In this document: piece after piece, positions 1-53,419 of the stretch | Layout of the letters: each line of letters opens with the position of its first letter | Position numbering within the stretch: position 1 is the first letter of the stretch | Source of the DNA: a virus | Virus record (IMG/VR): IMGVR_UViG_3300036860_000129 | Span: 1 to 53,419 of that record | Length of the DNA stretch: 53,419 nt | Strand: one strand, 5' to 3' | The notes under the pieces: generated by a model | Database searches by the model: none | Told to the model about the DNA's origin: nothing | Seen by the model: the letters and a program-made list of their open reading frames with translations, nothing else | Translations under genes and position numbers: made by a program

Positions 1-27
1 CCGTTCCCCAGATGGCCTTGAAGCCGT

Positions 28-2760
28 TTAGAGACCGCTGATCGTGTTCCGGCCCTGCTGATACAGCCACTTCCCGGCGCCGGAGAAGAAGTTGATCGTC
101 GGCCGGTAGATGTGGGCCATGAACCACGTGCGGATCGTGTTCGCGATGACCAGCTGTCCCCTGATCTGGCCCATGATCAAGGACTTGCCCGAGCTGTACA
201 GCCACGATCCGGCATTCCGGAAGAACCCGGTGACGGGCTTGAAGACGTGAGCGTTCAGCCATGTCCCGAGAGTGACAGCGATCTTCAGCATGCCGACGAT
301 CAAGCCCCGGATCAGGTCGACGCCCAGCACGGCCATGACCGTGGAGGGGGAGTGGATCCCGAACACGTTCTTGAAGAAGTCGACGATGCCGTGCCAGAGC
401 GTCTTGAAGAACGCGGGGACGCTCTTGGTGAAGAACGTCGTGGCCCCGTGGAACAGCCCGGAGATCAAGTCACCCCCGGCTTTGTAGAGCACCTTGCCGA
501 ACCCTGTGGCGAACGAGGCGATCCGACCGGGGAGCTTGCTGAAGAACGAGGCGATGGCCTGTCCGGCGACCACGAACCAGTGACCGATGATTCCCGGCAG
601 GCTGGCGAAGAAGTGGCCGACCTGACCAGGGAGTTTCGAGAAGAACGAGACGAAGCCCTTGCCGAACGAGACAGCGAAGTTGATCGTGGCATCGAATGCC
701 TTCTTCGCGCCATCGCTGATCATTTTCCAGTGCTTGACGATGTACAGCACCGCCAGGCCGATCGGTCCACCGAGGATCGCGAGGAGCAGGGGCCAGTTGT
801 GCTTGATCCAGTTGATCGTTGCCTTGAAAGCGGTCTTCACCCCTTCCCAGTGACGCACGATCATGGCCACGGCCAGACCGAACGGACCAGTCAAGATCGT
901 GAAAACAACGATTTGCCAGTTGTTCTTGAGCCAGTGGACAAAGCCCAGGGTGACCGTTTTGACAAAGCCCCAGACGGCGGCCCACAGCTTCTGGAAGAAC
1001 TTCGTCTTGGTCGCCAGGAGCACGATGCCCGCGACCACGGCCACGATCGCAACCACGATCCAGGTGAGCGGGTTGGCCAGGATCGCGGCGGCCAGTCCCC
1101 AGAAGGCGGCGGACGTGATCGCGGTCCAGATCGCGACGAGACGCTCTTGTACCCACAGCGCGGCGAGCTGGACTCTCATGATCATCAGGGAATCTGTCTG
1201 CGCCATGGTCGCGATGGTCCACGCCACCTGAGCGGCAGCGGCCACCGCCGCTCCGGCCGCCCACAGCTTGCTGATCACGTAGGCGGCGGAGAGTGCCGTG
1301 ACGAGTCCGAGGATGCCGAAGACGAGCGCAAGCGTGACGTTCTTGTGTTCGGTGAAGAGCTTGACGATCCGGAGCACCACCGGGATCAGCTTGGATCCGA
1401 TGTTGATGAACAGCACCTGGATCCGCTGCTTCGCCATGTCGAGCTGGACGTTCAGGAGGTTCTGCGTGATCTTCCAGCCTTCGACGTCCTTCGATGCGTT
1501 GTGGAATGACTCCCCGACTTTCTTGACTCGTTCCTTGTTCCCCTCGGCACTCTCCCCGGTGAGCTGAAGCACGGTGTTCAGGCCGATGGCTCCACCGGCC
1601 ATTTTCTTGATCGCATCGGTGTACGTCTTGGCGGCCGGACCGCCGCTCTTCAATTCCCGGCTGAAGCCCTTTGAACGGTTCACGAGGGTCTGGAAGTTGC
1701 GGAGCATCGGCTGCTGATCAACGGCCGCCCCCTTGATCGTCGCCTTCCAGTCGTCCGCCTCGATCTTGCCGGACAGGAACCCCTTGGCAGCCTTCTGGAG
1801 TTCCGGAGGCATCTTGCTGATCATGATCCGAGCGTCCTCGGCCGACTGCTTCGTACCTTCGAACGCGCTCAGAAGGATCTTTCCACTCGGTCCCATCTTG
1901 GAAAGGATCGTGGTCGTCAGAAGATCAAAAGTTCCGGTCAGACCGCGCTTGCCGAGCTTCTGGGAAACGTCGGTGGCGGACAGACCGAAACGGGCCATCT
2001 CGCGCTGGGCGACCATGTTCGGAGCCGCCAGGGCCCGGATGGTCGCGGCCAGTTCGTGAGTCGCCTCACGGGCGCTGGTGCCGTGCTGGGTCAGGGTGGC
2101 CATGGATCCGGCCACCTGCTCAAAGCTGATCTTATTAGCGGAGGCGATCGGGAGCACCGTGGACAGGGCACCCGAGAACTCCTCCATCGTGATCTTGCCC
2201 TCACCAGCGGCGGTTTTCATCGCGTTCATCACGCGAGTCGAGTCCGTGGCCTTGAGGTGGTAGCTGGCCATCACGGAGGTCATGGCATTGGTCACATCGG
2301 CGAGGTTGGCGTTTTCCTCGCGCGCTCCCTGGGCTGCGGCTTTGAGCACCTTGAGACCGTTGGAGCCACGGAACCCGGCCTTTTCAATGGTGTACATGCC
2401 ATCGGTCAGGTTCTTGATCCCCGTGCCGGTCCCCTCGGAGATCGACAGGATGCCCTTGCGGACGACCTTGAGTCCGTCGGCCGTCTCACCGGCGGCGGTC
2501 TGGAGCACGGCCGTGTGAGCCTCGAAGTCACCGGCCATTTTAACCGAGGCAGCAGCGACGCCGAGACCGACGAGGGATGCACCCTTGCCGATCCTGGCCA
2601 TGGACGCGCCGACCGTAGCAGCCGACCGGCGCAGCCCAGCGGCAGATCCGTCGAGCTGGCGGTTAGCGATCTTGAGGTCGGCCGCAAGCTGCCGACCCCA
2701 CTTCCGGAAGTCCGGAAGGATCTCGATCAGTCCCCGGCCAACGACTGAAGTCTCAGCCAT
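28..2760 (-). CDS. tail tape measure protein (C-terminus interrupted near window edge)
   Basis: Sets tail length and is carried inside the tail tube; acts in virion assembly and DNA ejection. The 910 residues start with a TP901-type tape-measure core (about residues 20-330, helical, rich in Ala, Lys and Thr), followed by hydrophobic segments near residues 480-520 and 555-590, then Trp/Phe-rich repeats. The ATG overlaps the stop of the GT frame (TGATG), so translation is probably coupled, and the position directly after G/GT is canonical. Oddity: the TAA at 28-30 cuts a C-terminal repeat, while the -1 frame continues as LNGFKAIWG to base 1, matching the repeat pattern. A one-base deletion or a sequencing error is likely, so the real protein probably runs off the window. 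Function is secure; the C-terminus is not. Confidence 0.93.
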   Translation of the reverse strand: MAETSVVGRGLIEILPDFRKWGRQLAADLKIANRQLDGSAAGLRRSAATVGASMARIGKGASLVGLGVAAASVKMAGDFEAHTAVLQTAAGETADGLKVVRKGILSISEGTGTGIKNLTDGMYTIEKAGFRGSNGLKVLKAAAQGAREENANLADVTNAMTSVMASYHLKATDSTRVMNAMKTAAGEGKITMEEFSGALSTVLPIASANKISFEQVAGSMATLTQHGTSAREATHELAATIRALAAPNMVAQREMARFGLSATDVSQKLGKRGLTGTFDLLTTTILSKMGPSGKILLSAFEGTKQSAEDARIMISKMPPELQKAAKGFLSGKIEADDWKATIKGAAVDQQPMLRNFQTLVNRSKGFSRELKSGGPAAKTYTDAIKKMAGGAIGLNTVLQLTGESAEGNKERVKKVGESFHNASKDVEGWKITQNLLNVQLDMAKQRIQVLFINIGSKLIPVVLRIVKLFTEHKNVTLALVFGILGLVTALSAAYVISKLWAAGAAVAAAAQVAWTIATMAQTDSLMIMRVQLAALWVQERLVAIWTAITSAAFWGLAAAILANPLTWIVVAIVAVVAGIVLLATKTKFFQKLWAAVWGFVKTVTLGFVHWLKNNWQIVVFTILTGPFGLAVAMIVRHWEGVKTAFKATINWIKHNWPLLLAILGGPIGLAVLYIVKHWKMISDGAKKAFDATINFAVSFGKGFVSFFSKLPGQVGHFFASLPGIIGHWFVVAGQAIASFFSKLPGRIASFATGFGKVLYKAGGDLISGLFHGATTFFTKSVPAFFKTLWHGIVDFFKNVFGIHSPSTVMAVLGVDLIRGLIVGMLKIAVTLGTWLNAHVFKPVTGFFRNAGSWLYSSGKSLIMGQIRGQLVIANTIRTWFMAHIYRPTINFFSGAGKWLYQQGRNTISGL

Positions 2761-3448
2761 CAGACGTTCGCTCCCATCGCGCGCATGGCGGCAAGTGATG
2801 CCTGCGACGCCTCTTCGTCACCCGCCCACCAGGACGGAGCGCCTTCCTCGATCTCCACTTCTGCGTACTTGTTGCCCTGCCCGGGAACCTGCCACCGGGC
2901 CACCCCCAGCCACGAATCAAGCTCCCGCCGGGAAGCCGTCACATCACCGTCGTCATCCGGCTTCAGTCTCTGGGTCATCGAGTAATAGACGAAGTCCAAG
3001 AACTGATCGAACGGAAGATCCAGAAGATCTACGCCCCGGCCGGAACACTCACCGTTGAGTTCGTGCCAGACGCGGGGTTCGAGGACCCAGGAGACGAGTC
3101 CTCCGCAGACGTCGGGGGGCGCATCCCGTACTCCCCCATGATCCATTCGAGAACCTCGTTCACCTGAGGAAGCTCGATCGGCGGCTGGCCGGTGGAGCTG
3201 ACGGCGTCCGGGTTCGCCGGGTCTTTCATGCGGTCCTGGAATCGCTTGAAGCTGTCCGGCAGGAGCACGAGTTCCAGGGACTCGCGCATCGTGTCGAACC
3301 CCTGCTGAGCAGAAATGTCCTCTCCGAGGGAATCGACCTTGAGCGTGAAGTCGATCATGGTCTGAGCCGCGAGGTGCGGCTTTCCCCGGAAGACGTCATT
3401 GTCGATCTTGAATTCCACTACGCGTGGCTGCCTGCTGAAGTCCTTCAT
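2760..3448 (-). CDS. tail assembly chaperone GT, -1 frameshift product
   Basis: Long form of the tail chaperone, made by a -1 ribosomal frameshift near the end of the G gene; in siphoviruses G and GT keep the tape measure protein soluble while tail tube protein polymerises around it. The T reading frame is open from 3146 to 2760 with no good independent start, overlaps the end of G by more than 100 bases in the -1 frame, and ends in TGATG with the tape measure start. The T part is acidic and Trp-containing (RELDSWLGVARWQVPG; QASLAAMRAMGANV). Position between G and the tape measure is the textbook arrangement. The exact slip point is inferred, see the site at 3113-3119. Confidence 0.82.
3029..3448 (-). 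CDS. tail assembly chaperone G
   Basis: Short tail chaperone (139 residues from ATG; a GTG three codons upstream is an alternative). It opens MKDFSRQPRVVEFKIDND, a beta-strand pattern common in actinophage G proteins, has a helical middle (LELVLLPDSFKRFQDRMKD) and ends in a Ser/Pro/Ala-rich tail that covers the frameshift zone. I chose ATG at 3448 because GGTGATC, complementary to the 16S rRNA end, lies six bases before it. It follows about 270 bp of noncoding DNA holding a repeated element, so it may start a tail-specific transcription unit. Confidence 0.82.
   Translation of the reverse strand: MKDFSRQPRVVEFKIDNDVFRGKPHLAAQTMIDFTLKVDSLGEDISAQQGFDTMRESLELVLLPDSFKRFQDRMKDPANPDAVSSTGQPPIELPQVNEVLEWIMGEYGMRPPTSAEDSSPGSSNPASGTNSTVSVPAGA
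3113..3119 (-). promoter_or_regulatory. -1 ribosomal frameshift slippery heptamer
   Basis: On the minus strand the G frame reads ATG CGC CCC CCG ACG; the heptamer C CCC CCG lets both the P-site (CCC to CCC) and A-site (CCG to CCC) tRNAs re-pair in the -1 frame, which enters the open T frame at once. The nearby GGGGGAG 20 bases upstream is a weaker candidate because Glu GAG would have to pair with GGA. Confidence 0.6.
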
Positions 3449-3492
3449 GTCGATCACCGTAGCGACCGAAAGACCATGATCTTTCCGGAGCC

Positions 3493-3674
3493 GTTATGCA
3501 TGGCCCGGTATGAACATACGGTCACCATCGGTAAGAATAAGAAGAGTTACCAATACGTAGGGTAAGAAAACCCCTGTGCGGCCGTCTAACGAGATCCTTT
3601 AGGGTCGGTGGTATCCCTGGTCGCAGGGTAAGATCAAAAGAGTTTCGCCTGGTCAGAGAGTGGTTTTATCAAAA
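3493..3674 (-). repeat. 181-bp dispersed element, copy 1 (inverted relative to copy at 21772-21952)
   Basis: AT-rich noncoding segment upstream of chaperone G. Read on the minus strand it matches 21772-21952 read on the plus strand: a TTGATAA...CTCTGACCAGGC end, a strongly conserved core at 3531-3600 that contains GATCTCGTTAGACGGCCG and CTTACCCTACGTATT, and a GCATAAC end. Both copies are almost the same length. It could be a regulatory or promoter module for late genes; no open frame is convincing in it. Confidence 0.7.
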
Positions 3675-3705
3675 CGGACATAGCGGATATCACCATGATC
3701 TGTAT

Positions 3706-3725
3706 AAAACCTCGGGCGAGGTATC
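3706..3725. repeat. 20-bp palindrome, copy 1
   Basis: Reads GATACCTCGCCCGAGGTTTT on the minus strand, directly after the stop codon of the 4093-3725 gene. It is one of four copies of a GAAACCTCGCCCGAGGTTTC-like palindrome (others at 25647, 44760, 52175). Here it is followed by TTTTATA on the minus strand, so a weak terminator role is possible, but the other copies lie inside genes. Confidence 0.75.
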
Positions 3726-4093
3726 TAGAACTTGGACGCTTCCAGGGCCTTGAGCAGGAAGTTGTTCGGGTGCTGGTTGCCAGGGTGGTGAACCTCGCGC
3801 CGGTAGAAGACCTCACCGTTGATCTTGAACCTGAGCTTCCCGCCCTTTTTCTTCGCCTTGATCACGTGCGGCCTCGTTTTGTAGATCACGAAAGTGGTCG
3901 CTGGGTGATCGCTGATCACGAGACCGAGACCGGCGGAGGGGATCGCCCGGATGTGCTCTTTCATGGACCCCGGCGCCATGGTGCGCGCGAGGAGAGCGAC
4001 GCGCTCCGTGGTCTGCACCACGAGGACGGCCGACGCCCGGCCGCGTAGCGCCATCATCTTGGCGGAATTCACCGTGATGAAGTCAGCTGGCAT
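3725..4093 (-). CDS. head-tail joining / tail completion protein, HK97 gp10-like
   Basis: 122-residue basic protein starting MPADFITVNSAKMMAL at an ATG four bases after the stop of the upstream connector gene. The C-terminal half has Lys-rich beta strands (HVIKAKKKGGKLRFKING) and ends VHHPGNQHPNNFLLKAL, the VxHPGxxxxxFLxxAL signature that I associate with HK97 gp10-type neck proteins. Its place between the connector genes and the chaperones supports a role at the head-tail interface. The longer upstream reading frame only shadows the preceding gene. Assignment rests on this signature and synteny. Confidence 0.72.
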   Translation of the reverse strand: MPADFITVNSAKMMALRGRASAVLVVQTTERVALLARTMAPGSMKEHIRAIPSAGLGLVISDHPATTFVIYKTRPHVIKAKKKGGKLRFKINGEVFYRREVHHPGNQHPNNFLLKALEASKF

Positions 4094-4097
4094 GTGA

Positions 4098-4607
4098 TCA
4101 CCCCACCACGAGCCCGGCGTACAGATACAGCTCGGATCCGTCGCATCCGCCCTCGGGACCGAGCATGAGCTGTGAGCGGACGAAATAGTCGAACCGGTTG
4201 GGAACGCTGGCCTTGAGCGCGCACAGCGCCACGGAGACCGAGTGCCTGATCTGATTGGCATCGATCATGTTCTGCCTGGCGTGTTTGCTCAGGGTGTCCG
4301 TGCTCGGGGCGGTCTGCCCGTTGAGCGCCTGCGGGGCACACCGGACGATCTGAACAGTGATCTCCGCCAGCTCGTACGGCGGGGCGCAGTCGGTCGAGTC
4401 ACCGGTGAGCGTGACCGCTTCCGTGGGGAAGCTCTCCGTGGGAGCAACCCGGGTCAGGCTCACCGCGAGTTGTCCAGCACAGCAGTCGTCCCAGGCGATC
4501 TGTCCCGTGGTGATCAAATACCGGGTCGCTGGAACGCTGAGCCCGTTCTGCGCAGCCGTGAGGATCGCCGAACAGACGGTGTACCACTTGTCGTCACCAC
4601 TGATCAT
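4098..4607 (-). CDS. head-tail connector or tail terminator protein
   Basis: 169-residue protein overlapping the upstream adaptor gene by four bases (ATGA-type joint). It carries the IAWDDCCAGQLAVSLTRVAPTESFP pattern frequent in actinophage neck proteins (quoted in two parts: IAWDDCCAGQL and RVAPTESFP), several Cys residues, and a C-terminal RFDYFVRSQLMLGPEGGCDG segment. Position after an adaptor and before the gp10-like protein fits a connector or tail-terminator subunit of the virion neck. The family is recognised by pattern only; the exact neck position is inferred. Confidence 0.62.
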   Translation of the reverse strand: MISGDDKWYTVCSAILTAAQNGLSVPATRYLITTGQIAWDDCCAGQLAVSLTRVAPTESFPTEAVTLTGDSTDCAPPYELAEITVQIVRCAPQALNGQTAPSTDTLSKHARQNMIDANQIRHSVSVALCALKASVPNRFDYFVRSQLMLGPEGGCDGSELYLYAGLVVG

Positions 4608-5392
4608 GTTCCGGTCCTCCGGTGCGGCACCCGGTCCACAGAGATCACCCGGCCGCGCTGCATGATCTTCTTCGGGTTGGCCGCGCTCAGGAACATGTCG
4701 ACGAGATAGAGCCCCGTCTTCCCGTCCCGGAAAAGATCACCGATGTCCGGAATGGAGATCGAGACCCCCTGACGGGTGAGCTGGGTCACCCCCGGCGGGA
4801 GTCGGCACTCCTCGCCGTTCATAGCCTTCAGAATCTCGCAGGCGAGTTCACCCATGGCGACCTCGCCCATCTTCGGGACCGGCTGACCGTAGACCGCCGT
4901 CACGGACCATGTCCCGGCCTGCGTGTCGTCCTTGCTCAGATCGTTGCACCGGGGCCACTGCTGGCCGTCGGTGCGGACCAGGATCCGGTTGTTGTCGAGC
5001 CGGTACGAACCGGTCGGAGCGGTCGCGCCGTCGAGCTTGACGGACACGATCGACTGGACCGGGGAGGGAAGGAGCACCTCGCTGATCTGCGTGCACGAGC
5101 AGGTCCCCCAGCATGCACCGCATCCCAGGGAGAACCACGGGTAGGACGATCCTGCGTAGTCCCAATAGGACGTCCAGGGAGCCCCGTAGACGTTCCACCA
5201 GGCATCGTCATAGCACTCCTTCCGGCACGGCCGGAGCGTCGTGGTGCACGTCCCGAACTGGCGGCCGGACAGCGACCACAAGACGTAGGTCGCTGCCGTG
5301 ACAGCCGCGCCGGTGGCGGTCGGCGACTCCGTGGAGACATCACAGATCCATCGCACCGGCCAATCGGCGCACGGTCCGAAGTCGGTGGTCAT
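4604..5392 (-). CDS. head-tail adaptor (gp6-like) protein
   Basis: 262 residues, unusually Cys- and Trp-rich (YDDAWWNVYG, SLGCGACWGTCSC) in the first half, then beta-rich segments with VLLPSPVQSIVSVKLDG, a feature of actinophage adaptor proteins, and a C-terminus with DIGDLFRDGKTGLYLVDMFL and NPKKIMQRGRVISVD. In this family the last segment contacts portal-proximal partners. The gene precedes two other neck genes with four-base overlap, so all three are probably translated together. Role at the portal-tail junction is inferred from synteny and pattern. Confidence 0.62.
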   Translation of the reverse strand: MTTDFGPCADWPVRWICDVSTESPTATGAAVTAATYVLWSLSGRQFGTCTTTLRPCRKECYDDAWWNVYGAPWTSYWDYAGSSYPWFSLGCGACWGTCSCTQISEVLLPSPVQSIVSVKLDGATAPTGSYRLDNNRILVRTDGQQWPRCNDLSKDDTQAGTWSVTAVYGQPVPKMGEVAMGELACEILKAMNGEECRLPPGVTQLTRQGVSISIPDIGDLFRDGKTGLYLVDMFLSAANPKKIMQRGRVISVDRVPHRRTGT

Positions 5393-5401
5393 GATCGCCC
5401 C

Positions 5402-7174
5402 TCAGTTCGTCGCATTGATGTTGATCTGGACGCCAATGTACGGCGGAGCACCGGACAGAGTGGCACCCGCCGGGAACGTCGTCGGCATGGCCGACGTCGC
5501 TACACCCGTGGCCTTCCATGCATTGGCCATAGCTGCGGCTGAGGTGTACGGGTTCCCGGACGCATCGAGGTTGGGAAGCCCCACCCCGTTCCCGTCCCCG
5601 TTCAGGGTCACCCATGTCTGCGTTGCTCCGGCCGTCACAGTGAGCAAACAGATCCAGTAGAGCCCTGGATCCATGACCGTTTGAAAAGATCCGTTCCCGG
5701 AGGTCGGAGACATAATCAATGTATTCGCAGCCGTGCCGGTACTGAGGGGACCACTTGCGGCCGTCGGCTCGGAGATGATCTCTCCGGGGTAACCAGTCCA
5801 GCCGACATCGTCATAGATTCCCCACCGGATCGTGGAGGCGCTTCCGCCGGTCGCACCCGTCTTGATCGCAAGCCGGTTCCAGAATTCCGTGGCCTCCGTC
5901 ACCAGCATGGGGAGAGCCCAGCACGTACCGGTCGGAGAAGTGGCGGTGACCGTCATCTCTGTGCCGGTCGTGGCGTAGCTGGTCGTGTGCCAACTGCCGG
6001 ACTGCCGGGGTTTGCGCAGACCTCCCGCGCGGGGTGAGGGGACGTTGAAGTTCCGGGTCTGGTACGAGCTGGTCGGCCGGAGGTTCTTCCGCGCCGCCTG
6101 GATCGCGTCCACGATCGCAGCCGCGCCGAACTCGTTGGGATGCAGACCGTCCGAGAACAAGAGCGTGGCGTCTTTGTTGATGATCCCGTCCAGGTCGGCG
6201 ATCTGGACCATGGAGTCGTACTCGGACTGAAGCGAGGCGAGCCGGGAGTTCAGGTCGAGGCAGTCCTGATCACGGGATGCCTCGGTACCGGTCCAGCTGG
6301 GGTAATTACTGGTGTAGCCGGTCGCGGTGAGCCGGGCCACATTGCACACGATGATCGGGGGAGGGTTCTTCGATTCCAGCCCCCAGTAATCGAGCATGAC
6401 CGCTCCGCCACCATCCAAGGTGTTGACGGTCCCGGTGATCGTCTGCCCGGCGTTGGCGGAGGTGAGCCCGGTGAACCGCTTCGTCACCGGGCAGTGGGAC
6501 ACGGCTGAGGACGGAAGAATGTTGCTCGTGCTGGTCGTTCCGCTCACGCCGGTCGTACCGCCCCAGGTGACAATACCGCCGGAGACCCCGCCCGCACCGA
6601 CCAGGGTCACGGCCACGACTTCGCCGTTGTAGTCGGACGGGAGGGTGAGCGTGAAGTTCGCGTTCGTGGTCGACGTGCACCAGTGCGCCGAGTCGCCCGA
6701 GGTGTACCCAACAGCCGCAACCGAACCGAAGCCCGCACCGTACGACGTCCTTGTGCCGACCTGGAAACCGTTCTCATAGATCACGGCCATACGCCAGCGA
6801 GAGATCATGGTCCGCATGGCGTGCTGGTACGCATCCTTGAACTGCGTCGTGAACCCGGCCAGCCCGAGATCGTTGATCCCGTAGCAGAACAGCGCCGCAC
6901 CGCCGTCGGCCACATACGGCCCACCGCGCTGCGGCTTCTTCGAGCCCTTGAAGAACCGGGCGAAACCGCCGGTGGAGTACCCCTCGATGCAGGCCCGGGA
7001 TCCGTTGACGGCCCAGTTGCGCTTGTTGGTCGTCTCGGTGTCCATGGATGCGAAGAACAGCGCATCGGCCCGGCCGGTCTGATAGAAGGTGCCGAATGCA
7101 TACTGCATGTACGAGTGCCCGAAGATGTTCCAGAAGTCCGGCACCTGATACGACGGGGGCGGCATGATCGGCAT
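5402..7174 (-). CDS. virion-associated SGNH/GDSL-like hydrolase
   Basis: 590 residues. The first ~370 look like an SGNH hydrolase: block I FGHSYM (Ser21 nucleophile candidate), block III GIND (residues 99-102) and block V SDGLHPNEFG near residues 338-347 with the Asp-x-x-His pair. A beta-sandwich-like insertion (VAVTLVGAGGVSGG) sits between blocks III and V. The C-terminal ~200 residues form a Thr/Ser/Gly-rich beta domain (MTVTATSPTGTCWALPMLV) like those of tail-fibre or surface proteins. SGNH enzymes hydrolyse ester bonds, so a plausible substrate is an acylated host surface polymer. It lies among capsid and connector genes, not in a tail-fibre block, so it may decorate the head or neck. Substrate unknown. 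Confidence 0.72.
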   Translation of the reverse strand: MPIMPPPSYQVPDFWNIFGHSYMQYAFGTFYQTGRADALFFASMDTETTNKRNWAVNGSRACIEGYSTGGFARFFKGSKKPQRGGPYVADGGAALFCYGINDLGLAGFTTQFKDAYQHAMRTMISRWRMAVIYENGFQVGTRTSYGAGFGSVAAVGYTSGDSAHWCTSTTNANFTLTLPSDYNGEVVAVTLVGAGGVSGGIVTWGGTTGVSGTTSTSNILPSSAVSHCPVTKRFTGLTSANAGQTITGTVNTLDGGGAVMLDYWGLESKNPPPIIVCNVARLTATGYTSNYPSWTGTEASRDQDCLDLNSRLASLQSEYDSMVQIADLDGIINKDATLLFSDGLHPNEFGAAAIVDAIQAARKNLRPTSSYQTRNFNVPSPRAGGLRKPRQSGSWHTTSYATTGTEMTVTATSPTGTCWALPMLVTEATEFWNRLAIKTGATGGSASTIRWGIYDDVGWTGYPGEIISEPTAASGPLSTGTAANTLIMSPTSGNGSFQTVMDPGLYWICLLTVTAGATQTWVTLNGDGNGVGLPNLDASGNPYTSAAAMANAWKATGVATSAMPTTFPAGATLSGAPPYIGVQININATN

Positions 7175-7176
7175 GG

Positions 7177-7578
7177 TCAGCTCTCCGTTCCGAGAGTGAA
7201 GTTCACCGTTCCGCTGCCGGAGGTCGAAGCGATGATCGAAATTGCCAGCTGGCAGATTCCGTCCGGTACTTCATACCGGTCCCCGGAGTCGAGATACCAA
7301 TGGGCATTGGTCCCGGAGGCCAGGGGCGCGGTGTTGTCGAACCGGATATAGACCCGGACCGTGCTCGCGTTGTAGATCAGCTCGGCCACCCGGGATTCGT
7401 CGGCCGCGATCTGTGACTGACTGGCCGTGGTGGACACGGTCCACGAGGTGGCGCCCGCCGTGCTGACGAGATCCGCCTTCGCGGTCCGGATGATCTGCTG
7501 AAGATCACCGTTTCCGATCTGGTGAGCGTCGATGTTGGCGCCGGAACCCGGGGTGATCGCCACACTTGCATTCGCCAT
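7177..7578 (-). CDS. small beta-rich structural protein, unknown
   Basis: 133 residues; begins MANASVAITPGSGANIDAHQ and has alternating hydrophobic strands ending VNFTLGTES, with no membrane segment or enzyme motif. It ends two bases before the SGNH gene start, so the two are probably co-translated. Composition and position suggest a virion decoration or fibre-adaptor protein. Function is not recognised. Confidence 0.6.
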   Translation of the reverse strand: MANASVAITPGSGANIDAHQIGNGDLQQIIRTAKADLVSTAGATSWTVSTTASQSQIAADESRVAELIYNASTVRVYIRFDNTAPLASGTNAHWYLDSGDRYEVPDGICQLAISIIASTSGSGTVNFTLGTES

Positions 7579-7589
7579 GATTCACTCCC

Positions 7590-7925
7590 TCAGATGCTCG
7601 GCATGGGACCGACGCCGATCGAGACGTCGAAGTTGATCTCTACGGACTCGTACCGGTTCGTGCCGTTGCCCACGATGAATGCGGCCCGGTAGTGACCGGC
7701 CGTGGCGAACTCGTTCCCGGTGAAGGTGTACCGGGCCTTGCCATCGATTCCGGTGGGAATCGAGGCGTTCGCGCTCACCGCAATACCGTCGTGCTCCTGA
7801 TAGTTGAACTTCGCGGTGAACCCGGTGATGTTGATCACCGTGCCGTTGGCATCGAGGAACTGATACTCCAGTGGAGACGGCTTCTCCCCGATCACGTAGG
7901 GCTCACTCAAACTGATCTTACTCAT
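7590..7925 (-). CDS. BppU-like / Ig-like structural protein
   Basis: 111 residues. The opening, with a conserved PLEYQFLDANGTVINITGF stretch followed by a second strand set (ARYTFTGNEFATAGHYRAAF), resembles the N-terminal Ig-like domain of phage baseplate upper proteins: a Gly-x-Asp turn, then AGHYRAAFIVG, the typical closing strand. It overlaps the stop of the upstream 663-residue gene by four bases. It may be an adaptor that attaches the repeat protein or the SGNH hydrolase to the particle. The match is to the domain type only. Confidence 0.55.
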   Translation of the reverse strand: MSKISLSEPYVIGEKPSPLEYQFLDANGTVINITGFTAKFNYQEHDGIAVSANASIPTGIDGKARYTFTGNEFATAGHYRAAFIVGNGTNRYESVEINFDVSIGVGPMPSI

Positions 7926-9913
7926 GGCTCCCTCCCACTGATCGCGGAGTCGGATTCCGTTCCTGATGTTGAAGATAGCGGCTGACGGCCGGAGATCGGT
8001 CCGGTCTCCTGACCACTGGCGGACACGGTCGGCTCCCGTCCGTAGACCTGGCCGATCGGCTCGCGTCCGGAGATCACCGTGGGGGTGCCGGTCTGCGGGA
8101 GGACGACCGAGGCGCCGAGAGCGGCAACCGCTACGATCGCCGTGGCGGGGAGGGCGGAAATTCCGGTTAGCGACGATCGGCCGGAGATCGTCACTGCTGC
8201 CGTCCCCGCCAGCGCCCCTGCACCGGCCACCGGTCCGGGCGCGCTCATGAGGATCGCGGCCACCCCGGCGTTCGCCACGGTCGCTCCGGGAACGCTGGCC
8301 TGCTGAGCCGTGAAGCTCACCGGCGCGGCATTCGGAAGCATCGCGAGGCCGACGGCCGGACCCCGGGCCGACACAGAGACCGAGGCGGTACCGGGGAGAG
8401 CACCCACGGCCGCCAGGGAGCCGCGCGCCGTCAGGGTGATGGAACTGGTCGCGGGGAGGACCGAGAGGCCCGCAGAAGCGCTCTGAGCGCTTTGGATCAC
8501 TGTTGCCGTTCCGGGGAGAGCCCCGAGAGCGGCCGTCGGGCTCTGCGCCGTAACGATCATTGAGGCCACCCCGGCAACCACCGTGGCGTCATTGGTGACA
8601 TATCCCTCCGGAGCACCGGCCCAGGGGATCATTCCGCCGTACGGATCATCCGGCAGGAAGAGCGGGACGGAAGGATCAGCCGTTCCCTCGATGACGATCA
8701 CGGAAGGGGCCAGGCCCGCGAGGATGACCGGCGCGGCCGATGGGAAGATCCCGAGACCGGTCGTTTCCTGCTGAACCGATGTAGTGACCGAGGCGGTACC
8801 GGGGAGAGCCCCGAGCCCGGACGTGGCGTCCCGGCCGGTAAAGGTGACCGAGGACACCCCGGCCGTTGTAGCGATCCCCGCCGTAGGAATCTGCGCGGTC
8901 AGACTCACCACGGCCGCGCCGGGGAGCACCGCGATGCCGACCGAGGAATCCCGCGCGGTGAAGGTGACCGAGGCGGTACCGGGGAGACCGCCCACGGCCG
9001 CCTGCGGCGCGTTCGCTGTCAGGGTGATGGAGCTGGTCGCGGGCAGTGATTCAAGGCCCGCAGACGGCCCCTGGGCCACGAACGAGATCGCGGCGACTCC
9101 GGCGTTCGCGGTCGTGGCCACAGTAGTGATCGAGTCCGGCGCTCCGGCCCATGGCTGCATCCCGCCGGTGACATCGTCCGGAGTAAGCAGCGGGGGAGAA
9201 ACCGCGTACGGATCATCGGCTGTGACCGCAGGATTCAGACCGGTCTCGCCCGCTAGCGCGAGGAGCAGGAACGCGCTCCGGGTCGGGATCACGAAAGTGA
9301 TCGAGGCGGTACCCGCGTCCACGATCACGTCGTGCTGCCAGTCGTCCACCCCGCCCCACGGAGCCAGGGCGACCGGATCCCTGCCCGGGAGGAACAGCCG
9401 GTCAAAATCAGCCGCGACCGGCAGACCGAAGAACACCTGATCGATGTTGGCCGTCTGCGTGCTGGACAGACCGGAACGGAGCTGGAGGAACAGACGAGCC
9501 ACACCCGCGAGAGCCGGAGCGGTCTGTGTGGACTTGATCTCGGTCCAGGTGGATGCGGGGACAGTAGTGTCCGGCCCGGTCACAGTGCTGATGAACGTCG
9601 TGTTGTTCGACTGGTACCAGTCGTTCTGTGCGTGCCACACCGTGTTCGCCACGGTGCTGAAGACCCAGAACGAGTACACGTACGTCGTCCCCGGAGAGAC
9701 GACCGGAGCGTTGCCGGTGGTCGTCAGGCCACCCATGGCCACATCGCCCGCAGTGGCGTTGCGTGTGGTCAGGATCGACTTCGAGCCTTCGAGGAAGGTG
9801 CCGGATCCCTGGACGACCGAGGATGCGCCATTGGCGAAATCGGCCCAGTTGCCGATCGAGGTCTCTACCGACTGGTGGTTATAGCTGAGCAGGTTCCCGG
9901 GGATGAGAGCCAC
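7922..9913 (-). CDS. surface/fibre protein: CBM-like head plus ~20-residue tandem repeats
   Basis: 663 residues. Residues 1-165 resemble a carbohydrate-binding (CBM4/9-like) jelly roll: a WADFANGASSVVQGSGTF start, YVYSFWVFSTVANT, and RLFLQLRSGLSSTQTANIDQ. The remainder is built of about twenty imperfect ~20-residue units of the form GLGALPGTASVTFTAR, twice interrupted by a longer module with the PDD-x-x-GGMxPWAGAPxxxxT pattern. The end has SGREP/SGRQP motifs. At DNA level the repeats are also close: CGAGGCGGTACCGGGGAGA occurs at 8381, 8789 and 8969. It probably binds host glycans or decorates the capsid; repeat number may vary by recombination. No enzyme motif was seen. Confidence 0.6.
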   Translation of the reverse strand: MALIPGNLLSYNHQSVETSIGNWADFANGASSVVQGSGTFLEGSKSILTTRNATAGDVAMGGLTTTGNAPVVSPGTTYVYSFWVFSTVANTVWHAQNDWYQSNNTTFISTVTGPDTTVPASTWTEIKSTQTAPALAGVARLFLQLRSGLSSTQTANIDQVFFGLPVAADFDRLFLPGRDPVALAPWGGVDDWQHDVIVDAGTASITFVIPTRSAFLLLALAGETGLNPAVTADDPYAVSPPLLTPDDVTGGMQPWAGAPDSITTVATTANAGVAAISFVAQGPSAGLESLPATSSITLTANAPQAAVGGLPGTASVTFTARDSSVGIAVLPGAAVVSLTAQIPTAGIATTAGVSSVTFTGRDATSGLGALPGTASVTTSVQQETTGLGIFPSAAPVILAGLAPSVIVIEGTADPSVPLFLPDDPYGGMIPWAGAPEGYVTNDATVVAGVASMIVTAQSPTAALGALPGTATVIQSAQSASAGLSVLPATSSITLTARGSLAAVGALPGTASVSVSARGPAVGLAMLPNAAPVSFTAQQASVPGATVANAGVAAILMSAPGPVAGAGALAGTAAVTISGRSSLTGISALPATAIVAVAALGASVVLPQTGTPTVISGREPIGQVYGREPTVSASGQETGPISGRQPLSSTSGTESDSAISGREP

Positions 9914-9939
9914 GGGGCCTCACCTCCGGGATAGGTCGG

Positions 9940-10473
9940 TCAGCCGATCAGTTCCACACCGAAGTGATGGCATGTGAGAGTGTTCGACGCGGAGGACGTT
10001 CCCCAGGTGGCACCCACGGTGATCTGCTTGGCCGTGGTCGTGTCGATGGTGACCGTGGCGAGCGCGGTTTCCGGGATGGGCCGGTGAGTGACGGCCGTCA
10101 GGGAAGTCGCAAGATCGATCCAGCCCGCACCCATGATCGTGCCACCGGTTCCGGTGCTGCGCACACGGCCCTCGTACTCCATGGACCACTGCCAGTTCGT
10201 CGCGCCGGTGGTCGTGGTGATTGCCGAGGTGGCCGCAAGAGCGACACCGGCCACCGCACCGTAGTAGAACCCGAGGAGCAAGGTCGGGGTACCGGTGTTC
10301 GAGAACGTCCCGAACGCCCGGAGCCGGAGCACCTGGCCGACGTCGAGCAGGTTCGCCGGAAGGACGATCTGAGGCACCGGAGAGACATCCGCGATGGTCG
10401 CCGAGGATGCGTAGGCCGCACCAGCAGTGACGTTGAGCGGCGGGACCGGGGCGACGTAGAGAGTGCGTGCCAT
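9940..10473 (-). CDS. structural protein of unknown role
   Basis: 177 residues, starting MARTLYVAPVPPLNVTAG and composed almost wholly of beta-type, Thr/Ala/Gly-rich sequence with a single Trp-rich strand (NWQWSMEYEGRVRSTG). No signal peptide, membrane segment or catalytic motif. It lies in the block of small virion-like genes between the tail-tube candidate and the connectors, which makes a decoration or minor capsid role likely. I do not recognise a family. Confidence 0.55.
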   Translation of the reverse strand: MARTLYVAPVPPLNVTAGAAYASSATIADVSPVPQIVLPANLLDVGQVLRLRAFGTFSNTGTPTLLLGFYYGAVAGVALAATSAITTTTGATNWQWSMEYEGRVRSTGTGGTIMGAGWIDLATSLTAVTHRPIPETALATVTIDTTTAKQITVGATWGTSSASNTLTCHHFGVELIG

Positions 10474-10483
10474 GATCTACTCC

Positions 10484-10975
10484 TCAGACCGTCGCCGTGA
10501 CGATACCGGCCGCATTGAACACAACGGAGAACGTTCCTGCCGTCACGGACTGCGCACCGCCGAACCACAGATAGCAGATCCCTTGGTCGGCCACCGTGTT
10601 CCCTGCGATCACAGTATCGTCGTAGATCAAACAGCCTTCCACGGACGTCATGGTGATCGAAGCGGAGCCGGTGAGGTCGGCCGCGTCGAGCGTGACCGTG
10701 CCAGCCGAAGCCACGTTCGTCTTGGACGCCAGCGCACGGCCACCGGCCACCCACTCGGACGACCCGGTCTTCTCGTTACCAGTGGTCCAGACGCCGGTGT
10801 TGTAGCCGGTCAAACCAACGGCCGCCGTACGGTCCGGGGTAATACCGGACGCGAAAAGTGCGCACTTGATCGTGTCAGTGGCGTATCCGGTGTACGACGT
10901 GGCAACGCCGGTCACGCCTGTGAAGAGCGGGTTCTTCACCCACTCCTGGAAGACGTTGCTCGCGGTCCAGGCCAT
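10484..10975 (-). CDS. structural protein of unknown role
   Basis: 163 residues: MAWTASNVFQEWVKNPLF, then a region with IKCALFASGITPDRTA and EWVAGGRALASKTN, ending in hydrophobic strands (YLWFGGAQSVTAGTFSVVF). The pattern of a short amphipathic start followed by a beta-rich body is common in phage virion proteins encoded downstream of capsid genes. Spacing to neighbours is 10-15 bases, so it belongs to the same transcription unit. Confidence 0.55.
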   Translation of the reverse strand: MAWTASNVFQEWVKNPLFTGVTGVATSYTGYATDTIKCALFASGITPDRTAAVGLTGYNTGVWTTGNEKTGSSEWVAGGRALASKTNVASAGTVTLDAADLTGSASITMTSVEGCLIYDDTVIAGNTVADQGICYLWFGGAQSVTAGTFSVVFNAAGIVTATV

Positions 10976-10990
10976 GATCTTCCTCCTAGA

Positions 10991-11305
10991 TCACGCGAGC
11001 GGAAGAGCTATATAGCTCACCGTGACGCTTGACCCGTTCGTGTTCTTCACGTTCAGGGAACCTTCGTCTCCGCTGGTCGGGAAACTCGTGTCCCGGGGAC
11101 GAAGATCGAATGTGTATTCCTTGTTGGGTAGAAGTTCGAACCCGTATCCCAAGTTGATCAGGTCCGATCCGCCGACCAGCACACCGGTTGAAGCGGTACG
11201 AACGATCACCCGAGACGGGCCGGTACCCGATCCGGTGATCCCCCATATGTTGGTCGTCGATCCGGCGCCCACAGTGATCGTGTTCGCGTTCACCACGCTG
11301 GCCAT
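10991..11305 (-). CDS. small beta-rich protein, unknown
   Basis: 104 residues from ATG at 11305 (MASVVNANTITVG), one base after the stop of the upstream zinc-motif gene; the longer frame upstream only shadows that gene. Sequence is beta-like with a GFELLPNKEYTFDLRPRD turn, as in small head-decoration proteins. No motif identifies the function. Confidence 0.55.
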   Translation of the reverse strand: MASVVNANTITVGAGSTTNIWGITGSGTGPSRVIVRTASTGVLVGGSDLINLGYGFELLPNKEYTFDLRPRDTSFPTSGDEGSLNVKNTNGSSVTVSYIALPLA

Positions 11306-11306
11306 G

Positions 11307-11621
11307 TCACATCGCCACCTTGAGTACTGCCGTCGGTGCAAACACCGTGACGTCGTTCGAGCCGTCCGGCCGCTCGGTGATCACGGACATGATCGGACGC
11401 CCCCAGGCGTCGTACCGGACGATCTCGCCTGCCACGTAGTCCTCGCGGACTACGGAATGCACCCGGGACCGGGATCCGGCCGGAACCATGGGGGCGGTGA
11501 TCCCCGCCAGACCCCGGCACTCGTGGTACCGGTTCGGAACGTTCCCGGGCGTGACCGCTTCCACCGGGCAGTTGGGGCACACCCAACGGACCGGCGGAAG
11601 CGTCAGCAGGACAGCGGCCAT
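11307..11621 (-). CDS. small zinc-motif protein
   Basis: 104 residues from ATG at 11621, three bases after the stop of the tail-tube candidate. It holds VCPNCPVEAVTP followed by a YHECRGLAG segment, a Cys-x2-Cys...His-x2-Cys-type zinc site near residues 13-36, then GITAPMVPAG and a beta-rich C-terminus. Proteins with this CPNC...HxC..L.G..AP.VPAG pattern recur beside virion genes of actinophages, function unknown. Confidence 0.6.
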   Translation of the reverse strand: MAAVLLTLPPVRWVCPNCPVEAVTPGNVPNRYHECRGLAGITAPMVPAGSRSRVHSVVREDYVAGEIVRYDAWGRPIMSVITERPDGSNDVTVFAPTAVLKVAM

Positions 11622-11623
11622 GA

Positions 11624-12316
11624 TCAGAGGTTCGCCGTCGGGTCGGTTGCCGAGGCAGGCGGCGCCGTAGTGGTGATGTTCCATAGCCAGTGCTCGGTTC
11701 CCAGCAGGGTGATACCGGCGGGGAGCCATGAAGCGCTGCCGTTCTTGGCCAGCCACCCGTTCGTGGCGGTCGAGACTGCACGCGTCTCGCCCATGATCTC
11801 CAGTGTGGACCGGGCAAGCTCGATGTTGTAGTTACCGATCTTGGCCGCGCCGACGTTGGGCCACGCGTTGTAGATGTACTGCTGGAGGCCAGTGCTGGAG
11901 CACGCCCCGGAACCGGCGACCTCCTGCCACACCTCCAGGCTGAACCGGTTGGACGATGCACCTTCGAGCAGGGCGAAGCCGTAGCCGGTCGTGGCCGGAG
12001 CCGTGCCGAGCGTGAGTTCCCTCATGCTCGACATGTAGGCCGCGCCGGTGACGTTGACCGCACAGAAGTCGATCGTGAGGTTGATCCTCTTCAGGATCGG
12101 GTCGTCCTTCTGGTTCACGCACAGAGCGCCGGAAGCGGTGCGCTCGAAGAACTCCACGCCGTCTTCGTACTGCGGATCCTGGCCCACCTGAGTGAAGGCG
12201 GAGTGAACCATCTGCATACCCGAGCCGGTACCCGTGACCGGGTTACCACAGCTGTCGAGCTTGACGACTCGGTAAACGCGCCCCTTGATCGGAGCGGCAA
12301 CATTTGACGATGCCAC
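11624..12316 (-). CDS. probable major tail (tube) protein
   Basis: 230 residues. The start GRVYRVVKLDSCGNPVTG and the middle VCNQK-like segment (ALCVNQKDDPILKRINLTID, FCAVNV) match a pattern I know from actinophage tail-tube proteins (RVTxLDxCGxPVxG ... LCxxD...KRxxxxIxFCxVNP). The body is beta-rich and ends in a short Thr/Ala tail. It follows the capsid region by two genes. Odd: tail-tube genes normally sit next to the chaperones, but here eight virion genes and the connectors intervene, so a head-associated role cannot be excluded. Confidence 0.55.
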   Translation of the reverse strand: MASSNVAAPIKGRVYRVVKLDSCGNPVTGTGSGMQMVHSAFTQVGQDPQYEDGVEFFERTASGALCVNQKDDPILKRINLTIDFCAVNVTGAAYMSSMRELTLGTAPATTGYGFALLEGASSNRFSLEVWQEVAGSGACSSTGLQQYIYNAWPNVGAAKIGNYNIELARSTLEIMGETRAVSTATNGWLAKNGSASWLPAGITLLGTEHWLWNITTTAPPASATDPTANL

Positions 12317-12328
12317 GTCTTCAACTCC

Positions 12329-13246
12329 TTATGTGGGCACGCCGAGCTGGATTTGCGTAGCGAACAGGGCGCACTCGAACCCGAGCACGTAGACCTGCTG
12401 AGCCACCATGTGATGCGTGTTTTCGGACCGGTCGAACAGCTCGTTGAGTGAGCCCATCTCGACCGACGCCTGATAGCCGAACACGGCACCGGTTCCGTAG
12501 ATCCACGTGGTTCCGGCCGCCGGGGCAACCCCTGCGGGGCTTGATCCGGTATACCCATGACCGACGACCACCCGGTTACCGGCGTGGGTGTAGAGCCCGC
12601 CATCGCGGTCATCGACGAGATCCCACGCAACAAAGGTGGGAAGCGCCGTGGTCGGGATATGGATCACTCCGACCCCGTGGTACGCACCGGCGAGAGCCCC
12701 CTGAAGCTGCCCGAGACCATCGGCCACATCAGTCGTCGCACCGCCGGAGGCCGACATGTTGGCCGTGGGCTGGAGAGTGATCGACGAGTCGTTGGGATCG
12801 AGTAGGGCCACATTCGCGGCCAGGTGGGGGAACACCGTGGTCTGGGCAATGTTCCCGGTCCGGGTCTTACCGGCCGTGCCGGTCCAGAACGCCCGCTCCA
12901 ACTGGAAGTTCCGGATCTTGTCGAGTGCCTCGTCCGCGATCGACTGGGCATCGATCAGGCCGACCGGGGAGCAGTCGAACTCCGCATAGCAGGCGAACGG
13001 GGTAGCTCCCCGGTTCGTCTGCGTGATGTTGGACGCCATGGCTGCCTGAGCAGTCGGCGATCCGCCGGAGCCGGTGACCGCGATGCACTCCTCGTACAGG
13101 GTGTCGCCGTTCCCGCACCGGTCGATCCACGTGATCCCGTTCTGCCAGTGGTTCGTGTCGGCCGTCGGCTTCTGGACCGCGTCCCACAGACCGTACGGGA
13201 GCGGGGTGAACGTAGGGCTGTCGACGACCACTCGGGGTCCAGCCAT
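12329..13246 (-). CDS. capsid-associated structural protein, unknown
   Basis: 305 residues starting MAGPRVVVDSPTFTPLPYGLWD. It has a helical segment IDAQSIADEALDKIRNFQLERAFW near residues 95-120, then beta-rich sequence, and ends DRSENTHHMVAQQVYVLGFEC. The arrangement (YGL start, Cys-rich segment DRCGNGDTLYEEC, C-terminal xAxQxYVLGFEC) recurs in actinophage genes directly downstream of the major capsid gene. A hairpin at 13270-13301 separates it from the capsid gene, which would lower its dose relative to capsid. Confidence 0.6.
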   Translation of the reverse strand: MAGPRVVVDSPTFTPLPYGLWDAVQKPTADTNHWQNGITWIDRCGNGDTLYEECIAVTGSGGSPTAQAAMASNITQTNRGATPFACYAEFDCSPVGLIDAQSIADEALDKIRNFQLERAFWTGTAGKTRTGNIAQTTVFPHLAANVALLDPNDSSITLQPTANMSASGGATTDVADGLGQLQGALAGAYHGVGVIHIPTTALPTFVAWDLVDDRDGGLYTHAGNRVVVGHGYTGSSPAGVAPAAGTTWIYGTGAVFGYQASVEMGSLNELFDRSENTHHMVAQQVYVLGFECALFATQIQLGVPT

Positions 13247-13269
13247 GATTCACCGCCTTCCCTTGATCG

Positions 13270-13301
13270 GTTCCGGGGAGGCGGTGAATCCTCCCCGGAA
13301 C
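13270..13301 (-). terminator. attenuator-like hairpin downstream of the capsid gene
   Basis: Perfect 12-bp inverted repeat (GTTCCGGGGAGG / CCTCCCCGGAAC) with an 8-base loop in the only gap between the capsid gene and the next gene. There is no run of T, so partial termination or RNA processing, leaving high capsid mRNA, is more likely than full termination. Confidence 0.65.
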
Positions 13302-13317
13302 GTGAGGACGACGATGA

Positions 13318-15099
13318 TCAGAGCTGAGCACCAGCGGCGAGGTCGGCCGTACCGGAACCGGCGACACCGTAGGTGATCGTGTACTTGCGGGACTCGTGAC
13401 CGACCTTGGCGATCATGTGCGTCTCCTCGGCCCATGCCGCCGTGAAGTCGTTCTCGGCATTGAGAACAGAGTCACGGACCACTCCGAGATCGAGGGACAT
13501 GCCCTGACCGTGGAGGAACGTGCCGGGCGCGTAGATCAGCATGTCGACCGCCGTCGGCCACGTGACCAGGGTGGTGACGTTGAGACCGAACTGAGCGGTA
13601 CCGCGTACCTGGTAGTCGCTCACGAACTGGGCCCGCACACCACGGTCCGTGAAGTAGCCACGGAGCACGGAGTCCGGAACCGACTCGCGTTCGACCTTGG
13701 TCCTCCAGCACAGGTCCGCGCGCATGACCGCGAGGATCCAGCGGGGCAGGATCACTTCGAGCACCGCGTCTTCCGCCATGGCGAACTTGTTGCGGTAGTC
13801 GGTCGCGGCCAGCTCAACGCCGTCCAGGATCGTTTGGAACGCAGGCTTGCCCGCGAGACCGAGACCCGAGTAGGCCGTCGATCCGGATGCCACGAGGGAG
13901 ATCAGCCGGGCGTTGATCGCGTGCGCGTAGGCCATGCGAAGCAGGCGGAGGAAGTTCTGCGTCTGCTCGGGGTATGCCGAGTCCGTGAGGTTGCCCGCCG
14001 TCAGGGTGAGGCCGTACGCCTCAAGACGCCCCGAGGTGAACGAGGAGCAGGGAACGCGGAGGGTCGGCTTGTTGACCGAGCCGGTGACGGTGAGGATGTC
14101 GTCCGTTTCGGACCACAGCCACGGGTCGGAAGTGTTCGCGAAGCTGAACGCGAAGCCACCGAAACCGGATGCCGGGTTCGAGCCACCGGCCTGGAAGAAC
14201 ACGTCACCGATCGCCGGGCTGACCGGCCACTGGAGACCGCCGCGCGTGACGCCGACGGTGGGCAGGTCGAGCAGGCCCGTGGGCTCATCCGCGATGTTGA
14301 AGAAGTTGTAGCGGATCTCGTTCGGTGCACACCAGCCACCGGCCGCCGTCAGTGCCGGAGAATCCGGCTCTGACATCATGGCGTCGATCTTCTCCTGGAG
14401 CACATACGGATTGGTGTTCATGTCCGCCGTGTGACGGAACTCGTTCGAGATCGTCGCCACCTTGTGGCGCGGCGCGCTGTTGCCGAGCTGGGTGGTCGGG
14501 ATGTCGTTCGCCATCCGCGTGAACGCAGCGCCGAGACCTTCGAGTGAGGTCAGCGCGTTGCCGGTACCGGCCGCCGTGACAGCGAGCTTCGCCTCCGGCG
14601 CCTTTACCTTGGGAGCCGCCTGCTGAGTGGCTCCGAGGGAGGCCGCCGCGCGCTCCGTGACCTGGGTGAAGCTGGCCGAACGATTCTGCCCGAACATCTT
14701 CGTGAACGCGTCCGTGACACCGCGTGCCGCTGCCGCCGCGATCGCCTCGTCGTGCTCCAGGTCGGACCGGGCTGCCTGTACGGCCGCCTCGGGAGTGCCC
14801 TCGGCCGGACCGTTGATCGACTCGTTGATCTCGTTGATCACGCGCTCGGCCTTGAGCTTTGCGGCTGCGGCCGTGTTCTTGGCGCGGACCTCACGGGCTG
14901 CCTGCTCGGCCTTGACCTTGCTCAGGCCGTCGCGCAGCTCGAACGCGTACGTGAGGTCGGCCTCTTCGTAGTTGCCGGGACCCTTGTCGCGGACCTCGTT
15001 GAACGCCGCGAGAACCTGATCGTGCAGTTCCTGAAGTTCGGCGTCACCGAGCGGAATCAGGTCACCCGGGACAGTGATGCGTTCGAGCGGCTCGGGCAC
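13318..15099 (-). CDS. major capsid protein, HK97-fold type, with N-terminal scaffold-like domain
   Basis: 593 residues from GTG with GGAGG five bases upstream. Residues 1-190 are Ala/Glu/Lys-rich and helical (LHDQVLAAFNEVRDKG; AAREVRAKNTAAAAKL), like the delta/scaffolding domain of HK97-type capsid precursors that lack a separate scaffold gene; the adjacent protease would remove it. Residues ~230-590 look like the shell domain, including EVILPRWILAVMRADL and LIYAPGTFLHG, features of actinophage capsid proteins. No separate scaffold gene is seen between the protease and capsid genes. Cleavage site not identified. Confidence 0.88.
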   Translation of the reverse strand: MPEPLERITVPGDLIPLGDAELQELHDQVLAAFNEVRDKGPGNYEEADLTYAFELRDGLSKVKAEQAAREVRAKNTAAAAKLKAERVINEINESINGPAEGTPEAAVQAARSDLEHDEAIAAAAARGVTDAFTKMFGQNRSASFTQVTERAAASLGATQQAAPKVKAPEAKLAVTAAGTGNALTSLEGLGAAFTRMANDIPTTQLGNSAPRHKVATISNEFRHTADMNTNPYVLQEKIDAMMSEPDSPALTAAGGWCAPNEIRYNFFNIADEPTGLLDLPTVGVTRGGLQWPVSPAIGDVFFQAGGSNPASGFGGFAFSFANTSDPWLWSETDDILTVTGSVNKPTLRVPCSSFTSGRLEAYGLTLTAGNLTDSAYPEQTQNFLRLLRMAYAHAINARLISLVASGSTAYSGLGLAGKPAFQTILDGVELAATDYRNKFAMAEDAVLEVILPRWILAVMRADLCWRTKVERESVPDSVLRGYFTDRGVRAQFVSDYQVRGTAQFGLNVTTLVTWPTAVDMLIYAPGTFLHGQGMSLDLGVVRDSVLNAENDFTAAWAEETHMIAKVGHESRKYTITYGVAGSGTADLAAGAQL

Positions 15100-15307
15100 T
15101 GTGACCTCCGAAGTGAGCCGGAACAGGTGATGATGTTGCTCGGCCGCAAGGTAGCAGTAAAAATCCGGATCACCAAAGATCGTCTATGCTTTGATCGATC
15201 CGGTGAAACCACAGGTCAGGGCAGCAGTGAGCCCTCACGGGCGAACGAGGAGACGCCTGCGAGGGCTCACTTTCACGGGGCCGGACCGACCAAGGCGGCC
15301 CCGGGTC
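15100..15307 (-). promoter_or_regulatory. capsid leader: hairpin and possible promoter
   Basis: 208 noncoding bases ahead of the capsid gene. They hold a 10-bp perfect inverted repeat (GTGAGCCCTC at 15227-15236 and GAGGGCTCAC at 15261-15270) and, downstream on the minus strand, TTTCAC-N16-TAGACG as a weak promoter candidate. AT-rich sequence follows before GGAGG and the GTG start. A separate boost or mRNA stabilisation for capsid is plausible; the promoter call is weak. Confidence 0.4.
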
Positions 15308-15415
15308 TCACTGCTGGGGCTGCGCCGGAGGCTGCTCTCCGCCGACGGGCGGGGGCGGCGGGGGCGGGGGAACCTGCCCACCACATCCGCATCCGAGTTC
15401 TATGACGATACGCAT
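15308..15415 (-). CDS. micro-ORF, Cys-Gly plus polyproline (35 aa)
   Basis: Encodes MRIVIELGCGCGG followed by a run of eight prolines and a Gln/Pro-rich end. The ATG sits just past the stop of the protease gene (a second in-frame ATG overlaps that stop), giving coupling. The Cys-Gly-Cys-Gly pair and Pro tail are not random-looking, and I recall similar tiny ORFs upstream of capsid genes in actinophages. Function unknown; a short unrelated frame remains possible. Confidence 0.5.
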   Translation of the reverse strand: MRIVIELGCGCGGQVPPPPPPPPVGGEQPPAQPQQ

Positions 15416-15417
15416 GA

Positions 15418-18400
15418 TCATTCACTCCCCTCGTTCATCATCTGCTGGGCCAGATCGTCCATGACGATCTTATAGGCAGCCTTCCGGTCCATCGGCTCCG
15501 GAGGTGCAGGGTGGACGTGTGCCGTGGACAGACGGCCGGACGCGATCAGTGCCTGAACCTGTCCACCAGCCACCCGAGCCTTCATGCGCGGCACCACAAA
15601 TCCGCCGACGTTGACTCCGAGGAGTCCGACGAGGCGGTGCTGACCACCGATCCGGCGCCAGTCCCCGGAGACCTCACCCGAAGCACGGAGTTCGTGCACG
15701 AGCATCGGGTCTGCGTTCGGCCGGATCGCTCCAGCCACCCAGATGCCGGTGCGGTCCGAGCCGACCGCGACGTCAGCGATGGCGTTTCCGGTGTTCTCGT
15801 AATGCTCCTTCGCCGGACCGGCCCCTACGTAGAGATCCGCGTGATTCGTGGTCACGGTGATCTGCCCGACCGTCACGACCTTGCCGCTGTCGGTGACCAG
15901 CTCGCCGGTGGCGAAGTACGGGAAGTCGTCCTCACGAGGCGGCTGCGTGCACACATCCATGAACCCGATGTGGCAGGCTCCCCACTGCGCCGCGTGGCCG
16001 AACACCCGGCCGTCCTCGGTCACGTGGATCGTGGTGGGCTGGCTCAGCTGGGGGTTCTCGAACCACTCCGCCGGGGGACGCCACTCCGGCCCGCCGTGAG
16101 CGACGAGCGTCGCCCTTAGCCGGTCCTTCGGCGGGATGCTCTTCGCCCTCGTGGCAGCGATCGACGACTGAACCTCGGCGTACTCCTCCAGCATCGGAGC
16201 GCCACCAGCCACGACCGCGCCGGAATCGTCCGTGAGAGCGATGTACGCCTCGGCGAAAGCAGGGATGTCACAGAGCGTCGCGGCGCGGATCCGACCACCG
16301 TGATAGATCACCTTCTCCGGCTGGGCGAAGAGCATCGCCAGCGGGTCGGCCTCCTCGTCGGCGCCCGCGTTCTCCGGCCACACGAACTCCACATCGGCGT
16401 TCCCGATCGAGTCGGCGTCGATGCTCACGCCACGGAGGAACTTCTCCTGGACGCGCCGGTGAGCCTCCGCGCCATCCTCGGAGCCGAGGTCGAACACACC
16501 CTTGCCCATGATCTTCTGGCCGTCACGCCAGATCGAATCAATCCGGCCCACCGTCACAGCCGTCGTGTGGGGCTCCCCGCCGTGGGAATCTTCCTTGTTC
16601 CAGCGGAGCAGCACCTCACCGGGCTCGATGTTCTCCGGCCACGTCAGGGCGCCACCGGCGAACTCGCGGCCGTCTCCAGTCACCTGATCCTCGACTGCGA
16701 GGACGCCCTCCCACGGGGCTGTGTCGCCGGATGCCTTCATGGGCCCGCATTCGCCGGTGGCGGGGTCCTTCATCATGTTCGGGGGGCACCCGCCATCGTC
16801 CGCGAACTCGACCGGGGCACCCCAGATGATCATGTCATAGTCGTTCTCCAGCCCGAAGGCTGCCACTTCGTCCTGCGTGGCCTTCAGGTTCGAGGGGACC
16901 GGCTTCCCCAGCTTGTTGTAATGCCCACGAAGGTGGGACTTCGCCCGTGCCACCGCTCCGGAATCACGACCGGACAGGGAGCTGACTCGACCGGCCGCCG
17001 CGCTCAGACCGTCCTGATTCAGTGCACCGCCAGGCTCATGATGGGGCAGGAAACAGCGTTCCTTCACTGATCCCTCACCGGGATCACACGCAGCCGTGGC
17101 CGACTTGTACTGCTCGTCGGTGAACCGGGAAGCAGATCCGTCCCATGCCGCCTGAACGATATCTGTGATCGAGAGATGGGCCGCCATGCCGGTCGTTCCC
17201 TCGTCGCAGTCCTCGCCCTCACAGTCGTCGGTCGCGAGGGTGGCGCCTTCGTAATCGTCGTTCTCGTGAAGCCGCTTGTCCTTCTTCGTGCCGGGGTTCG
17301 GCTTGCCGCCCAGCTCTTCGGTCACGGTTGCCACGGCGTTGCCTCCTTCAGCCGCATACAGGGCGGCCAGTTGCTTGTCTGCCTTCGCCTCGGTCGCGTG
17401 GCATCCCTCGACTTCACCCGTGGCATCCTTGATCACTGCCCACGGTTTCGATGATCCGCACTTGCTGCTCTTCGCCACATGCCACGGCACAGTGACCGCC
17501 TTCATTGACGCGCTGCCGACCTCGGCCGAGCCCCAGACGGCGATCATTGTGCCACGGCACCGCCCACCGCCCGCACAGTTGGCGTATCCGCCACCGCTGG
17601 ACGGGTACGCCTCGGCCGCCTGGGACAGCGAGGTGAACTCGGTTCCGTCGATTGCCCGGCAGGCTGCGCACGTGGCCTTGTCGAGCACCTCACTGGCCAT
17701 GTAGAGCCCTGGGGGAGCCACCCGCAGGACCGCCATACGTCCGGTGTTCTGTGCCGACGACATGGCCGAACCGATGTAGTCCCGGGGCGTCCGGAGCGAA
17801 AGATCTTTCAGGTCCCGGTCCACCCGTTCGGCCACCTGGCGCCCGGACCGGCCGGAGGTGACGAAGGTGAGCGCCCGGCGTCCGGCCGACTGCACGAGGT
17901 TGAGCCCGAGGGCTCGCGCGGTGACCCGGGCCACGGACCGGATGACCTCTCCGGCCGTGGACGCCGTCAGCTCCTCAGACAGGTCCCACGGAGGGATCTC
18001 GATTCCCTGGTGCTCTGCCTCGCGCTGCATCTCTTTGCCGGAGGTGATCGCGTACCGGGTCATGTGATCGGTGAGCAGAACGGTCAGATGATCAGTGTCC
18101 ACGGTGAGGTACCCGAGCCGGTCCAGGTCCCCGTCATCGACGATCTTCGCGATCTGATCACGGAGACTGGCGCGCTGGTCTGCCTCGGTCCGCGCGTAAT
18201 CGTTCAGAGTCGCGCCGACCGCGTCATCCCACTGCTTATCAATCATCGCGAAGTCTGCCCGCGAGGCGATCTCGAAGTCGGTGAGCTTCCGGCGCATGAT
18301 CCCGGCCGCCGTCACGGCGCCGGTGAGCGGGATGTCCGTGTCCTCATGGCCGAAGCTCACCCGGACCCGGTCGAAGGTAACCGGCCCGAGCCGCTTCTCC

Positions 18401-18858
18401 AGCTCTTTGACCAGGGTCAGATCGTCTGAGTACTCGGCGCAGATATGGGCGACCCAGGGAGTGTGCTGGGCGGGGATCTCCACCCCGATTGGCGCGGCCG
18501 TCCACACCGCGTCACACGCCACTGAGTGCGCCGCTTCCAATGGAGGGAACCACTCGTCGACCGGCTTCTGATCACCAACCGACCACACCCACGAGGGCTT
18601 CTCGCTCCCGGCGTTCCAGTGCGCGGCTCCGAAGATGTTCGCGGTGATCGGAGGGAACTCCGCGAACATCATCATGAGGGCGCCGATGATCTCCTGACGT
18701 GCGGCCGGAGTGAACGCGGTCTCGTCGTCCCCGAGGAAGTGCAGGGTGCAGTGAAGATCTTCCGCTGCCTCCCCGCCCTTGATCGAAAGCCGCTTCGCGT
18801 CCTCGGCCGTCGGCATGAGGGCGATCATGCACCCGTTCAGGTGATCATCATCAGCCAC
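15418..18858 (-). CDS. 2H-phosphoesterase / MuF-like / capsid maturation protease fusion
   Basis: 1146 residues from GTG at 18858 (VADDDHLNGCMIAL), with GGTGGG five bases upstream and an 8-base overlap with the portal gene. Domains: (1) residues ~10-210, 2H phosphoesterase-like, with HCTLHFLG (His36) and a second His138 in VAHICAEYS, where the usual Thr is Cys; (2) ~215-480, MuF-like head-morphogenesis region with KATCAACRAIDGTEF and a C-terminal GGRCRGTMIAV; (3) ~480-540, a WHVAKSSKCGSSKPWAVIKD module followed by an acidic linker; (4) ~700-1140, prohead protease-like region (DGREFAGGALTWPENIEPG ... RIRAATLCDIPAFAEAYIAL). It acts at the portal vertex and matures the capsid. Whether the chain is cut into separate products is unknown. 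Confidence 0.78.
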   Translation of the reverse strand: MADDDHLNGCMIALMPTAEDAKRLSIKGGEAAEDLHCTLHFLGDDETAFTPAARQEIIGALMMMFAEFPPITANIFGAAHWNAGSEKPSWVWSVGDQKPVDEWFPPLEAAHSVACDAVWTAAPIGVEIPAQHTPWVAHICAEYSDDLTLVKELEKRLGPVTFDRVRVSFGHEDTDIPLTGAVTAAGIMRRKLTDFEIASRADFAMIDKQWDDAVGATLNDYARTEADQRASLRDQIAKIVDDGDLDRLGYLTVDTDHLTVLLTDHMTRYAITSGKEMQREAEHQGIEIPPWDLSEELTASTAGEVIRSVARVTARALGLNLVQSAGRRALTFVTSGRSGRQVAERVDRDLKDLSLRTPRDYIGSAMSSAQNTGRMAVLRVAPPGLYMASEVLDKATCAACRAIDGTEFTSLSQAAEAYPSSGGGYANCAGGGRCRGTMIAVWGSAEVGSASMKAVTVPWHVAKSSKCGSSKPWAVIKDATGEVEGCHATEAKADKQLAALYAAEGGNAVATVTEELGGKPNPGTKKDKRLHENDDYEGATLATDDCEGEDCDEGTTGMAAHLSITDIVQAAWDGSASRFTDEQYKSATAACDPGEGSVKERCFLPHHEPGGALNQDGLSAAAGRVSSLSGRDSGAVARAKSHLRGHYNKLGKPVPSNLKATQDEVAAFGLENDYDMIIWGAPVEFADDGGCPPNMMKDPATGECGPMKASGDTAPWEGVLAVEDQVTGDGREFAGGALTWPENIEPGEVLLRWNKEDSHGGEPHTTAVTVGRIDSIWRDGQKIMGKGVFDLGSEDGAEAHRRVQEKFLRGVSIDADSIGNADVEFVWPENAGADEEADPLAMLFAQPEKVIYHGGRIRAATLCDIPAFAEAYIALTDDSGAVVAGGAPMLEEYAEVQSSIAATRAKSIPPKDRLRATLVAHGGPEWRPPAEWFENPQLSQPTTIHVTEDGRVFGHAAQWGACHIGFMDVCTQPPREDDFPYFATGELVTDSGKVVTVGQITVTTNHADLYVGAGPAKEHYENTGNAIADVAVGSDRTGIWVAGAIRPNADPMLVHELRASGEVSGDWRRIGGQHRLVGLLGVNVGGFVVPRMKARVAGGQVQALIASGRLSTAHVHPAPPEPMDRKAAYKIVMDDLAQQMMNEGSE

Positions 18859-20689
18859 GGCTGCCCACCATTGCTCGTGTACGCCTACCGAGGATCTCGG
18901 TTTCCGTAGTGATCCATCCGTTCGTGTCGAGCCAGGGGACACCCGCACCAACGATCAGCCGTCCGAACGCGTCCAGCTTGGCTTCATACGAACCGGTGGA
19001 CAGGCGAGTGATCAAGGCGTCTTCGGCTGCATGGGTGAACGGGCATCCGTACGCGTTCTCAGAGCAGAGCGGGGGATGCATAAGCACCGGATCCCGGGTC
19101 CCGCTGAAGCGGATCGCGTGCATGGCCTGAGCCTGCTTCAGTGCATGGTCCAGCTGGGCGGCCGTCTTCGCCGGAGGCTTGTCGGGGCTCTTGGCTGGCT
19201 GGCCGTCTGGCGCCTTCCCAGCGTTCGGGGGACCAGTCTCCTCACCAGTCGTCTTTCCCTCGTCCTGCGGGGGATTCTGTCCGTCCTCGGCCGCTCCTGG
19301 CGGAGCGCCGCCGGTGGGAGCCTCCGGCACGACCGGTTCGGTGAAGATCCCCGCATGCGTGAGCGCCTCGAACGCCTCGCCGACCATGGCGGGGTTCGTC
19401 TGCGTCCGCAAGATCGTCTTGAGAAGCTGCGTGACTAGCACATCGCCTTCGGGGACGTCGTCCTCGTCGAACCCGGTCTCCCGGCGCAGCGCCTCGCCGT
19501 CGATCTCTCCCCGGTCGTACGCCAGCACGGCGTTTTCGGAGCGGTCCGGCCGGATCGCCAGCTCGCTCATGTCATACCAGACGACCCACTTGCCGACGTC
19601 CTTTTCCCCGGACGCGGCCAAGCGGGGCTGGAGGTATCCGACCGTGAGGCAGTGCGCGATCAGCTCCGCCATCGGAGCGATGTGCGTCTTCAGCGCCGCC
19701 TCGTCGAGGTTCCACGCGGTCCAGTGGTTGACGTTGCCCCGGCCGGTCATGATCTCGGTGGGGATGTCCATCTTGTTCGCCAGCCGCTCGATCGCGGAGT
19801 TACGGCGCTCGATGATCTTCTCTTCGATCTGAAGAGTGAAGTCGATGTGCTTGATCTTGTCCGCGACCTCGGACGGGACGCGGATCAGCAGGGGGACGAT
19901 CGCGGAGGCGTGCCCGGGTTCTTTGATCGACTCAGCCGCGATCTCGACGAACTCCAGGGACAGGGCGTCGGGCTCGTCCTGGAACTCCTCGCGCACCGGG
20001 AAGGAGGCTTCCTCGGGGAGGATCAGCAGTCCGGCCATGGCGAGCCGTGAGAGGTACTCGGCTGTGATATGCCGGTTGACCAACTCCAGCTCTCGCATGA
20101 TCGGCCGTGCCGATCGGGCCGGAGAGTCGGCGATGTGGTAATACCGGGGGTGCGGACGCCACACCCGGACCACGAGGGAGTTCTCCGGCAGCGGGATCCA
20201 GCGCACCGAGGGGATCCGGTCCCCGACGACCTCGAAGTGCCCTCCGGTCGCGCGGACCTCCTCGTTGGACCGGACCATCCACGAGAACGACTTCTCGGTG
20301 AGCTGCTCCCCGACGAGGTATCCCTCACCCGGCACGGACAGCTGGGTGACCAGTCCCCTGATCATCTGAGCCTGTCCGCCGACGCCACCGGCCAGGTCCC
20401 GCATGAGCGTGGCCGCGAGATCACTCGACTTGACGTCGGAGATCGAGGGTTCGTCAAGGTCGGGATCGAGCAGGGCAGCGCGGAACCGTACGCGGCTCAT
20501 CATCTGGGAGAGCCAGGTCACTCCGGTGTTGAACTCCCCGAGGGCATCGAAGAACTCCCACGCTTCGCGCTGCCACGATTCGTCGGTCTTCATAAGCGGA
20601 CCGCGCGGGGCCGCGACGATCGTCGCGGCGGCGGTCAGCGCGTCGGTGTCGGGCTGCGGCTTCGTCCGCCACGGTGCGTACCACGGCAT
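18851..20689 (-). CDS. portal protein
   Basis: 612 residues from ATG at 20689 (MPWYAPWRTKPQ) with GGAGG six bases upstream. Typical actinophage portal features: a FNTGVTWLSQMMSRVRFRA helix near residues 50-70, LPENSLVVRVWRPHPRYYHIADSP, clip/stem-like ERLANKMDIPTEIMTGRGNVNHW, then KTHIAPMAELIAHCLTVGYLQP. Residues ~460-545 are a Pro/Gly/Lys-rich linker, followed by a C-terminal module with a Cys pair (LCSENAYGCPFTHAAEDALI) that may fold separately. Forms the dodecameric channel for DNA entry and exit. Located between terminase and protease as expected. Confidence 0.9.
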   Translation of the reverse strand: MPWYAPWRTKPQPDTDALTAAATIVAAPRGPLMKTDESWQREAWEFFDALGEFNTGVTWLSQMMSRVRFRAALLDPDLDEPSISDVKSSDLAATLMRDLAGGVGGQAQMIRGLVTQLSVPGEGYLVGEQLTEKSFSWMVRSNEEVRATGGHFEVVGDRIPSVRWIPLPENSLVVRVWRPHPRYYHIADSPARSARPIMRELELVNRHITAEYLSRLAMAGLLILPEEASFPVREEFQDEPDALSLEFVEIAAESIKEPGHASAIVPLLIRVPSEVADKIKHIDFTLQIEEKIIERRNSAIERLANKMDIPTEIMTGRGNVNHWTAWNLDEAALKTHIAPMAELIAHCLTVGYLQPRLAASGEKDVGKWVVWYDMSELAIRPDRSENAVLAYDRGEIDGEALRRETGFDEDDVPEGDVLVTQLLKTILRTQTNPAMVGEAFEALTHAGIFTEPVVPEAPTGGAPPGAAEDGQNPPQDEGKTTGEETGPPNAGKAPDGQPAKSPDKPPAKTAAQLDHALKQAQAMHAIRFSGTRDPVLMHPPLCSENAYGCPFTHAAEDALITRLSTGSYEAKLDAFGRLIVGAGVPWLDTNGWITTETEILGRRTRAMVGSRG

Positions 20690-20744
20690 GGTGATCCTCC
20701 CGGCCTTGATCGGCCACAGAGTACCGTGATCGGCTCGAATCCCC

Positions 20745-21185
20745 TCACGGGGTGGGGGCTCCGGCCCCCGCACTGTCGATGAACTTAGAGCACTCCAGCG
20801 CGGAATAACCCTCTCGGATGACCTTGAACGCATGATCGTACTTCACGGGATCCGGGGCAGCCTTCCGCCCGGCGGGGGACTCCGAATCGAGAAAGACCTG
20901 ATACAGCGGGCACAGAGCTTTCTGACGGGTGGTCGTCTGGGCGACGTCCAGCCGGTTGGTCAGATGCTTGAGCTGCCAGCCACCGAACGCCATGGCGAAC
21001 GTCAGGACAACATCGAGGATCAGGCCGGTGATTGCGACCACTGCGAGGACGCGGGTCTCATGAGCCTTTTTGGCCAGGGTGGTGAACTGGATTCCCTCGT
21101 CCTGGGCGAGCTTGTGAACCTTGTCCATCAGTCCGGTGGCCGCCTCGACGAGAGCTTCCACTTCCGCGTGCTCATGCTCCTGCAT
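20745..21185 (-). CDS. single-pass membrane protein, unknown
   Basis: 146 residues from ATG at 21185, overlapping the upstream gene by 14 bases. A helical, acidic N-terminus (EVEALVEAATGLMDKVHKLA) precedes one membrane segment near residues 47-72 (VLAVVAITGLILDVVLTFAM), then CPLYQVFLDSESPAGRKA and a conserved-looking FKVIREGYSALEC end. Such proteins are common near the portal or lysis genes of Streptomyces phages, but their job is unknown. It might be a lysis or superinfection-related membrane protein. Confidence 0.6.
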   Translation of the reverse strand: MQEHEHAEVEALVEAATGLMDKVHKLAQDEGIQFTTLAKKAHETRVLAVVAITGLILDVVLTFAMAFGGWQLKHLTNRLDVAQTTTRQKALCPLYQVFLDSESPAGRKAAPDPVKYDHAFKVIREGYSALECSKFIDSAGAGAPTP

Positions 21186-21381
21186 CGTTGGTGCTCCCGG
21201 GGGCACGGGGAGGATGGGTGGGCTGCTGCTCGGCTTCCCTCTTGAGAACCTTCGCGGCTTCCATAAGGTCATCGGCGAACTGCTTGAGTTCCTCGGACGT
21301 CCGGAGCATCTCCGCACGAAGACGCTTCGACTCGGCCAGGACACGATCGATGTGGCTCTGCTGGGGCTGCGCTGCCTCCAT
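21172..21381 (-). CDS. small helical protein, unknown
   Basis: 69 residues from ATG at 21381, four bases past the stop of the preceding gene. Predicted to be one long helix (SHIDRVLAESKRLRAEMLRT), with a Pro-rich end. Coupled to both neighbours. No family recognised; a coiled-coil partner of the adjacent membrane proteins is possible. Confidence 0.5.
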   Translation of the reverse strand: MEAAQPQQSHIDRVLAESKRLRAEMLRTSEELKQFADDLMEAAKVLKREAEQQPTHPPRAPGSTNDAGA

Positions 21382-21385
21382 AAGA

Positions 21386-21670
21386 TCAATCCCTGCGAAG
21401 CGCTGCCAGGGCGTTGGCAACTGCCTGGCTTGCTTCTGCGGTTGCGCGCGCTGACTGAGCAATTGTGGTGAGGTACTCATTCCTGACCGCCTCATTGATC
21501 TTGATCAGTTCGAGTTCCAGCCGATCACCGCGCTGCTTGTGGCTTTCCAGCTCGGACGTCAGCCTAGCGAACAGAACGCGGACAGCCGCCAGGGCCAGCA
21601 ACGCCAGCAGACCCACCGCTCCGTACTGGAGCAGCAGGCCGGTTACTGGATCGGCTTCAGCGATCAGCAT
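21386..21670 (-). CDS. membrane-anchored coiled-coil protein
   Basis: 94 residues: a membrane segment near residues 12-34 (LLLQYGAVGLLALLALAAV) followed by a charged helix (RGDRLELELIKINEAVRNEY) and an Ala-rich end. First gene of the portal-to-tail cluster. A -10-like CACAAT ends exactly six bases before the ATG and no ribosome binding site is visible, so a leaderless message is likely. Similar one-segment proteins next to portal genes in actinophages are uncharacterised; a holin-like role is only a guess. Confidence 0.6.
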   Translation of the reverse strand: MLIAEADPVTGLLLQYGAVGLLALLALAAVRVLFARLTSELESHKQRGDRLELELIKINEAVRNEYLTTIAQSARATAEASQAVANALAALRRD

Positions 21671-21681
21671 GAGCGCATTGT
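21665..21681 (-). promoter_or_regulatory. -10 box and start of putative leaderless message
   Basis: CACAAT (minus strand) lies six bases before the ATG at 21670, placing the expected transcription start on the A of the start codon. No convincing -35 box. Confidence 0.4.
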
Positions 21682-21771
21682 GGCATGAACGATCTGTCAG
21701 GAAGAATTGATCATCGCGACCCGGTGAAAAATTATGCAGCGTCTCCCTGTACGGCGTACGGGGCTGAGAAG

Positions 21772-21952
21772 TTGATAATACTCTGACCAGGCACTATCCC
21801 TATCTCGGAGGGGGTGGTGCGCGGGTACCGGGGACCTCAAAGGATCTCGTTAGACGGCCGTCTGTGGCTTTTCTTACCCTACGTATTAGTAACTTGTCTT
21901 ATTATTACGCAGGGGGACCGGATAATCATTCACTCCGGTGTATGGGCATAAC
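21772..21952 (+). repeat. 181-bp dispersed element, copy 2
   Basis: Noncoding, AT-rich. Matches the reverse complement of 3493-3674 at both ends and across the core 21839-21908, which contains GATCTCGTTAGACGGCCG (21843-21860) and the perfect palindrome AGACGGCCGTCT. It sits upstream of the portal cluster, next to a terminator, in the opposite orientation to copy 1. With the terminator it accounts for the 345-base gap 21671-22015. Confidence 0.7.
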
Positions 21953-21955
21953 TGA

Positions 21956-21988
21956 GCCCCCGGCGGAGGGATCAGGACCGCCGGGGGC
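21956..21988. terminator. strong hairpin terminator
   Basis: GCCCCCGGCGG and CCGCCGGGGGC form a perfect 11-bp stem around an 11-base loop, after the stop of the 22306-22016 gene, so it should end the small-membrane-protein unit. No long T run. Confidence 0.75.
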
Positions 21989-22015
21989 TTCAGACCCGGA
22001 TAGGCACTCCCCAGG

Positions 22016-22306
22016 TTACCCGAACGGGCGTCCATTGGAGTTCATGGGAGGCATGGGCATACCGGCCGGAGCGATCGAAAGCGAGGACATCTGATCCACT
22101 TCGTCCTGCAACTGCTTGATCCACTTCTGTGCACTGGCCTTGTCCATGACCGCCGTCGTGGTCGAATTGGGGACACGGATCGTGCAGATCAGCAGATCAC
22201 CCTGCGGCGTCTTGTGCCGCCCGGTGAACAGCCACGCCGGGACCTGATTCGAGACGCTCGGATGCGCAGGATCGTACGGGGGCGGGCCCTGCGGCTGGTC
22301 GGTCAT
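22016..22306 (-). CDS. hypothetical protein, Pro-rich ends
   Basis: 96 residues: Pro/Gln-rich start (MTDQPQGPPPYDPAHPSVSN), a compact core with LLICTIRVPNSTTTAVMDK and a helix SAQKWIKQLQDEVDQM, then a Pro/Met-rich tail. Last gene of its unit before a terminator; its ATG overlaps the stop region of the upstream micro-membrane gene. No recognised family. Confidence 0.55.
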   Translation of the reverse strand: MTDQPQGPPPYDPAHPSVSNQVPAWLFTGRHKTPQGDLLICTIRVPNSTTTAVMDKASAQKWIKQLQDEVDQMSSLSIAPAGMPMPPMNSNGRPFG

Positions 22307-22404
22307 TTGATCTTCCTCTTCTTCCTCCGAAGGATCTTAATCGCTCCGATACCCAGAGCGACCGTCCCGAGCGCGACCACGGCCGCAGGCCAGTTGATGT
22401 TCAT
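22303..22404 (-). CDS. micro membrane protein (33 aa)
   Basis: MNINWPAAVVALGTVALGIG begins one membrane helix and is followed by a very basic end (RRKKRKIK). Start ATG overlaps the previous stop by four bases, and its stop overlaps the next start. Small positively tailed membrane proteins occur near phage lysis genes; role unknown. Confidence 0.55.
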   Translation of the reverse strand: MNINWPAAVVALGTVALGIGAIKILRRKKRKIK

Positions 22405-22808
22405 GCCCACTCCCTCGACCCGAGAAGCGCCGCACCGGCCCACACCGCGCCGCCCATGAGCCACGGCCACTGGATCCCGATCACGCAGTCCGTGATCAGC
22501 ACCAGAGCCCCGGAGACATAGGCACTCGCGCACCACGGGCAGATGATCAGTTCGGAGAGCCAGTGCGGGGACCAGGACACCCGGGTGACATACCGGGATG
22601 CCTTACCGCCGACATCCTTCGGCTGGAATGGAGCAGGTTTGTCCGGCTTCCTGATCTCTTCCCATTCTTTGTCGGTCAGAGGCCGCCAGCCTCCGGCCAG
22701 CCGGTCACGGATCCACAGCACCGGCGGGAACGTGTCCTTCGTGACCAGCCGGGTCACCCGGTAGGCGCACGCGGAGAGCATGAGCCAGAGCACAAGTTCC
22801 CTGATCAC
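22401..22808 (-). CDS. DUF1360-like membrane protein
   Basis: 135 residues with a first membrane segment at the N-terminus (ELVLWLMLSACAYRVTRLV), the pattern TRLVTKDTFPPVLWIRDRL, then LSELIICPWCASAYVSGAL (CPWC signature) and a C-terminal membrane segment. This order is typical of DUF1360 proteins, which occur in actinomycetes and their phages. Function unknown; it is coupled to the neighbouring small membrane proteins and to the holin candidate. Confidence 0.68.
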   Translation of the reverse strand: MIRELVLWLMLSACAYRVTRLVTKDTFPPVLWIRDRLAGGWRPLTDKEWEEIRKPDKPAPFQPKDVGGKASRYVTRVSWSPHWLSELIICPWCASAYVSGALVLITDCVIGIQWPWLMGGAVWAGAALLGSREWA

Positions 22809-22996
22809 AGAGTGCCTCCCGGCCCGAAGATGTTGACAACCTTACGGCTTTTGTCCACTGGAGCAATGATGTTGAGCCGGTCACGTTCCTGCTTGAGAAT
22901 GACCATGTACGGAAGTGGATCACCGTTGTCCCGGCGCTTCCGGGCCCGTAGCACGGCGCGCTGCTCCCGCCACTGCCGCCCCCGCCGCCTGCTCAT
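22805..22996 (-). CDS. small basic protein, unknown
   Basis: 63 residues, strongly basic N-terminus (MSRRRGRQWREQRAVLRARK) then PYMVILKQERDRLNII. Overlaps the next gene by four bases. May bind nucleic acid or membrane phosphates; nothing diagnostic. Confidence 0.5.
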   Translation of the reverse strand: MSRRRGRQWREQRAVLRARKRRDNGDPLPYMVILKQERDRLNIIAPVDKSRKVVNIFGPGGTL

Positions 22997-22998
22997 GA

Positions 22999-23166
22999 TC
23001 AGTGCTCCCGTCCTACCGGACGGGCAGGCCGGACAGGGTCCGACGTCATGAACAGGTACCGGTCAAAGGCCCGTCGGCCGGAGATCAGGAACCGGATGCC
23101 AAGGACGGCCACCCATACCCCGAGAGCTGCGGCCAACAGGCCAGCGATGATCAGAAAGCCGGTCAT
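22999..23166 (-). CDS. small membrane protein (55 aa)
   Basis: From ATG at 23166: one long hydrophobic helix (MTGFLIIAGLLAAALGVWVA ... IRFLIS) and a polar Arg/Pro-rich end. Four-base overlap with the holin candidate upstream suggests a paired lysis role (holin accessory or antiholin), which is inference from position. Confidence 0.5.
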   Translation of the reverse strand: MTGFLIIAGLLAAALGVWVAVLGIRFLISGRRAFDRYLFMTSDPVRPARPVGREH

Positions 23167-23531
23167 GCCACGAGCTTCCCGGCGGGCGAGACGCTCGCGG
23201 GAACCGGGTTCACCACGGTCTGACGTGTCACGAAGGATGCGACCAGGGCGAGGGATCCGAGGATCACTGCTTGCTTCTCGCTGGTCCAATCGAGACCGAA
23301 CGCGGCGAGCAGGGAAAACAGCGCCGTGGCGATATGGGTGACGAGAGCGTTGAGCCCGTCGTGGAGCTTGATCGCGTTGTACACGCCGAACGCGAAGACG
23401 ATCACCGCAGTGATGACACCCTGTACGTGCGGGGAGACGTCCACACCGAAGCCGGTGAGGACGCCGACGGCACCGGCCACGAGGCCGAGCCACATCGCTT
23501 GCTCTCTGCCGAAGATCTTGGTAACGCCCAT
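23163..23531 (-). CDS. holin-like membrane protein
   Basis: 122 residues with about three membrane segments (AMWLGLVAGAVGVLTGFGVDV; VQGVITAVIVFAFGVYNAI; AVILGSLALVASFVTRQTV, each near 20 residues) and a conserved-looking KLHDGLNALVTHI connector. Length and topology fit actinophage holins, which hole the membrane so lysin can reach the wall. It starts after its own promoter-like box (TATGAT at 23570-23575). The lysin lies 1.9 kb upstream, with terminase between them. Confidence 0.6.
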   Translation of the reverse strand: MGVTKIFGREQAMWLGLVAGAVGVLTGFGVDVSPHVQGVITAVIVFAFGVYNAIKLHDGLNALVTHIATALFSLLAAFGLDWTSEKQAVILGSLALVASFVTRQTVVNPVPASVSPAGKLVA

Positions 23532-23569
23532 GACCGGGTTCTCCTTCTGTGATGGTTTGAGCCGGACGG

Positions 23570-23575
23570 ATCATA
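23570..23575 (-). promoter_or_regulatory. TATGAT -10 box, holin unit
   Basis: TATGAT on the minus strand, 39 bases before the holin start, in the only gap of this unit. One of five such boxes at 29-39 bases from a start codon in this genome. The -35 region is not clear. Confidence 0.5.
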
Positions 23576-23582
23576 GCATCGG

Positions 23583-24962
23583 TCAGTGAGGCTCCTGCAC
23601 GATCTTCTTCCGTGCAGCGTTGCTCCCGATCGATCCCGCTCCGGCAGGAGCAGTATGCGCCAGCTTCAGGTGCCAGGCATCCCACACCATGGCGTCGAGC
23701 CGGTCCGGGGACCAGTCCAGCTCTTCGTGCCAGGTGCAGAGCTGGTCCTCAAGATCGTCGAACACTCCGGCGTGGTGCCACCGGCCGTTGGCCGTGAGCG
23801 CCGACACCGGCTCCGCGCGTACCTTCTTACCGCGCGTGGCCGTCACAACCCGGATCGGGATGTTGTACCCGAGCTGTTCGCAGGCGCCCCGGATGGTTGC
23901 GATCGCCATGTCCCGGCCGTAGTTCTGCTCCACCACGATGTCGTCGGCTTCCCAGTCGACGGCCGCGCGCACGGCGCGCTTCCCCCAGCCCTCGGGCTTG
24001 AGGTGGCACGTACGATCGTCGAGGACAAAGCCGTTCATGAGCGGCTTCACCCGGCGCTCATCCGCACCCGGAGGAAGCCACAGCTGTTTGCCCGCTACCA
24101 CGATCCCCTGCTCACCGGCGCCGCCGGACGGGTCGACCCCAACCGTGATCTTGCTCAGATCCGGCACATCGTCCGGGTTGATCCGGTACGCCTCGATCTG
24201 CTCGCGGACCCACAGAGCATTCTCATCCTGGTCAATGATCCGGCCTTCAAGCTCCTGAGCTGCCAGGGAGGTACCGGCGTAGCTCTCCAGCAGGGCTTCC
24301 AGGAAGTCCGGAGTCAGGTGGGGATTGTCCCGGGTCGTGGCGTGCGTGACGACCATGTTCCGGGGTGTCTTCTGCGCGAATTTCTTGATCAATGCACGTG
24401 GCCTCGGAGTGGTCGAGCCGACCCAGCGCGGGTGCGGACCGGTGCGGAGACCGAACCTCATCTGTGCATATGCCTGATCAAGGTAGCGCCAGGCTGCCAT
24501 TTCCTCGCACCAGACGGCGCACGTGTTACCACCGGAGCGGAGCCGGTCGGTGTCCTCTTCGCTGTGCGCGCCGAACACCTTGGCCTCGGAACCGTTCGGC
24601 CAGTGGATCACCGTGCCACCGTCACGGGTGACCTTGACCGCGCGCGGATCATGGGCCCGGATGCCCGAAGGTCCCTCGTATCCGGAGCGCACCGCGTCAC
24701 CGAGGGTGGGGCCGATGATCGCCATCCAGTGGGGAATGGGTCCCGGCATGCAGGGAGGACCGTTGACATGCTCGATCATCCAGTTCGCACACGCGTCCGT
24801 CTTACCAGCACCACGGCCCGCCAGAAGCAGCCAGCCGTACCATTCACCCGGTGGGGGAATCTGGTGCGGGAGCGGTGCCCAGCCCTCCGCCACCCGGCGC
24901 ACGAGCGCTGCCATATCGTGCAGCCGCCGGGCGGAGAGCAGTGCAGTCGAGGGACCCGCCAT
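23583..24962 (-). CDS. terminase large subunit
   Basis: 459 residues. ATPase: Walker A GRGAGKT (residues 49-55), Walker B CAVWCEE (148-154). Nuclease: VGVDPSGGAGEQGI near residue 280 (first metal Asp) and MVWDAWHLKLA near the C-terminus (last Asp). It cuts and pumps DNA through the portal. No small terminase is adjacent; the HTH protein at 32228-32815 is the best candidate. TAGCCT ends six bases before the ATG and no ribosome binding site is seen, so the message may be leaderless. Length is on the short side but all main motifs are present. Confidence 0.93.
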   Translation of the reverse strand: MAGPSTALLSARRLHDMAALVRRVAEGWAPLPHQIPPPGEWYGWLLLAGRGAGKTDACANWMIEHVNGPPCMPGPIPHWMAIIGPTLGDAVRSGYEGPSGIRAHDPRAVKVTRDGGTVIHWPNGSEAKVFGAHSEEDTDRLRSGGNTCAVWCEEMAAWRYLDQAYAQMRFGLRTGPHPRWVGSTTPRPRALIKKFAQKTPRNMVVTHATTRDNPHLTPDFLEALLESYAGTSLAAQELEGRIIDQDENALWVREQIEAYRINPDDVPDLSKITVGVDPSGGAGEQGIVVAGKQLWLPPGADERRVKPLMNGFVLDDRTCHLKPEGWGKRAVRAAVDWEADDIVVEQNYGRDMAIATIRGACEQLGYNIPIRVVTATRGKKVRAEPVSALTANGRWHHAGVFDDLEDQLCTWHEELDWSPDRLDAMVWDAWHLKLAHTAPAGAGSIGSNAARKKIVQEPH

Positions 24963-24974
24963 GACGTCAGGCTA
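24957..24974 (-). promoter_or_regulatory. -10 box and start of putative leaderless terL message
   Basis: TAGCCT (24974-24969) then six bases then ATG (24962). Spacing would put the transcript start on the ATG. No clear -35. Confidence 0.4.
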
Positions 24975-25022
24975 GATCATGTCGAGGCGGGTACCAGACC
25001 GGAGAGACTCGGAGGTGATCCC

Positions 25023-25106
25023 ATGCGTCTGTTTCTGATCATCGTTGGTGCGATCTTCGCGGCCTGGCTGCTGATCGCTGTGATCATCCCCGCTCTTGGG
25101 CGGTGA
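25023..25106 (+). CDS. membrane microprotein (27 aa) on the opposite strand
   Basis: MRLFLIIVGAIFAAWLLIAV plus a short end: one membrane helix. It has an exceptionally good ribosome binding site, GGAGGTGATC, three bases before the ATG, and is followed by a strong hairpin terminator, so it is a plausible self-contained plus-strand gene within a minus-strand region. Divergent from the terminase gene. Function unknown; toxin-like or lysis-modulating peptides have this form. Confidence 0.6.
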   Translation: MRLFLIIVGAIFAAWLLIAVIIPALGR

Positions 25107-25116
25107 CCCCGAACAG

Positions 25117-25162
25117 CACAAACCCCTCCGGACCGGCAAGCCGTCTGCGGAGGGGTGTTGTG
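25117..25162. terminator. bidirectional hairpin terminator
   Basis: ACCCCTCCG (25122-25130) pairs with CGGAGGGGT (25148-25156), extended past one bulge by CACAA/TTGTG. It follows the plus-strand microprotein and also ends the hairpin-rich minus-strand segment. Confidence 0.7.
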
Positions 25163-25392
25163 TGGGAGGGAGGATTCCACCTCCACCGGATCGCAGCCCT
25201 CGGATTCGAGTCGAAGATCCGGGCCAGTCGTTAGCCTGCGAAGGCACAGATTCCGAGGCGCTACCCTCGTCCCGTCCAAGTAGATCACCGTTGGCCAGCC
25301 ACCCGAGCGGTTGTCTTCCGCCGACCGCACGTTCGGACCCCGTTCTGCATAGGGCCCTTCCGTCACGCCCCGACCGGGTGCCCCCGGTCGTT
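25117..25392 (-). ncRNA. putative structured noncoding RNA
   Basis: About 275 bases after the lysin stop with no convincing gene. On the minus strand a chain of hairpins is visible: CGACCGGG-GGCA-CCCGGTCG (25390-25371), GGGCCC/GGGTCC (25357-25335, with a G-T pair that works only in minus-strand RNA), GCGGT/ACCGC (25328-25307), CGAGG/CCTCG (25269-25254), GCCT-TCGC-AGGC (25245-25234), CGGAT/ATCCG (25221-25201), GGAGG/CCTCC (25184-25169), then the terminator. TTGACA overlaps the lysin stop (25427-25422), with CAAGCT 17 bases further, so transcription could begin just before the first hairpin. It may instead be a structured 3' region of the lysin mRNA. Not a recognised RNA family. Confidence 0.45.
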
Positions 25393-25398
25393 GGATCC

Positions 25399-26908
<1,510 letters not shown>

Positions 26909-26912
<4 letters not shown>

Positions 26913-27139
26913 GGGGAGATCCTCACGGAAAAGGCCAGCTGATACTGAAGTGAAGTGATCAGTTTCGCGGTGTCTTCGGGAGTGATGATGACCTGACGCC
27001 ACGTCTCCTCGTTGTGCAGGGCGAGGCGGATCTCCCCGGTACCGACGTTCACCGCGACGTCGATCTTCTCCTCGGGATGATCAGGATCTTCGCCCAGGCC
27101 GGTCACTTCGAGATCTAGATCACTGCTCCACATGCTCAT
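26909..27139 (-). CDS. hypothetical protein
   Basis: 76 residues from ATG at 27139, overlapping the dehydratase stop by four bases. Acidic, beta-like (IDVAVNVGTGEIRLALHNEE) with a helical end (TPEDTAKLITSLQYQL). No diagnostic motif. Confidence 0.55.
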
Positions 27140-28185
27140 ATGCTCAGCCACTCCGGATGATCAAGGGTCCACTCGACCGTGCGCTTCAGAGAAGTGTCCA
27201 GGGCGACCGGTGGATACCATCCGGCCTCGGTGATCTTCGAACCGTCGAGCGCGTAACGGAGATCATGGCCCGGCCGCTGGCTGTGGAAGTCGGTGTGCTC
27301 GATCAGCGTCCCGACGTCACTGCGGCCCATGAAGTCACCGATCATGTGGATCAGCTCGATGTTGTCGACCTCACGTTCCCCGACGATGTTGAACCGGTCC
27401 GGCCGCGAGGAGCCGTCGGCGTACAGCGAGGGCGGACCCATGGACACCTGTCCCTCGGGTTCGAGATACCGGCGCGTGAGCCACAGCCATGCATCGGCCA
27501 GGTTCCGGGCGTGGAGGTAGAACCGGCTGCCCGGCTTGCCGGTCGGGCTGACGTGAGCGGTGATCGGCCGGTCGTGGAGGATGTTCCGGATAATCATCGG
27601 GACGAACTTCTCGGGATCCTGCATCTCACCGATGATGTTCATGGTGTTAGTGATCACCACGGGGAGACCGTAAGTGCGCCACGCACTGATCAGGTACGCC
27701 TCCTGCATGGCCTTGCTGGCACTGTACGGATTGGACGGGGTGACCACGTCCCACTCCCGGTGCGCGTAGTCCTCGGGGGCCGGTCCGTACACCTCGTCAG
27801 TACTCATCTGGAGCAGGAGCTTAGGCCGGATGATCTTAGCCACCTCGACGAGGTTGAGAATCAGCGCCGTGTTGTTGCTCACGAACTCGACCGGGTGCTT
27901 GATCGACCGGTCCACGTGGGACTCGCTGGCCACGTTCATGATCACGTCAGCGCCGTGCAGCGCGTGCATCACGGTGAAGCCCGGCATGGTGGTCATGTCC
28001 CAGTGGATCACCGACACCCGCCGGGTCCACTCGGGATTGGTGCAGATCGACTGCTCGACACGCTCCGGCAGCCCCTTGTGCTTGAAACTGATCGGAACGA
28101 CGATCTCCCAGTCGGTATGCATGAGCAGATGGCGGAGCACGTGGGAACCGACGAACCCGGACGCGCCGGTGAGAATGACCTTCAC
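27136..28185 (-). CDS. NAD-dependent sugar-nucleotide dehydratase, RmlB-like
   Basis: 349 residues, extended SDR fold: GASGFVGSH (residues 7-15) for NAD, ASESHVDRS (86-94), STDEVYG (128-134) with the Thr-Asp-Glu trio of dTDP-glucose 4,6-dehydratases, and YSASK (154-158, catalytic Tyr154/Lys158). It would convert an NDP-hexose to its 4-keto-6-deoxy form. No glycosyltransferase is seen nearby in the window, so the product may feed host surface-sugar pathways (changing receptors) or a virion or DNA glycan. The related UDP-sugar epimerase/decarboxylase activities cannot be excluded. Confidence 0.85.
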   Translation of the reverse strand: MKVILTGASGFVGSHVLRHLLMHTDWEIVVPISFKHKGLPERVEQSICTNPEWTRRVSVIHWDMTTMPGFTVMHALHGADVIMNVASESHVDRSIKHPVEFVSNNTALILNLVEVAKIIRPKLLLQMSTDEVYGPAPEDYAHREWDVVTPSNPYSASKAMQEAYLISAWRTYGLPVVITNTMNIIGEMQDPEKFVPMIIRNILHDRPITAHVSPTGKPGSRFYLHARNLADAWLWLTRRYLEPEGQVSMGPPSLYADGSSRPDRFNIVGEREVDNIELIHMIGDFMGRSDVGTLIEHTDFHSQRPGHDLRYALDGSKITEAGWYPPVALDTSLKRTVEWTLDHPEWLSI

Positions 28186-28445
28186 TTCTTTCCCCTCGGC
28201 TTCCTCGGCGCGCGCTTCGTGACTGCCCTGGGTTTGTGCGCAAAGGCATGACCGCAGTGAGTACAGAGATCCCCGTCCCGGTCCGTCTCACGATGTGCAC
28301 AGTCCACGATCTTGAACTGCGACCAGACCCGGCCATGATCATCTTCCAGCGGTTCGACCTCCTCGAACACGAAGCGCGGATCCTTCGTGGCCGATTCGAA
28401 AAAGGTACGGGTCTTCAGCTCGTCGAGATCCACATAGTTGGTCAT
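28182..28445 (-). CDS. small zinc-motif protein with basic tail
   Basis: 87 residues from ATG at 28445 (MTNYVDLDELKTRTFF). A CAHRETDRDGDLCTHCGHAF segment gives a Cys/His site near residues 48-67, followed by Lys/Arg/Pro-rich tail KRAPRKPRGKK. Overlaps both neighbours by four bases. May bind nucleic acid; family unknown. Confidence 0.6.
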   Translation of the reverse strand: MTNYVDLDELKTRTFFESATKDPRFVFEEVEPLEDDHGRVWSQFKIVDCAHRETDRDGDLCTHCGHAFAHKPRAVTKRAPRKPRGKK

Positions 28446-28954
28446 GAGTCGATCCAATGCTCAGAATCACGTCCGTATGTCTTCTGATTCGCCGGGGTCC
28501 ACTCAACCAACCGGCCGCCGGTCCAGATCAGCCGCTCGGGGTGCGCCGTACGAATGATCTCCGGCTCGGTCCACTGGGTGAGCTTCTCTGTCCGTATCCC
28601 GGCCCCGTTGAGCGGCCCGTATGTTTGATCGAGATCCTTGAGCGGATCCTGCTTCTCGGCCAGCCGGTCAACCTCGGCCTGAATCTCGTCGAGCTTCACG
28701 TGAGCCGGTACCGGTCCGGAGATCAGCCGATAGACCAGAGCCCATCCGAGGTAGAGCGGCCACATGGCCAGCCACTCAACACCCTCACGGATCGCCAGTT
28801 CATGAGCCCGGTCATGTCCGATCTTCCCGCCGTAACAGCGCGGCGCCGGAGCACCGTAGATTTTCCGGTACTCCGCGCGGTACGCCTTCCGGGCGAAGAC
28901 GAAGCACATGACGAGATAGGCGAAGCTCACCCCGGAAACGATCAACCCGCCCAT
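28442..28954 (-). CDS. membrane protein, two helices
   Basis: 170 residues from ATG at 28954, chosen because GAGG lies nine bases upstream; an ATG three codons earlier is possible. N-terminal membrane helix (LIVSGVSFAYLVMCFVFA), a basic loop, a second helix (WLAMWPLYLGWALVYRLI), then a hydrophilic C-terminus with helical and Trp-containing segments. Similar two-helix proteins are encoded by many Streptomyces phages; role unknown. Confidence 0.6.
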   Translation of the reverse strand: MGGLIVSGVSFAYLVMCFVFARKAYRAEYRKIYGAPAPRCYGGKIGHDRAHELAIREGVEWLAMWPLYLGWALVYRLISGPVPAHVKLDEIQAEVDRLAEKQDPLKDLDQTYGPLNGAGIRTEKLTQWTEPEIIRTAHPERLIWTGGRLVEWTPANQKTYGRDSEHWIDS

Positions 28955-28955
28955 G

Positions 28956-29198
28956 TCACACATCCTCGGGTCCGACCGGCGACCAATGCGCCGCATCGTG
29001 CACACTCTGATGATCGGCAGCCATCCGGGACATCTCCGCCAGGTGGGTGCGGTACGCCTCCAGCAGCATGACCACTTCGTCCACGCTGTAGCCGTGGAAC
29101 GTCACGTTCCCCTCCACCCCGATTTCGAAGATCTGATGGGGCACGGCCGACTTCATCAATCCCAACGCTTCCCGGAAGCTGGGGAGCTGATCATTCAT
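28956..29198 (-). CDS. hypothetical protein
   Basis: 80 residues from ATG at 29198 (MNDQLPSFREALGLMKSA), overlapping the protease stop by four bases. Middle strand pair IFEIGVEGNVTFHGYS then a long helix (VDEVVMLLEAYRTHLAEM). No known motif. Confidence 0.55.
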   Translation of the reverse strand: MNDQLPSFREALGLMKSAVPHQIFEIGVEGNVTFHGYSVDEVVMLLEAYRTHLAEMSRMAADHQSVHDAAHWSPVGPEDV

Positions 29199-29992
29199 GG
29201 GGTGTACCCCGTCCACGTCAAACCCTTGCCACGAGCCCATGCGAGCGTGGCATCGAGGTGTGCCTGATTACTGATCACCAGCGGCGGGACCGTCACCGGC
29301 TGGGTCACGTCACCATCCTGGCTCAGCAGATACACCATGTCCGAGGACCGGACCTTGAAGTATCCATTGATCCCCCAGCCGTCGCCCCACGAGTTGTAGC
29401 CTCCGAGCACGTCGCCGGAGGTACCGACCTGGAGACCGGACACGCACAGCTCATGGCCGCCCGCCTCCCCGCTCTTGGGATCCACGATCAGGAAGCCGTC
29501 CGCGTCCGTCTCGAACATCGAGTTGTACCAGACCGTCCCCCACAGAACCGGACCGTTCTGGAGCGCCGCACGCATGGCGTCGTAGCTGAAGGCATGGGTG
29601 TACTTCGAGATCAGCCCCAGTTTCACCAGGGCTTTGGATACCCCGACACCCGAGGAGCCGGTGTCGTCGGGCGGGTATTCCCCGCTGAACTCGTCGAGTG
29701 ATGTGCCGACCGAGTAGATCTGTACCGCGAGCGCCTCGTCGACCGGCACGGACACGACCCCCGGGGAGTTGATCGGAGTCACGGTCCGGCCGGTCCGCAC
29801 CGCGTTGTCCGTACCGATCCATCCGGCCGCCGCGTTCCCGGTGCACGAACCGAGACTCCCTTGATCGAACACGGGAACACGCCGGATCCAGCTCTTGGAT
29901 GAAATGGCCGCCTTGGGCAGCACCGGGAGAGCGAACGCGAAGGAGCGCGGGTCGTGTTCGACCCTCCGTCCGAGAGGATACGGGGTTGTCAT
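29195..29992 (-). CDS. papain-like (C1-type) cysteine protease
   Basis: 265 residues with the full papain order: Gln and Cys in DQGSLGSCTGNAA (Cys50), GGHELCVSG (His180) and NSWGDGWGINGYF (Asn200). No signal peptide or propeptide; the C-terminus carries a short Leu/Ala helix (NQAHLDATLAWARGKGLTW). C1-type proteases are unusual in phages. Targets could be host surface or defence proteins, or virion precursors. The gene overlaps a second peptidase-like gene by four bases, suggesting a joint function. Confidence 0.82.
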   Translation of the reverse strand: MTTPYPLGRRVEHDPRSFAFALPVLPKAAISSKSWIRRVPVFDQGSLGSCTGNAAAGWIGTDNAVRTGRTVTPINSPGVVSVPVDEALAVQIYSVGTSLDEFSGEYPPDDTGSSGVGVSKALVKLGLISKYTHAFSYDAMRAALQNGPVLWGTVWYNSMFETDADGFLIVDPKSGEAGGHELCVSGLQVGTSGDVLGGYNSWGDGWGINGYFKVRSSDMVYLLSQDGDVTQPVTVPPLVISNQAHLDATLAWARGKGLTWTGYTP

Positions 29993-30612
29993 GCCGGATA
30001 CTCCTGACGGTAGAGCCGGTAAAGATCACACGGAGGAACGTAGCCCGGCCACCGGCCGTCATCGAACAGATGCCAGCCGCCCCGCAGCGCCGTCTCGTCG
30101 GCCAGCTGAGAGCAGATCATGTGCTTGGTCGACATGATGTAGCTCTTCAGGTGGGGCGCGGGGATGTGGAGATGGTGCAGCGCGATGGCCTGATAGTCGA
30201 GCCAGGAGTAGGGCGTACGTACCAGCCCGCGCGCGGCAGTCGCCACTCCGTCCCGGAACTCCTCGGGGCACCGGAGATAGAGCGTCTGATCGTCACGATG
30301 CCAGTTGACCACGTGGCGCGCACCGTCCGGCATCGCCTCGACAATCCACGTGACAGTGGGGCTCACCTCGGTCACCGTGAATGCGTGCTGCTTCGCGTCC
30401 CATGGGCACCCCATGAGCTTCTGCGCCGCCTGGATCCCCTTCCCTCCCCACCCGCTGATCGTGGTGATCCCGATGTCTCCGGGCTTGGGTGTGTACGGCA
30501 GGCTCACCACGGCTTCTCCTTCGTTCTGCATGATCAAGGGAATACAATCTCCGGAGTGTCCCTCGGGACACGCACAGATCCAGTCACCCACCCCGACGAG
30601 ATGGGGACTCAT
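29989..30612 (-). CDS. permuted NlpC/P60-like (YiiX-type) hydrolase
   Basis: 207 residues. The PKPGDIGITTISGWGGK start of the domain, EAMPDGARHVVNWHR, the helix FRDGVATAARGLVRTPYSW and MICSQLADETALRGG (Cys candidate in the C-terminal helix) follow the circularly permuted NlpC/P60 order. Such enzymes cut amide or acyl bonds in peptidoglycan peptides or lipids. No signal peptide. Coupled to the papain-like gene. Activity and target are inferred. Confidence 0.6.
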   Translation of the reverse strand: MSPHLVGVGDWICACPEGHSGDCIPLIMQNEGEAVVSLPYTPKPGDIGITTISGWGGKGIQAAQKLMGCPWDAKQHAFTVTEVSPTVTWIVEAMPDGARHVVNWHRDDQTLYLRCPEEFRDGVATAARGLVRTPYSWLDYQAIALHHLHIPAPHLKSYIMSTKHMICSQLADETALRGGWHLFDDGRWPGYVPPCDLYRLYRQEYPA

Positions 30613-30872
30613 CCGGTCTTCCGGACGAACTTCGGGGTACGGATCACGGTACCGATCCTCCGGTCACGGCCGGTGAACGTCAGTTCCCATACCGCACCGT
30701 CAAGGACATGGCCACAGGGGACCAGTGCCATGTCTTCCATCAGCCCCAGGGTGTTGAACTTCCAGTTCAGGCCGACGAGGAGTGCGTCACAGTCGGGGCA
30801 GCGGATGTTCTGATCCTCACTGAATGCCCAGTCAGGATCAACATTCGGATCTTCTTCGGTGGGTTCAGTCAC
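30609..30872 (-). CDS. zinc-ribbon protein
   Basis: 87 residues: acidic start, IRCPDCDALLVGLNW (Cys-x2-Cys), then ALVPCGHVLDGAVW (Cys-x-His) and a beta-rich end. Four-base overlap with the HNH gene upstream. Function unknown. Confidence 0.55.
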   Translation of the reverse strand: MTEPTEEDPNVDPDWAFSEDQNIRCPDCDALLVGLNWKFNTLGLMEDMALVPCGHVLDGAVWELTFTGRDRRIGTVIRTPKFVRKTG

Positions 30873-31186
30873 AGCGTCAGCCTCGGGGTCAGGCCGTGCC
30901 CCCGGGCGATGAGGAACGCCTGCTCAGCCAGTGCCCGGCAGCGTGGCGGAAGGATGTCAGCATTCTGCCCCTTGATCCTTGCGTCGATCATCGCATGCAC
31001 ATTGAAGTGGCACGTGGGGCAAAGATTGATCATGGGAGTCTCGACCAGTACTCCGGCCTGCTCGAACCATGACTTGGGGCAGATGTGGTGCGCATTGATC
31101 ACGGCGCACAAATGCCCTTTGTACAGAGCACAAGGTTGAAGAGTGATCCGGTTCTCGATGATCACCAGCTCAGCGGGAATCCGCAT
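30869..31186 (-). CDS. HNH endonuclease
   Basis: 105 residues. AHHICPKSW (His33-His34) and INLCPTCHFNVHAMID (Cys56, Cys59, His60, His64) form the beta-beta-alpha metal fold. Phage HNH proteins of this size may assist terminase cutting or act as homing or degradative nucleases. It is not next to terL here, so a packaging role is less certain. First gene after a TATGAT box. Confidence 0.82.
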   Translation of the reverse strand: MRIPAELVIIENRITLQPCALYKGHLCAVINAHHICPKSWFEQAGVLVETPMINLCPTCHFNVHAMIDARIKGQNADILPPRCRALAEQAFLIARGHGLTPRLTL

Positions 31187-31377
31187 GCCTATCCTTCGGT
31201 CGGTCGGATATCATGCGCATCATACGTCGTTGGTAGGGGTGACGCCCGAAAGGCGGCGGGCAAAGGGACAGTGATCACGGGTTACCGGGTGTCTTCCCGT
31301 CCCCCGTGGCCGACCCCTGGCGGAGACCGTCACACCTCCGAGGCACCCGGGTCTGCTGCGGCTGGCACCAGCAGGCT
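31187..31377 (-). promoter_or_regulatory. intergenic region with TATGAT box (31219-31224) and hairpins
   Basis: TATGAT on the minus strand lies 33 bases before the HNH start. Upstream of it, CTGCTG/CAGCAG and GCCCG...CGGGC hairpins follow the stop of the sortase-anchored protein gene and could end its transcript; neither has a T run. Confidence 0.45.
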
Positions 31378-31782
31378 TCAGTGTGAGTGGCGGCGCCTAG
31401 TCACTAGCACGAGCGCGCCGCCCGCACCGACGAGGACGACACCGAGACCGATCGAGCGGACCGGGTGACGGTGGATCATGTCTCCGGCTCCGGTGTGCGC
31501 CAGCTCCGAGGGGCTCGCGCTCGGGGTGGCCGCCGGGGTGTTCGTGTCCCCTTCGCCACGGAGATCCGCGTACAGGTCCGTCTTCACCGGCTCGCCGGGG
31601 TTTCCCTCACAGGCGATACCGTCCCCGTCGGTGTCGAGGTGCAGCGGGTCGTATTCATCGCTGATGATGATCGGGCGGGCGAAGTTCTGGCACGCTTCCG
31701 GATCCACCGTGGCGGAGGCCGAGACAGCCGGGACGAACACGGCTGTGAGGACCGCGCCGGACACGGCGAGTTGCTTGATCAT
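31378..31782 (-). CDS. secreted excalibur-domain protein with LAHTG sortase anchor
   Basis: 134 residues. Signal peptide 1-24 (MIKQLAVSGAVLTAVFVPAV); excalibur-like calcium motif DTDGDGIACE (residues 50-59) with a partner Cys31; Thr/Pro/Ser-rich spacer; LAHTG (94-98), then a hydrophobic helix (IGLGVVLVGAGGALVLV) and RRRHSH. LAxTG is the signal read by class E sortases of Streptomyces, so the protein should be linked covalently to the host wall. Ribosome binding site GGAG is five bases before ATG. A phage protein placed on the host surface suggests receptor masking or superinfection exclusion, which is inference. Confidence 0.85.
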   Translation of the reverse strand: MIKQLAVSGAVLTAVFVPAVSASATVDPEACQNFARPIIISDEYDPLHLDTDGDGIACEGNPGEPVKTDLYADLRGEGDTNTPAATPSASPSELAHTGAGDMIHRHPVRSIGLGVVLVGAGGALVLVTRRRHSH

Positions 31783-31896
31783 TGGGGCTCCTAGATCCAG
31801 AAGCGCTGTGCGCCCCTCTCACAGCCCAGGACGCCGACCGCGCGGGGATGGTTGCACCCGCCCTGGATCAGGCAGGAGACGGCAGCCGAGGACGCC

Positions 31897-32235
31897 TCAC
31901 GCCGGGATCCAGCGTCCCTCTCGGATAAAGCCGTGGTTCCCGCAGGAGCAGAGCACGCTCGGCGTGATCGTCAGGGGATCCCAGCACTGGACGTCCCATG
32001 TCGTGGCGTTCGGGGCCACCTCCCGCTGCACCTCACCGGCGAAAGTCACGAACCCGGCGCACGGCTGGCCGGTCTCCGCGTTCGTGTGGAAGATCAGCAT
32101 CCCCCACTTCTCGACGTCCGGCCTCAATGCGTGCTGAGGGTTCAGTTCACGGTCCGGTGCCCATGCCGAGTACTCACCCCGGTGTCCGTAACCGAGATCG
32201 AAGGAGTGCTCTCCGGGAGTGAAGCCGTCAGACAT
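31897..32235 (-). CDS. hypothetical protein with C-terminal Cys-His motif
   Basis: 112 residues from ATG at 32235, overlapping the upstream stop by eight bases. The end TITPSVLCSCGNHGFIREGR is shared in style with DUF6527-type proteins that finish in a C..CG.HGFIr.G.W pattern; the middle has WGMLIFHTNAETGQPC. Function unknown; last gene of the DNA-modification unit. Confidence 0.55.
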   Translation of the reverse strand: MSDGFTPGEHSFDLGYGHRGEYSAWAPDRELNPQHALRPDVEKWGMLIFHTNAETGQPCAGFVTFAGEVQREVAPNATTWDVQCWDPLTITPSVLCSCGNHGFIREGRWIPA

Positions 32236-32815
32236 CCGGATCCTCCACGACTTCCGCGTCCACCACTTCGAGCCGCGCGGCTGCGGTCTCCAGTGCGAGC
32301 ATGCGCTGTTGCGGCTCAAGGCCGAGAGCTTCGACGGCCGCGAGGACCGCCTCCGCCACGAGGTTGGACTCCACGTCGGCGCGCGCCGTCAGGGCGATCT
32401 CCAGCTTTTTCGATGCCTCGATGCCGTGCAGCGCCGCCCACTGCGACTCGATCCGGAGCAGGGACTGAATCGCGGCCAGGATCGGACCGGCATCCTTGAG
32501 CGGCACGCCGTTGTCATCCCGGACGATCACACCCTGCTGGACCATCGGATGATCAGCAACGAGGATGGCATGGACGCGCTTCCGCATGGCGTCGTACCGC
32601 ATGTCGGACTGAGCCACCATCGACTCAAGCTCTTTGTTCGTCTCCCGGGCCAGCCTCTTGATGTGCCGGTCCACGGCCGTCTGCGCTGTCTGGGCGGAGC
32701 TGAACCCCGTTGCCTTGGCAACTTCGTCCCAGGTCAGACCGACGACAACCTTCAGGTGAGCGGCCTGCTTGATCCTGTCGAGGCGTTCCGGGTCTCGGTC
32801 AGGAGGTCGGGGCAT
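32228..32815 (-). CDS. HTH protein, possible terminase small subunit
   Basis: 195 residues. An N-terminal helix-turn-helix (AAHLKVVVGLTWDEVAKATG then AQTAVDRHIKRL) precedes a long helical region (LESMVAQSDMRYDAMRKRVH) and ILAAIQSLLRIESQWAALHG, the last resembling the RxxLLGL-type segment of actinophage small terminases. Small terminases bind the packaging site and recruit TerL. It lies 7 kb from terL in the same direction, unusual for a small terminase; a transcription regulator is the alternative. Confidence 0.5.
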   Translation of the reverse strand: MPRPPDRDPERLDRIKQAAHLKVVVGLTWDEVAKATGFSSAQTAQTAVDRHIKRLARETNKELESMVAQSDMRYDAMRKRVHAILVADHPMVQQGVIVRDDNGVPLKDAGPILAAIQSLLRIESQWAALHGIEASKKLEIALTARADVESNLVAEAVLAAVEALGLEPQQRMLALETAAARLEVVDAEVVEDPDV

Positions 32816-32836
32816 AGATCATCATCTCTTCCGGAT

Positions 32837-33442
32837 TCACCTGTATGCCGACGGTCCGCCGACCATTTCCAGCAGGTCCCGCCGGGTGGTCGGCTCCTCG
32901 TAGACGCCGGTGAAGGAACCCGTCACCATGACCGCGCCCGGCTTCCTCGCGCCCCGGTGGGCCAGGCACCCGTGTTCACTCCCGAGGATGCACGCGGCAC
33001 CTTTCGGCCGGAGGTAAGTCTCCAGTGCATCGGTCACCTGTTTGGTGATCTGCTCTTGAGTCTGGAGCCGCCGGGCGTAGACGTCGAGCAGCCGGGGGAG
33101 CTTCGAGAGCCCGACCACCCGGTTGCCGGACGGCATGTACGAGATCATGGCGAATCCGGAGAACGGGAGCAGGTGATGCTCACAGACCGAGATGAACGGG
33201 ACGTTCGTCACGCTGATCGGATAACCGGAGTTCTCCACCTCGAACGTCCGGCCCAGGATCTTCTCTGGGTCCTGGTCGTAGCCCGAGGTGAACTCGTCCA
33301 TGGCGCGCAGCCACCGGTCCGGGGTCCCGTCGAGTGACTCGGAGTCCGGGTCGAGACCGCGCCACTCGAACCACCCGCGCAGCCCGGTGCGGAAGTGGTC
33401 GGCCGCCGTCGGCGCTGCACGTCCTACCGCCAGATCATCCAT
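32837..33442 (-). CDS. folE: GTP cyclohydrolase I
   Basis: 201 residues from ATG at 33442. CEHHLLPF (Cys87, His89, His90) and GCLAHRGARKPG (Cys159) supply the zinc ligands of GTP cyclohydrolase I; SGYPISVTNVPFISV and VVGLSKLPRLLDVYARR are typical of the family. Converts GTP to 7,8-dihydroneopterin triphosphate, the entry step to preQ0. It is the last of five coupled genes and lies two bases after queE. Length is near the usual ~200 residues, so it should be complete. Confidence 0.93.
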   Translation of the reverse strand: MDDLAVGRAAPTAADHFRTGLRGWFEWRGLDPDSESLDGTPDRWLRAMDEFTSGYDQDPEKILGRTFEVENSGYPISVTNVPFISVCEHHLLPFSGFAMISYMPSGNRVVGLSKLPRLLDVYARRLQTQEQITKQVTDALETYLRPKGAACILGSEHGCLAHRGARKPGAVMVTGSFTGVYEEPTTRRDLLEMVGGPSAYR

Positions 33443-33444
33443 GA

Positions 33445-34179
33445 TCAGTGACCTCTCGTGTTGCCCCACACCTGGATATGCAGCCGGGTGGTCACGTTGT
33501 ACCCCGCCGCCACCGCCGCATCGGTGATCATAGCGAGGTGATGGTCGATCTCGTCCCGGTCCACACCGAGCGGCATGACCCACACGTTCTCCGGTCTGAT
33601 CTGGAATATCTTGACTAGCCGCTGCACCTCCGCCACGTGGTCCGGGGTGGCACACACGAACTTGAAGATCACCCGATCCTTCCACTCACCGGGATGATTC
33701 ATCAGCAGCTGGTACGCGCCGATCGCTTCCGGCACGATCCGTGCGTTCTGCGGATCACCGGCGTGCATGAGCTTGGGGGACACGGTAAAGCGGTGCACCC
33801 AATCCCGGCTGGCGCGGTTCGGGATGACCGTGCCGTTCGTCTCCACCTCGACCCTGATACCCGCACCGGCCAGCGATCGGAGCACCAGCTCCCATGCCGG
33901 TTGCTTCTGGTGGAGCAGGGGCTCCCCGCCACTGATGATCACGAAGTCCACGTCCATCGCGATCAGCTGATCGACGATCTCGGCCCACGTCATCCGGGTG
34001 CCCTGCTCGGACAGGTCGTACTGTGAGGCGTCCCACGTGTACTTCGTGTCGCACCACGAGCAATGCAGGTTGCAGCCCATCAGCCGGAGGAACCCGCACC
34101 GGCGCCCCAGGCTGGCACCCTCGCCGGACACCGTGGGCCCGAAGATCTCGGATACGACCAGGCTCGGGAGTTCGGTCAT
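33445..34179 (-). CDS. queE: 7-carboxy-7-deazaguanine synthase
   Basis: 244 residues from ATG at 34179, overlapping queD by four bases. Radical-SAM cluster CNLHCSWC (Cys36, Cys40, Cys43) preceded by the QueE-typical GPTVSGEGASLGRRCGFLR, and IISGGEPLLH for SAM binding, ETNGT following. Converts 6-carboxytetrahydropterin to 7-carboxy-7-deazaguanine. The full radical-SAM core is present. Confidence 0.93.
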   Translation of the reverse strand: MTELPSLVVSEIFGPTVSGEGASLGRRCGFLRLMGCNLHCSWCDTKYTWDASQYDLSEQGTRMTWAEIVDQLIAMDVDFVIISGGEPLLHQKQPAWELVLRSLAGAGIRVEVETNGTVIPNRASRDWVHRFTVSPKLMHAGDPQNARIVPEAIGAYQLLMNHPGEWKDRVIFKFVCATPDHVAEVQRLVKIFQIRPENVWVMPLGVDRDEIDHHLAMITDAAVAAGYNVTTRLHIQVWGNTRGH

Positions 34180-34592
34180 GGGCGGTACTCCGCACAACTC
34201 GTCTCGGTCTCGCTGATCCGCACCGCTGCCAGGCTGGACGTCACTCCGAGGGTGAGCCCGGGGATATGGGCGTAGCGCACCACGTTGTAGATCATCTCGG
34301 CCAGATGCTCCGACGTCGGCGCTGTGTCCTCGTCGAGCCCCGACTTGATCCACCACGGACCGAGCACCTTGTTCAGATCCTGGTGATCCATCGTGTCGTC
34401 GATCCACTTCTTCACCGGCTTGAGATCGCCGAAGTCGGCCACGAAGCCGGGGATCACCAGGCCATCCGACTCCAGCACGAGAGTCACCCGGTAGGAGTGC
34501 CCGTGCGCTCTGCCGCACTGATGTCCCTCGGGCAGCCCGGTGAGGTGGTGCGCCGCCTCGAACCGGAAGGACTTGAAGATCGCGTAGCTCAT
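34176..34592 (-). CDS. queD: 6-carboxy-tetrahydropterin synthase
   Basis: 138 residues from ATG at 34592. FEAAHHL (His15/16) and CGRAHGHSY (Cys26, His30, His32) give zinc ligands and the catalytic Cys; MDHQDLN and PTSEHLAEMIY are standard PTPS/QueD motifs. Makes 6-carboxytetrahydropterin from the FolE product. Overlaps queC and queE by four bases on each side. Confidence 0.93.
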   Translation of the reverse strand: MSYAIFKSFRFEAAHHLTGLPEGHQCGRAHGHSYRVTLVLESDGLVIPGFVADFGDLKPVKKWIDDTMDHQDLNKVLGPWWIKSGLDEDTAPTSEHLAEMIYNVVRYAHIPGLTLGVTSSLAAVRISETETSCAEYRP

Positions 34593-35269
34593 GACTCGTA
34601 CTCCGTCGGATCGGTCATGCCTGCCAGCTCGAACGCCTCGCGGCGCTCCACACACGTACCGCACTTCCCGCAGTGAAGATCGTTGCCTTTGTAGCACGAC
34701 CAACTGAGGTGAAGCGGAGCCTGGAGCAGGCCGCCGGTCTCCGCGATGAACGTCTTGTCCTTGTGCAGGAACGGTGTCTCCAGCCGGGGTGTGTGGAAGC
34801 CCTTGAGCGCATGGGTCATGGTCTGGCGCAGGCTCTTGACGAACTCCGGTCGGCAGTCGGGGTACACCGCGTGGTCACCGGCGTGCATGCCCATCGCGAT
34901 CACGTCGGCCTCGGCGCTCGACGCCACCCCGATGGCGATGTTGGCCATGATCGCATTACGGTTGGGCACCACGGTCACCCGCATCGACTCGGCGGTGTAG
35001 TGCCCGTCCGGCACATCGAACTCCGGGTCGGTGAGCGCGGAGCCGGTGAGCAGGTCCCCGAGGTGGGACAGGTCCATGACCTGATGACTGACCGGAGCGA
35101 TGTCCAGTCCGGCGAGATGGTCGGCCACGTTGGCAGCTGCCCGGAGTTCCTTCACGTGGCGCTGGCCGTAGTTGAAGCTCAGAAGGCCGAGTGCGTAGCC
35201 CGACTTCAGGTACATCGTGGCCAGGGTGGTGGAGTCCATGCCCCCGGAAAAGCAGATGATCGCCTTCAC
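34589..35269 (-). CDS. queC: 7-cyano-7-deazaguanine (preQ0) synthase
   Basis: 226 residues from GTG at 35269 with GGAAGGA upstream; overlaps dpdA by four bases. PP-loop FSGGMDSTT (residues 7-15) for ATP, and C-terminal CYKGNDLHCGKCGTC zinc site. Converts 7-carboxy-7-deazaguanine to preQ0 with ATP and ammonia. It is a plain QueC without the amidotransferase extension seen in phages that make amidino or amido derivatives, which suggests preQ0 itself is the end product. Confidence 0.93.
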   Translation of the reverse strand: MKAIICFSGGMDSTTLATMYLKSGYALGLLSFNYGQRHVKELRAAANVADHLAGLDIAPVSHQVMDLSHLGDLLTGSALTDPEFDVPDGHYTAESMRVTVVPNRNAIMANIAIGVASSAEADVIAMGMHAGDHAVYPDCRPEFVKSLRQTMTHALKGFHTPRLETPFLHKDKTFIAETGGLLQAPLHLSWSCYKGNDLHCGKCGTCVERREAFELAGMTDPTEYES

Positions 35270-36186
35270 AGCAGTCCTTCCCTCGCCACTCTGACGATGG
35301 GTTCGATGTCCACGTAGCTGTCGTTGATGTTGACGAAATAGATCTTCGTGCCGGTCACTGCACACAACGGGTCACCCTCCAGCGGAGTGGGAACGTTGTG
35401 CCGGGCACGGAGGGATCTTTCCATGGCGATGAACGAGCGCATGGCCACGGCCGTGATGTCCACCCGGTCCTCGTCGAAGTGCTCCGTGCCGCTGACCATG
35501 AACCCGGGATCGGACACACGTCCCGGCTCGATGCCGTACTTCCTCAGTACGTGGGCGTAACGGCGGACCGAGGCCAGGTCACGGAAGTGGAACGACCTGA
35601 GTGTCTGCCTGCGGTCGTCCCACATGTACATCAGGCACCGCTTCCTCGGGAACATGTAGCTGCTGGAGTCGGCCGAGTAGAACGGAAGATCACGCAGAAA
35701 CAGTGACCCGGTGCAGCCGAACCCGTGGAGCGCCGTACCCGTCTTCTTCGCGACCAGGTGCGCCTTGATCATCCATCGCATCACCTGGGGCCGGTTGCGG
35801 TTGGCAGCGCCGAACGCGAGGTAGGGCACCATGCCGCCGAGAGCCACGTACGGGTGCTCGTCACACATGGACCGCAGCACGTCGAACGGTTCACCCACGT
35901 GGAACACCGGCATGATCTCGTGACCCTGGGCCCGGAGGTACGCCAGGTTGTCCGCGCCCTCGATCGGATCTCCGATTACGTCGAGGTTGGACTTCACACT
36001 CAGCAGGTGATCCCACTGGGCCAGCCACGTAGCATAGTCCTCACGGTTGATCACCGCGCCAGACGCGTAGGCGGAGTATGCGCCGGAGTCCGCGAACAGA
36101 TCGACGCTGCCGCCGAACCGTTCCACGAGGTGATCGAGGTCGGTGTCCCGGTGGAAGTGGTAGCTCACCAGGACACGGATGCTCAT
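35266..36186 (-). CDS. dpdA: DpdA-like DNA guanine transglycosylase
   Basis: 306 residues. It resembles the TGT-like DpdA family that swaps DNA guanine for a 7-deazaguanine: FADSGAYSAYASG (Asp33-Ser-Gly), VIGDPIEGADNLAYLRAQG, VALGGMVPYLAFG and HGFGCTGSLFLRDLPFYSADSSSYMF (quoted as HGFGCTGSLF and DLPFYSADSSS) follow the barrel strand order with the aspartates near strand ends. No tRNA-type zinc motif of canonical TGT is evident. Coupled by four-base overlaps to a ParB-like gene and queC. Identification is from motif style and operon context. Confidence 0.82.
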   Translation of the reverse strand: MSIRVLVSYHFHRDTDLDHLVERFGGSVDLFADSGAYSAYASGAVINREDYATWLAQWDHLLSVKSNLDVIGDPIEGADNLAYLRAQGHEIMPVFHVGEPFDVLRSMCDEHPYVALGGMVPYLAFGAANRNRPQVMRWMIKAHLVAKKTGTALHGFGCTGSLFLRDLPFYSADSSSYMFPRKRCLMYMWDDRRQTLRSFHFRDLASVRRYAHVLRKYGIEPGRVSDPGFMVSGTEHFDEDRVDITAVAMRSFIAMERSLRARHNVPTPLEGDPLCAVTGTKIYFVNINDSYVDIEPIVRVAREGLL

Positions 36187-36845
36187 CCGGCAGCCTTACT
36201 GATCAGGTAGGCGAAGCGGGAGGCAGGGTCACCCGGGTCGTCGGCGTCCTCGGTCAGTTCGATGAACCGGTCACGCAGCTCGGGTGAGACACGGAAGCTC
36301 AGCACGGGGAGCACCGGCGTGGCCTCGTCCTCCACTTCGCCGTACTCCTCGGCCAGCTCTTCCAACGTGGGCGGCTCCTGCGGCATGTACAACCGGAGAT
36401 CGTCCGCCGTGTATCCGGAGCCGGTGAGATCCTCGATGCTCATGAGCAGATCGGCCAGTGCCTGATCATCCCGCTTGCTGAACTCCGGGATCCGGTTGTC
36501 CGCCACGTTGATCTTGACGGCCTCCTCGTCGGTGCACTCGAACACCTCGCACCGTGGCTTGCCGGTCCACTCGTCCTCACCGCACAGCATGCAAGGCTCT
36601 TGGTCGTCGTCCCGGCCGCGCTCGTACTCGCACTGTCCGGCGCCGTGCTCGACCATGGCCAGCTTCGTGTGATTGCCAGCCATGATCACGTACCGGCCTT
36701 CGACCTTACGGACGATCAGGGAGCGGTACTGACCGTTGGCCGCCAGTGACGCCGAGATCATCGGGACGTTGCCGATGTTGGCGTTACCCGGGAACAGCTC
36801 CAGTTCATCCAACGGGATCTTGTGATTACCGAGGAACTTGATCAC
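36183..36845 (-). CDS. ParB-like (ParB/sulfiredoxin-fold) protein heading the preQ0 operon
   Basis: 220 residues. N-terminal ParB-like fold: IPLDELELFPGNANIGNVPM, NGQYRSLIVRK, and AGNHTKLAM (the GxHRxxA-type box). An inserted Cys pair (CMLCGEDEW ... CEVFECTDEEA) may hold zinc. The C-terminus is acidic (LAEEYGEVEDEATPVLPVLS). It shares a four-base overlap with dpdA and has its own TATGAT box 33 bases upstream. ParB-fold proteins include nucleases and NTP-binding regulators; a role in guiding or restricting the DNA-modification reaction is speculative. Confidence 0.72.
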   Translation of the reverse strand: MIKFLGNHKIPLDELELFPGNANIGNVPMISASLAANGQYRSLIVRKVEGRYVIMAGNHTKLAMVEHGAGQCEYERGRDDDQEPCMLCGEDEWTGKPRCEVFECTDEEAVKINVADNRIPEFSKRDDQALADLLMSIEDLTGSGYTADDLRLYMPQEPPTLEELAEEYGEVEDEATPVLPVLSFRVSPELRDRFIELTEDADDPGDPASRFAYLISKAAG

Positions 36846-36877
36846 TGCTCAGCCCTTCGCCGGTCCGTATCGGGCTG

Positions 36878-36883
36878 ATCATA
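36878..36883 (-). promoter_or_regulatory. TATGAT -10 box of the preQ0 operon
   Basis: TATGAT on the minus strand 33 bases before the ParB-like start, in the 40-base gap after the micro membrane gene. Likely start of the modification operon. Confidence 0.5.
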
Positions 36884-36885
36884 GG

Positions 36886-36993
36886 CTACGGCGCAGCTGA
36901 TCCGTTTACGGTACGGCGGAGCCACCAGTGGACCGCCCCCGCGATCAGGAACGCCCACCCAGCTGCGGCTGCCACGTTGGCCGTTGTCCTCAC
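36886..36993 (-). CDS. micro membrane protein (35 aa)
   Basis: From GTG at 36993 overlapping the previous stop (GTGA): MRTTANVAAAAGWAFLIAGA then VHWWLRRTVNGSAAP, one short membrane helix. Last member of a chain of tiny coupled genes. Confidence 0.5.
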   Translation of the reverse strand: MRTTANVAAAAGWAFLIAGAVHWWLRRTVNGSAAP

Positions 36994-37151
36994 GGCCTGT
37001 GATCGTTCTTCTTCGTGTCGTGCGGAGCCCAGCCACACGCCATCTTCCGCGCGCACTCCGGGCAGCCGTTGTAGCCCATGAGCCTGCCCCACAGGCTGAT
37101 CATGTTCCAGCACCATGCACACGTTCTCGGCCACAGCCGCCGGGGGATCAC
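36990..37151 (-). CDS. micro zinc-motif protein (53 aa)
   Basis: From GTG at 37151 (GTGA overlap). TCAWCWNMISLWGRLMGYNG followed by CPECARKMACGW: two Cys-x2-Cys pairs, a zinc ribbon. Function unknown. Confidence 0.55.
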   Translation of the reverse strand: MIPRRLWPRTCAWCWNMISLWGRLMGYNGCPECARKMACGWAPHDTKKNDHRP

Positions 37152-37303
37152 GGGCACTGGGTCAGCCCCTTCGCCAGGTGCCAGCCCTGGTGCTCCATGC
37201 ACCACACCGTCCGGCCGTACGTCCAGTTACCCCGGCGCCACTGCCTCAGCAGCTTGCCCCGGGCCTGGACCCTGCTCGGATAGAACCATTCCTTGCGGCA
37301 CAT
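37148..37303 (-). CDS. small basic Trp/Cys-rich protein (51 aa)
   Basis: From ATG at 37303: MCRKEWFYPSRVQARGKLLR then QWRRGNWTYGRTVWCMEHQG and WHLAKGLTQCP. Basic with spaced Cys and His residues. Its stop overlaps the next GTG. No known family. Confidence 0.55.
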   Translation of the reverse strand: MCRKEWFYPSRVQARGKLLRQWRRGNWTYGRTVWCMEHQGWHLAKGLTQCP

Positions 37304-37309
37304 GATCCC

Positions 37310-37783
37310 TCACTTGCCCACCTTGATCAGTTCAACGTTGCGCGCCTCGGTCAGCGCCTGCTCCCACCCCGCCAGCTCCTCGGGCTGATCACCGTGGTTG
37401 GGCCACAGCATCCGGATCAGTGCCTCAGCAGGGCGCAGCATGGACCACCTGACCTCGGCCGGATCGAACCACCACGACGTGCCCCCGTTGGCCTGGCGGG
37501 GCACGTCACCACTGAGGATGAGAAGCGGAGAGTGGTACAGGTTGATCTCGGATGCCACCTCGAACTCGCGGGCGTTCGGCCATGGGCCCTTGATCTCGAT
37601 CCAGAACGGGTCACCCCGCCGGGGCCAGATCTTGAAGTCGGGCACGTACACCCCGGACGGAAGATCGAACTTCACCGGCTCGAACTCCCAGCTGAGCCCC
37701 AGCTCGTCGAACACCGCCGACCACTGGCCCTCCAGCATGGAGCGGAAGGTGATCGACGGGTACTCCGGCCGCCGCGCCCTCAT
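37310..37783 (-). CDS. PD-(D/E)XK nuclease-like protein
   Basis: 157 residues from ATG at 37783. FRSMLEGQWSAVFDELGLSW, YVPDFKIW and FWIEIKGPWPN give the PD...ExK catalytic pattern; FDPAEVRWSM and a helical C-terminus follow. This compact form resembles phage restriction-like or Hef/VRR-type nucleases and could process recombination intermediates or cut host or rival DNA. Flanked by zinc-ribbon micro-genes with four-base overlaps. Confidence 0.72.
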   Translation of the reverse strand: MRARRPEYPSITFRSMLEGQWSAVFDELGLSWEFEPVKFDLPSGVYVPDFKIWPRRGDPFWIEIKGPWPNAREFEVASEINLYHSPLLILSGDVPRQANGGTSWWFDPAEVRWSMLRPAEALIRMLWPNHGDQPEELAGWEQALTEARNVELIKVGK

Positions 37784-37920
37784 GGGTTGATCACCTTTCC
37801 GCATCGCAGACAGATCTTGCTGAACCATCCGGCCGCGTCCGTTCCATCGTGGTGCAGACCGAGACGGCATAGCAGGCGGCCGAACCGGGTGGGCGGGAGC
37901 ACCCCGCCTCCGCCGATCAT
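37780..37920 (-). CDS. micro zinc-finger protein (46 aa), DUF1660-like
   Basis: From ATG at 37920. LLCRLGLHH ... KICLRCGKVINP: Cys, His and Cys-x2-Cys spaced as in the short prophage zinc proteins of the DUF1660 type. Overlaps both neighbours by four bases. Confidence 0.55.
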   Translation of the reverse strand: MIGGGGVLPPTRFGRLLCRLGLHHDGTDAAGWFSKICLRCGKVINP

Positions 37921-38027
37921 GCCGTCACCACCAGCCACGAGTAGAGGCAGGACAGGCACCGGGCCACCGTGCCGGACGGGGAGATCTTGACGTCCTCGCT
38001 CCGGCAGTGCGGGCATGTGATCTTCAC
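37917..38027 (-). CDS. micro zinc-ribbon protein (36 aa)
   Basis: From GTG at 38027 (GTGA overlap): MKITCPHCRSEDVKISPSG then TVARCLSCLYSWLVVTA. Two Cys-x2-Cys pairs separated by 15-16 residues form a clear zinc ribbon. Confidence 0.6.
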   Translation of the reverse strand: MKITCPHCRSEDVKISPSGTVARCLSCLYSWLVVTA

Positions 38028-38167
38028 TCTGTGTCCTCCCAGCTGTTCCGAGCGGTGACCGCTGCGAGATATCCGATCACACAGCAGTCGACGAAGTCTC
38101 CGGGGTCCGGCACGAACGGGGCGGCGGAGAGATACACCACAGCGATCATGGCCAGTACCCAGCTCAC
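38024..38167 (-). CDS. micro membrane protein (47 aa)
   Basis: From GTG at 38167: MSWVLAMIAVVYLSAAPFVP then DPGDFVDCCVIGYLAAVTAR. One or two short hydrophobic helices. Coupled on both sides. Confidence 0.5.
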   Translation of the reverse strand: MSWVLAMIAVVYLSAAPFVPDPGDFVDCCVIGYLAAVTARNSWEDTE

Positions 38168-38334
38168 GTCAGCCGCCGGTGCAGCTCGGCCCGGAAATGC
38201 ACGGCGGTGATCACGGTGAGGAAGAGCACGAAGAGCGGGGGAACGTCCCATTCGATCCACCGGCACAGCGCGATCCTCATGAGCTTGTGGAAGCCCAGGA
38301 AGATCACGCAGATGGCTGCCGCCATGCTGATCAT
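38164..38334 (-). CDS. small membrane protein (56 aa)
   Basis: From ATG at 38334: MISMAAAICVIFLGFHKLMR, IALCRWIEWD, VPPLFVLFLTVITAVHF: two membrane helices with a Trp/Arg loop and basic end. Four-base overlaps with neighbours. Confidence 0.5.
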   Translation of the reverse strand: MISMAAAICVIFLGFHKLMRIALCRWIEWDVPPLFVLFLTVITAVHFRAELHRRLT

Positions 38335-38999
38335 GCTTCTTCACCCTCGTCGATGGCGCGCGCTGCTCCGGCCAGGTCCAGGCAATCGCAGACCCGACCG
38401 GTTCCCGGCGCCAGGAAGGCGCACCGGCCGCCGTTCACCGCATGCTGCGGGTGACCGCACGCACCGCACAGTTCGATCTCGTTAGACGGCCGCCTGTCCA
38501 AGAGCTCCCGGTGACACCGGCACCACCGGCACGCCTCGGCAGAGGGGTAGTGCCGACCGGCGCACGGGCACTCCCTCGGATCATGGGTGAGCGCAGCACG
38601 GGCCTCCCGGGCCTCGCGCTCCGCCTCGAACAGCTCGACCCGCTGGAGATCACCGAGACCGTCCGGCGCGTGCACGAGCCCCTTTTCGATCAGCTCCCGC
38701 ATCCGGGCCGTGGACGCGGTGCTCTTGCCAGCCCGACGGGAATAGAGCACGAGCCCGTCCGGGGTGGCCGGATCGATTCCGATCTTGATCTCTTCCGGAA
38801 TCTCCGGCTTCATGATCTGAATGATGCCCCGGGCCTCACTCTCATGGCGTACCGGCTGCGCCGGATCATGTCCTACACGTGCGCGCGGAACGGTCGTATC
38901 TGTCCCTGCCCCGGCATGGATCCGGCACCATGTGGACCATGATCCACCGAGTGCCTTGGCGATCTTGTACCAGACAATCTTGAGCCACAGGTAGATCAC
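38331..38999 (-). CDS. hypothetical protein with Cys-rich C-terminus
   Basis: 222 residues from GTG at 38999 (AGGGGAG seven bases upstream, GTGA overlap); a shorter start at 38813 (MKPEIPEEIKIGIDP) is possible. Short hydrophobic start (IYLWLKIVWYKIAKAL), then a Pro/Glu segment, a helix, and at least eight Cys near the end (CRWCRCHRELL; LCGACGHPQHA; RVCDCLDLAG), probably a multi-zinc region. The codons for RRPSNEI hold the 18-bp core also found in the two 181-bp elements. Confidence 0.55.
   Translation of the reverse strand: MIYLWLKIVWYKIAKALGGSWSTWCRIHAGAGTDTTVPRARVGHDPAQPVRHESEARGIIQIMKPEIPEEIKIGIDPATPDGLVLYSRRAGKSTASTARMRELIEKGLVHAPDGLGDLQRVELFEAEREAREARAALTHDPRECPCAGRHYPSAEACRWCRCHRELLDRRPSNEIELCGACGHPQHAVNGGRCAFLAPGTGRVCDCLDLAGAARAIDEGEEA
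38475..38492 (+). repeat. 18-bp core of the dispersed element, copy 3 (intragenic)
   Basis: GATCTCGTTAGACGGCCG, identical to 21843-21860 and to the reverse complement of 3579-3596. Flanks do not match the 181-bp element apart from a following CTGT. Confidence 0.75.
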
Positions 39000-39409
39000 A
39001 GCTGGACTCCCCTCGCGCGCAGCCGCTGCTCGCCGATCACCGCGAGAGCCGTCAACCGGTCCCCGGCCCATCCCTCGGCCACAGCCCGATCGTAGATCTC
39101 GGCCGCCCGGTCCTTCGTCTTGACCACGCTCATGCGGATCATCAGCTCGTCAGGCTCCGGAATCCTTGCCATGACCGGCTTGAGCGGTCCCTTGTACCCG
39201 TCGCGTCCAAAGCTCTTGACCACCCCGAATCCACCGTGCTCGCTCACCACGTTGCCCGGGAGGGTGACCCAGTCACCGATACCGACCGGCCCGACCTTCG
39301 CCGGTACGACGTATGCGTAGGTCCGCCGCGCGGTGGCCCCGGCAATCCTCACCTGAACGACTTGCTCCGCCACCCCGGCGGTCGCGCGTCGTACGATCTC
39401 TGTTCCCAT
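38996..39409 (-). CDS. PriA-N-like beta-domain protein, unknown
   Basis: 137 residues. VVQVRIAGATARRTYAYVVP, VGPVGIGDWVTLPG and GGFGVVKSFG look like the 3'-end-binding N-terminal domain of PriA-type helicases without the helicase. The C-terminus is helical (AAEIYDRAVAEGWAGDRLTA). Encoded just downstream of the replisome fusion, which would suit a DNA-structure-binding replication accessory; the resemblance is by eye. Preceded by a TATGAT box. Confidence 0.45.
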   Translation of the reverse strand: MGTEIVRRATAGVAEQVVQVRIAGATARRTYAYVVPAKVGPVGIGDWVTLPGNVVSEHGGFGVVKSFGRDGYKGPLKPVMARIPEPDELMIRMSVVKTKDRAAEIYDRAVAEGWAGDRLTALAVIGEQRLRARGVQL

Positions 39410-39437
39410 GATCCCTGCCTATCTCTCGTCTGTCTGA

Positions 39438-39443
39438 ATCATA
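39438..39443 (-). promoter_or_regulatory. TATGAT -10 box
   Basis: TATGAT on the minus strand, 29 bases before the ATG at 39409, in the gap after the polymerase gene. Confidence 0.45.
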
Positions 39444-39459
39444 CGGCCACCCCGGTTGA

Positions 39460-42400
39460 TCAGTCCTTGCGGTAACACTCACCCCAGTTGTGACCGGACC
39501 GGCTCGCACCCCACGTGAACGGGACCCCGCCCTTTTCGATCGTCATGTCGGAGATCACCATGCGCTTGACGTCCTCCACGTCCGCCTCGGGGATGCTCAT
39601 CACGATCTCGTCGTGCACGATCACCCGGAGCATGGGGATCAGCTCGGGGTGGTTCCGCTTCATGGTCAGCAGGCCCTCCGCCACCACGTCCCGGGTCATG
39701 CTCTGACCGTGACCGGCCGGAGCCTGTGTGTACTCGCGGCCCTCGTCGCACCGGAAGTGACGCCCGAACCCGTTGTCGAGCAGCGCGCGTCCCTCGGCCC
39801 GGATCCGCACCTCGTGCTGCCAGTCGACCACCTGCCCGAACTGTCGGCGCATCGTCTCGTCGACCCGCTGCGCCGCCTCGAACGTGATCCCCGGGGTTCC
39901 GGCCAGACCGTTGACCGAGCGGCCGTACAGCCACCCGAGGTCACAGCTCTTGGCATGGAACCGGTACGGGTCGTCATGGCGGCCGAACGCGAGATCGCTG
40001 ATCTCGTTGTGGATGTCCCGGGCAGGATCCTGCATGATCGCCAGGAGTCCCGGGTCCTGCGAGTGGAACGCCACGCACCGGATGTCCACCTGATCCGCGT
40101 CGAAGCTCACCAGGACGTGACCGGGGTCGGGGAGCATGTAAATCCGGTCAGAGTCCTCATAGCTCTTCTTCAGCACAGTCACCCCGGGCTCGGTCACCGA
40201 CCACCGGCCGAACGCCTGGAACGGCTCGAACTTGGGATGGACCCGGTCCCCCATGGTGCAGCGCATGATGTTGGCCGCGTTGGACCTCAGCCCGTTCATG
40301 TCCTGGACGGAGCGGATGATCAGCGCCGCGTCCGCCATGCCCTCGGCCTCCGCGTACTCCAGTGCCTCGGACATCAGCTCTTTGCCCAGGGAGAGCGTTC
40401 CGTCCTTGCCCCGGTCCCACTGGTCGAGGGGGAAGCCCATGGCCTTGAGCGCGTTCTCGAACGCGATCTTTCCGGCGGCCGTGCGCTGCGGCGCCTTGCT
40501 GACGCTCTTGCCGTCCTTCGTGTGAGTGGGGAACCCGTACTGCTCGTGCAGCATCGTCCGGCCCTTCGCCAGCTCGGCCGCCTGCTCCGTGATCCGGCGC
40601 TCCAGGGCGGGGACGTCCACCCGGAAGCCTTCGATCGTGGCGCGCGCCGTGATCGCTGCGACTTCCATCTCCCGCCGGTCGTAATCGGTGAGCGGAAGGA
40701 CTTCCGCAAGGCGGAGGGCTTTGATCACGTCGTCTTTGCAGTACTCGTGATAACGGGGGTCGGAATACCGGATGTGGCCCCAGCCGCCGTATTCGTCGGC
40801 GAGCTTCTTTCCGAGGTCCGACTTGTGATCACCGAGGTGGCGCTGACACAGGCTTTCCAGGTTGTACCGCTTGAAATGCGGTCCGGCTTTCGTCTCCCAC
40901 GAAGTGGGGGGATCCGCCTGGAATGCCACGAACCGGATGTCGTGCGCACGGGGAATGGTCTGCTCGACCGGGATTCCCTCGTGGACATCGAGGGCGGGGA
41001 GATCGAACAGCGCGAGGTTGACCCCGACGATCGTGTTCGGGCCGGAGATCCTTTCCAGTACCTCGGCGCGGCCGGTCGCGACGTCGTCCATGGGTCCCGT
41101 GCCGACGAGGCGGACGTACGGACCGAGGACGACCGGCTCGTGACGGAAGAGATCATCCGCGTCCCATGCCTCAAGGTCGAGCCCGACCGGCACGGAGGGA
41201 GCCGGGGGCTCATGATCGGCGAACGGGTCGGGGAGGTATTCCTCCGCCGGTGTGGGTTGTGCACCAGCCGGACGCACCTTCTGACCTGCTGGTGTGGGAA
41301 GTGTGGGCACATCTTCACTTTTGCCTATGGGCGGGAGTGTGCCGGAGGGGGCCTCACCGCCGGTGTCCTGGTCTGTCCGGGTTTCTATCGGAGATGTCCC
41401 GGTTTCATCTGATTCAGAATCGGACGTTTCGGAAGTGTGGGGTGGTGTAGGACATTTGGGATTCTCCTGGTAACCCCTAGGCGATGACTCAGTTGACTCG
41501 ATCCGACCAAGATCATCTTTCTGGATCACACACTCTGTGCCGCCTATACCCTTTACCAGGGAGTGTGGGTCACTACCCACACCGCGCACATCGGATGAAA
41601 CCGGACTATTTCCAGTAGAAACCGGGACATTTGCACTGTCCTGGTTTGCCCCAGGTGTGGGTTCCTTGTCCGGATTGTCGGTGTTGGTTGCCCGGACGGT
41701 GACAATCTCTCGGTCCTCCCCGATGTGGGTTGTTACGTTCAGCCCTGCGTTCTTGTTCCGGTGGGAGAGTCGGACATCTCCCACACCCGGGATGGACCGG
41801 AGCCGCTCGGAGAATTTCGGACGGCTCATCACGTTCGCCGGGGAGTCATCGCGTGCCCAGATCTTGAATGCGGTGTAGAGCGAGGACACCGAGTCACCGG
41901 CCTCGGGCCCGACCATCCGGCCGACCGCCTCGGGGTGCACGTCGCACCGCAGAGCCACCCAGCGGGCGACGCGGTCCGACGAGGTCTCGAACTCCTTCTG
42001 AGCGTCCGGGTCCGAGGGGAGATAGAGACCGCGCTCGGAGAACTTCCGCCAGGCTCCGACCCACCGGCGCAGGATGCCCGGCAGCTCTTCGCGGATCATC
42101 CGCTCTTCGATCTCCGGCTTTTCGTTCCCGGCGAACGACCGGTCGAACTTGAAGGGGGCGATGCGCTGTACATAGGCCCGGGAGGTCTCACTCACAGTGG
42201 GAACCTCGTTCGCACTGAAAGCGAAGAGAGCCCGATTGGTGAAGGTGAACGTCTTCCCGTATTTCCGGTTCGCCTGGATCGGATCCTCACCGGTGAGTCT
42301 TTTGAAGAGCGAGACGTCCTCGATATGTGCGGCCGGTACTTCCGAGGCGGAATTGAGCATCTTGCCGTACAGCTCGGCCGCCATGAAACGGTCTTCCACG

Positions 42401-43782
42401 AGCTGGTGCAGACCGACGGCGGAGGTGTTGAGCTTTCCGGCGATCTCCATCATGATCCGCAGGAACGTCGACTTCCCCGAGTGGGTGGGGCCGAACAGGA
42501 ACGCCTGCTTCAGTGGGGTACGGCTCGGGTCCAGCATGGTGGAGGCGATCTCTTCGAGTGCCTCGGCCTGGCCAGGGATCACGTCGTACAGCCACGCCTC
42601 GTACGTCGGGCAGACCGCGTCCGGGTCCCACCCCACCGGAATCTGAACGGTGCTAAGATACTTCGGATCATGGGGGAGCATCTCCCCGGTCCTCAGATCG
42701 ATCATGCATGAAGCCGTGTTCAGGAGAGGCTCCGTGGCCTTGCCTCCGACCCGGAGTCCCCGTCCGGACAGCTCGCCGATCAAGAACTCTTCGATGGTCT
42801 GGCGCCACTGCGGCCGGTAGTCCTCCCCGAGCAGATCTTTGACCTTTTCGAAGAGCGGTTCCTTTCCGACGTCGATCCGGAAGGCGCCGTTGCGGTACAG
42901 GGCGATCATGGATCCGGCCGCGAGCGCGGCGGGCTGACTGTCCAGTGCCGCCAGGGCCGTGGTGCGCGCGAGGAACTTCCCCTGATCATTGAAGTACTTG
43001 CTGTTGCTCTTCCGGTTGGGAGCGCGGCCGAGCTTGGTCGTGGCAAGATCACTGATCCGCTGAATGTAGCTGGTCCGCTTGTCCTTCGGCCTCCGCCCGA
43101 GAACATCGTCCAGTCCCTCTTTGTCCTTCGCTCCGGCCAGCTTGGCGAACACGATCTCGTCCGCGCCCTCGACCTCAAGAGCATCCTTGAGTCCGGCCGC
43201 CGCGTCGTAGACACCCCGGTTCGAGGTGAAGTCCGCGTCAAAGAGAATGATCACTCTGCGGCCGTCGGCCCAGGTGAGATCCGTCCCGATCCAGTTGTTG
43301 CAGCCGGGGACCGCGACCACGCCCCACCCCTCCGGTGCCCAGGCCGCCGCGCTGACCCCCTGCTTGGAGCCCTCGACGAACAGATACGGATCATCACTGT
43401 TCCGGGGCGTGCGGAGGTGGTTCAGGAACGTCCCCGACTCCTTTGGAGCCAGGTACTTATGGGTCTTGCCGTCCGGGGTGGTGATCGCTTCGTCCGGCCG
43501 GTACTGCGGGATGTCCCGGTCAAGATCCTTCCAGGTGAAGATCATCCCCCTCTCGGCCTCACCGAGGAAGCCGTTCCACGGGCCGTAGATCTCGTCAGGG
43601 ATGTGCTCCGGCTCCGCCACGGCCGTGATCCCGAAGCGGCGCGCATTCTCGGGGGAGATCGCGGCGTCTTGAAGGATCTTGAGCGACTGGAGGCTGAACG
43701 GCCGCCCCAGTGCATCGAGAACTCGATCTTGTGCCCCTGGCCCCGCGTGACCGTTTGAGGCCGCGTCAATGTCAGTGGTCAT
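39460..43782 (-). CDS. primase-helicase / exonuclease / family A DNA polymerase fusion
   Basis: 1440 residues. ~100-235: Toprim-like primase region (VVAVPGCNNWIGTDLTW; VIILFDAD near 180). ~320-620: D5-type SF3 helicase with Walker A FLFGPTHSGKST near 430 and a following FAFSANEVPTV. ~620-680: winged-helix-like end. ~690-860: Ser/Thr/Pro-rich linker, whose DNA carries iterons. ~865-1050: proofreading exonuclease (DLEAWDADDLF; ALFDLPALD; YCKDDVIKAL). ~1060-1440: PolA with motif A SFDADQVDIR, motif B KSCDLGWLYG and motif C VHDEIV. These activities are usually separate proteins, so one chain could unwind, prime and copy DNA. Motif A reads DADQVDIR where DYSQIELR is typical, with the Asp kept. Downstream of the regulator gene on the same strand. 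Confidence 0.88.
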   Translation of the reverse strand: MTTDIDAASNGHAGPGAQDRVLDALGRPFSLQSLKILQDAAISPENARRFGITAVAEPEHIPDEIYGPWNGFLGEAERGMIFTWKDLDRDIPQYRPDEAITTPDGKTHKYLAPKESGTFLNHLRTPRNSDDPYLFVEGSKQGVSAAAWAPEGWGVVAVPGCNNWIGTDLTWADGRRVIILFDADFTSNRGVYDAAAGLKDALEVEGADEIVFAKLAGAKDKEGLDDVLGRRPKDKRTSYIQRISDLATTKLGRAPNRKSNSKYFNDQGKFLARTTALAALDSQPAALAAGSMIALYRNGAFRIDVGKEPLFEKVKDLLGEDYRPQWRQTIEEFLIGELSGRGLRVGGKATEPLLNTASCMIDLRTGEMLPHDPKYLSTVQIPVGWDPDAVCPTYEAWLYDVIPGQAEALEEIASTMLDPSRTPLKQAFLFGPTHSGKSTFLRIMMEIAGKLNTSAVGLHQLVEDRFMAAELYGKMLNSASEVPAAHIEDVSLFKRLTGEDPIQANRKYGKTFTFTNRALFAFSANEVPTVSETSRAYVQRIAPFKFDRSFAGNEKPEIEERMIREELPGILRRWVGAWRKFSERGLYLPSDPDAQKEFETSSDRVARWVALRCDVHPEAVGRMVGPEAGDSVSSLYTAFKIWARDDSPANVMSRPKFSERLRSIPGVGDVRLSHRNKNAGLNVTTHIGEDREIVTVRATNTDNPDKEPTPGANQDSANVPVSTGNSPVSSDVRGVGSDPHSLVKGIGGTECVIQKDDLGRIESTESSPRGYQENPKCPTPPHTSETSDSESDETGTSPIETRTDQDTGGEAPSGTLPPIGKSEDVPTLPTPAGQKVRPAGAQPTPAEEYLPDPFADHEPPAPSVPVGLDLEAWDADDLFRHEPVVLGPYVRLVGTGPMDDVATGRAEVLERISGPNTIVGVNLALFDLPALDVHEGIPVEQTIPRAHDIRFVAFQADPPTSWETKAGPHFKRYNLESLCQRHLGDHKSDLGKKLADEYGGWGHIRYSDPRYHEYCKDDVIKALRLAEVLPLTDYDRREMEVAAITARATIEGFRVDVPALERRITEQAAELAKGRTMLHEQYGFPTHTKDGKSVSKAPQRTAAGKIAFENALKAMGFPLDQWDRGKDGTLSLGKELMSEALEYAEAEGMADAALIIRSVQDMNGLRSNAANIMRCTMGDRVHPKFEPFQAFGRWSVTEPGVTVLKKSYEDSDRIYMLPDPGHVLVSFDADQVDIRCVAFHSQDPGLLAIMQDPARDIHNEISDLAFGRHDDPYRFHAKSCDLGWLYGRSVNGLAGTPGITFEAAQRVDETMRRQFGQVVDWQHEVRIRAEGRALLDNGFGRHFRCDEGREYTQAPAGHGQSMTRDVVAEGLLTMKRNHPELIPMLRVIVHDEIVMSIPEADVEDVKRMVISDMTIEKGGVPFTWGASRSGHNWGECYRKD
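41250..41786. repeat. iteron-like cluster, candidate replication origin
   Basis: Inside the linker-coding part of the replisome gene. GTGTGGG occurs at 41250, 41292, 41301, 41435, 41563 and 41655, and inverted at 41576 and 41780. Two copies form a perfect hairpin GTGTGGGT-CACT-ACCCACAC (41563-41582). TGTCCCGGTTTC (41395-41406) is exactly inverted at 41618-41629, with variants at 41374-41385 and 41597-41606. This part is also AT-richer than its surroundings. Confidence 0.6.
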
Positions 43783-43806
43783 CGCTGACCGCCTTCCGGG
43801 TTGGGG

Positions 43807-44025
43807 CTAGCTGGGGTTCGAGGAGACTACCGCTACCGGCTCCACCACCAGCGTGCTCAGTCGGTCCACTTCCGCCGGGTCGATCCACACCCGGCCGAAT
43901 CCGTCCCGGTACTTCGTGAGCTTCCGGGTCTTCAGGTAGTAGTCGATCGACCGGATATGACGGCCGAGCCGGTCGGCCGCCTGCTGCCGGGAGATCATGT
44001 CTTTGGTGCTCTTCGCTGTGGTCAT
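43807..44025 (-). CDS. excisionase/MerR-like HTH regulator
   Basis: 72 residues from ATG at 44025. ISRQQAADRLGRHIRSIDYY then KTRKLTKYRDGFGRVWIDPA is a winged HTH of the excisionase/MerR type (recognition helix plus wing with G-R-V-W-I). A CATAAT box ends six bases before the ATG, with CTGACA 18 bases further, so the mRNA may be leaderless. It faces the early operon across a shared promoter region and lies upstream of the replisome gene; a repressor or early-late switch role is inferred. No integrase is present to pair with an excisionase. Confidence 0.72.
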   Translation of the reverse strand: MTTAKSTKDMISRQQAADRLGRHIRSIDYYLKTRKLTKYRDGFGRVWIDPAEVDRLSTLVVEPVAVVSSNPS

Positions 44026-44031
44026 TCCCCC

Positions 44032-44082
44032 ATTATGACACCGCTCGAACATTTGTGTCAGACGCCAGGACCGTCGTATGAT
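44032..44082. promoter_or_regulatory. divergent overlapping promoters
   Basis: Leftward: CTGACA (44061-44056), 18 bp, CATAAT (44037-44032). Rightward: TTGTGT (44053-44058), 18 bp, TATGAT (44077-44082). The -35 boxes share bases, so the two promoters should compete. Rightward product starts 38 bases later (ATG 44120); leftward ATG is six bases after its -10. Confidence 0.6.
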
Positions 44083-44119
44083 GGAGGTGATCAAAAGACG
44101 CAGCCCCGGAAGGAAGATC

Positions 44120-44323
44120 ATGCACGCTCACGCACAGGTGATCGCCGAACCGGCGAAGACCGCCGTATACAGCAACTTCTACGATCATGACGGGATCCTC
44201 CGCACCGTCCTGATCCGCGTCACCACACCGGAGCACGCGATCCGGATCGTCCAGGTGATGAACAGCGCTCCGGCCACCGGGAACTTCCCGGCTGTCCTCG
44301 CGGCTGTAGGAGCCCGCCGGTGA
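44120..44323 (+). CDS. small early protein, unknown
   Basis: 67 residues from ATG at 44120 with GGAAGGAA upstream. Alternating strands and helix (TAVYSNFYDHDGILRTVLIR; PEHAIRIVQVMNSAPATGNF). First gene of the rightward operon; its stop overlaps the next GTG. A 20-codon longer start at 44078 would overlap the promoter box. Function unknown. Confidence 0.6.
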   Translation: MHAHAQVIAEPAKTAVYSNFYDHDGILRTVLIRVTTPEHAIRIVQVMNSAPATGNFPAVLAAVGARR

Positions 44324-44604
44324 CCCGTATCCGGTGGTCGGAGGACGATCACCGGCGTATCCCCCGGAATTACCCCATGCCGCCCACACCACGCGAGATC
44401 TGCGCACTCAAGGCCGTCGAGGACGGTTCCTCGCTCACCGAGGCCGCCGCGAAGCTCGGGATCACCGCGCCCGCCCTCGGATCCATCCTGTCCGGCGCTT
44501 ACGCCAGGCTTCTCGTGAAGGACATGGGAGAGCACCACCTGAGCCAGGACCGGCGGACCATGGCGATCAAGATATGCAAAGAAAATGGCTGGTGGGACGA
44601 ATGA
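44320..44604 (+). CDS. LuxR-like HTH protein
   Basis: 94 residues from GTG at 44320 (GTGA overlap). MPPTPREICALKAVEDGSSL and TEAAAKLGITAPALGSILSG form a LuxR/GerE-type HTH (TPRE start, LGIT recognition helix, then ARLLVKDMGEH). Ends GWWDE. Likely a DNA-binding regulator of early transcription. Confidence 0.68.
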   Translation: MTRIRWSEDDHRRIPRNYPMPPTPREICALKAVEDGSSLTEAAAKLGITAPALGSILSGAYARLLVKDMGEHHLSQDRRTMAIKICKENGWWDE

Positions 44605-44984
44605 CCATTGACCGGCACTCCTGCCTCGGGGGAGGACTTCAGCTCGGGGACTCGTTCGACTGCCCGAAGTGCTGGGCGGAACTGATCAAGTCCCTGTACC
44701 CTGCCGCCGAGACTCCTCACCTGATCATCAACGATCCCGGCAAGACCGTGGATCTTGACGAAACCTTGCGCGAGGTTTCGCCCCCTCGCGTCGAGCACCA
44801 CACCATGGCGGATACGGAGCCCGTTGACGACGGTCCCGGTGGCCGGTGGGTCGTCACCTGCTCCTGCGGCTGGACGGACTCTGGCCGGTACGCCCGCGAC
44901 ACCGGCGAGGCGGTCGCGCTCCGGCTGGCCAACTTGAAGGGAGACCAGCACGAGAAGGACCCCGGAGAGGACGGCCATTCATGA
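44601..44984 (+). CDS. zinc-motif protein, unknown
   Basis: 127 residues from ATG at 44601, which overlaps the previous stop (ATGA). A first Cys/His group (HSCLGGGLQLGDSFDCPKCW) and a second (VVTCSCGWTDSGRYARDTGE) frame a linker carrying the 20-bp palindrome (ETLREVS). The C-terminal CSCGW module with a helical continuation recurs in small actinomycete proteins. The longer frame upstream is a shadow of the HTH gene. Confidence 0.6.
   Translation: MTIDRHSCLGGGLQLGDSFDCPKCWAELIKSLYPAAETPHLIINDPGKTVDLDETLREVSPPRVEHHTMADTEPVDDGPGGRWVVTCSCGWTDSGRYARDTGEAVALRLANLKGDQHEKDPGEDGHS
44760..44779. repeat. 20-bp palindrome, copy 3 (intragenic)
   Basis: GAAACCTTGCGCGAGGTTTC: two bases off the consensus palindrome, still symmetrical at both arms except one position. 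Encodes ETLREVS. Confidence 0.7.
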
Positions 44985-45142
44985 CGAGTCCGACCGGCCG
45001 CCATCGCCGGAGGAAGGGGATCACCCTGTCCGCCCTGGAACTCACAATCATGATCCTGTTCGGGACCCTGGGCGTTCTCATGGTCATCTCTGCACAGCTG
45101 CTGTCCCGTCCCTCGGGGCGCCACGGAAGGAAGACCGCGTGA
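44981..45142 (+). CDS. single-pass membrane protein (53 aa)
   Basis: From ATG at 44981 (ATGA overlap). Basic start (MTSPTGRHRRRKG), one membrane helix (LELTIMILFGTLGVLMVISA), basic end. Function unknown. Confidence 0.55.
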   Translation: MTSPTGRHRRRKGITLSALELTIMILFGTLGVLMVISAQLLSRPSGRHGRKTA

Positions 45143-45330
45143 CAAAGAAGATCGAACAGCGGGTGGAAGCTCTCCCGACCGACACGACAGGGGCCCCGGT
45201 CATCACCGAGTGCCCCGCGACGGGGTGCCTGGATCTCGACCTGTGGACCATGGAAGCGGCCGGAGGAAAGACCTGGATCGTGGTGTGCGGTTCGGGCCAC
45301 CTGGCATTCCTGATCAAGAAAGAGGACTGA
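45139..45330 (+). CDS. small protein with paired Cys, unknown
   Basis: 63 residues from GTG at 45139 (GTGA overlap). VITECPATGCLDLDLWTMEA and WIVVCGSGHLAFLIKKED give three Cys and a His in a zinc-ribbon-like arrangement. Unknown role. Confidence 0.55.
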   Translation: MTKKIEQRVEALPTDTTGAPVITECPATGCLDLDLWTMEAAGGKTWIVVCGSGHLAFLIKKED

Positions 45331-45332
45331 TC

Positions 45333-45572
45333 ATGCTGCACCAGTCGATCGAAGCAGGGTGCCTGATCTCCGTGATCGAGGGACAGCCCGAGGACACCCG
45401 GCAGCGCCTTCGTGATCACATGCTGGACGGAGAACTGATCGAGTTCTACGAGCACGTCTCGGCCCTGCTCGATCTCGTCGGCGAGGAGGTCACCCGGCGG
45501 AACGGGCGCCTGTACAAGTCCACCCCGGTGGCCGACACCGGGGAGATCAACGTGATCAGGGGGCGCGAGTGA
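45333..45572 (+). CDS. small helical protein, unknown
   Basis: 79 residues from ATG at 45333, two bases after the preceding stop. Acidic helices (QPEDTRQRLRDHMLDGELIE; FYEHVSALLDLVGEEVTRRN). Stop overlaps the next GTG. No motif recognised. Confidence 0.55.
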   Translation: MLHQSIEAGCLISVIEGQPEDTRQRLRDHMLDGELIEFYEHVSALLDLVGEEVTRRNGRLYKSTPVADTGEINVIRGRE

Positions 45573-45754
45573 GGCCGACCCGGACCGGGATCGCGCACGC
45601 TCAGGCGGAGTGCCTCAACTGCACGTTCAAGGTCTTCACCCGCAACTCCCTCGGACTGGCCGCTCAGCATCACGACCGGACCGGCCACGAGGTGCACGCG
45701 GAGCAGGGACTGATCGTGATCTACGGCGGTCAGCCGAAAGGAAAGGGATCATGA
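45569..45754 (+). CDS. C2H2-type zinc finger protein
   Basis: 61 residues from GTG at 45569. AECLNCTFKVFTRNSLGLAA then QHHDRTGHEVH: Cys-x2-Cys...His-x4-His, a classical single zinc finger spacing, flanked by strands. Likely nucleic-acid or protein binding. ATGA overlap with the next gene. Confidence 0.62.
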   Translation: MRPTRTGIAHAQAECLNCTFKVFTRNSLGLAAQHHDRTGHEVHAEQGLIVIYGGQPKGKGS

Positions 45755-46236
45755 CACAGCCGTACAACCCCCGGATCGTGTTCGCGGCCGTGGTCGCATT
45801 CACCGAAAAGATCACCAAAGACGGCCGGGTCCTGGTCACCCCCGAGGACTTCCACGTCCGCCCCGGATCGCACGGATACCCGCTCCCCGTCATGTGGACG
45901 CCCCCGAACCATGGCGGGAAGCCGGTTCAGTCCGTCCGGGTCGGAGTGATCGAGGAAGCATACGTGATCGACCACCGGCTGATCACCTTCGGACACATCG
46001 ATGAGAGTGAGCACGGCCGCAGAGTGGCTGAGCTGCTCGACTCCGGCCAGTGGTTCCTGGAGATCGACATAGACTCCGGCAGCATGACGTACGACCTTGA
46101 TCCAATGCCCGCTCCGTTCGAGGCGGTCCCCGTCGGTCCGGTGATCTTCAAAGACTGGAGGCTCCGCGCCGCGTGGGTCGGCACTCAGCCCTGCTGGGAC
46201 CTCCCGTCGGTGCAGATTCAGGAGATCACCCGATGA
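45751..46236 (+). CDS. hypothetical protein
   Basis: 161 residues from ATG at 45751. Mixed sequence with GYPLPVMWTPPNHGGKPVQS, VRVGVIEEAYVIDHRLITFG and an acidic central helix, ending in WVGTQPCWDLPSVQIQEITR. The GHIDE segment and beta pattern recall the N-terminal part of prohead-protease-like folds, but catalytic residues are not evident. Role unknown; coupled to the helicase gene. Confidence 0.55.
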   Translation: MTQPYNPRIVFAAVVAFTEKITKDGRVLVTPEDFHVRPGSHGYPLPVMWTPPNHGGKPVQSVRVGVIEEAYVIDHRLITFGHIDESEHGRRVAELLDSGQWFLEIDIDSGSMTYDLDPMPAPFEAVPVGPVIFKDWRLRAAWVGTQPCWDLPSVQIQEITR

Positions 46237-47882
46237 GCCACGGTGTACTGAATCTCAGGGAGTACCAGGAAGAAGCGATCCGGGCGGTGTTCGACTCCTG
46301 GATCACGGACATGCAGAGCCCGGCCGTCGTCCTGCCCACCGGCAGTGGAAAGACAGTGATCTTTTCCCACATGGTCCGGGACTTCCTGAACTGGCGCACG
46401 GATGTCCACGGCCGGAACATCGGCAATGGTGGAGAGCGGTCCCTGATCCTCGTGCACCGTGACGAGCTGGCGGACCAGGCACTGAAGAAGCTCGGGGAGA
46501 TCGCCCCCGATCTTCACGCGGGCAAGGTCAAGGCGGAGTCGGACGAGGTGGAGGCGGACGTCATGGTCGGCTCCGTTCAGACCCTGTCCCGGGATGCCCG
46601 GCTGGGCCGCCTCGTCTTCAGTCAGGAGCCGTACGGGGACATCGGATTGATCATCACCGACGAGGCGCACCACGCCGTGGCTCCCTCGTACCGGAAGATC
46701 CACGAGGCGTTCCCCGGAGCCCTGCGGGCGGGATTCTCCGCCACTCTGGCCCGGGGTGACGGGGTCGGTCTCGGGTCGGTGTGGGACGATGTGGTGTACA
46801 CCAAGTCGATCTTGTGGATGATCTCGCGCGGGTACCTCGTGGATGTCCGGGGCCAGGCGGTAGCACTGGATCAGCTCGACCTGTCCAAGATCAAGACAAC
46901 AGCCGGTGATTACCAGGCGAAGGCACTCGGCTCCGCCATGGTGGACGCCGACTCACCGCGCGCCGTCGCGGCAGCGATCCGGCAGTACGCGCCGGACCGG
47001 CGCTCGATTGTCTTTTGCCCGGACGTCTTCAGCTCCCTGGCAACCGCGCGGGCGATCGGTCCGAGTGCGGCCGTGGTCACCGGGACCACCCCGACCGAGG
47101 ACCGGAAGCTGATTTACAAGCAGTTCGAGACCGGTGATCTCCGGGTGATCGTCAACTGCATGGTTCTCACGGAGGGCTTCGACGCCCCGTGGGCCGACTG
47201 CGCGGTGATCGCCCGTCCGACGAAGAACCCGGCCCTGTATCAGCAGATGGTCGGCCGTGTGCTGCGTACCTGGCCCGGTAAGGACGACGCCCTCGTGCTG
47301 GACGTCACCGGGACCGGTGGCCGGTTGTCCACCCTGATCGACCTGGCCCCGGGCGAGATCGACACCATCCGCTCCGGGGAGTCCCTCGCGGACGCCGCGA
47401 TCCGGTACGAGACGGACCAGGACACGATCATGGACGCCGACTCGGTGGCGTTCGCCCTCAAGCACCGGGACCTTGATCTTTTCAAGGCGTCCTCGAAGGC
47501 GTGGCTGCGCACGGACGGCGGGGTGCTGTTCATTCCCGTCGGGCGCGGGTTCGTCTTCCTGTGGCCAGCCGGTGAGGGACGCTGGGACGTCGGCGCTGCC
47601 CCGGCCCGGGGGAAATGGAGGAAGCTCCACACCGGCCTGCCCCTCGGTACGGCGCAGGCATGGGCGGAGACCGAGGCGGACGATCTCGTGATGTACAAGT
47701 CGTCCTCGGGTGATCTTTCCTCCCGGTGGCGCAAGGAGCAGGCGCAGGGCCCCATGATCGGCCGTGCCCGCCGGTACGGCTACATGATCCCCGAGAACCC
47801 GACCAAGGGGGAGGTCTCCGACCTGATCGCGATCGGAGAGGCTTCCCAGAAGCTGGACCCCTACATGAGGAAGATCACATGA
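46233..47882 (+). CDS. SF2 DEAH-box DNA helicase
   Basis: 549 residues from ATG at 46233. N-terminal REYQEEAIRAVFDSW Q-motif-like segment, motif I LPTGSGKT (about residues 32-39), II TDEAHHAV, III FSATLARGDG, then C-terminal lobe with VNCMVLTEGFDAP (IV-V) and QQMVGRVLRTWPGK (VI). The last ~150 residues form an extra domain (FIPVGRGFVFLWPAGEGRW). Unwinds DNA or translocates on it, probably with the nuclease encoded directly after it (four-base overlap), as in RecB- or Cas4-style pairs. Confidence 0.9.
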   Translation: MSHGVLNLREYQEEAIRAVFDSWITDMQSPAVVLPTGSGKTVIFSHMVRDFLNWRTDVHGRNIGNGGERSLILVHRDELADQALKKLGEIAPDLHAGKVKAESDEVEADVMVGSVQTLSRDARLGRLVFSQEPYGDIGLIITDEAHHAVAPSYRKIHEAFPGALRAGFSATLARGDGVGLGSVWDDVVYTKSILWMISRGYLVDVRGQAVALDQLDLSKIKTTAGDYQAKALGSAMVDADSPRAVAAAIRQYAPDRRSIVFCPDVFSSLATARAIGPSAAVVTGTTPTEDRKLIYKQFETGDLRVIVNCMVLTEGFDAPWADCAVIARPTKNPALYQQMVGRVLRTWPGKDDALVLDVTGTGGRLSTLIDLAPGEIDTIRSGESLADAAIRYETDQDTIMDADSVAFALKHRDLDLFKASSKAWLRTDGGVLFIPVGRGFVFLWPAGEGRWDVGAAPARGKWRKLHTGLPLGTAQAWAETEADDLVMYKSSSGDLSSRWRKEQAQGPMIGRARRYGYMIPENPTKGEVSDLIAIGEASQKLDPYMRKIT

Positions 47883-50041
47883 CAACGACCGACCAGCAGC
47901 GCTACTCATGCCAGGTCTGTGACCGGGATGATCTCACCCTGACCAAGAACGGCCGCGTCCGCAGCCATGCGGCCAACGGGAAGAAGGCGAGCGAGGACAA
48001 CCCGGCCTGCGGCGGAGGCAGTGACTTCCCGGTGCAGTCGACCGAGCTGCACACGCACCGCTTCGAGTACGGGGATGACGGGCACGGTCACTCCGGCTCC
48101 GTCTGCACCGTGGACGGCTGCGGCATGGCCGAGCCCGACGAGAAGCCGGAGTCCGATCCGGTACCGCCGAAGCCGAACCCCTTCCGCGATCCGCTGCCCG
48201 GCGGGGTGCACGACAACTCGGGGATGGTCTCCCGACCGCATGAGGTCCATCACGAAGAGGATCATGCTGATCCCCCGGCGCCGCGTCCCGCCGGACCGGT
48301 CAGTGCGGGTGATTTCCTCGACGGCGCGGACGACGACTACGCCGAACCTGCCGACGACGGGGGCCGCTCGTACTGGCCAGCCCGGTATGACGGGGAGTGC
48401 TCGAACTGCTTCGCCCATTTCGACGCCGGTGATCTGATCCGCAAGGACGACAGCGGAGGATACGAGGCGAAAGAGTGCTGCGGGGAGGGAGCCACACCAC
48501 AGCCGGACCGGCCGAAGTCCGTGGCCCGGACCCTTCCCGTGGTGCGCGGCCGGTACAAGCTCCCCGACCCCGAGACGGGCAAGCCGGTCAGTGCCAGCCG
48601 GTCCAGCAAGTTCGCCGAGGGCATCGCGGACAGCTTCGCCCTGGATCAGTGGCGTCACCGCATGATCCTGGTGGGAGTGCTCAATGATCCGGAGATCCTG
48701 GAGAAGGTCCGTTCCGGCATCCGGGATCTTGAGCCGCTGGCTGCGGTCAAGATCCGCAGGTCGTTCCTGAACGACCGGGCAGAAGACGCCATGAGCGCGG
48801 CCGGTGGGGACATCCGTTCCGGCAAGGGGACCACCCTGCACAAGTTCACCGAGGAGGTGGACGCCGGGCAGCGGGAGCTTGAGAACGTCCCCAAGGAGTT
48901 CCGGCCGGACGCCACCGCGTACCGCCTGGCTCTGGCCGAGTGCGGGTTCCGTCCGGTGAAGGGACTGATCGAGCGCTCCGTGTTCTCTCGCGAGATGAAC
49001 GTCTGCGGGACCTTTGACCGGGTGCTGGAGTGCGTCCGGGACACCGGGGTTCTGGATCTCGACGGCCGCATGGTCACGATCCACGCCGGAGAGTTCGTGA
49101 TCGGGGACGTCAAGTCCGGGGACAACATCGAACACCCGTGGCTGGAGATCCTCATTCAGGAAGCGCTGTACGCGCACGCGATCAACGAGAACGGGGTCGC
49201 GGTGCAGGACGAGCCGGGCGGTCCGTTCCGGTGGGTCCCCCTGACGGAGTTCGGGGTCCCCTCGGTCCGCGAGGACGTCGGGGTCGTCATGCACGTCCCG
49301 TACGGCTCCGGTGAATGCCACTTCTACGCGGCCGACCTGATCACCGGCTGGCGCGGTGCGAAGATCTGCCGGGACAACCGGGACTTCTGGAAGATCAAGC
49401 TCCCGAAGATTCCGATCGCCACCTTCGCGGTGACCGACGGCGGAATGCCCGGGGAACCGGTCCCCGACGAGGAGCCGAACGAGGGTGTCATGGGACCGGT
49501 CTACAACGCCATGGTCAACTCGGCTGATACCACAGCAGCCGAGGACGTCCCACCCAAGACCGAGGGATGGAAGCTGAGCGTTCCGGTCGGTCTCTCCCGT
49601 GATCAGTGGGAGGAGCTGTTCCGGTCGGCGACTACCCGAGAGCAGGCGAACGAGTTCTGGAGGCGGGCGAAGGACGCTAACCTTCCGGGTGACGAGATCA
49701 ATCGCCTGATCGAACTGGTGATCCTCGACGGAGCGCGGGCAGCCGAGGAAGTCGCCCGGGGCCAGAAGCCGCAGACGGCCGTCTCCGGGCCTGGATCAAG
49801 CCGACGCGATGAACCGGTCGCGGAAACGGGTGGATCACGCCCACCGGCCGCACAGCGCCAGGACGGACCGTCTCTGACCGAGCGGGCCCATGCCGTCACC
49901 ACGAAGGCGGAGGCTTCGGCCGTCTGGCACGAGGCGAAGGCCAAGATCAACGAGATGCCGGAGGAGAAGCGACCGGCCGCCCGGGAGTACCTCACCAAAC
50001 TCGAAGGGATCATGAAGGAACGGCTGACCACGGCGCTATAG
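47879..50041 (+). CDS. RecB/Cas4-like PD-(D/E)XK nuclease with zinc-binding N-terminus
   Basis: 720 residues from ATG at 47879. N-terminus has two Cys/His clusters (YSCQVCDRDDLTL ... NPACGGG; SVCTVDGCGMAEPDE) and a third (GECSNCFAHFDAGDLIRKDD ... CCGEG). Nuclease core ~290-500: GKGTTLHKFTEEVDAG, NVCGTFDRVL, then VIGDVKSGDNIEHPWLEILI with GDVKSG and QEALYAHAI, the RecB-type D...ExK/Q-x3-Y pattern with Lys. The last ~150 residues are helical (REQANEFWRRAKDANLPGDE; EKRPAAREYLTKLEGIMKER). Likely trims DNA ends for recombination or replication with the adjoining helicase. Confidence 0.8.
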   Translation: MTTTDQQRYSCQVCDRDDLTLTKNGRVRSHAANGKKASEDNPACGGGSDFPVQSTELHTHRFEYGDDGHGHSGSVCTVDGCGMAEPDEKPESDPVPPKPNPFRDPLPGGVHDNSGMVSRPHEVHHEEDHADPPAPRPAGPVSAGDFLDGADDDYAEPADDGGRSYWPARYDGECSNCFAHFDAGDLIRKDDSGGYEAKECCGEGATPQPDRPKSVARTLPVVRGRYKLPDPETGKPVSASRSSKFAEGIADSFALDQWRHRMILVGVLNDPEILEKVRSGIRDLEPLAAVKIRRSFLNDRAEDAMSAAGGDIRSGKGTTLHKFTEEVDAGQRELENVPKEFRPDATAYRLALAECGFRPVKGLIERSVFSREMNVCGTFDRVLECVRDTGVLDLDGRMVTIHAGEFVIGDVKSGDNIEHPWLEILIQEALYAHAINENGVAVQDEPGGPFRWVPLTEFGVPSVREDVGVVMHVPYGSGECHFYAADLITGWRGAKICRDNRDFWKIKLPKIPIATFAVTDGGMPGEPVPDEEPNEGVMGPVYNAMVNSADTTAAEDVPPKTEGWKLSVPVGLSRDQWEELFRSATTREQANEFWRRAKDANLPGDEINRLIELVILDGARAAEEVARGQKPQTAVSGPGSSRRDEPVAETGGSRPPAAQRQDGPSLTERAHAVTTKAEASAVWHEAKAKINEMPEEKRPAAREYLTKLEGIMKERLTTAL

Positions 50042-50168
50042 AACACTGATTCGACTGGCTGTAGGATAGGCAGTGCAAGGGGATCCCGGAGGACTCTTGG
50101 GCACCGGTAACCGCTGGACCGGGATCCCCGCTCACAGGCAGACAGGCAGACACGAGAACAGGAAGCTC
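50042..50168 (+). promoter_or_regulatory. structured leader upstream of SSB-like gene
   Basis: Contains GGGGATCCCGG (50079-50089) and its exact inverse CCGGGATCCCC (50119-50129), 29 bases apart, plus the short tandem CAGGCAGACAGGCAGAC. TAGGAT at 50062-50067 may be a -10 box. An operator or RNA hairpin controlling the SSB-like gene is possible. Confidence 0.45.
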
Positions 50169-50846
50169 ATGACAGCAACCGGCAACCGCTTCAGCGCTCC
50201 GGCGCGGGCGGAGCAGCGTGCTCCCCGGAGCGCGGAAGAGTACCTCGACGGTGGCGCGTCCGTCGCGGCCAAGTGGCCGAAGGTCGGGTTCGAGGTTGAC
50301 GGGGACGTGATCGGCTGGTCCCCGACGGCGATCCAGATGACGGACATGAAGACCGGCGAGCCCCTGTACTGGGAGAACAAGGTCAAGACGAAGGAGAGCG
50401 AACTCCGCTTCCCCGAGACGTCGAAGGAGAACCCCTGCCTTCAGATCACGATCGATCTCCAGTGCGAGCCGACCGGCGTCACCTGGGAGTCCAACCGGTA
50501 TATCCGAAAGGTGATCGAGGACGACGACGGTGTGCGCACGATGTACGTCAATGGTCAGCTGGCAGCCGCGATCCGCAAGGCCCGTCAGACGGCGGCGCAG
50601 AAGTACAAGCTCGGTGTCCGCTCCGCGCCCCTGGAGGCCGGTGCTCATTGCCGCGTGGTGCGGGGCGAGGACAAGAAGTTCGCGAACGAGTACTACGGCT
50701 TCACGTTCGAGGCGGAGTGGACCCCGGCCGCGCACAACCCGGCGTATCAGAACTCGCTCATGGACTCGACCGAGGGCCCGGACGGCGCCGGAGACGATCC
50801 GTGGGAGACCGGAAGCCAGGCGGAGAGCGAGGAGCCGCCCTTCTAG
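50169..50846 (+). CDS. single-stranded DNA-binding-like protein
   Basis: 225 residues from ATG at 50169. Beta-rich OB-fold-like body (EVDGDVIGWSPTAIQMTDMK; QITIDLQCEPTGVTWESNRY; FANEYYGFTFEAEWTP) with a preceding flexible start, and an acidic C-terminal tip ending EEPPF, the kind of tip SSB proteins use to recruit partners. It follows helicase and nuclease genes and is followed by a strong terminator. Sequence differs from bacterial SSB, so the call rests on layout and the tip. Confidence 0.65.
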   Translation: MTATGNRFSAPARAEQRAPRSAEEYLDGGASVAAKWPKVGFEVDGDVIGWSPTAIQMTDMKTGEPLYWENKVKTKESELRFPETSKENPCLQITIDLQCEPTGVTWESNRYIRKVIEDDDGVRTMYVNGQLAAAIRKARQTAAQKYKLGVRSAPLEAGAHCRVVRGEDKKFANEYYGFTFEAEWTPAAHNPAYQNSLMDSTEGPDGAGDDPWETGSQAESEEPPF

Positions 50847-50878
50847 ACCGGTGAGGTAACCACCTCGCCGTACCAGGG

Positions 50879-50913
50879 AAAGCCCCTCCCGACCAACATC
50901 CGGGAGGGGCTTT
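50879..50913. terminator. bidirectional rho-independent terminator
   Basis: AAAGCCCCTCCCG / CGGGAGGGGCTTT: perfect 13-bp stem, 9-base loop, with A and T runs at the ends, between converging genes. Confidence 0.88.
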
Positions 50914-50921
50914 CTCGTGCC

Positions 50922-51515
50922 CTAGCGCAATGCGATCTTCGGCCACGGCCGGTGAGTGGTCCCTCCGCTGGCGACTACCGGCCAGACGATCTCTTCGTGA
51001 TCTTTGTTCTCCCGCAGGGCGCGGAGCTGGGAGGGCGGGAGCCGGAGCCAGTCGCCCGAGCCGTATTCCGTCAGTTCTCCGAGCCCGTAGGCCATGCGTC
51101 CGGCCACGCGGAGCCAGTCCGCGTCGCATTCGTCATGGGTGAGGTACTGGCGCCCCAGACGGCGCCAGGCAGCCTTCGCCATCTCGTCCTTGTCGGCCGC
51201 ACCGTTCCCGGTGGCGAATTTCTTGAGCGACGCCGGGAGCAGGAGCATGAACGGAATCTTGACCGTCTGGAGCCGGTCCCTGATCACTCCGTGGAGCATG
51301 GGGATGATCCTTGCGGACTCTCCTTTGTAAATTCCCCCGAGTCCCTCGATCACGACCAGCTCGGCCCGGGACGCCTGCGCCGCGACCTGGACATGATTGC
51401 CTACCTCGGTCAGCCGGAGATCACCCTTCGTCCGGGGCTTGATCGCCATCGTCTCCGCCGAGGGCAGAGAGATCCCGGTACAGCTGATCGACAGATCTAC
51501 GCCCATGATCCGCAC
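50922..51515 (-). CDS. RuvC-like Holliday junction resolvase
   Basis: 197 residues from GTG at 51515; GGAGG lies five bases before it. RNase H-type fold: MGVDLSISCTGI (first catalytic Asp, residue 6), VVIEGLGG (Glu about 60) and the C-terminal DECDADWLRVAGRMAYG acidic pair. Resolves four-way DNA junctions before packaging or during recombination. It is the only minus-strand gene among the rightward genes here and diverges from the CopG-like gene across a 57-base gap. Confidence 0.82.
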   Translation of the reverse strand: MRIMGVDLSISCTGISLPSAETMAIKPRTKGDLRLTEVGNHVQVAAQASRAELVVIEGLGGIYKGESARIIPMLHGVIRDRLQTVKIPFMLLLPASLKKFATGNGAADKDEMAKAAWRRLGRQYLTHDECDADWLRVAGRMAYGLGELTEYGSGDWLRLPPSQLRALRENKDHEEIVWPVVASGGTTHRPWPKIALR

Positions 51516-51560
51516 GGGAGCCTCCATATGAAGATCGCTTATTTGTTCTAATGAATGGGG

Positions 51561-51575
51561 TATAATTCGAGTATG
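51561..51575 (+). promoter_or_regulatory. TATAAT box and start of putative leaderless message
   Basis: Consensus TATAAT (51561-51566), six bases, then ATG (51573) of the CopG-like gene. No clear -35 box (CTTATT at 17 bases). Confidence 0.5.
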
Positions 51576-51809
51576 CCAAAGAAACTGAACGAGGAGGACC
51601 GGCTCTCGGAGATGCTGACCGTGGTCACCACGCCCGGGATGCGAGCCCGCCTCGACCACGCCGCAGAACGGCGGGAGACGAAGGACTCGTACCTTGTCCG
51701 CCAGGCCATTCGGGTCTGGCTCGACGAGAACGAACCGATGGGTCAGGCGGAAATCGACGCTCTGACCGCTGCCTACCTGGCCGAGAAGAACAGCAAGAAA
51801 GGAAATTGA
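51573..51809 (+). CDS. CopG/RHH-like DNA-binding regulator
   Basis: 78 residues from ATG at 51573. MLTVVTTPGMRARLDHAAER (strand then helix) and KDSYLVRQAIRVWLDENEPM (second helix) match a ribbon-helix-helix fold, with an acidic C-terminus. Likely a dimeric repressor of its own unit and the ParB-like genes that follow. Start chosen because TATAAT lies six bases upstream, although an ATG at 51555 is in frame. Confidence 0.72.
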   Translation: MPKKLNEEDRLSEMLTVVTTPGMRARLDHAAERRETKDSYLVRQAIRVWLDENEPMGQAEIDALTAAYLAEKNSKKGN

Positions 51810-51811
51810 TC

Positions 51812-52762
51812 TTGACCACCGAAACGAAGCGCGAGGACAACCCCCGCTTCCACGAGATCGCGAACATCTTCCCGCTCATGGATGAGGAGTCTTTCCAGGC
51901 CCTCGTCAAGGACATCGACGAGAACGGGCTCACCGACCCAGTGATCATGCTGGACGGCAAGATCCTCGACGGACGGAACCGGTGGCTGGCCTGCCAGCAG
52001 CTCGGGATCGCTCACCGCGAAGTGAAGTTCGATCAGCTCAAGCTCGGCACCGAGGACCCGCACGCGTTCGTCTGGTCGCGGAACGTCCAGCGGCGCCATC
52101 TGAACGGCGGACAGATCGCCATGGCGGCCGAGAAGCTGGAGACGCTCAAGCGCGGCCAGCGGGCGGATCTCTCCGAAACCTCGCCCGAGGTTTCTGCCCC
52201 CAAGACCCGGAAGCAGATCGCGAAGCAGACCGGCGCGTCTCCCGCGAGCATCGACAAGGCCCGGCGGGTGCGCCGCCAGGGAAAGCCCGAACTGGCTGAG
52301 GCGGTCGAAAAGGGGGATCTCTCCTTGAACGCGGCCGACCGGATCGCCCGCCTGCCCGAGGAGGAGCAGGACGAGGTGCTGAAGTCCGACAAGCCCGCCG
52401 GTGAGGCGGCACGGCGCGAGCAGGGGCGCCAGAAGCGCCCGGTCACCCGCAAGGGCCCCGGTCCGGCCACCGTGATGCGCGGCCACATGACCGGCCACCA
52501 GTCCGGCGTCCGCGACGTGATCCTGATCCACAAGTTCTGGGCGGAGCACGAGGACAAGATCGGCGAGATGGACCTGAAGGATCTCCGGGAGTTCATCAAG
52601 AACCTGGAGGAGGCCCGGCGCGCGGCGTCCCAGCTGCTCACCCTGCTCACCGAGAAGCTCATCCCGGAATGGACGCTGGAGGGCAAGCAGCCTCCCCTCC
52701 TGTCCACGGCACTCAACAAGATCGATGCCGCTGCCAAGAGCGGCGAAGGAGAGAGTGAGTAA
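51812..52762 (+). CDS. ParB-like protein with HTH
   Basis: 316 residues from TTG at 51812 (AAAGGAA seven bases upstream). ParB N-domain: LMDEESFQALVKDIDENGLT, ILDGRNRWLACQQLG, RNVQRRHLNGGQ; then HTH TRKQIAKQTGASPASIDKAR; an Ala/Arg linker; helical C-terminus (DLKDLREFIKNLEEARRAAS). The 20-bp palindrome lies in the segment joining ParB and HTH domains (ETSPEVS). ParB-type proteins bind centromere or operator sites and hydrolyse CTP. No ParA is visible, so plasmid-style partition is unproven; transcription control is the alternative. Confidence 0.8.
   Translation: MTTETKREDNPRFHEIANIFPLMDEESFQALVKDIDENGLTDPVIMLDGKILDGRNRWLACQQLGIAHREVKFDQLKLGTEDPHAFVWSRNVQRRHLNGGQIAMAAEKLETLKRGQRADLSETSPEVSAPKTRKQIAKQTGASPASIDKARRVRRQGKPELAEAVEKGDLSLNAADRIARLPEEEQDEVLKSDKPAGEAARREQGRQKRPVTRKGPGPATVMRGHMTGHQSGVRDVILIHKFWAEHEDKIGEMDLKDLREFIKNLEEARRAASQLLTLLTEKLIPEWTLEGKQPPLLSTALNKIDAAAKSGEGESE
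52175..52194. repeat. 20-bp palindrome, copy 4 (inside ParB-like gene)
   Basis: GAAACCTCGCCCGAGGTTTC, the only fully symmetrical copy. Encodes ETSPEVS. Confidence 0.8.
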
Positions 52763-52768
52763 TCGATC

Positions 52769-53419
52769 ATGGGGATCAGCAAGGAACTGAGGGAGCTGCC
52801 CGCCAGCTCCCTGCGGATCGACCCGCGCGTACAGCGCGTGATCGACCCGCGCCGCGTCACGAAGATCGCGAACAGGTGGGACGACCTCATGGTGGGAGTG
52901 ATCACGGTCTCGCACCGGATCGCCCCCATCCCAGGGACCGTCCTGGAGTCCGGCGAGCCCGAGGAGTTCGTGATCCTCGACGGGCAGACCCGGTGGAACG
53001 CGCTGAAGCAGGTGTGCGGGCAGGACACGACCACCTGCACCATGCTGGCGGAGGTCTTCACCGGCCTGACGCTCAAGGAAGAGGCCAAGATCTTCCTTGA
53101 TCATAACGACCGCAAGGGCGTGACCCCTCTCGACACTTATCGGCTCGCGCTGGTCGCCGAGGAGAAGTGGGCCGTGGACATTCAGGAGATCGCGGGCCGG
53201 TACCGGTGGGCGGTCTCGGGGACCGGGGACGGGACGAAGCGCACGTTCCAGGCGATCGGCGCGGCGAAGAAGATCTATTTCACCGACGAGTCCGGCCGCA
53301 CCCTCGACCGCGTGTTCGCGGTGATCGACGCCGCGTGGCCCACGGAGCGCTCCGGGGTGTGCGGGGAGACCCTGCACGGCATCGGAGGGCTCTATGCCAA
53401 CAACGGCGGGCTTGACATG
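52769..53419 (+). CDS. second ParB-like protein (partial, cut by window end)
   Basis: 217 codons are open to the window end from ATG at 52769, six bases after the first ParB-like gene. RIDPRVQRVIDPRRVTKIAN, FVILDGQTRWNALKQVC (DGQTRW box) and EAKIFLDHNDRKGVTPLDTY follow the ParB-like fold; after that, helical sequence without an obvious HTH so far. Similar paired ParB-like genes occur in actinophages, where the second is often nuclease-like or regulatory. Complete length unknown. Confidence 0.75.
   Translation, partial: MGISKELRELPASSLRIDPRVQRVIDPRRVTKIANRWDDLMVGVITVSHRIAPIPGTVLESGEPEEFVILDGQTRWNALKQVCGQDTTTCTMLAEVFTGLTLKEEAKIFLDHNDRKGVTPLDTYRLALVAEEKWAVDIQEIAGRYRWAVSGTGDGTKRTFQAIGAAKKIYFTDESGRTLDRVFAVIDAAWPTERSGVCGETLHGIGGLYANNGGLDM

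Follow-up and report, generated by a model that had tools for sequence, protein, structure and literature searches.

Inverted iterons and a likely replication origin in the linker-coding DNA of a phage replisome gene

The locus considered here raises the question of whether a stretch of coding DNA that specifies a low-complexity protein linker could also serve as the replication origin of the phage that carries it. The window, i.e., the whole stretch of DNA that was analysed, is the 53,419-base virus record IMGVR_UViG_3300036860_000129. The annotated phages closest to it are Streptomyces phages of the genus Woodruffvirus, in which the primase and DNA polymerase I are encoded by separate adjoining genes, whereas the window encodes both in one protein of 1440 residues.

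The fused replisome gene and its putative initiator

The product of the fused gene associates, in this order, a TOPRIM primase, an SF3 (P4/D5-type) helicase, a predicted winged helix, a linker and a family A DNA polymerase. The limits of these parts in the window are the following.

39460..43782, minus strand: fused replisome gene, 1440 aa (ORF, translation, Pfam/PHROGs/NCBIfam)
41713..43782, minus strand: primase-helicase part, residues 1-690, putative initiator (alignments, AlphaFold2 model, 7ola and 2au3 matches)
41713..42009, minus strand: C-terminal domain predicted to be a winged helix (residues about 592-690), immediately 5' to the linker (AlphaFold2 models)
41233..41712, minus strand: low-complexity linker with the origin-like element, residues about 691-850 (translation; alignment with relative L008)
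39460..41196, minus strand: family A DNA polymerase part, residues about 863-1440 (PF00476, E 4e-24; phrog_17)

The AlphaFold2 model of residues 1-700 has a pLDDT of 87.5, with values below 50 from residue 691. Within this model, residues 22-254 align with the DnaG-type TOPRIM primase 2au3 (Z 14.5, rmsd 3.6, 204 aligned) and residues 259-689 match the SaPI5 primase-helicase 7ola (Z 31.7), which is the closest solved structure by both sequence and fold. Furthermore, residues 353-657 belong to the NCBIfam family TIGR01613 (Primase_Cterm, P4 family), with 150 bits for a cut-off of 108.7. Residues 592-690 are predicted to form a winged helix (three helices and a wing, pLDDT near 90) that ends where the linker starts; searched alone, this domain finds its best but weak matches (E 0.015-0.05) in the winged helices of RFX DNA-binding domains. 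The protein is a P4-family TOPRIM primase-SF3 helicase and a putative initiator of the P4/SaPI kind; its architecture is shown as a prediction, and DNA binding by the winged helix is inferred.

Elsewhere in the record, a 663-aa minus-strand ORF (7922-9913) made of repeated GLxALPGTASVTxTA-like units constitutes its most repeat-rich DNA. This ORF probably encodes a virion surface or fibre protein.

Iterons and a long inverted repeat in the linker-coding DNA

A preliminary description had counted eight GTGTGGG copies, six direct and two inverted, within 537 bp, and this count holds exactly (41250-41786, six on the plus and two on the minus strand). It had also reported a perfect hairpin of two of these copies, which is confirmed (GTGTGGGT-CACT-ACCCACAC, start 41563), and an exactly inverted TGTCCCGGTTTC pair, which is confirmed in its positions as well. 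Its placing of the repeats inside the linker-coding part holds only partly, as seven of the eight copies lie there and that at 41780-41786 belongs to winged-helix codons. The main structure, a 40-nt inverted repeat, had been overlooked. The features of the element are the following.

41250..41256, plus strand: GTGTGGG copy 1, read as PTP
41281..41288, minus strand: CAGGTCAG word, also present in the linker of L008 and in the inverted repeats of Woodruffvirus
41292..41298, plus strand: GTGTGGG copy 2, read as PTP, 9 bp from copy 3
41301..41307, plus strand: GTGTGGG copy 3, read as PTL, at a 17-nt block (CCCACACTTCCCACACC) common to the window and L008
41374..41413, minus strand: long inverted repeat, right arm in coding sense
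41414..41589, no strand: low-GC spacer, 176 nt, 54% GC, candidate unwinding region
41435..41441, plus strand: GTGTGGG copy 4, PHT frame
41563..41569, plus strand: GTGTGGG copy 5, DPH frame, one arm of the perfect hairpin
41576..41582, minus strand: GTGTGGG copy 6, GVG, opposite arm of the perfect hairpin
41590..41629, minus strand: long inverted repeat, left arm in coding sense, TGTCCCGGTTTC...
41655..41661, plus strand: GTGTGGG copy 7, read as PTP
41780..41786, minus strand: GTGTGGG copy 8, in codons of the conserved winged-helix domain (conserved G666-V667)

GTGTGGG occurs 17 times on both strands of the whole record for a shuffle mean of 11.5, i.e., without genome-wide excess, and its reading as a dispersed repressor site was dropped for this reason. 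When codons are permuted synonymously inside 41250-41786, 1.8 copies are expected (maximum 6 in 20,000 trials) against the 8 observed; a null with gene-wide codon usage gives 0.49 (maximum 4). The seven copies of the linker alone compare with 1.4 (maximum 4 in 1000 synonymous trials). In a scan with a step of 50, every other 537-base window contains at most five copies of any 7-mer. The criterion of an iteron-type origin, short direct and inverted repeats clustered beyond chance, is thus met in the window. It should be emphasized that copy 8 overlaps the conserved GVG codons (residues 666-668); it is therefore probably driven by the protein and probably lies outside the array. Another word, TGTCCNGGTTTC, has three copies in the whole record, all in the linker (41374 and 41395 on the plus strand, 41618-41629 on the minus strand). 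CAGGTCAG is not significant in the window by itself (1 of 3 copies) and is kept only as a shared word; it was rejected as a universal origin word, being absent from many closer relatives.

The dominant feature is the inverted repeat 41374-41413 / 41590-41629, whose 40-nt arms are 80% complementary and separated by a spacer of 176. Its score (20.0) is the highest of any long inverted repeat in the 53-kb record, the runner-up reaching 14.0, and exceeds a synonymous null of 9.6 +/- 1.1 (maximum 14.5 in 150 permutations). The DNA element and its excess over the codon nulls are therefore shown. The symmetry of its iterons is below that of the relatives L032, L034 or L025. The lower GC content that had been claimed for the element also holds: the spacer has 54% GC versus 64%, at the 1.3rd percentile among windows of the same length in the record. 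As a candidate for the easily melted (AT-rich) segment of an origin, this spacer is low in GC for the phage, yet still at 54% in absolute terms. It contains AAGATGATCTTG, which is common to the relative L031.

An Rfam search of the linker matched no family and no sigma-70-like promoter was found in it. GC skew, which had been suggested as a check, is flat along the record; the plateau that forms its minimum, at about 40-46 kb, is confounded by a switch in gene strand. It is merely compatible with an origin in the linker, and a replication start at this place, while possible, is not shown.

The element in related loci

A whole-protein search of viral contigs gave no matches and alignments of the primase part were needed to find relatives; searches with primase and polymerase alignments led to several dozen further loci, on metagenomic or isolate contigs without replication data. 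As resemblance of the primase or the polymerase was the basis of their choice, other types of primase are poorly covered, except for L066 and L073. Near-duplicates are present (e.g., L036/L038 and L042/L043; L010, L011 and L015 repeat isolated phages), so that counts do not represent independent events. Besides the window, the gene is fused in L008, L031, L026, L032, L048, L051, L052 and L068, and it is split in most other loci. Fused genes are scattered on the primase tree, which suggests, by eye and without formal test, that fusion or splitting occurred repeatedly.

In 22 of the 42 loci, including both fused and split genes, the best long inverted repeat of the locus lies at most 600 nt after the primase domain, while about 2 would be expected. 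An inverted repeat after the primase is not ranked first in L033, L037, L055, L058, L012 and L013. Many relatives with split genes have the element at this position as well, which indicates that it is tied to the primase-helicase and not to the fusion. Its position depends on the lineage, i.e., upstream of the primase gene, inside it or just downstream. The best inverted repeat of the Woodruffvirus group (arms of 45-116 nt) occupies the divergent intergenic gap immediately 5' of the primase; that of L046 and L047 falls on the stop codon of the primase or directly behind it. On the primase tree, the upstream position corresponds to one clade, the after-stop position to another and the in-gene position to the remaining lineages; the fixed position of the element beside this type of primase is shown.

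Large inverted repeats upstream of the primase, with arms of 67-116 nt, were observed in isolated Streptomyces phages (L004:2438-2739, L005:7835-8111, L006:8009-8238 and L007:7863-8187). They have a centre of alternating GC and repeated words that are specific to the lineage (e.g., TTCCCGCGAA in L005 and GCATGCTCTGTGAA in L007); by inference, they are likely to be the origins of these phages.

For most of the coding tails examined, with L034 and L028 as exceptions, no synonymous permutation reaches the score of the inverted repeat, even where its arms encode unrelated peptides; iteron counts vary among these tails. L034 and L028-L030 carry inverted iterons without a long ungapped inverted repeat. 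The iterons of the arms have opposite directions on the two sides, often with 9-bp steps; they are of the type GTGTGGG-AA-GTGTGGG in the clade of the window and GTGGCAG-AA-GTGGCAG in others. On the coding strand, left iterons usually read GVG and right iterons PTP or PTL, so that the peptide is what both strands of one DNA word spell; PHT, THT, DPH and SHT are other readings. Spacers are among the lowest few percent in GC in most contigs, a feature that is also shown, and measure 37-110 in most relatives and 176-177 in the window and L008. A word containing GATC was considered as a universal spacer signal and rejected: it is found in many spacers without being universal.

Among L025-L030, eight pairs changed on both sides for 5.9 in shuffled data, a value reached in 88 of 500 shuffles, so that pair-level covariation is not significant. 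Its absence in this close group fits conserved protein-binding words better than a base-paired hairpin, without proving it. No correlation between iteron type and winged-helix residues was established, the alignment having been read by eye only.

The nearest relative with a whole gene, L008, has the same fusion and 74% identity overall. Its linker peptide aligns with that of the window at low identity and with many gaps, linker sequences diverging fast. In this linker, GTGTGGG occurs six times, with copies on either strand, and an inverted repeat of 57 nt (spacer 177) is homologous to that of the window (spacer 176); in a hand alignment of the two, 5 of 43 positions changed on both sides of the pair. 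L031, also fused, has the most exact inverted repeat of the surveyed set (L031:1493-1636), with 43-nt arms in perfect complementarity around a 58-nt spacer, in coding DNA. Inverted iterons are thus kept in both relatives despite diverged linker peptides, and this peptide-independent conservation is shown. For example, CAGGTCAGA is translated as AGQ in the window and as PRS or QVR in L008, and CCCACACTTCC as PHTS in one copy of the window and as PTL in L008; for CAGGTCAG and CCCACACTTCC, the reading frame differs between relatives while the DNA word is kept. A check set beforehand was whether relatives keep the peptide without the DNA repeats, and the opposite was found in L008 and L031. The proposal that a DNA constraint explains the linker therefore fits the data, and that of an origin-like function is supported by the relatives, origin function itself being untested.

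The start of the L008 linker also contains five 30-bp tandem units (L008:9074-9243) coding for APVTDGDDRN-like repeats, which are absent from the window.

Three other observations concern the surroundings of the element. L026 and L027 (L026:9062-9341, L027:9035-9832) have near-identical primases (tree branches of 0.004 and 0.005) followed by different polymerases, fused and sharing 62% identity with that of the window in L026, separate and sharing 33% in L027; the origin-linker seems to be a seam for the exchange of polymerase modules. In L066 (5194-5364) and L073 (7590-7734), a window-like polymerase (48-49% identity) lies beside a different primase (25-29%), and the gap between them holds a perfect inverted repeat (17-18 nt, spacer 53-54); L066 also has GCAGGTCAG and ATGATCA. 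Lastly, about 13 of 25 split-gene primase tails have a [DN]P[FW] motif near their end (e.g., ADPFAVEDLGYDF), and the same motif follows the origin-like region of the window (DPFADHE, 41221-41232). It may be a protein-binding motif.

Origin interpretation and rival explanations

The element can be compared with several known systems. SaPI Rep and SCCmec Cch2 bind, through their C-terminal domains, iterons located directly downstream of their own genes (PMC7581432). The window shares with them an SF3/D5-type helicase of the self-loading kind and short iterons that lie 3' of the helicase-coding DNA, which its C-terminal domain would bind by analogy. However, their origin is downstream of the gene whereas that of the window would be inside the coding sequence, and their primase is of the archaeo-eukaryotic type whereas that of the window is TOPRIM. 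AAGTG, the iteron of SCCmec, also occurs within GTGTGGGAAGTGTGGG and GTGGCAGAAGTGGCAG, which may be a coincidence.

The origin of pRN1, which lies immediately 3' of an SF3-winged-helix rep gene and has a stem of 21 nt and a loop of 58 nt, is conserved as a structure and not as a sequence, and is movable (PMC4234260). Its ORF904 likewise has an SF3 helicase, and a C-terminal winged helix that in the window is only predicted, with a large inverted repeat by the rep gene; however, pRN1 lacks iterons, its element is noncoding and its primase is of another family. Of the traits that define a pRN1-type origin, the long inverted repeat by an SF3 rep gene, whose loop should measure around 60 nt, is present, but the noncoding location 3' of this gene is not, the element being in frame in the window and most near relatives. 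The alpha protein of P4 combines a TOPRIM primase, an SF3 helicase and a winged helix that binds origin repeats (PMC4234260), and the window protein matches its family (TIGR01613) but differs in being fused to a polymerase and in the way inverted repeats are arranged in its linker-coding DNA. P4 has a second origin inside the alpha gene.

Phage lambda carries iterons in the middle of its initiator gene O (PMC3985674). This parallel, drawn in the preliminary description, holds for position only: lambda O is an unrelated initiator that works with lambda P and DnaB, whereas that of the window is of the P4/SaPI kind and not lambda O-type, and the four 19-bp lambda iterons are not accompanied by a comparable long inverted repeat. 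GP55 of phage 1706 also joins primase, helicase and polymerase in one protein (PMC12205980), but from other primase and polymerase families; the abstract text searched does not mention an in-gene origin (PMC12205980).

As its neighbourhood and anatomy are those of SaPI, SCCmec and pRN1 and its in-frame position that of lambda O, the element is taken as an in-gene origin. It is likely that the linker element is a phage replication origin in coding DNA, recognised by the encoded winged helix; in the absence of functional data, binding, melting and initiation are inferred. The winged-helix domain, coded immediately upstream, would bind the inverted clusters of short iterons on both sides of the low-GC spacer, which no binding data support yet. 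Helicase rings would load on the two sides of the spacer, which would then open; the primase would lay primers and the polymerase, tethered via the linker, would extend them. The linker peptide, with its Gly-Val-Gly and Pro-Thr-Pro runs, would be largely spelled by DNA words.

Among the rival explanations, the one that survives best, while remaining unlikely, is that the repeats bind another protein, as a repressor/operator array or a partition (centromere-like) site lying beside the primase by chance; partition genes were not searched systematically. Short repeats in inverted orientation are a usual trait of operators and centromeres as well, and the divergent intergenic gap of the Woodruffvirus phages leaves room for the action of a regulator. 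However, wherever it lies (before the primase gene, in it or shortly after it), the element tracks this gene, no sigma-70-like promoter was detected in the linker, and inverted iterons around a low-GC spacer are the anatomy of an origin.

Three other explanations are very unlikely. The inverted repeat could act in RNA, as a long-range mRNA hairpin slowing translation or controlling polymerase synthesis, and its arms are indeed in the transcript between both enzyme parts; but the Woodruffvirus phages have the same kind of element 5' of the primase, in the gap that separates two divergent genes, iterons are repeated within the arms, and there is neither an Rfam match nor a covariation signal. 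The linker could be selected as a peptide in need of PTP and GVG, the DNA repeats following from codon choice, as suggested by the many copies in one preferred frame (GVG left, PTP or PTL right). However, the excess vanishes under synonymous permutation, copies are also read as PHT, THT, DPH and SHT, words survive frame shifts and the inverted repeat exceeds the null even with arms encoding unrelated peptides. Finally, neutral repeat expansion in an unconstrained linker, e.g., by slippage or a small mobile palindrome, could be invoked from the 30-bp tandem repeats of L008 and the fast divergence of linkers, but the same place in many lineages, the inverted orientation, the phasing and the low-GC centre are not expected from slippage.

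The in-gene origin thus remains the preferred reading. A bolder version, in which the linker peptide is a by-product of a relocatable inverted-iteron origin held in frame between initiator and polymerase, and also a seam for polymerase swap or fusion, is conceivable but falls a little short of being favoured.

No mapped origin was found for the phage group of the window in the open-access literature searched. The element gives a testable origin, with its likely initiator, in actinobacterial phages of a broad group to which isolated Streptomyces phages (Woodruffvirus) belong. It would also provide an example of a DNA function shaping a protein linker and a set of natural variants in which the origin takes different places around the same gene; the iteron sequence and the winged-helix domain are suggested as co-evolving parts, testable in laboratory phages.
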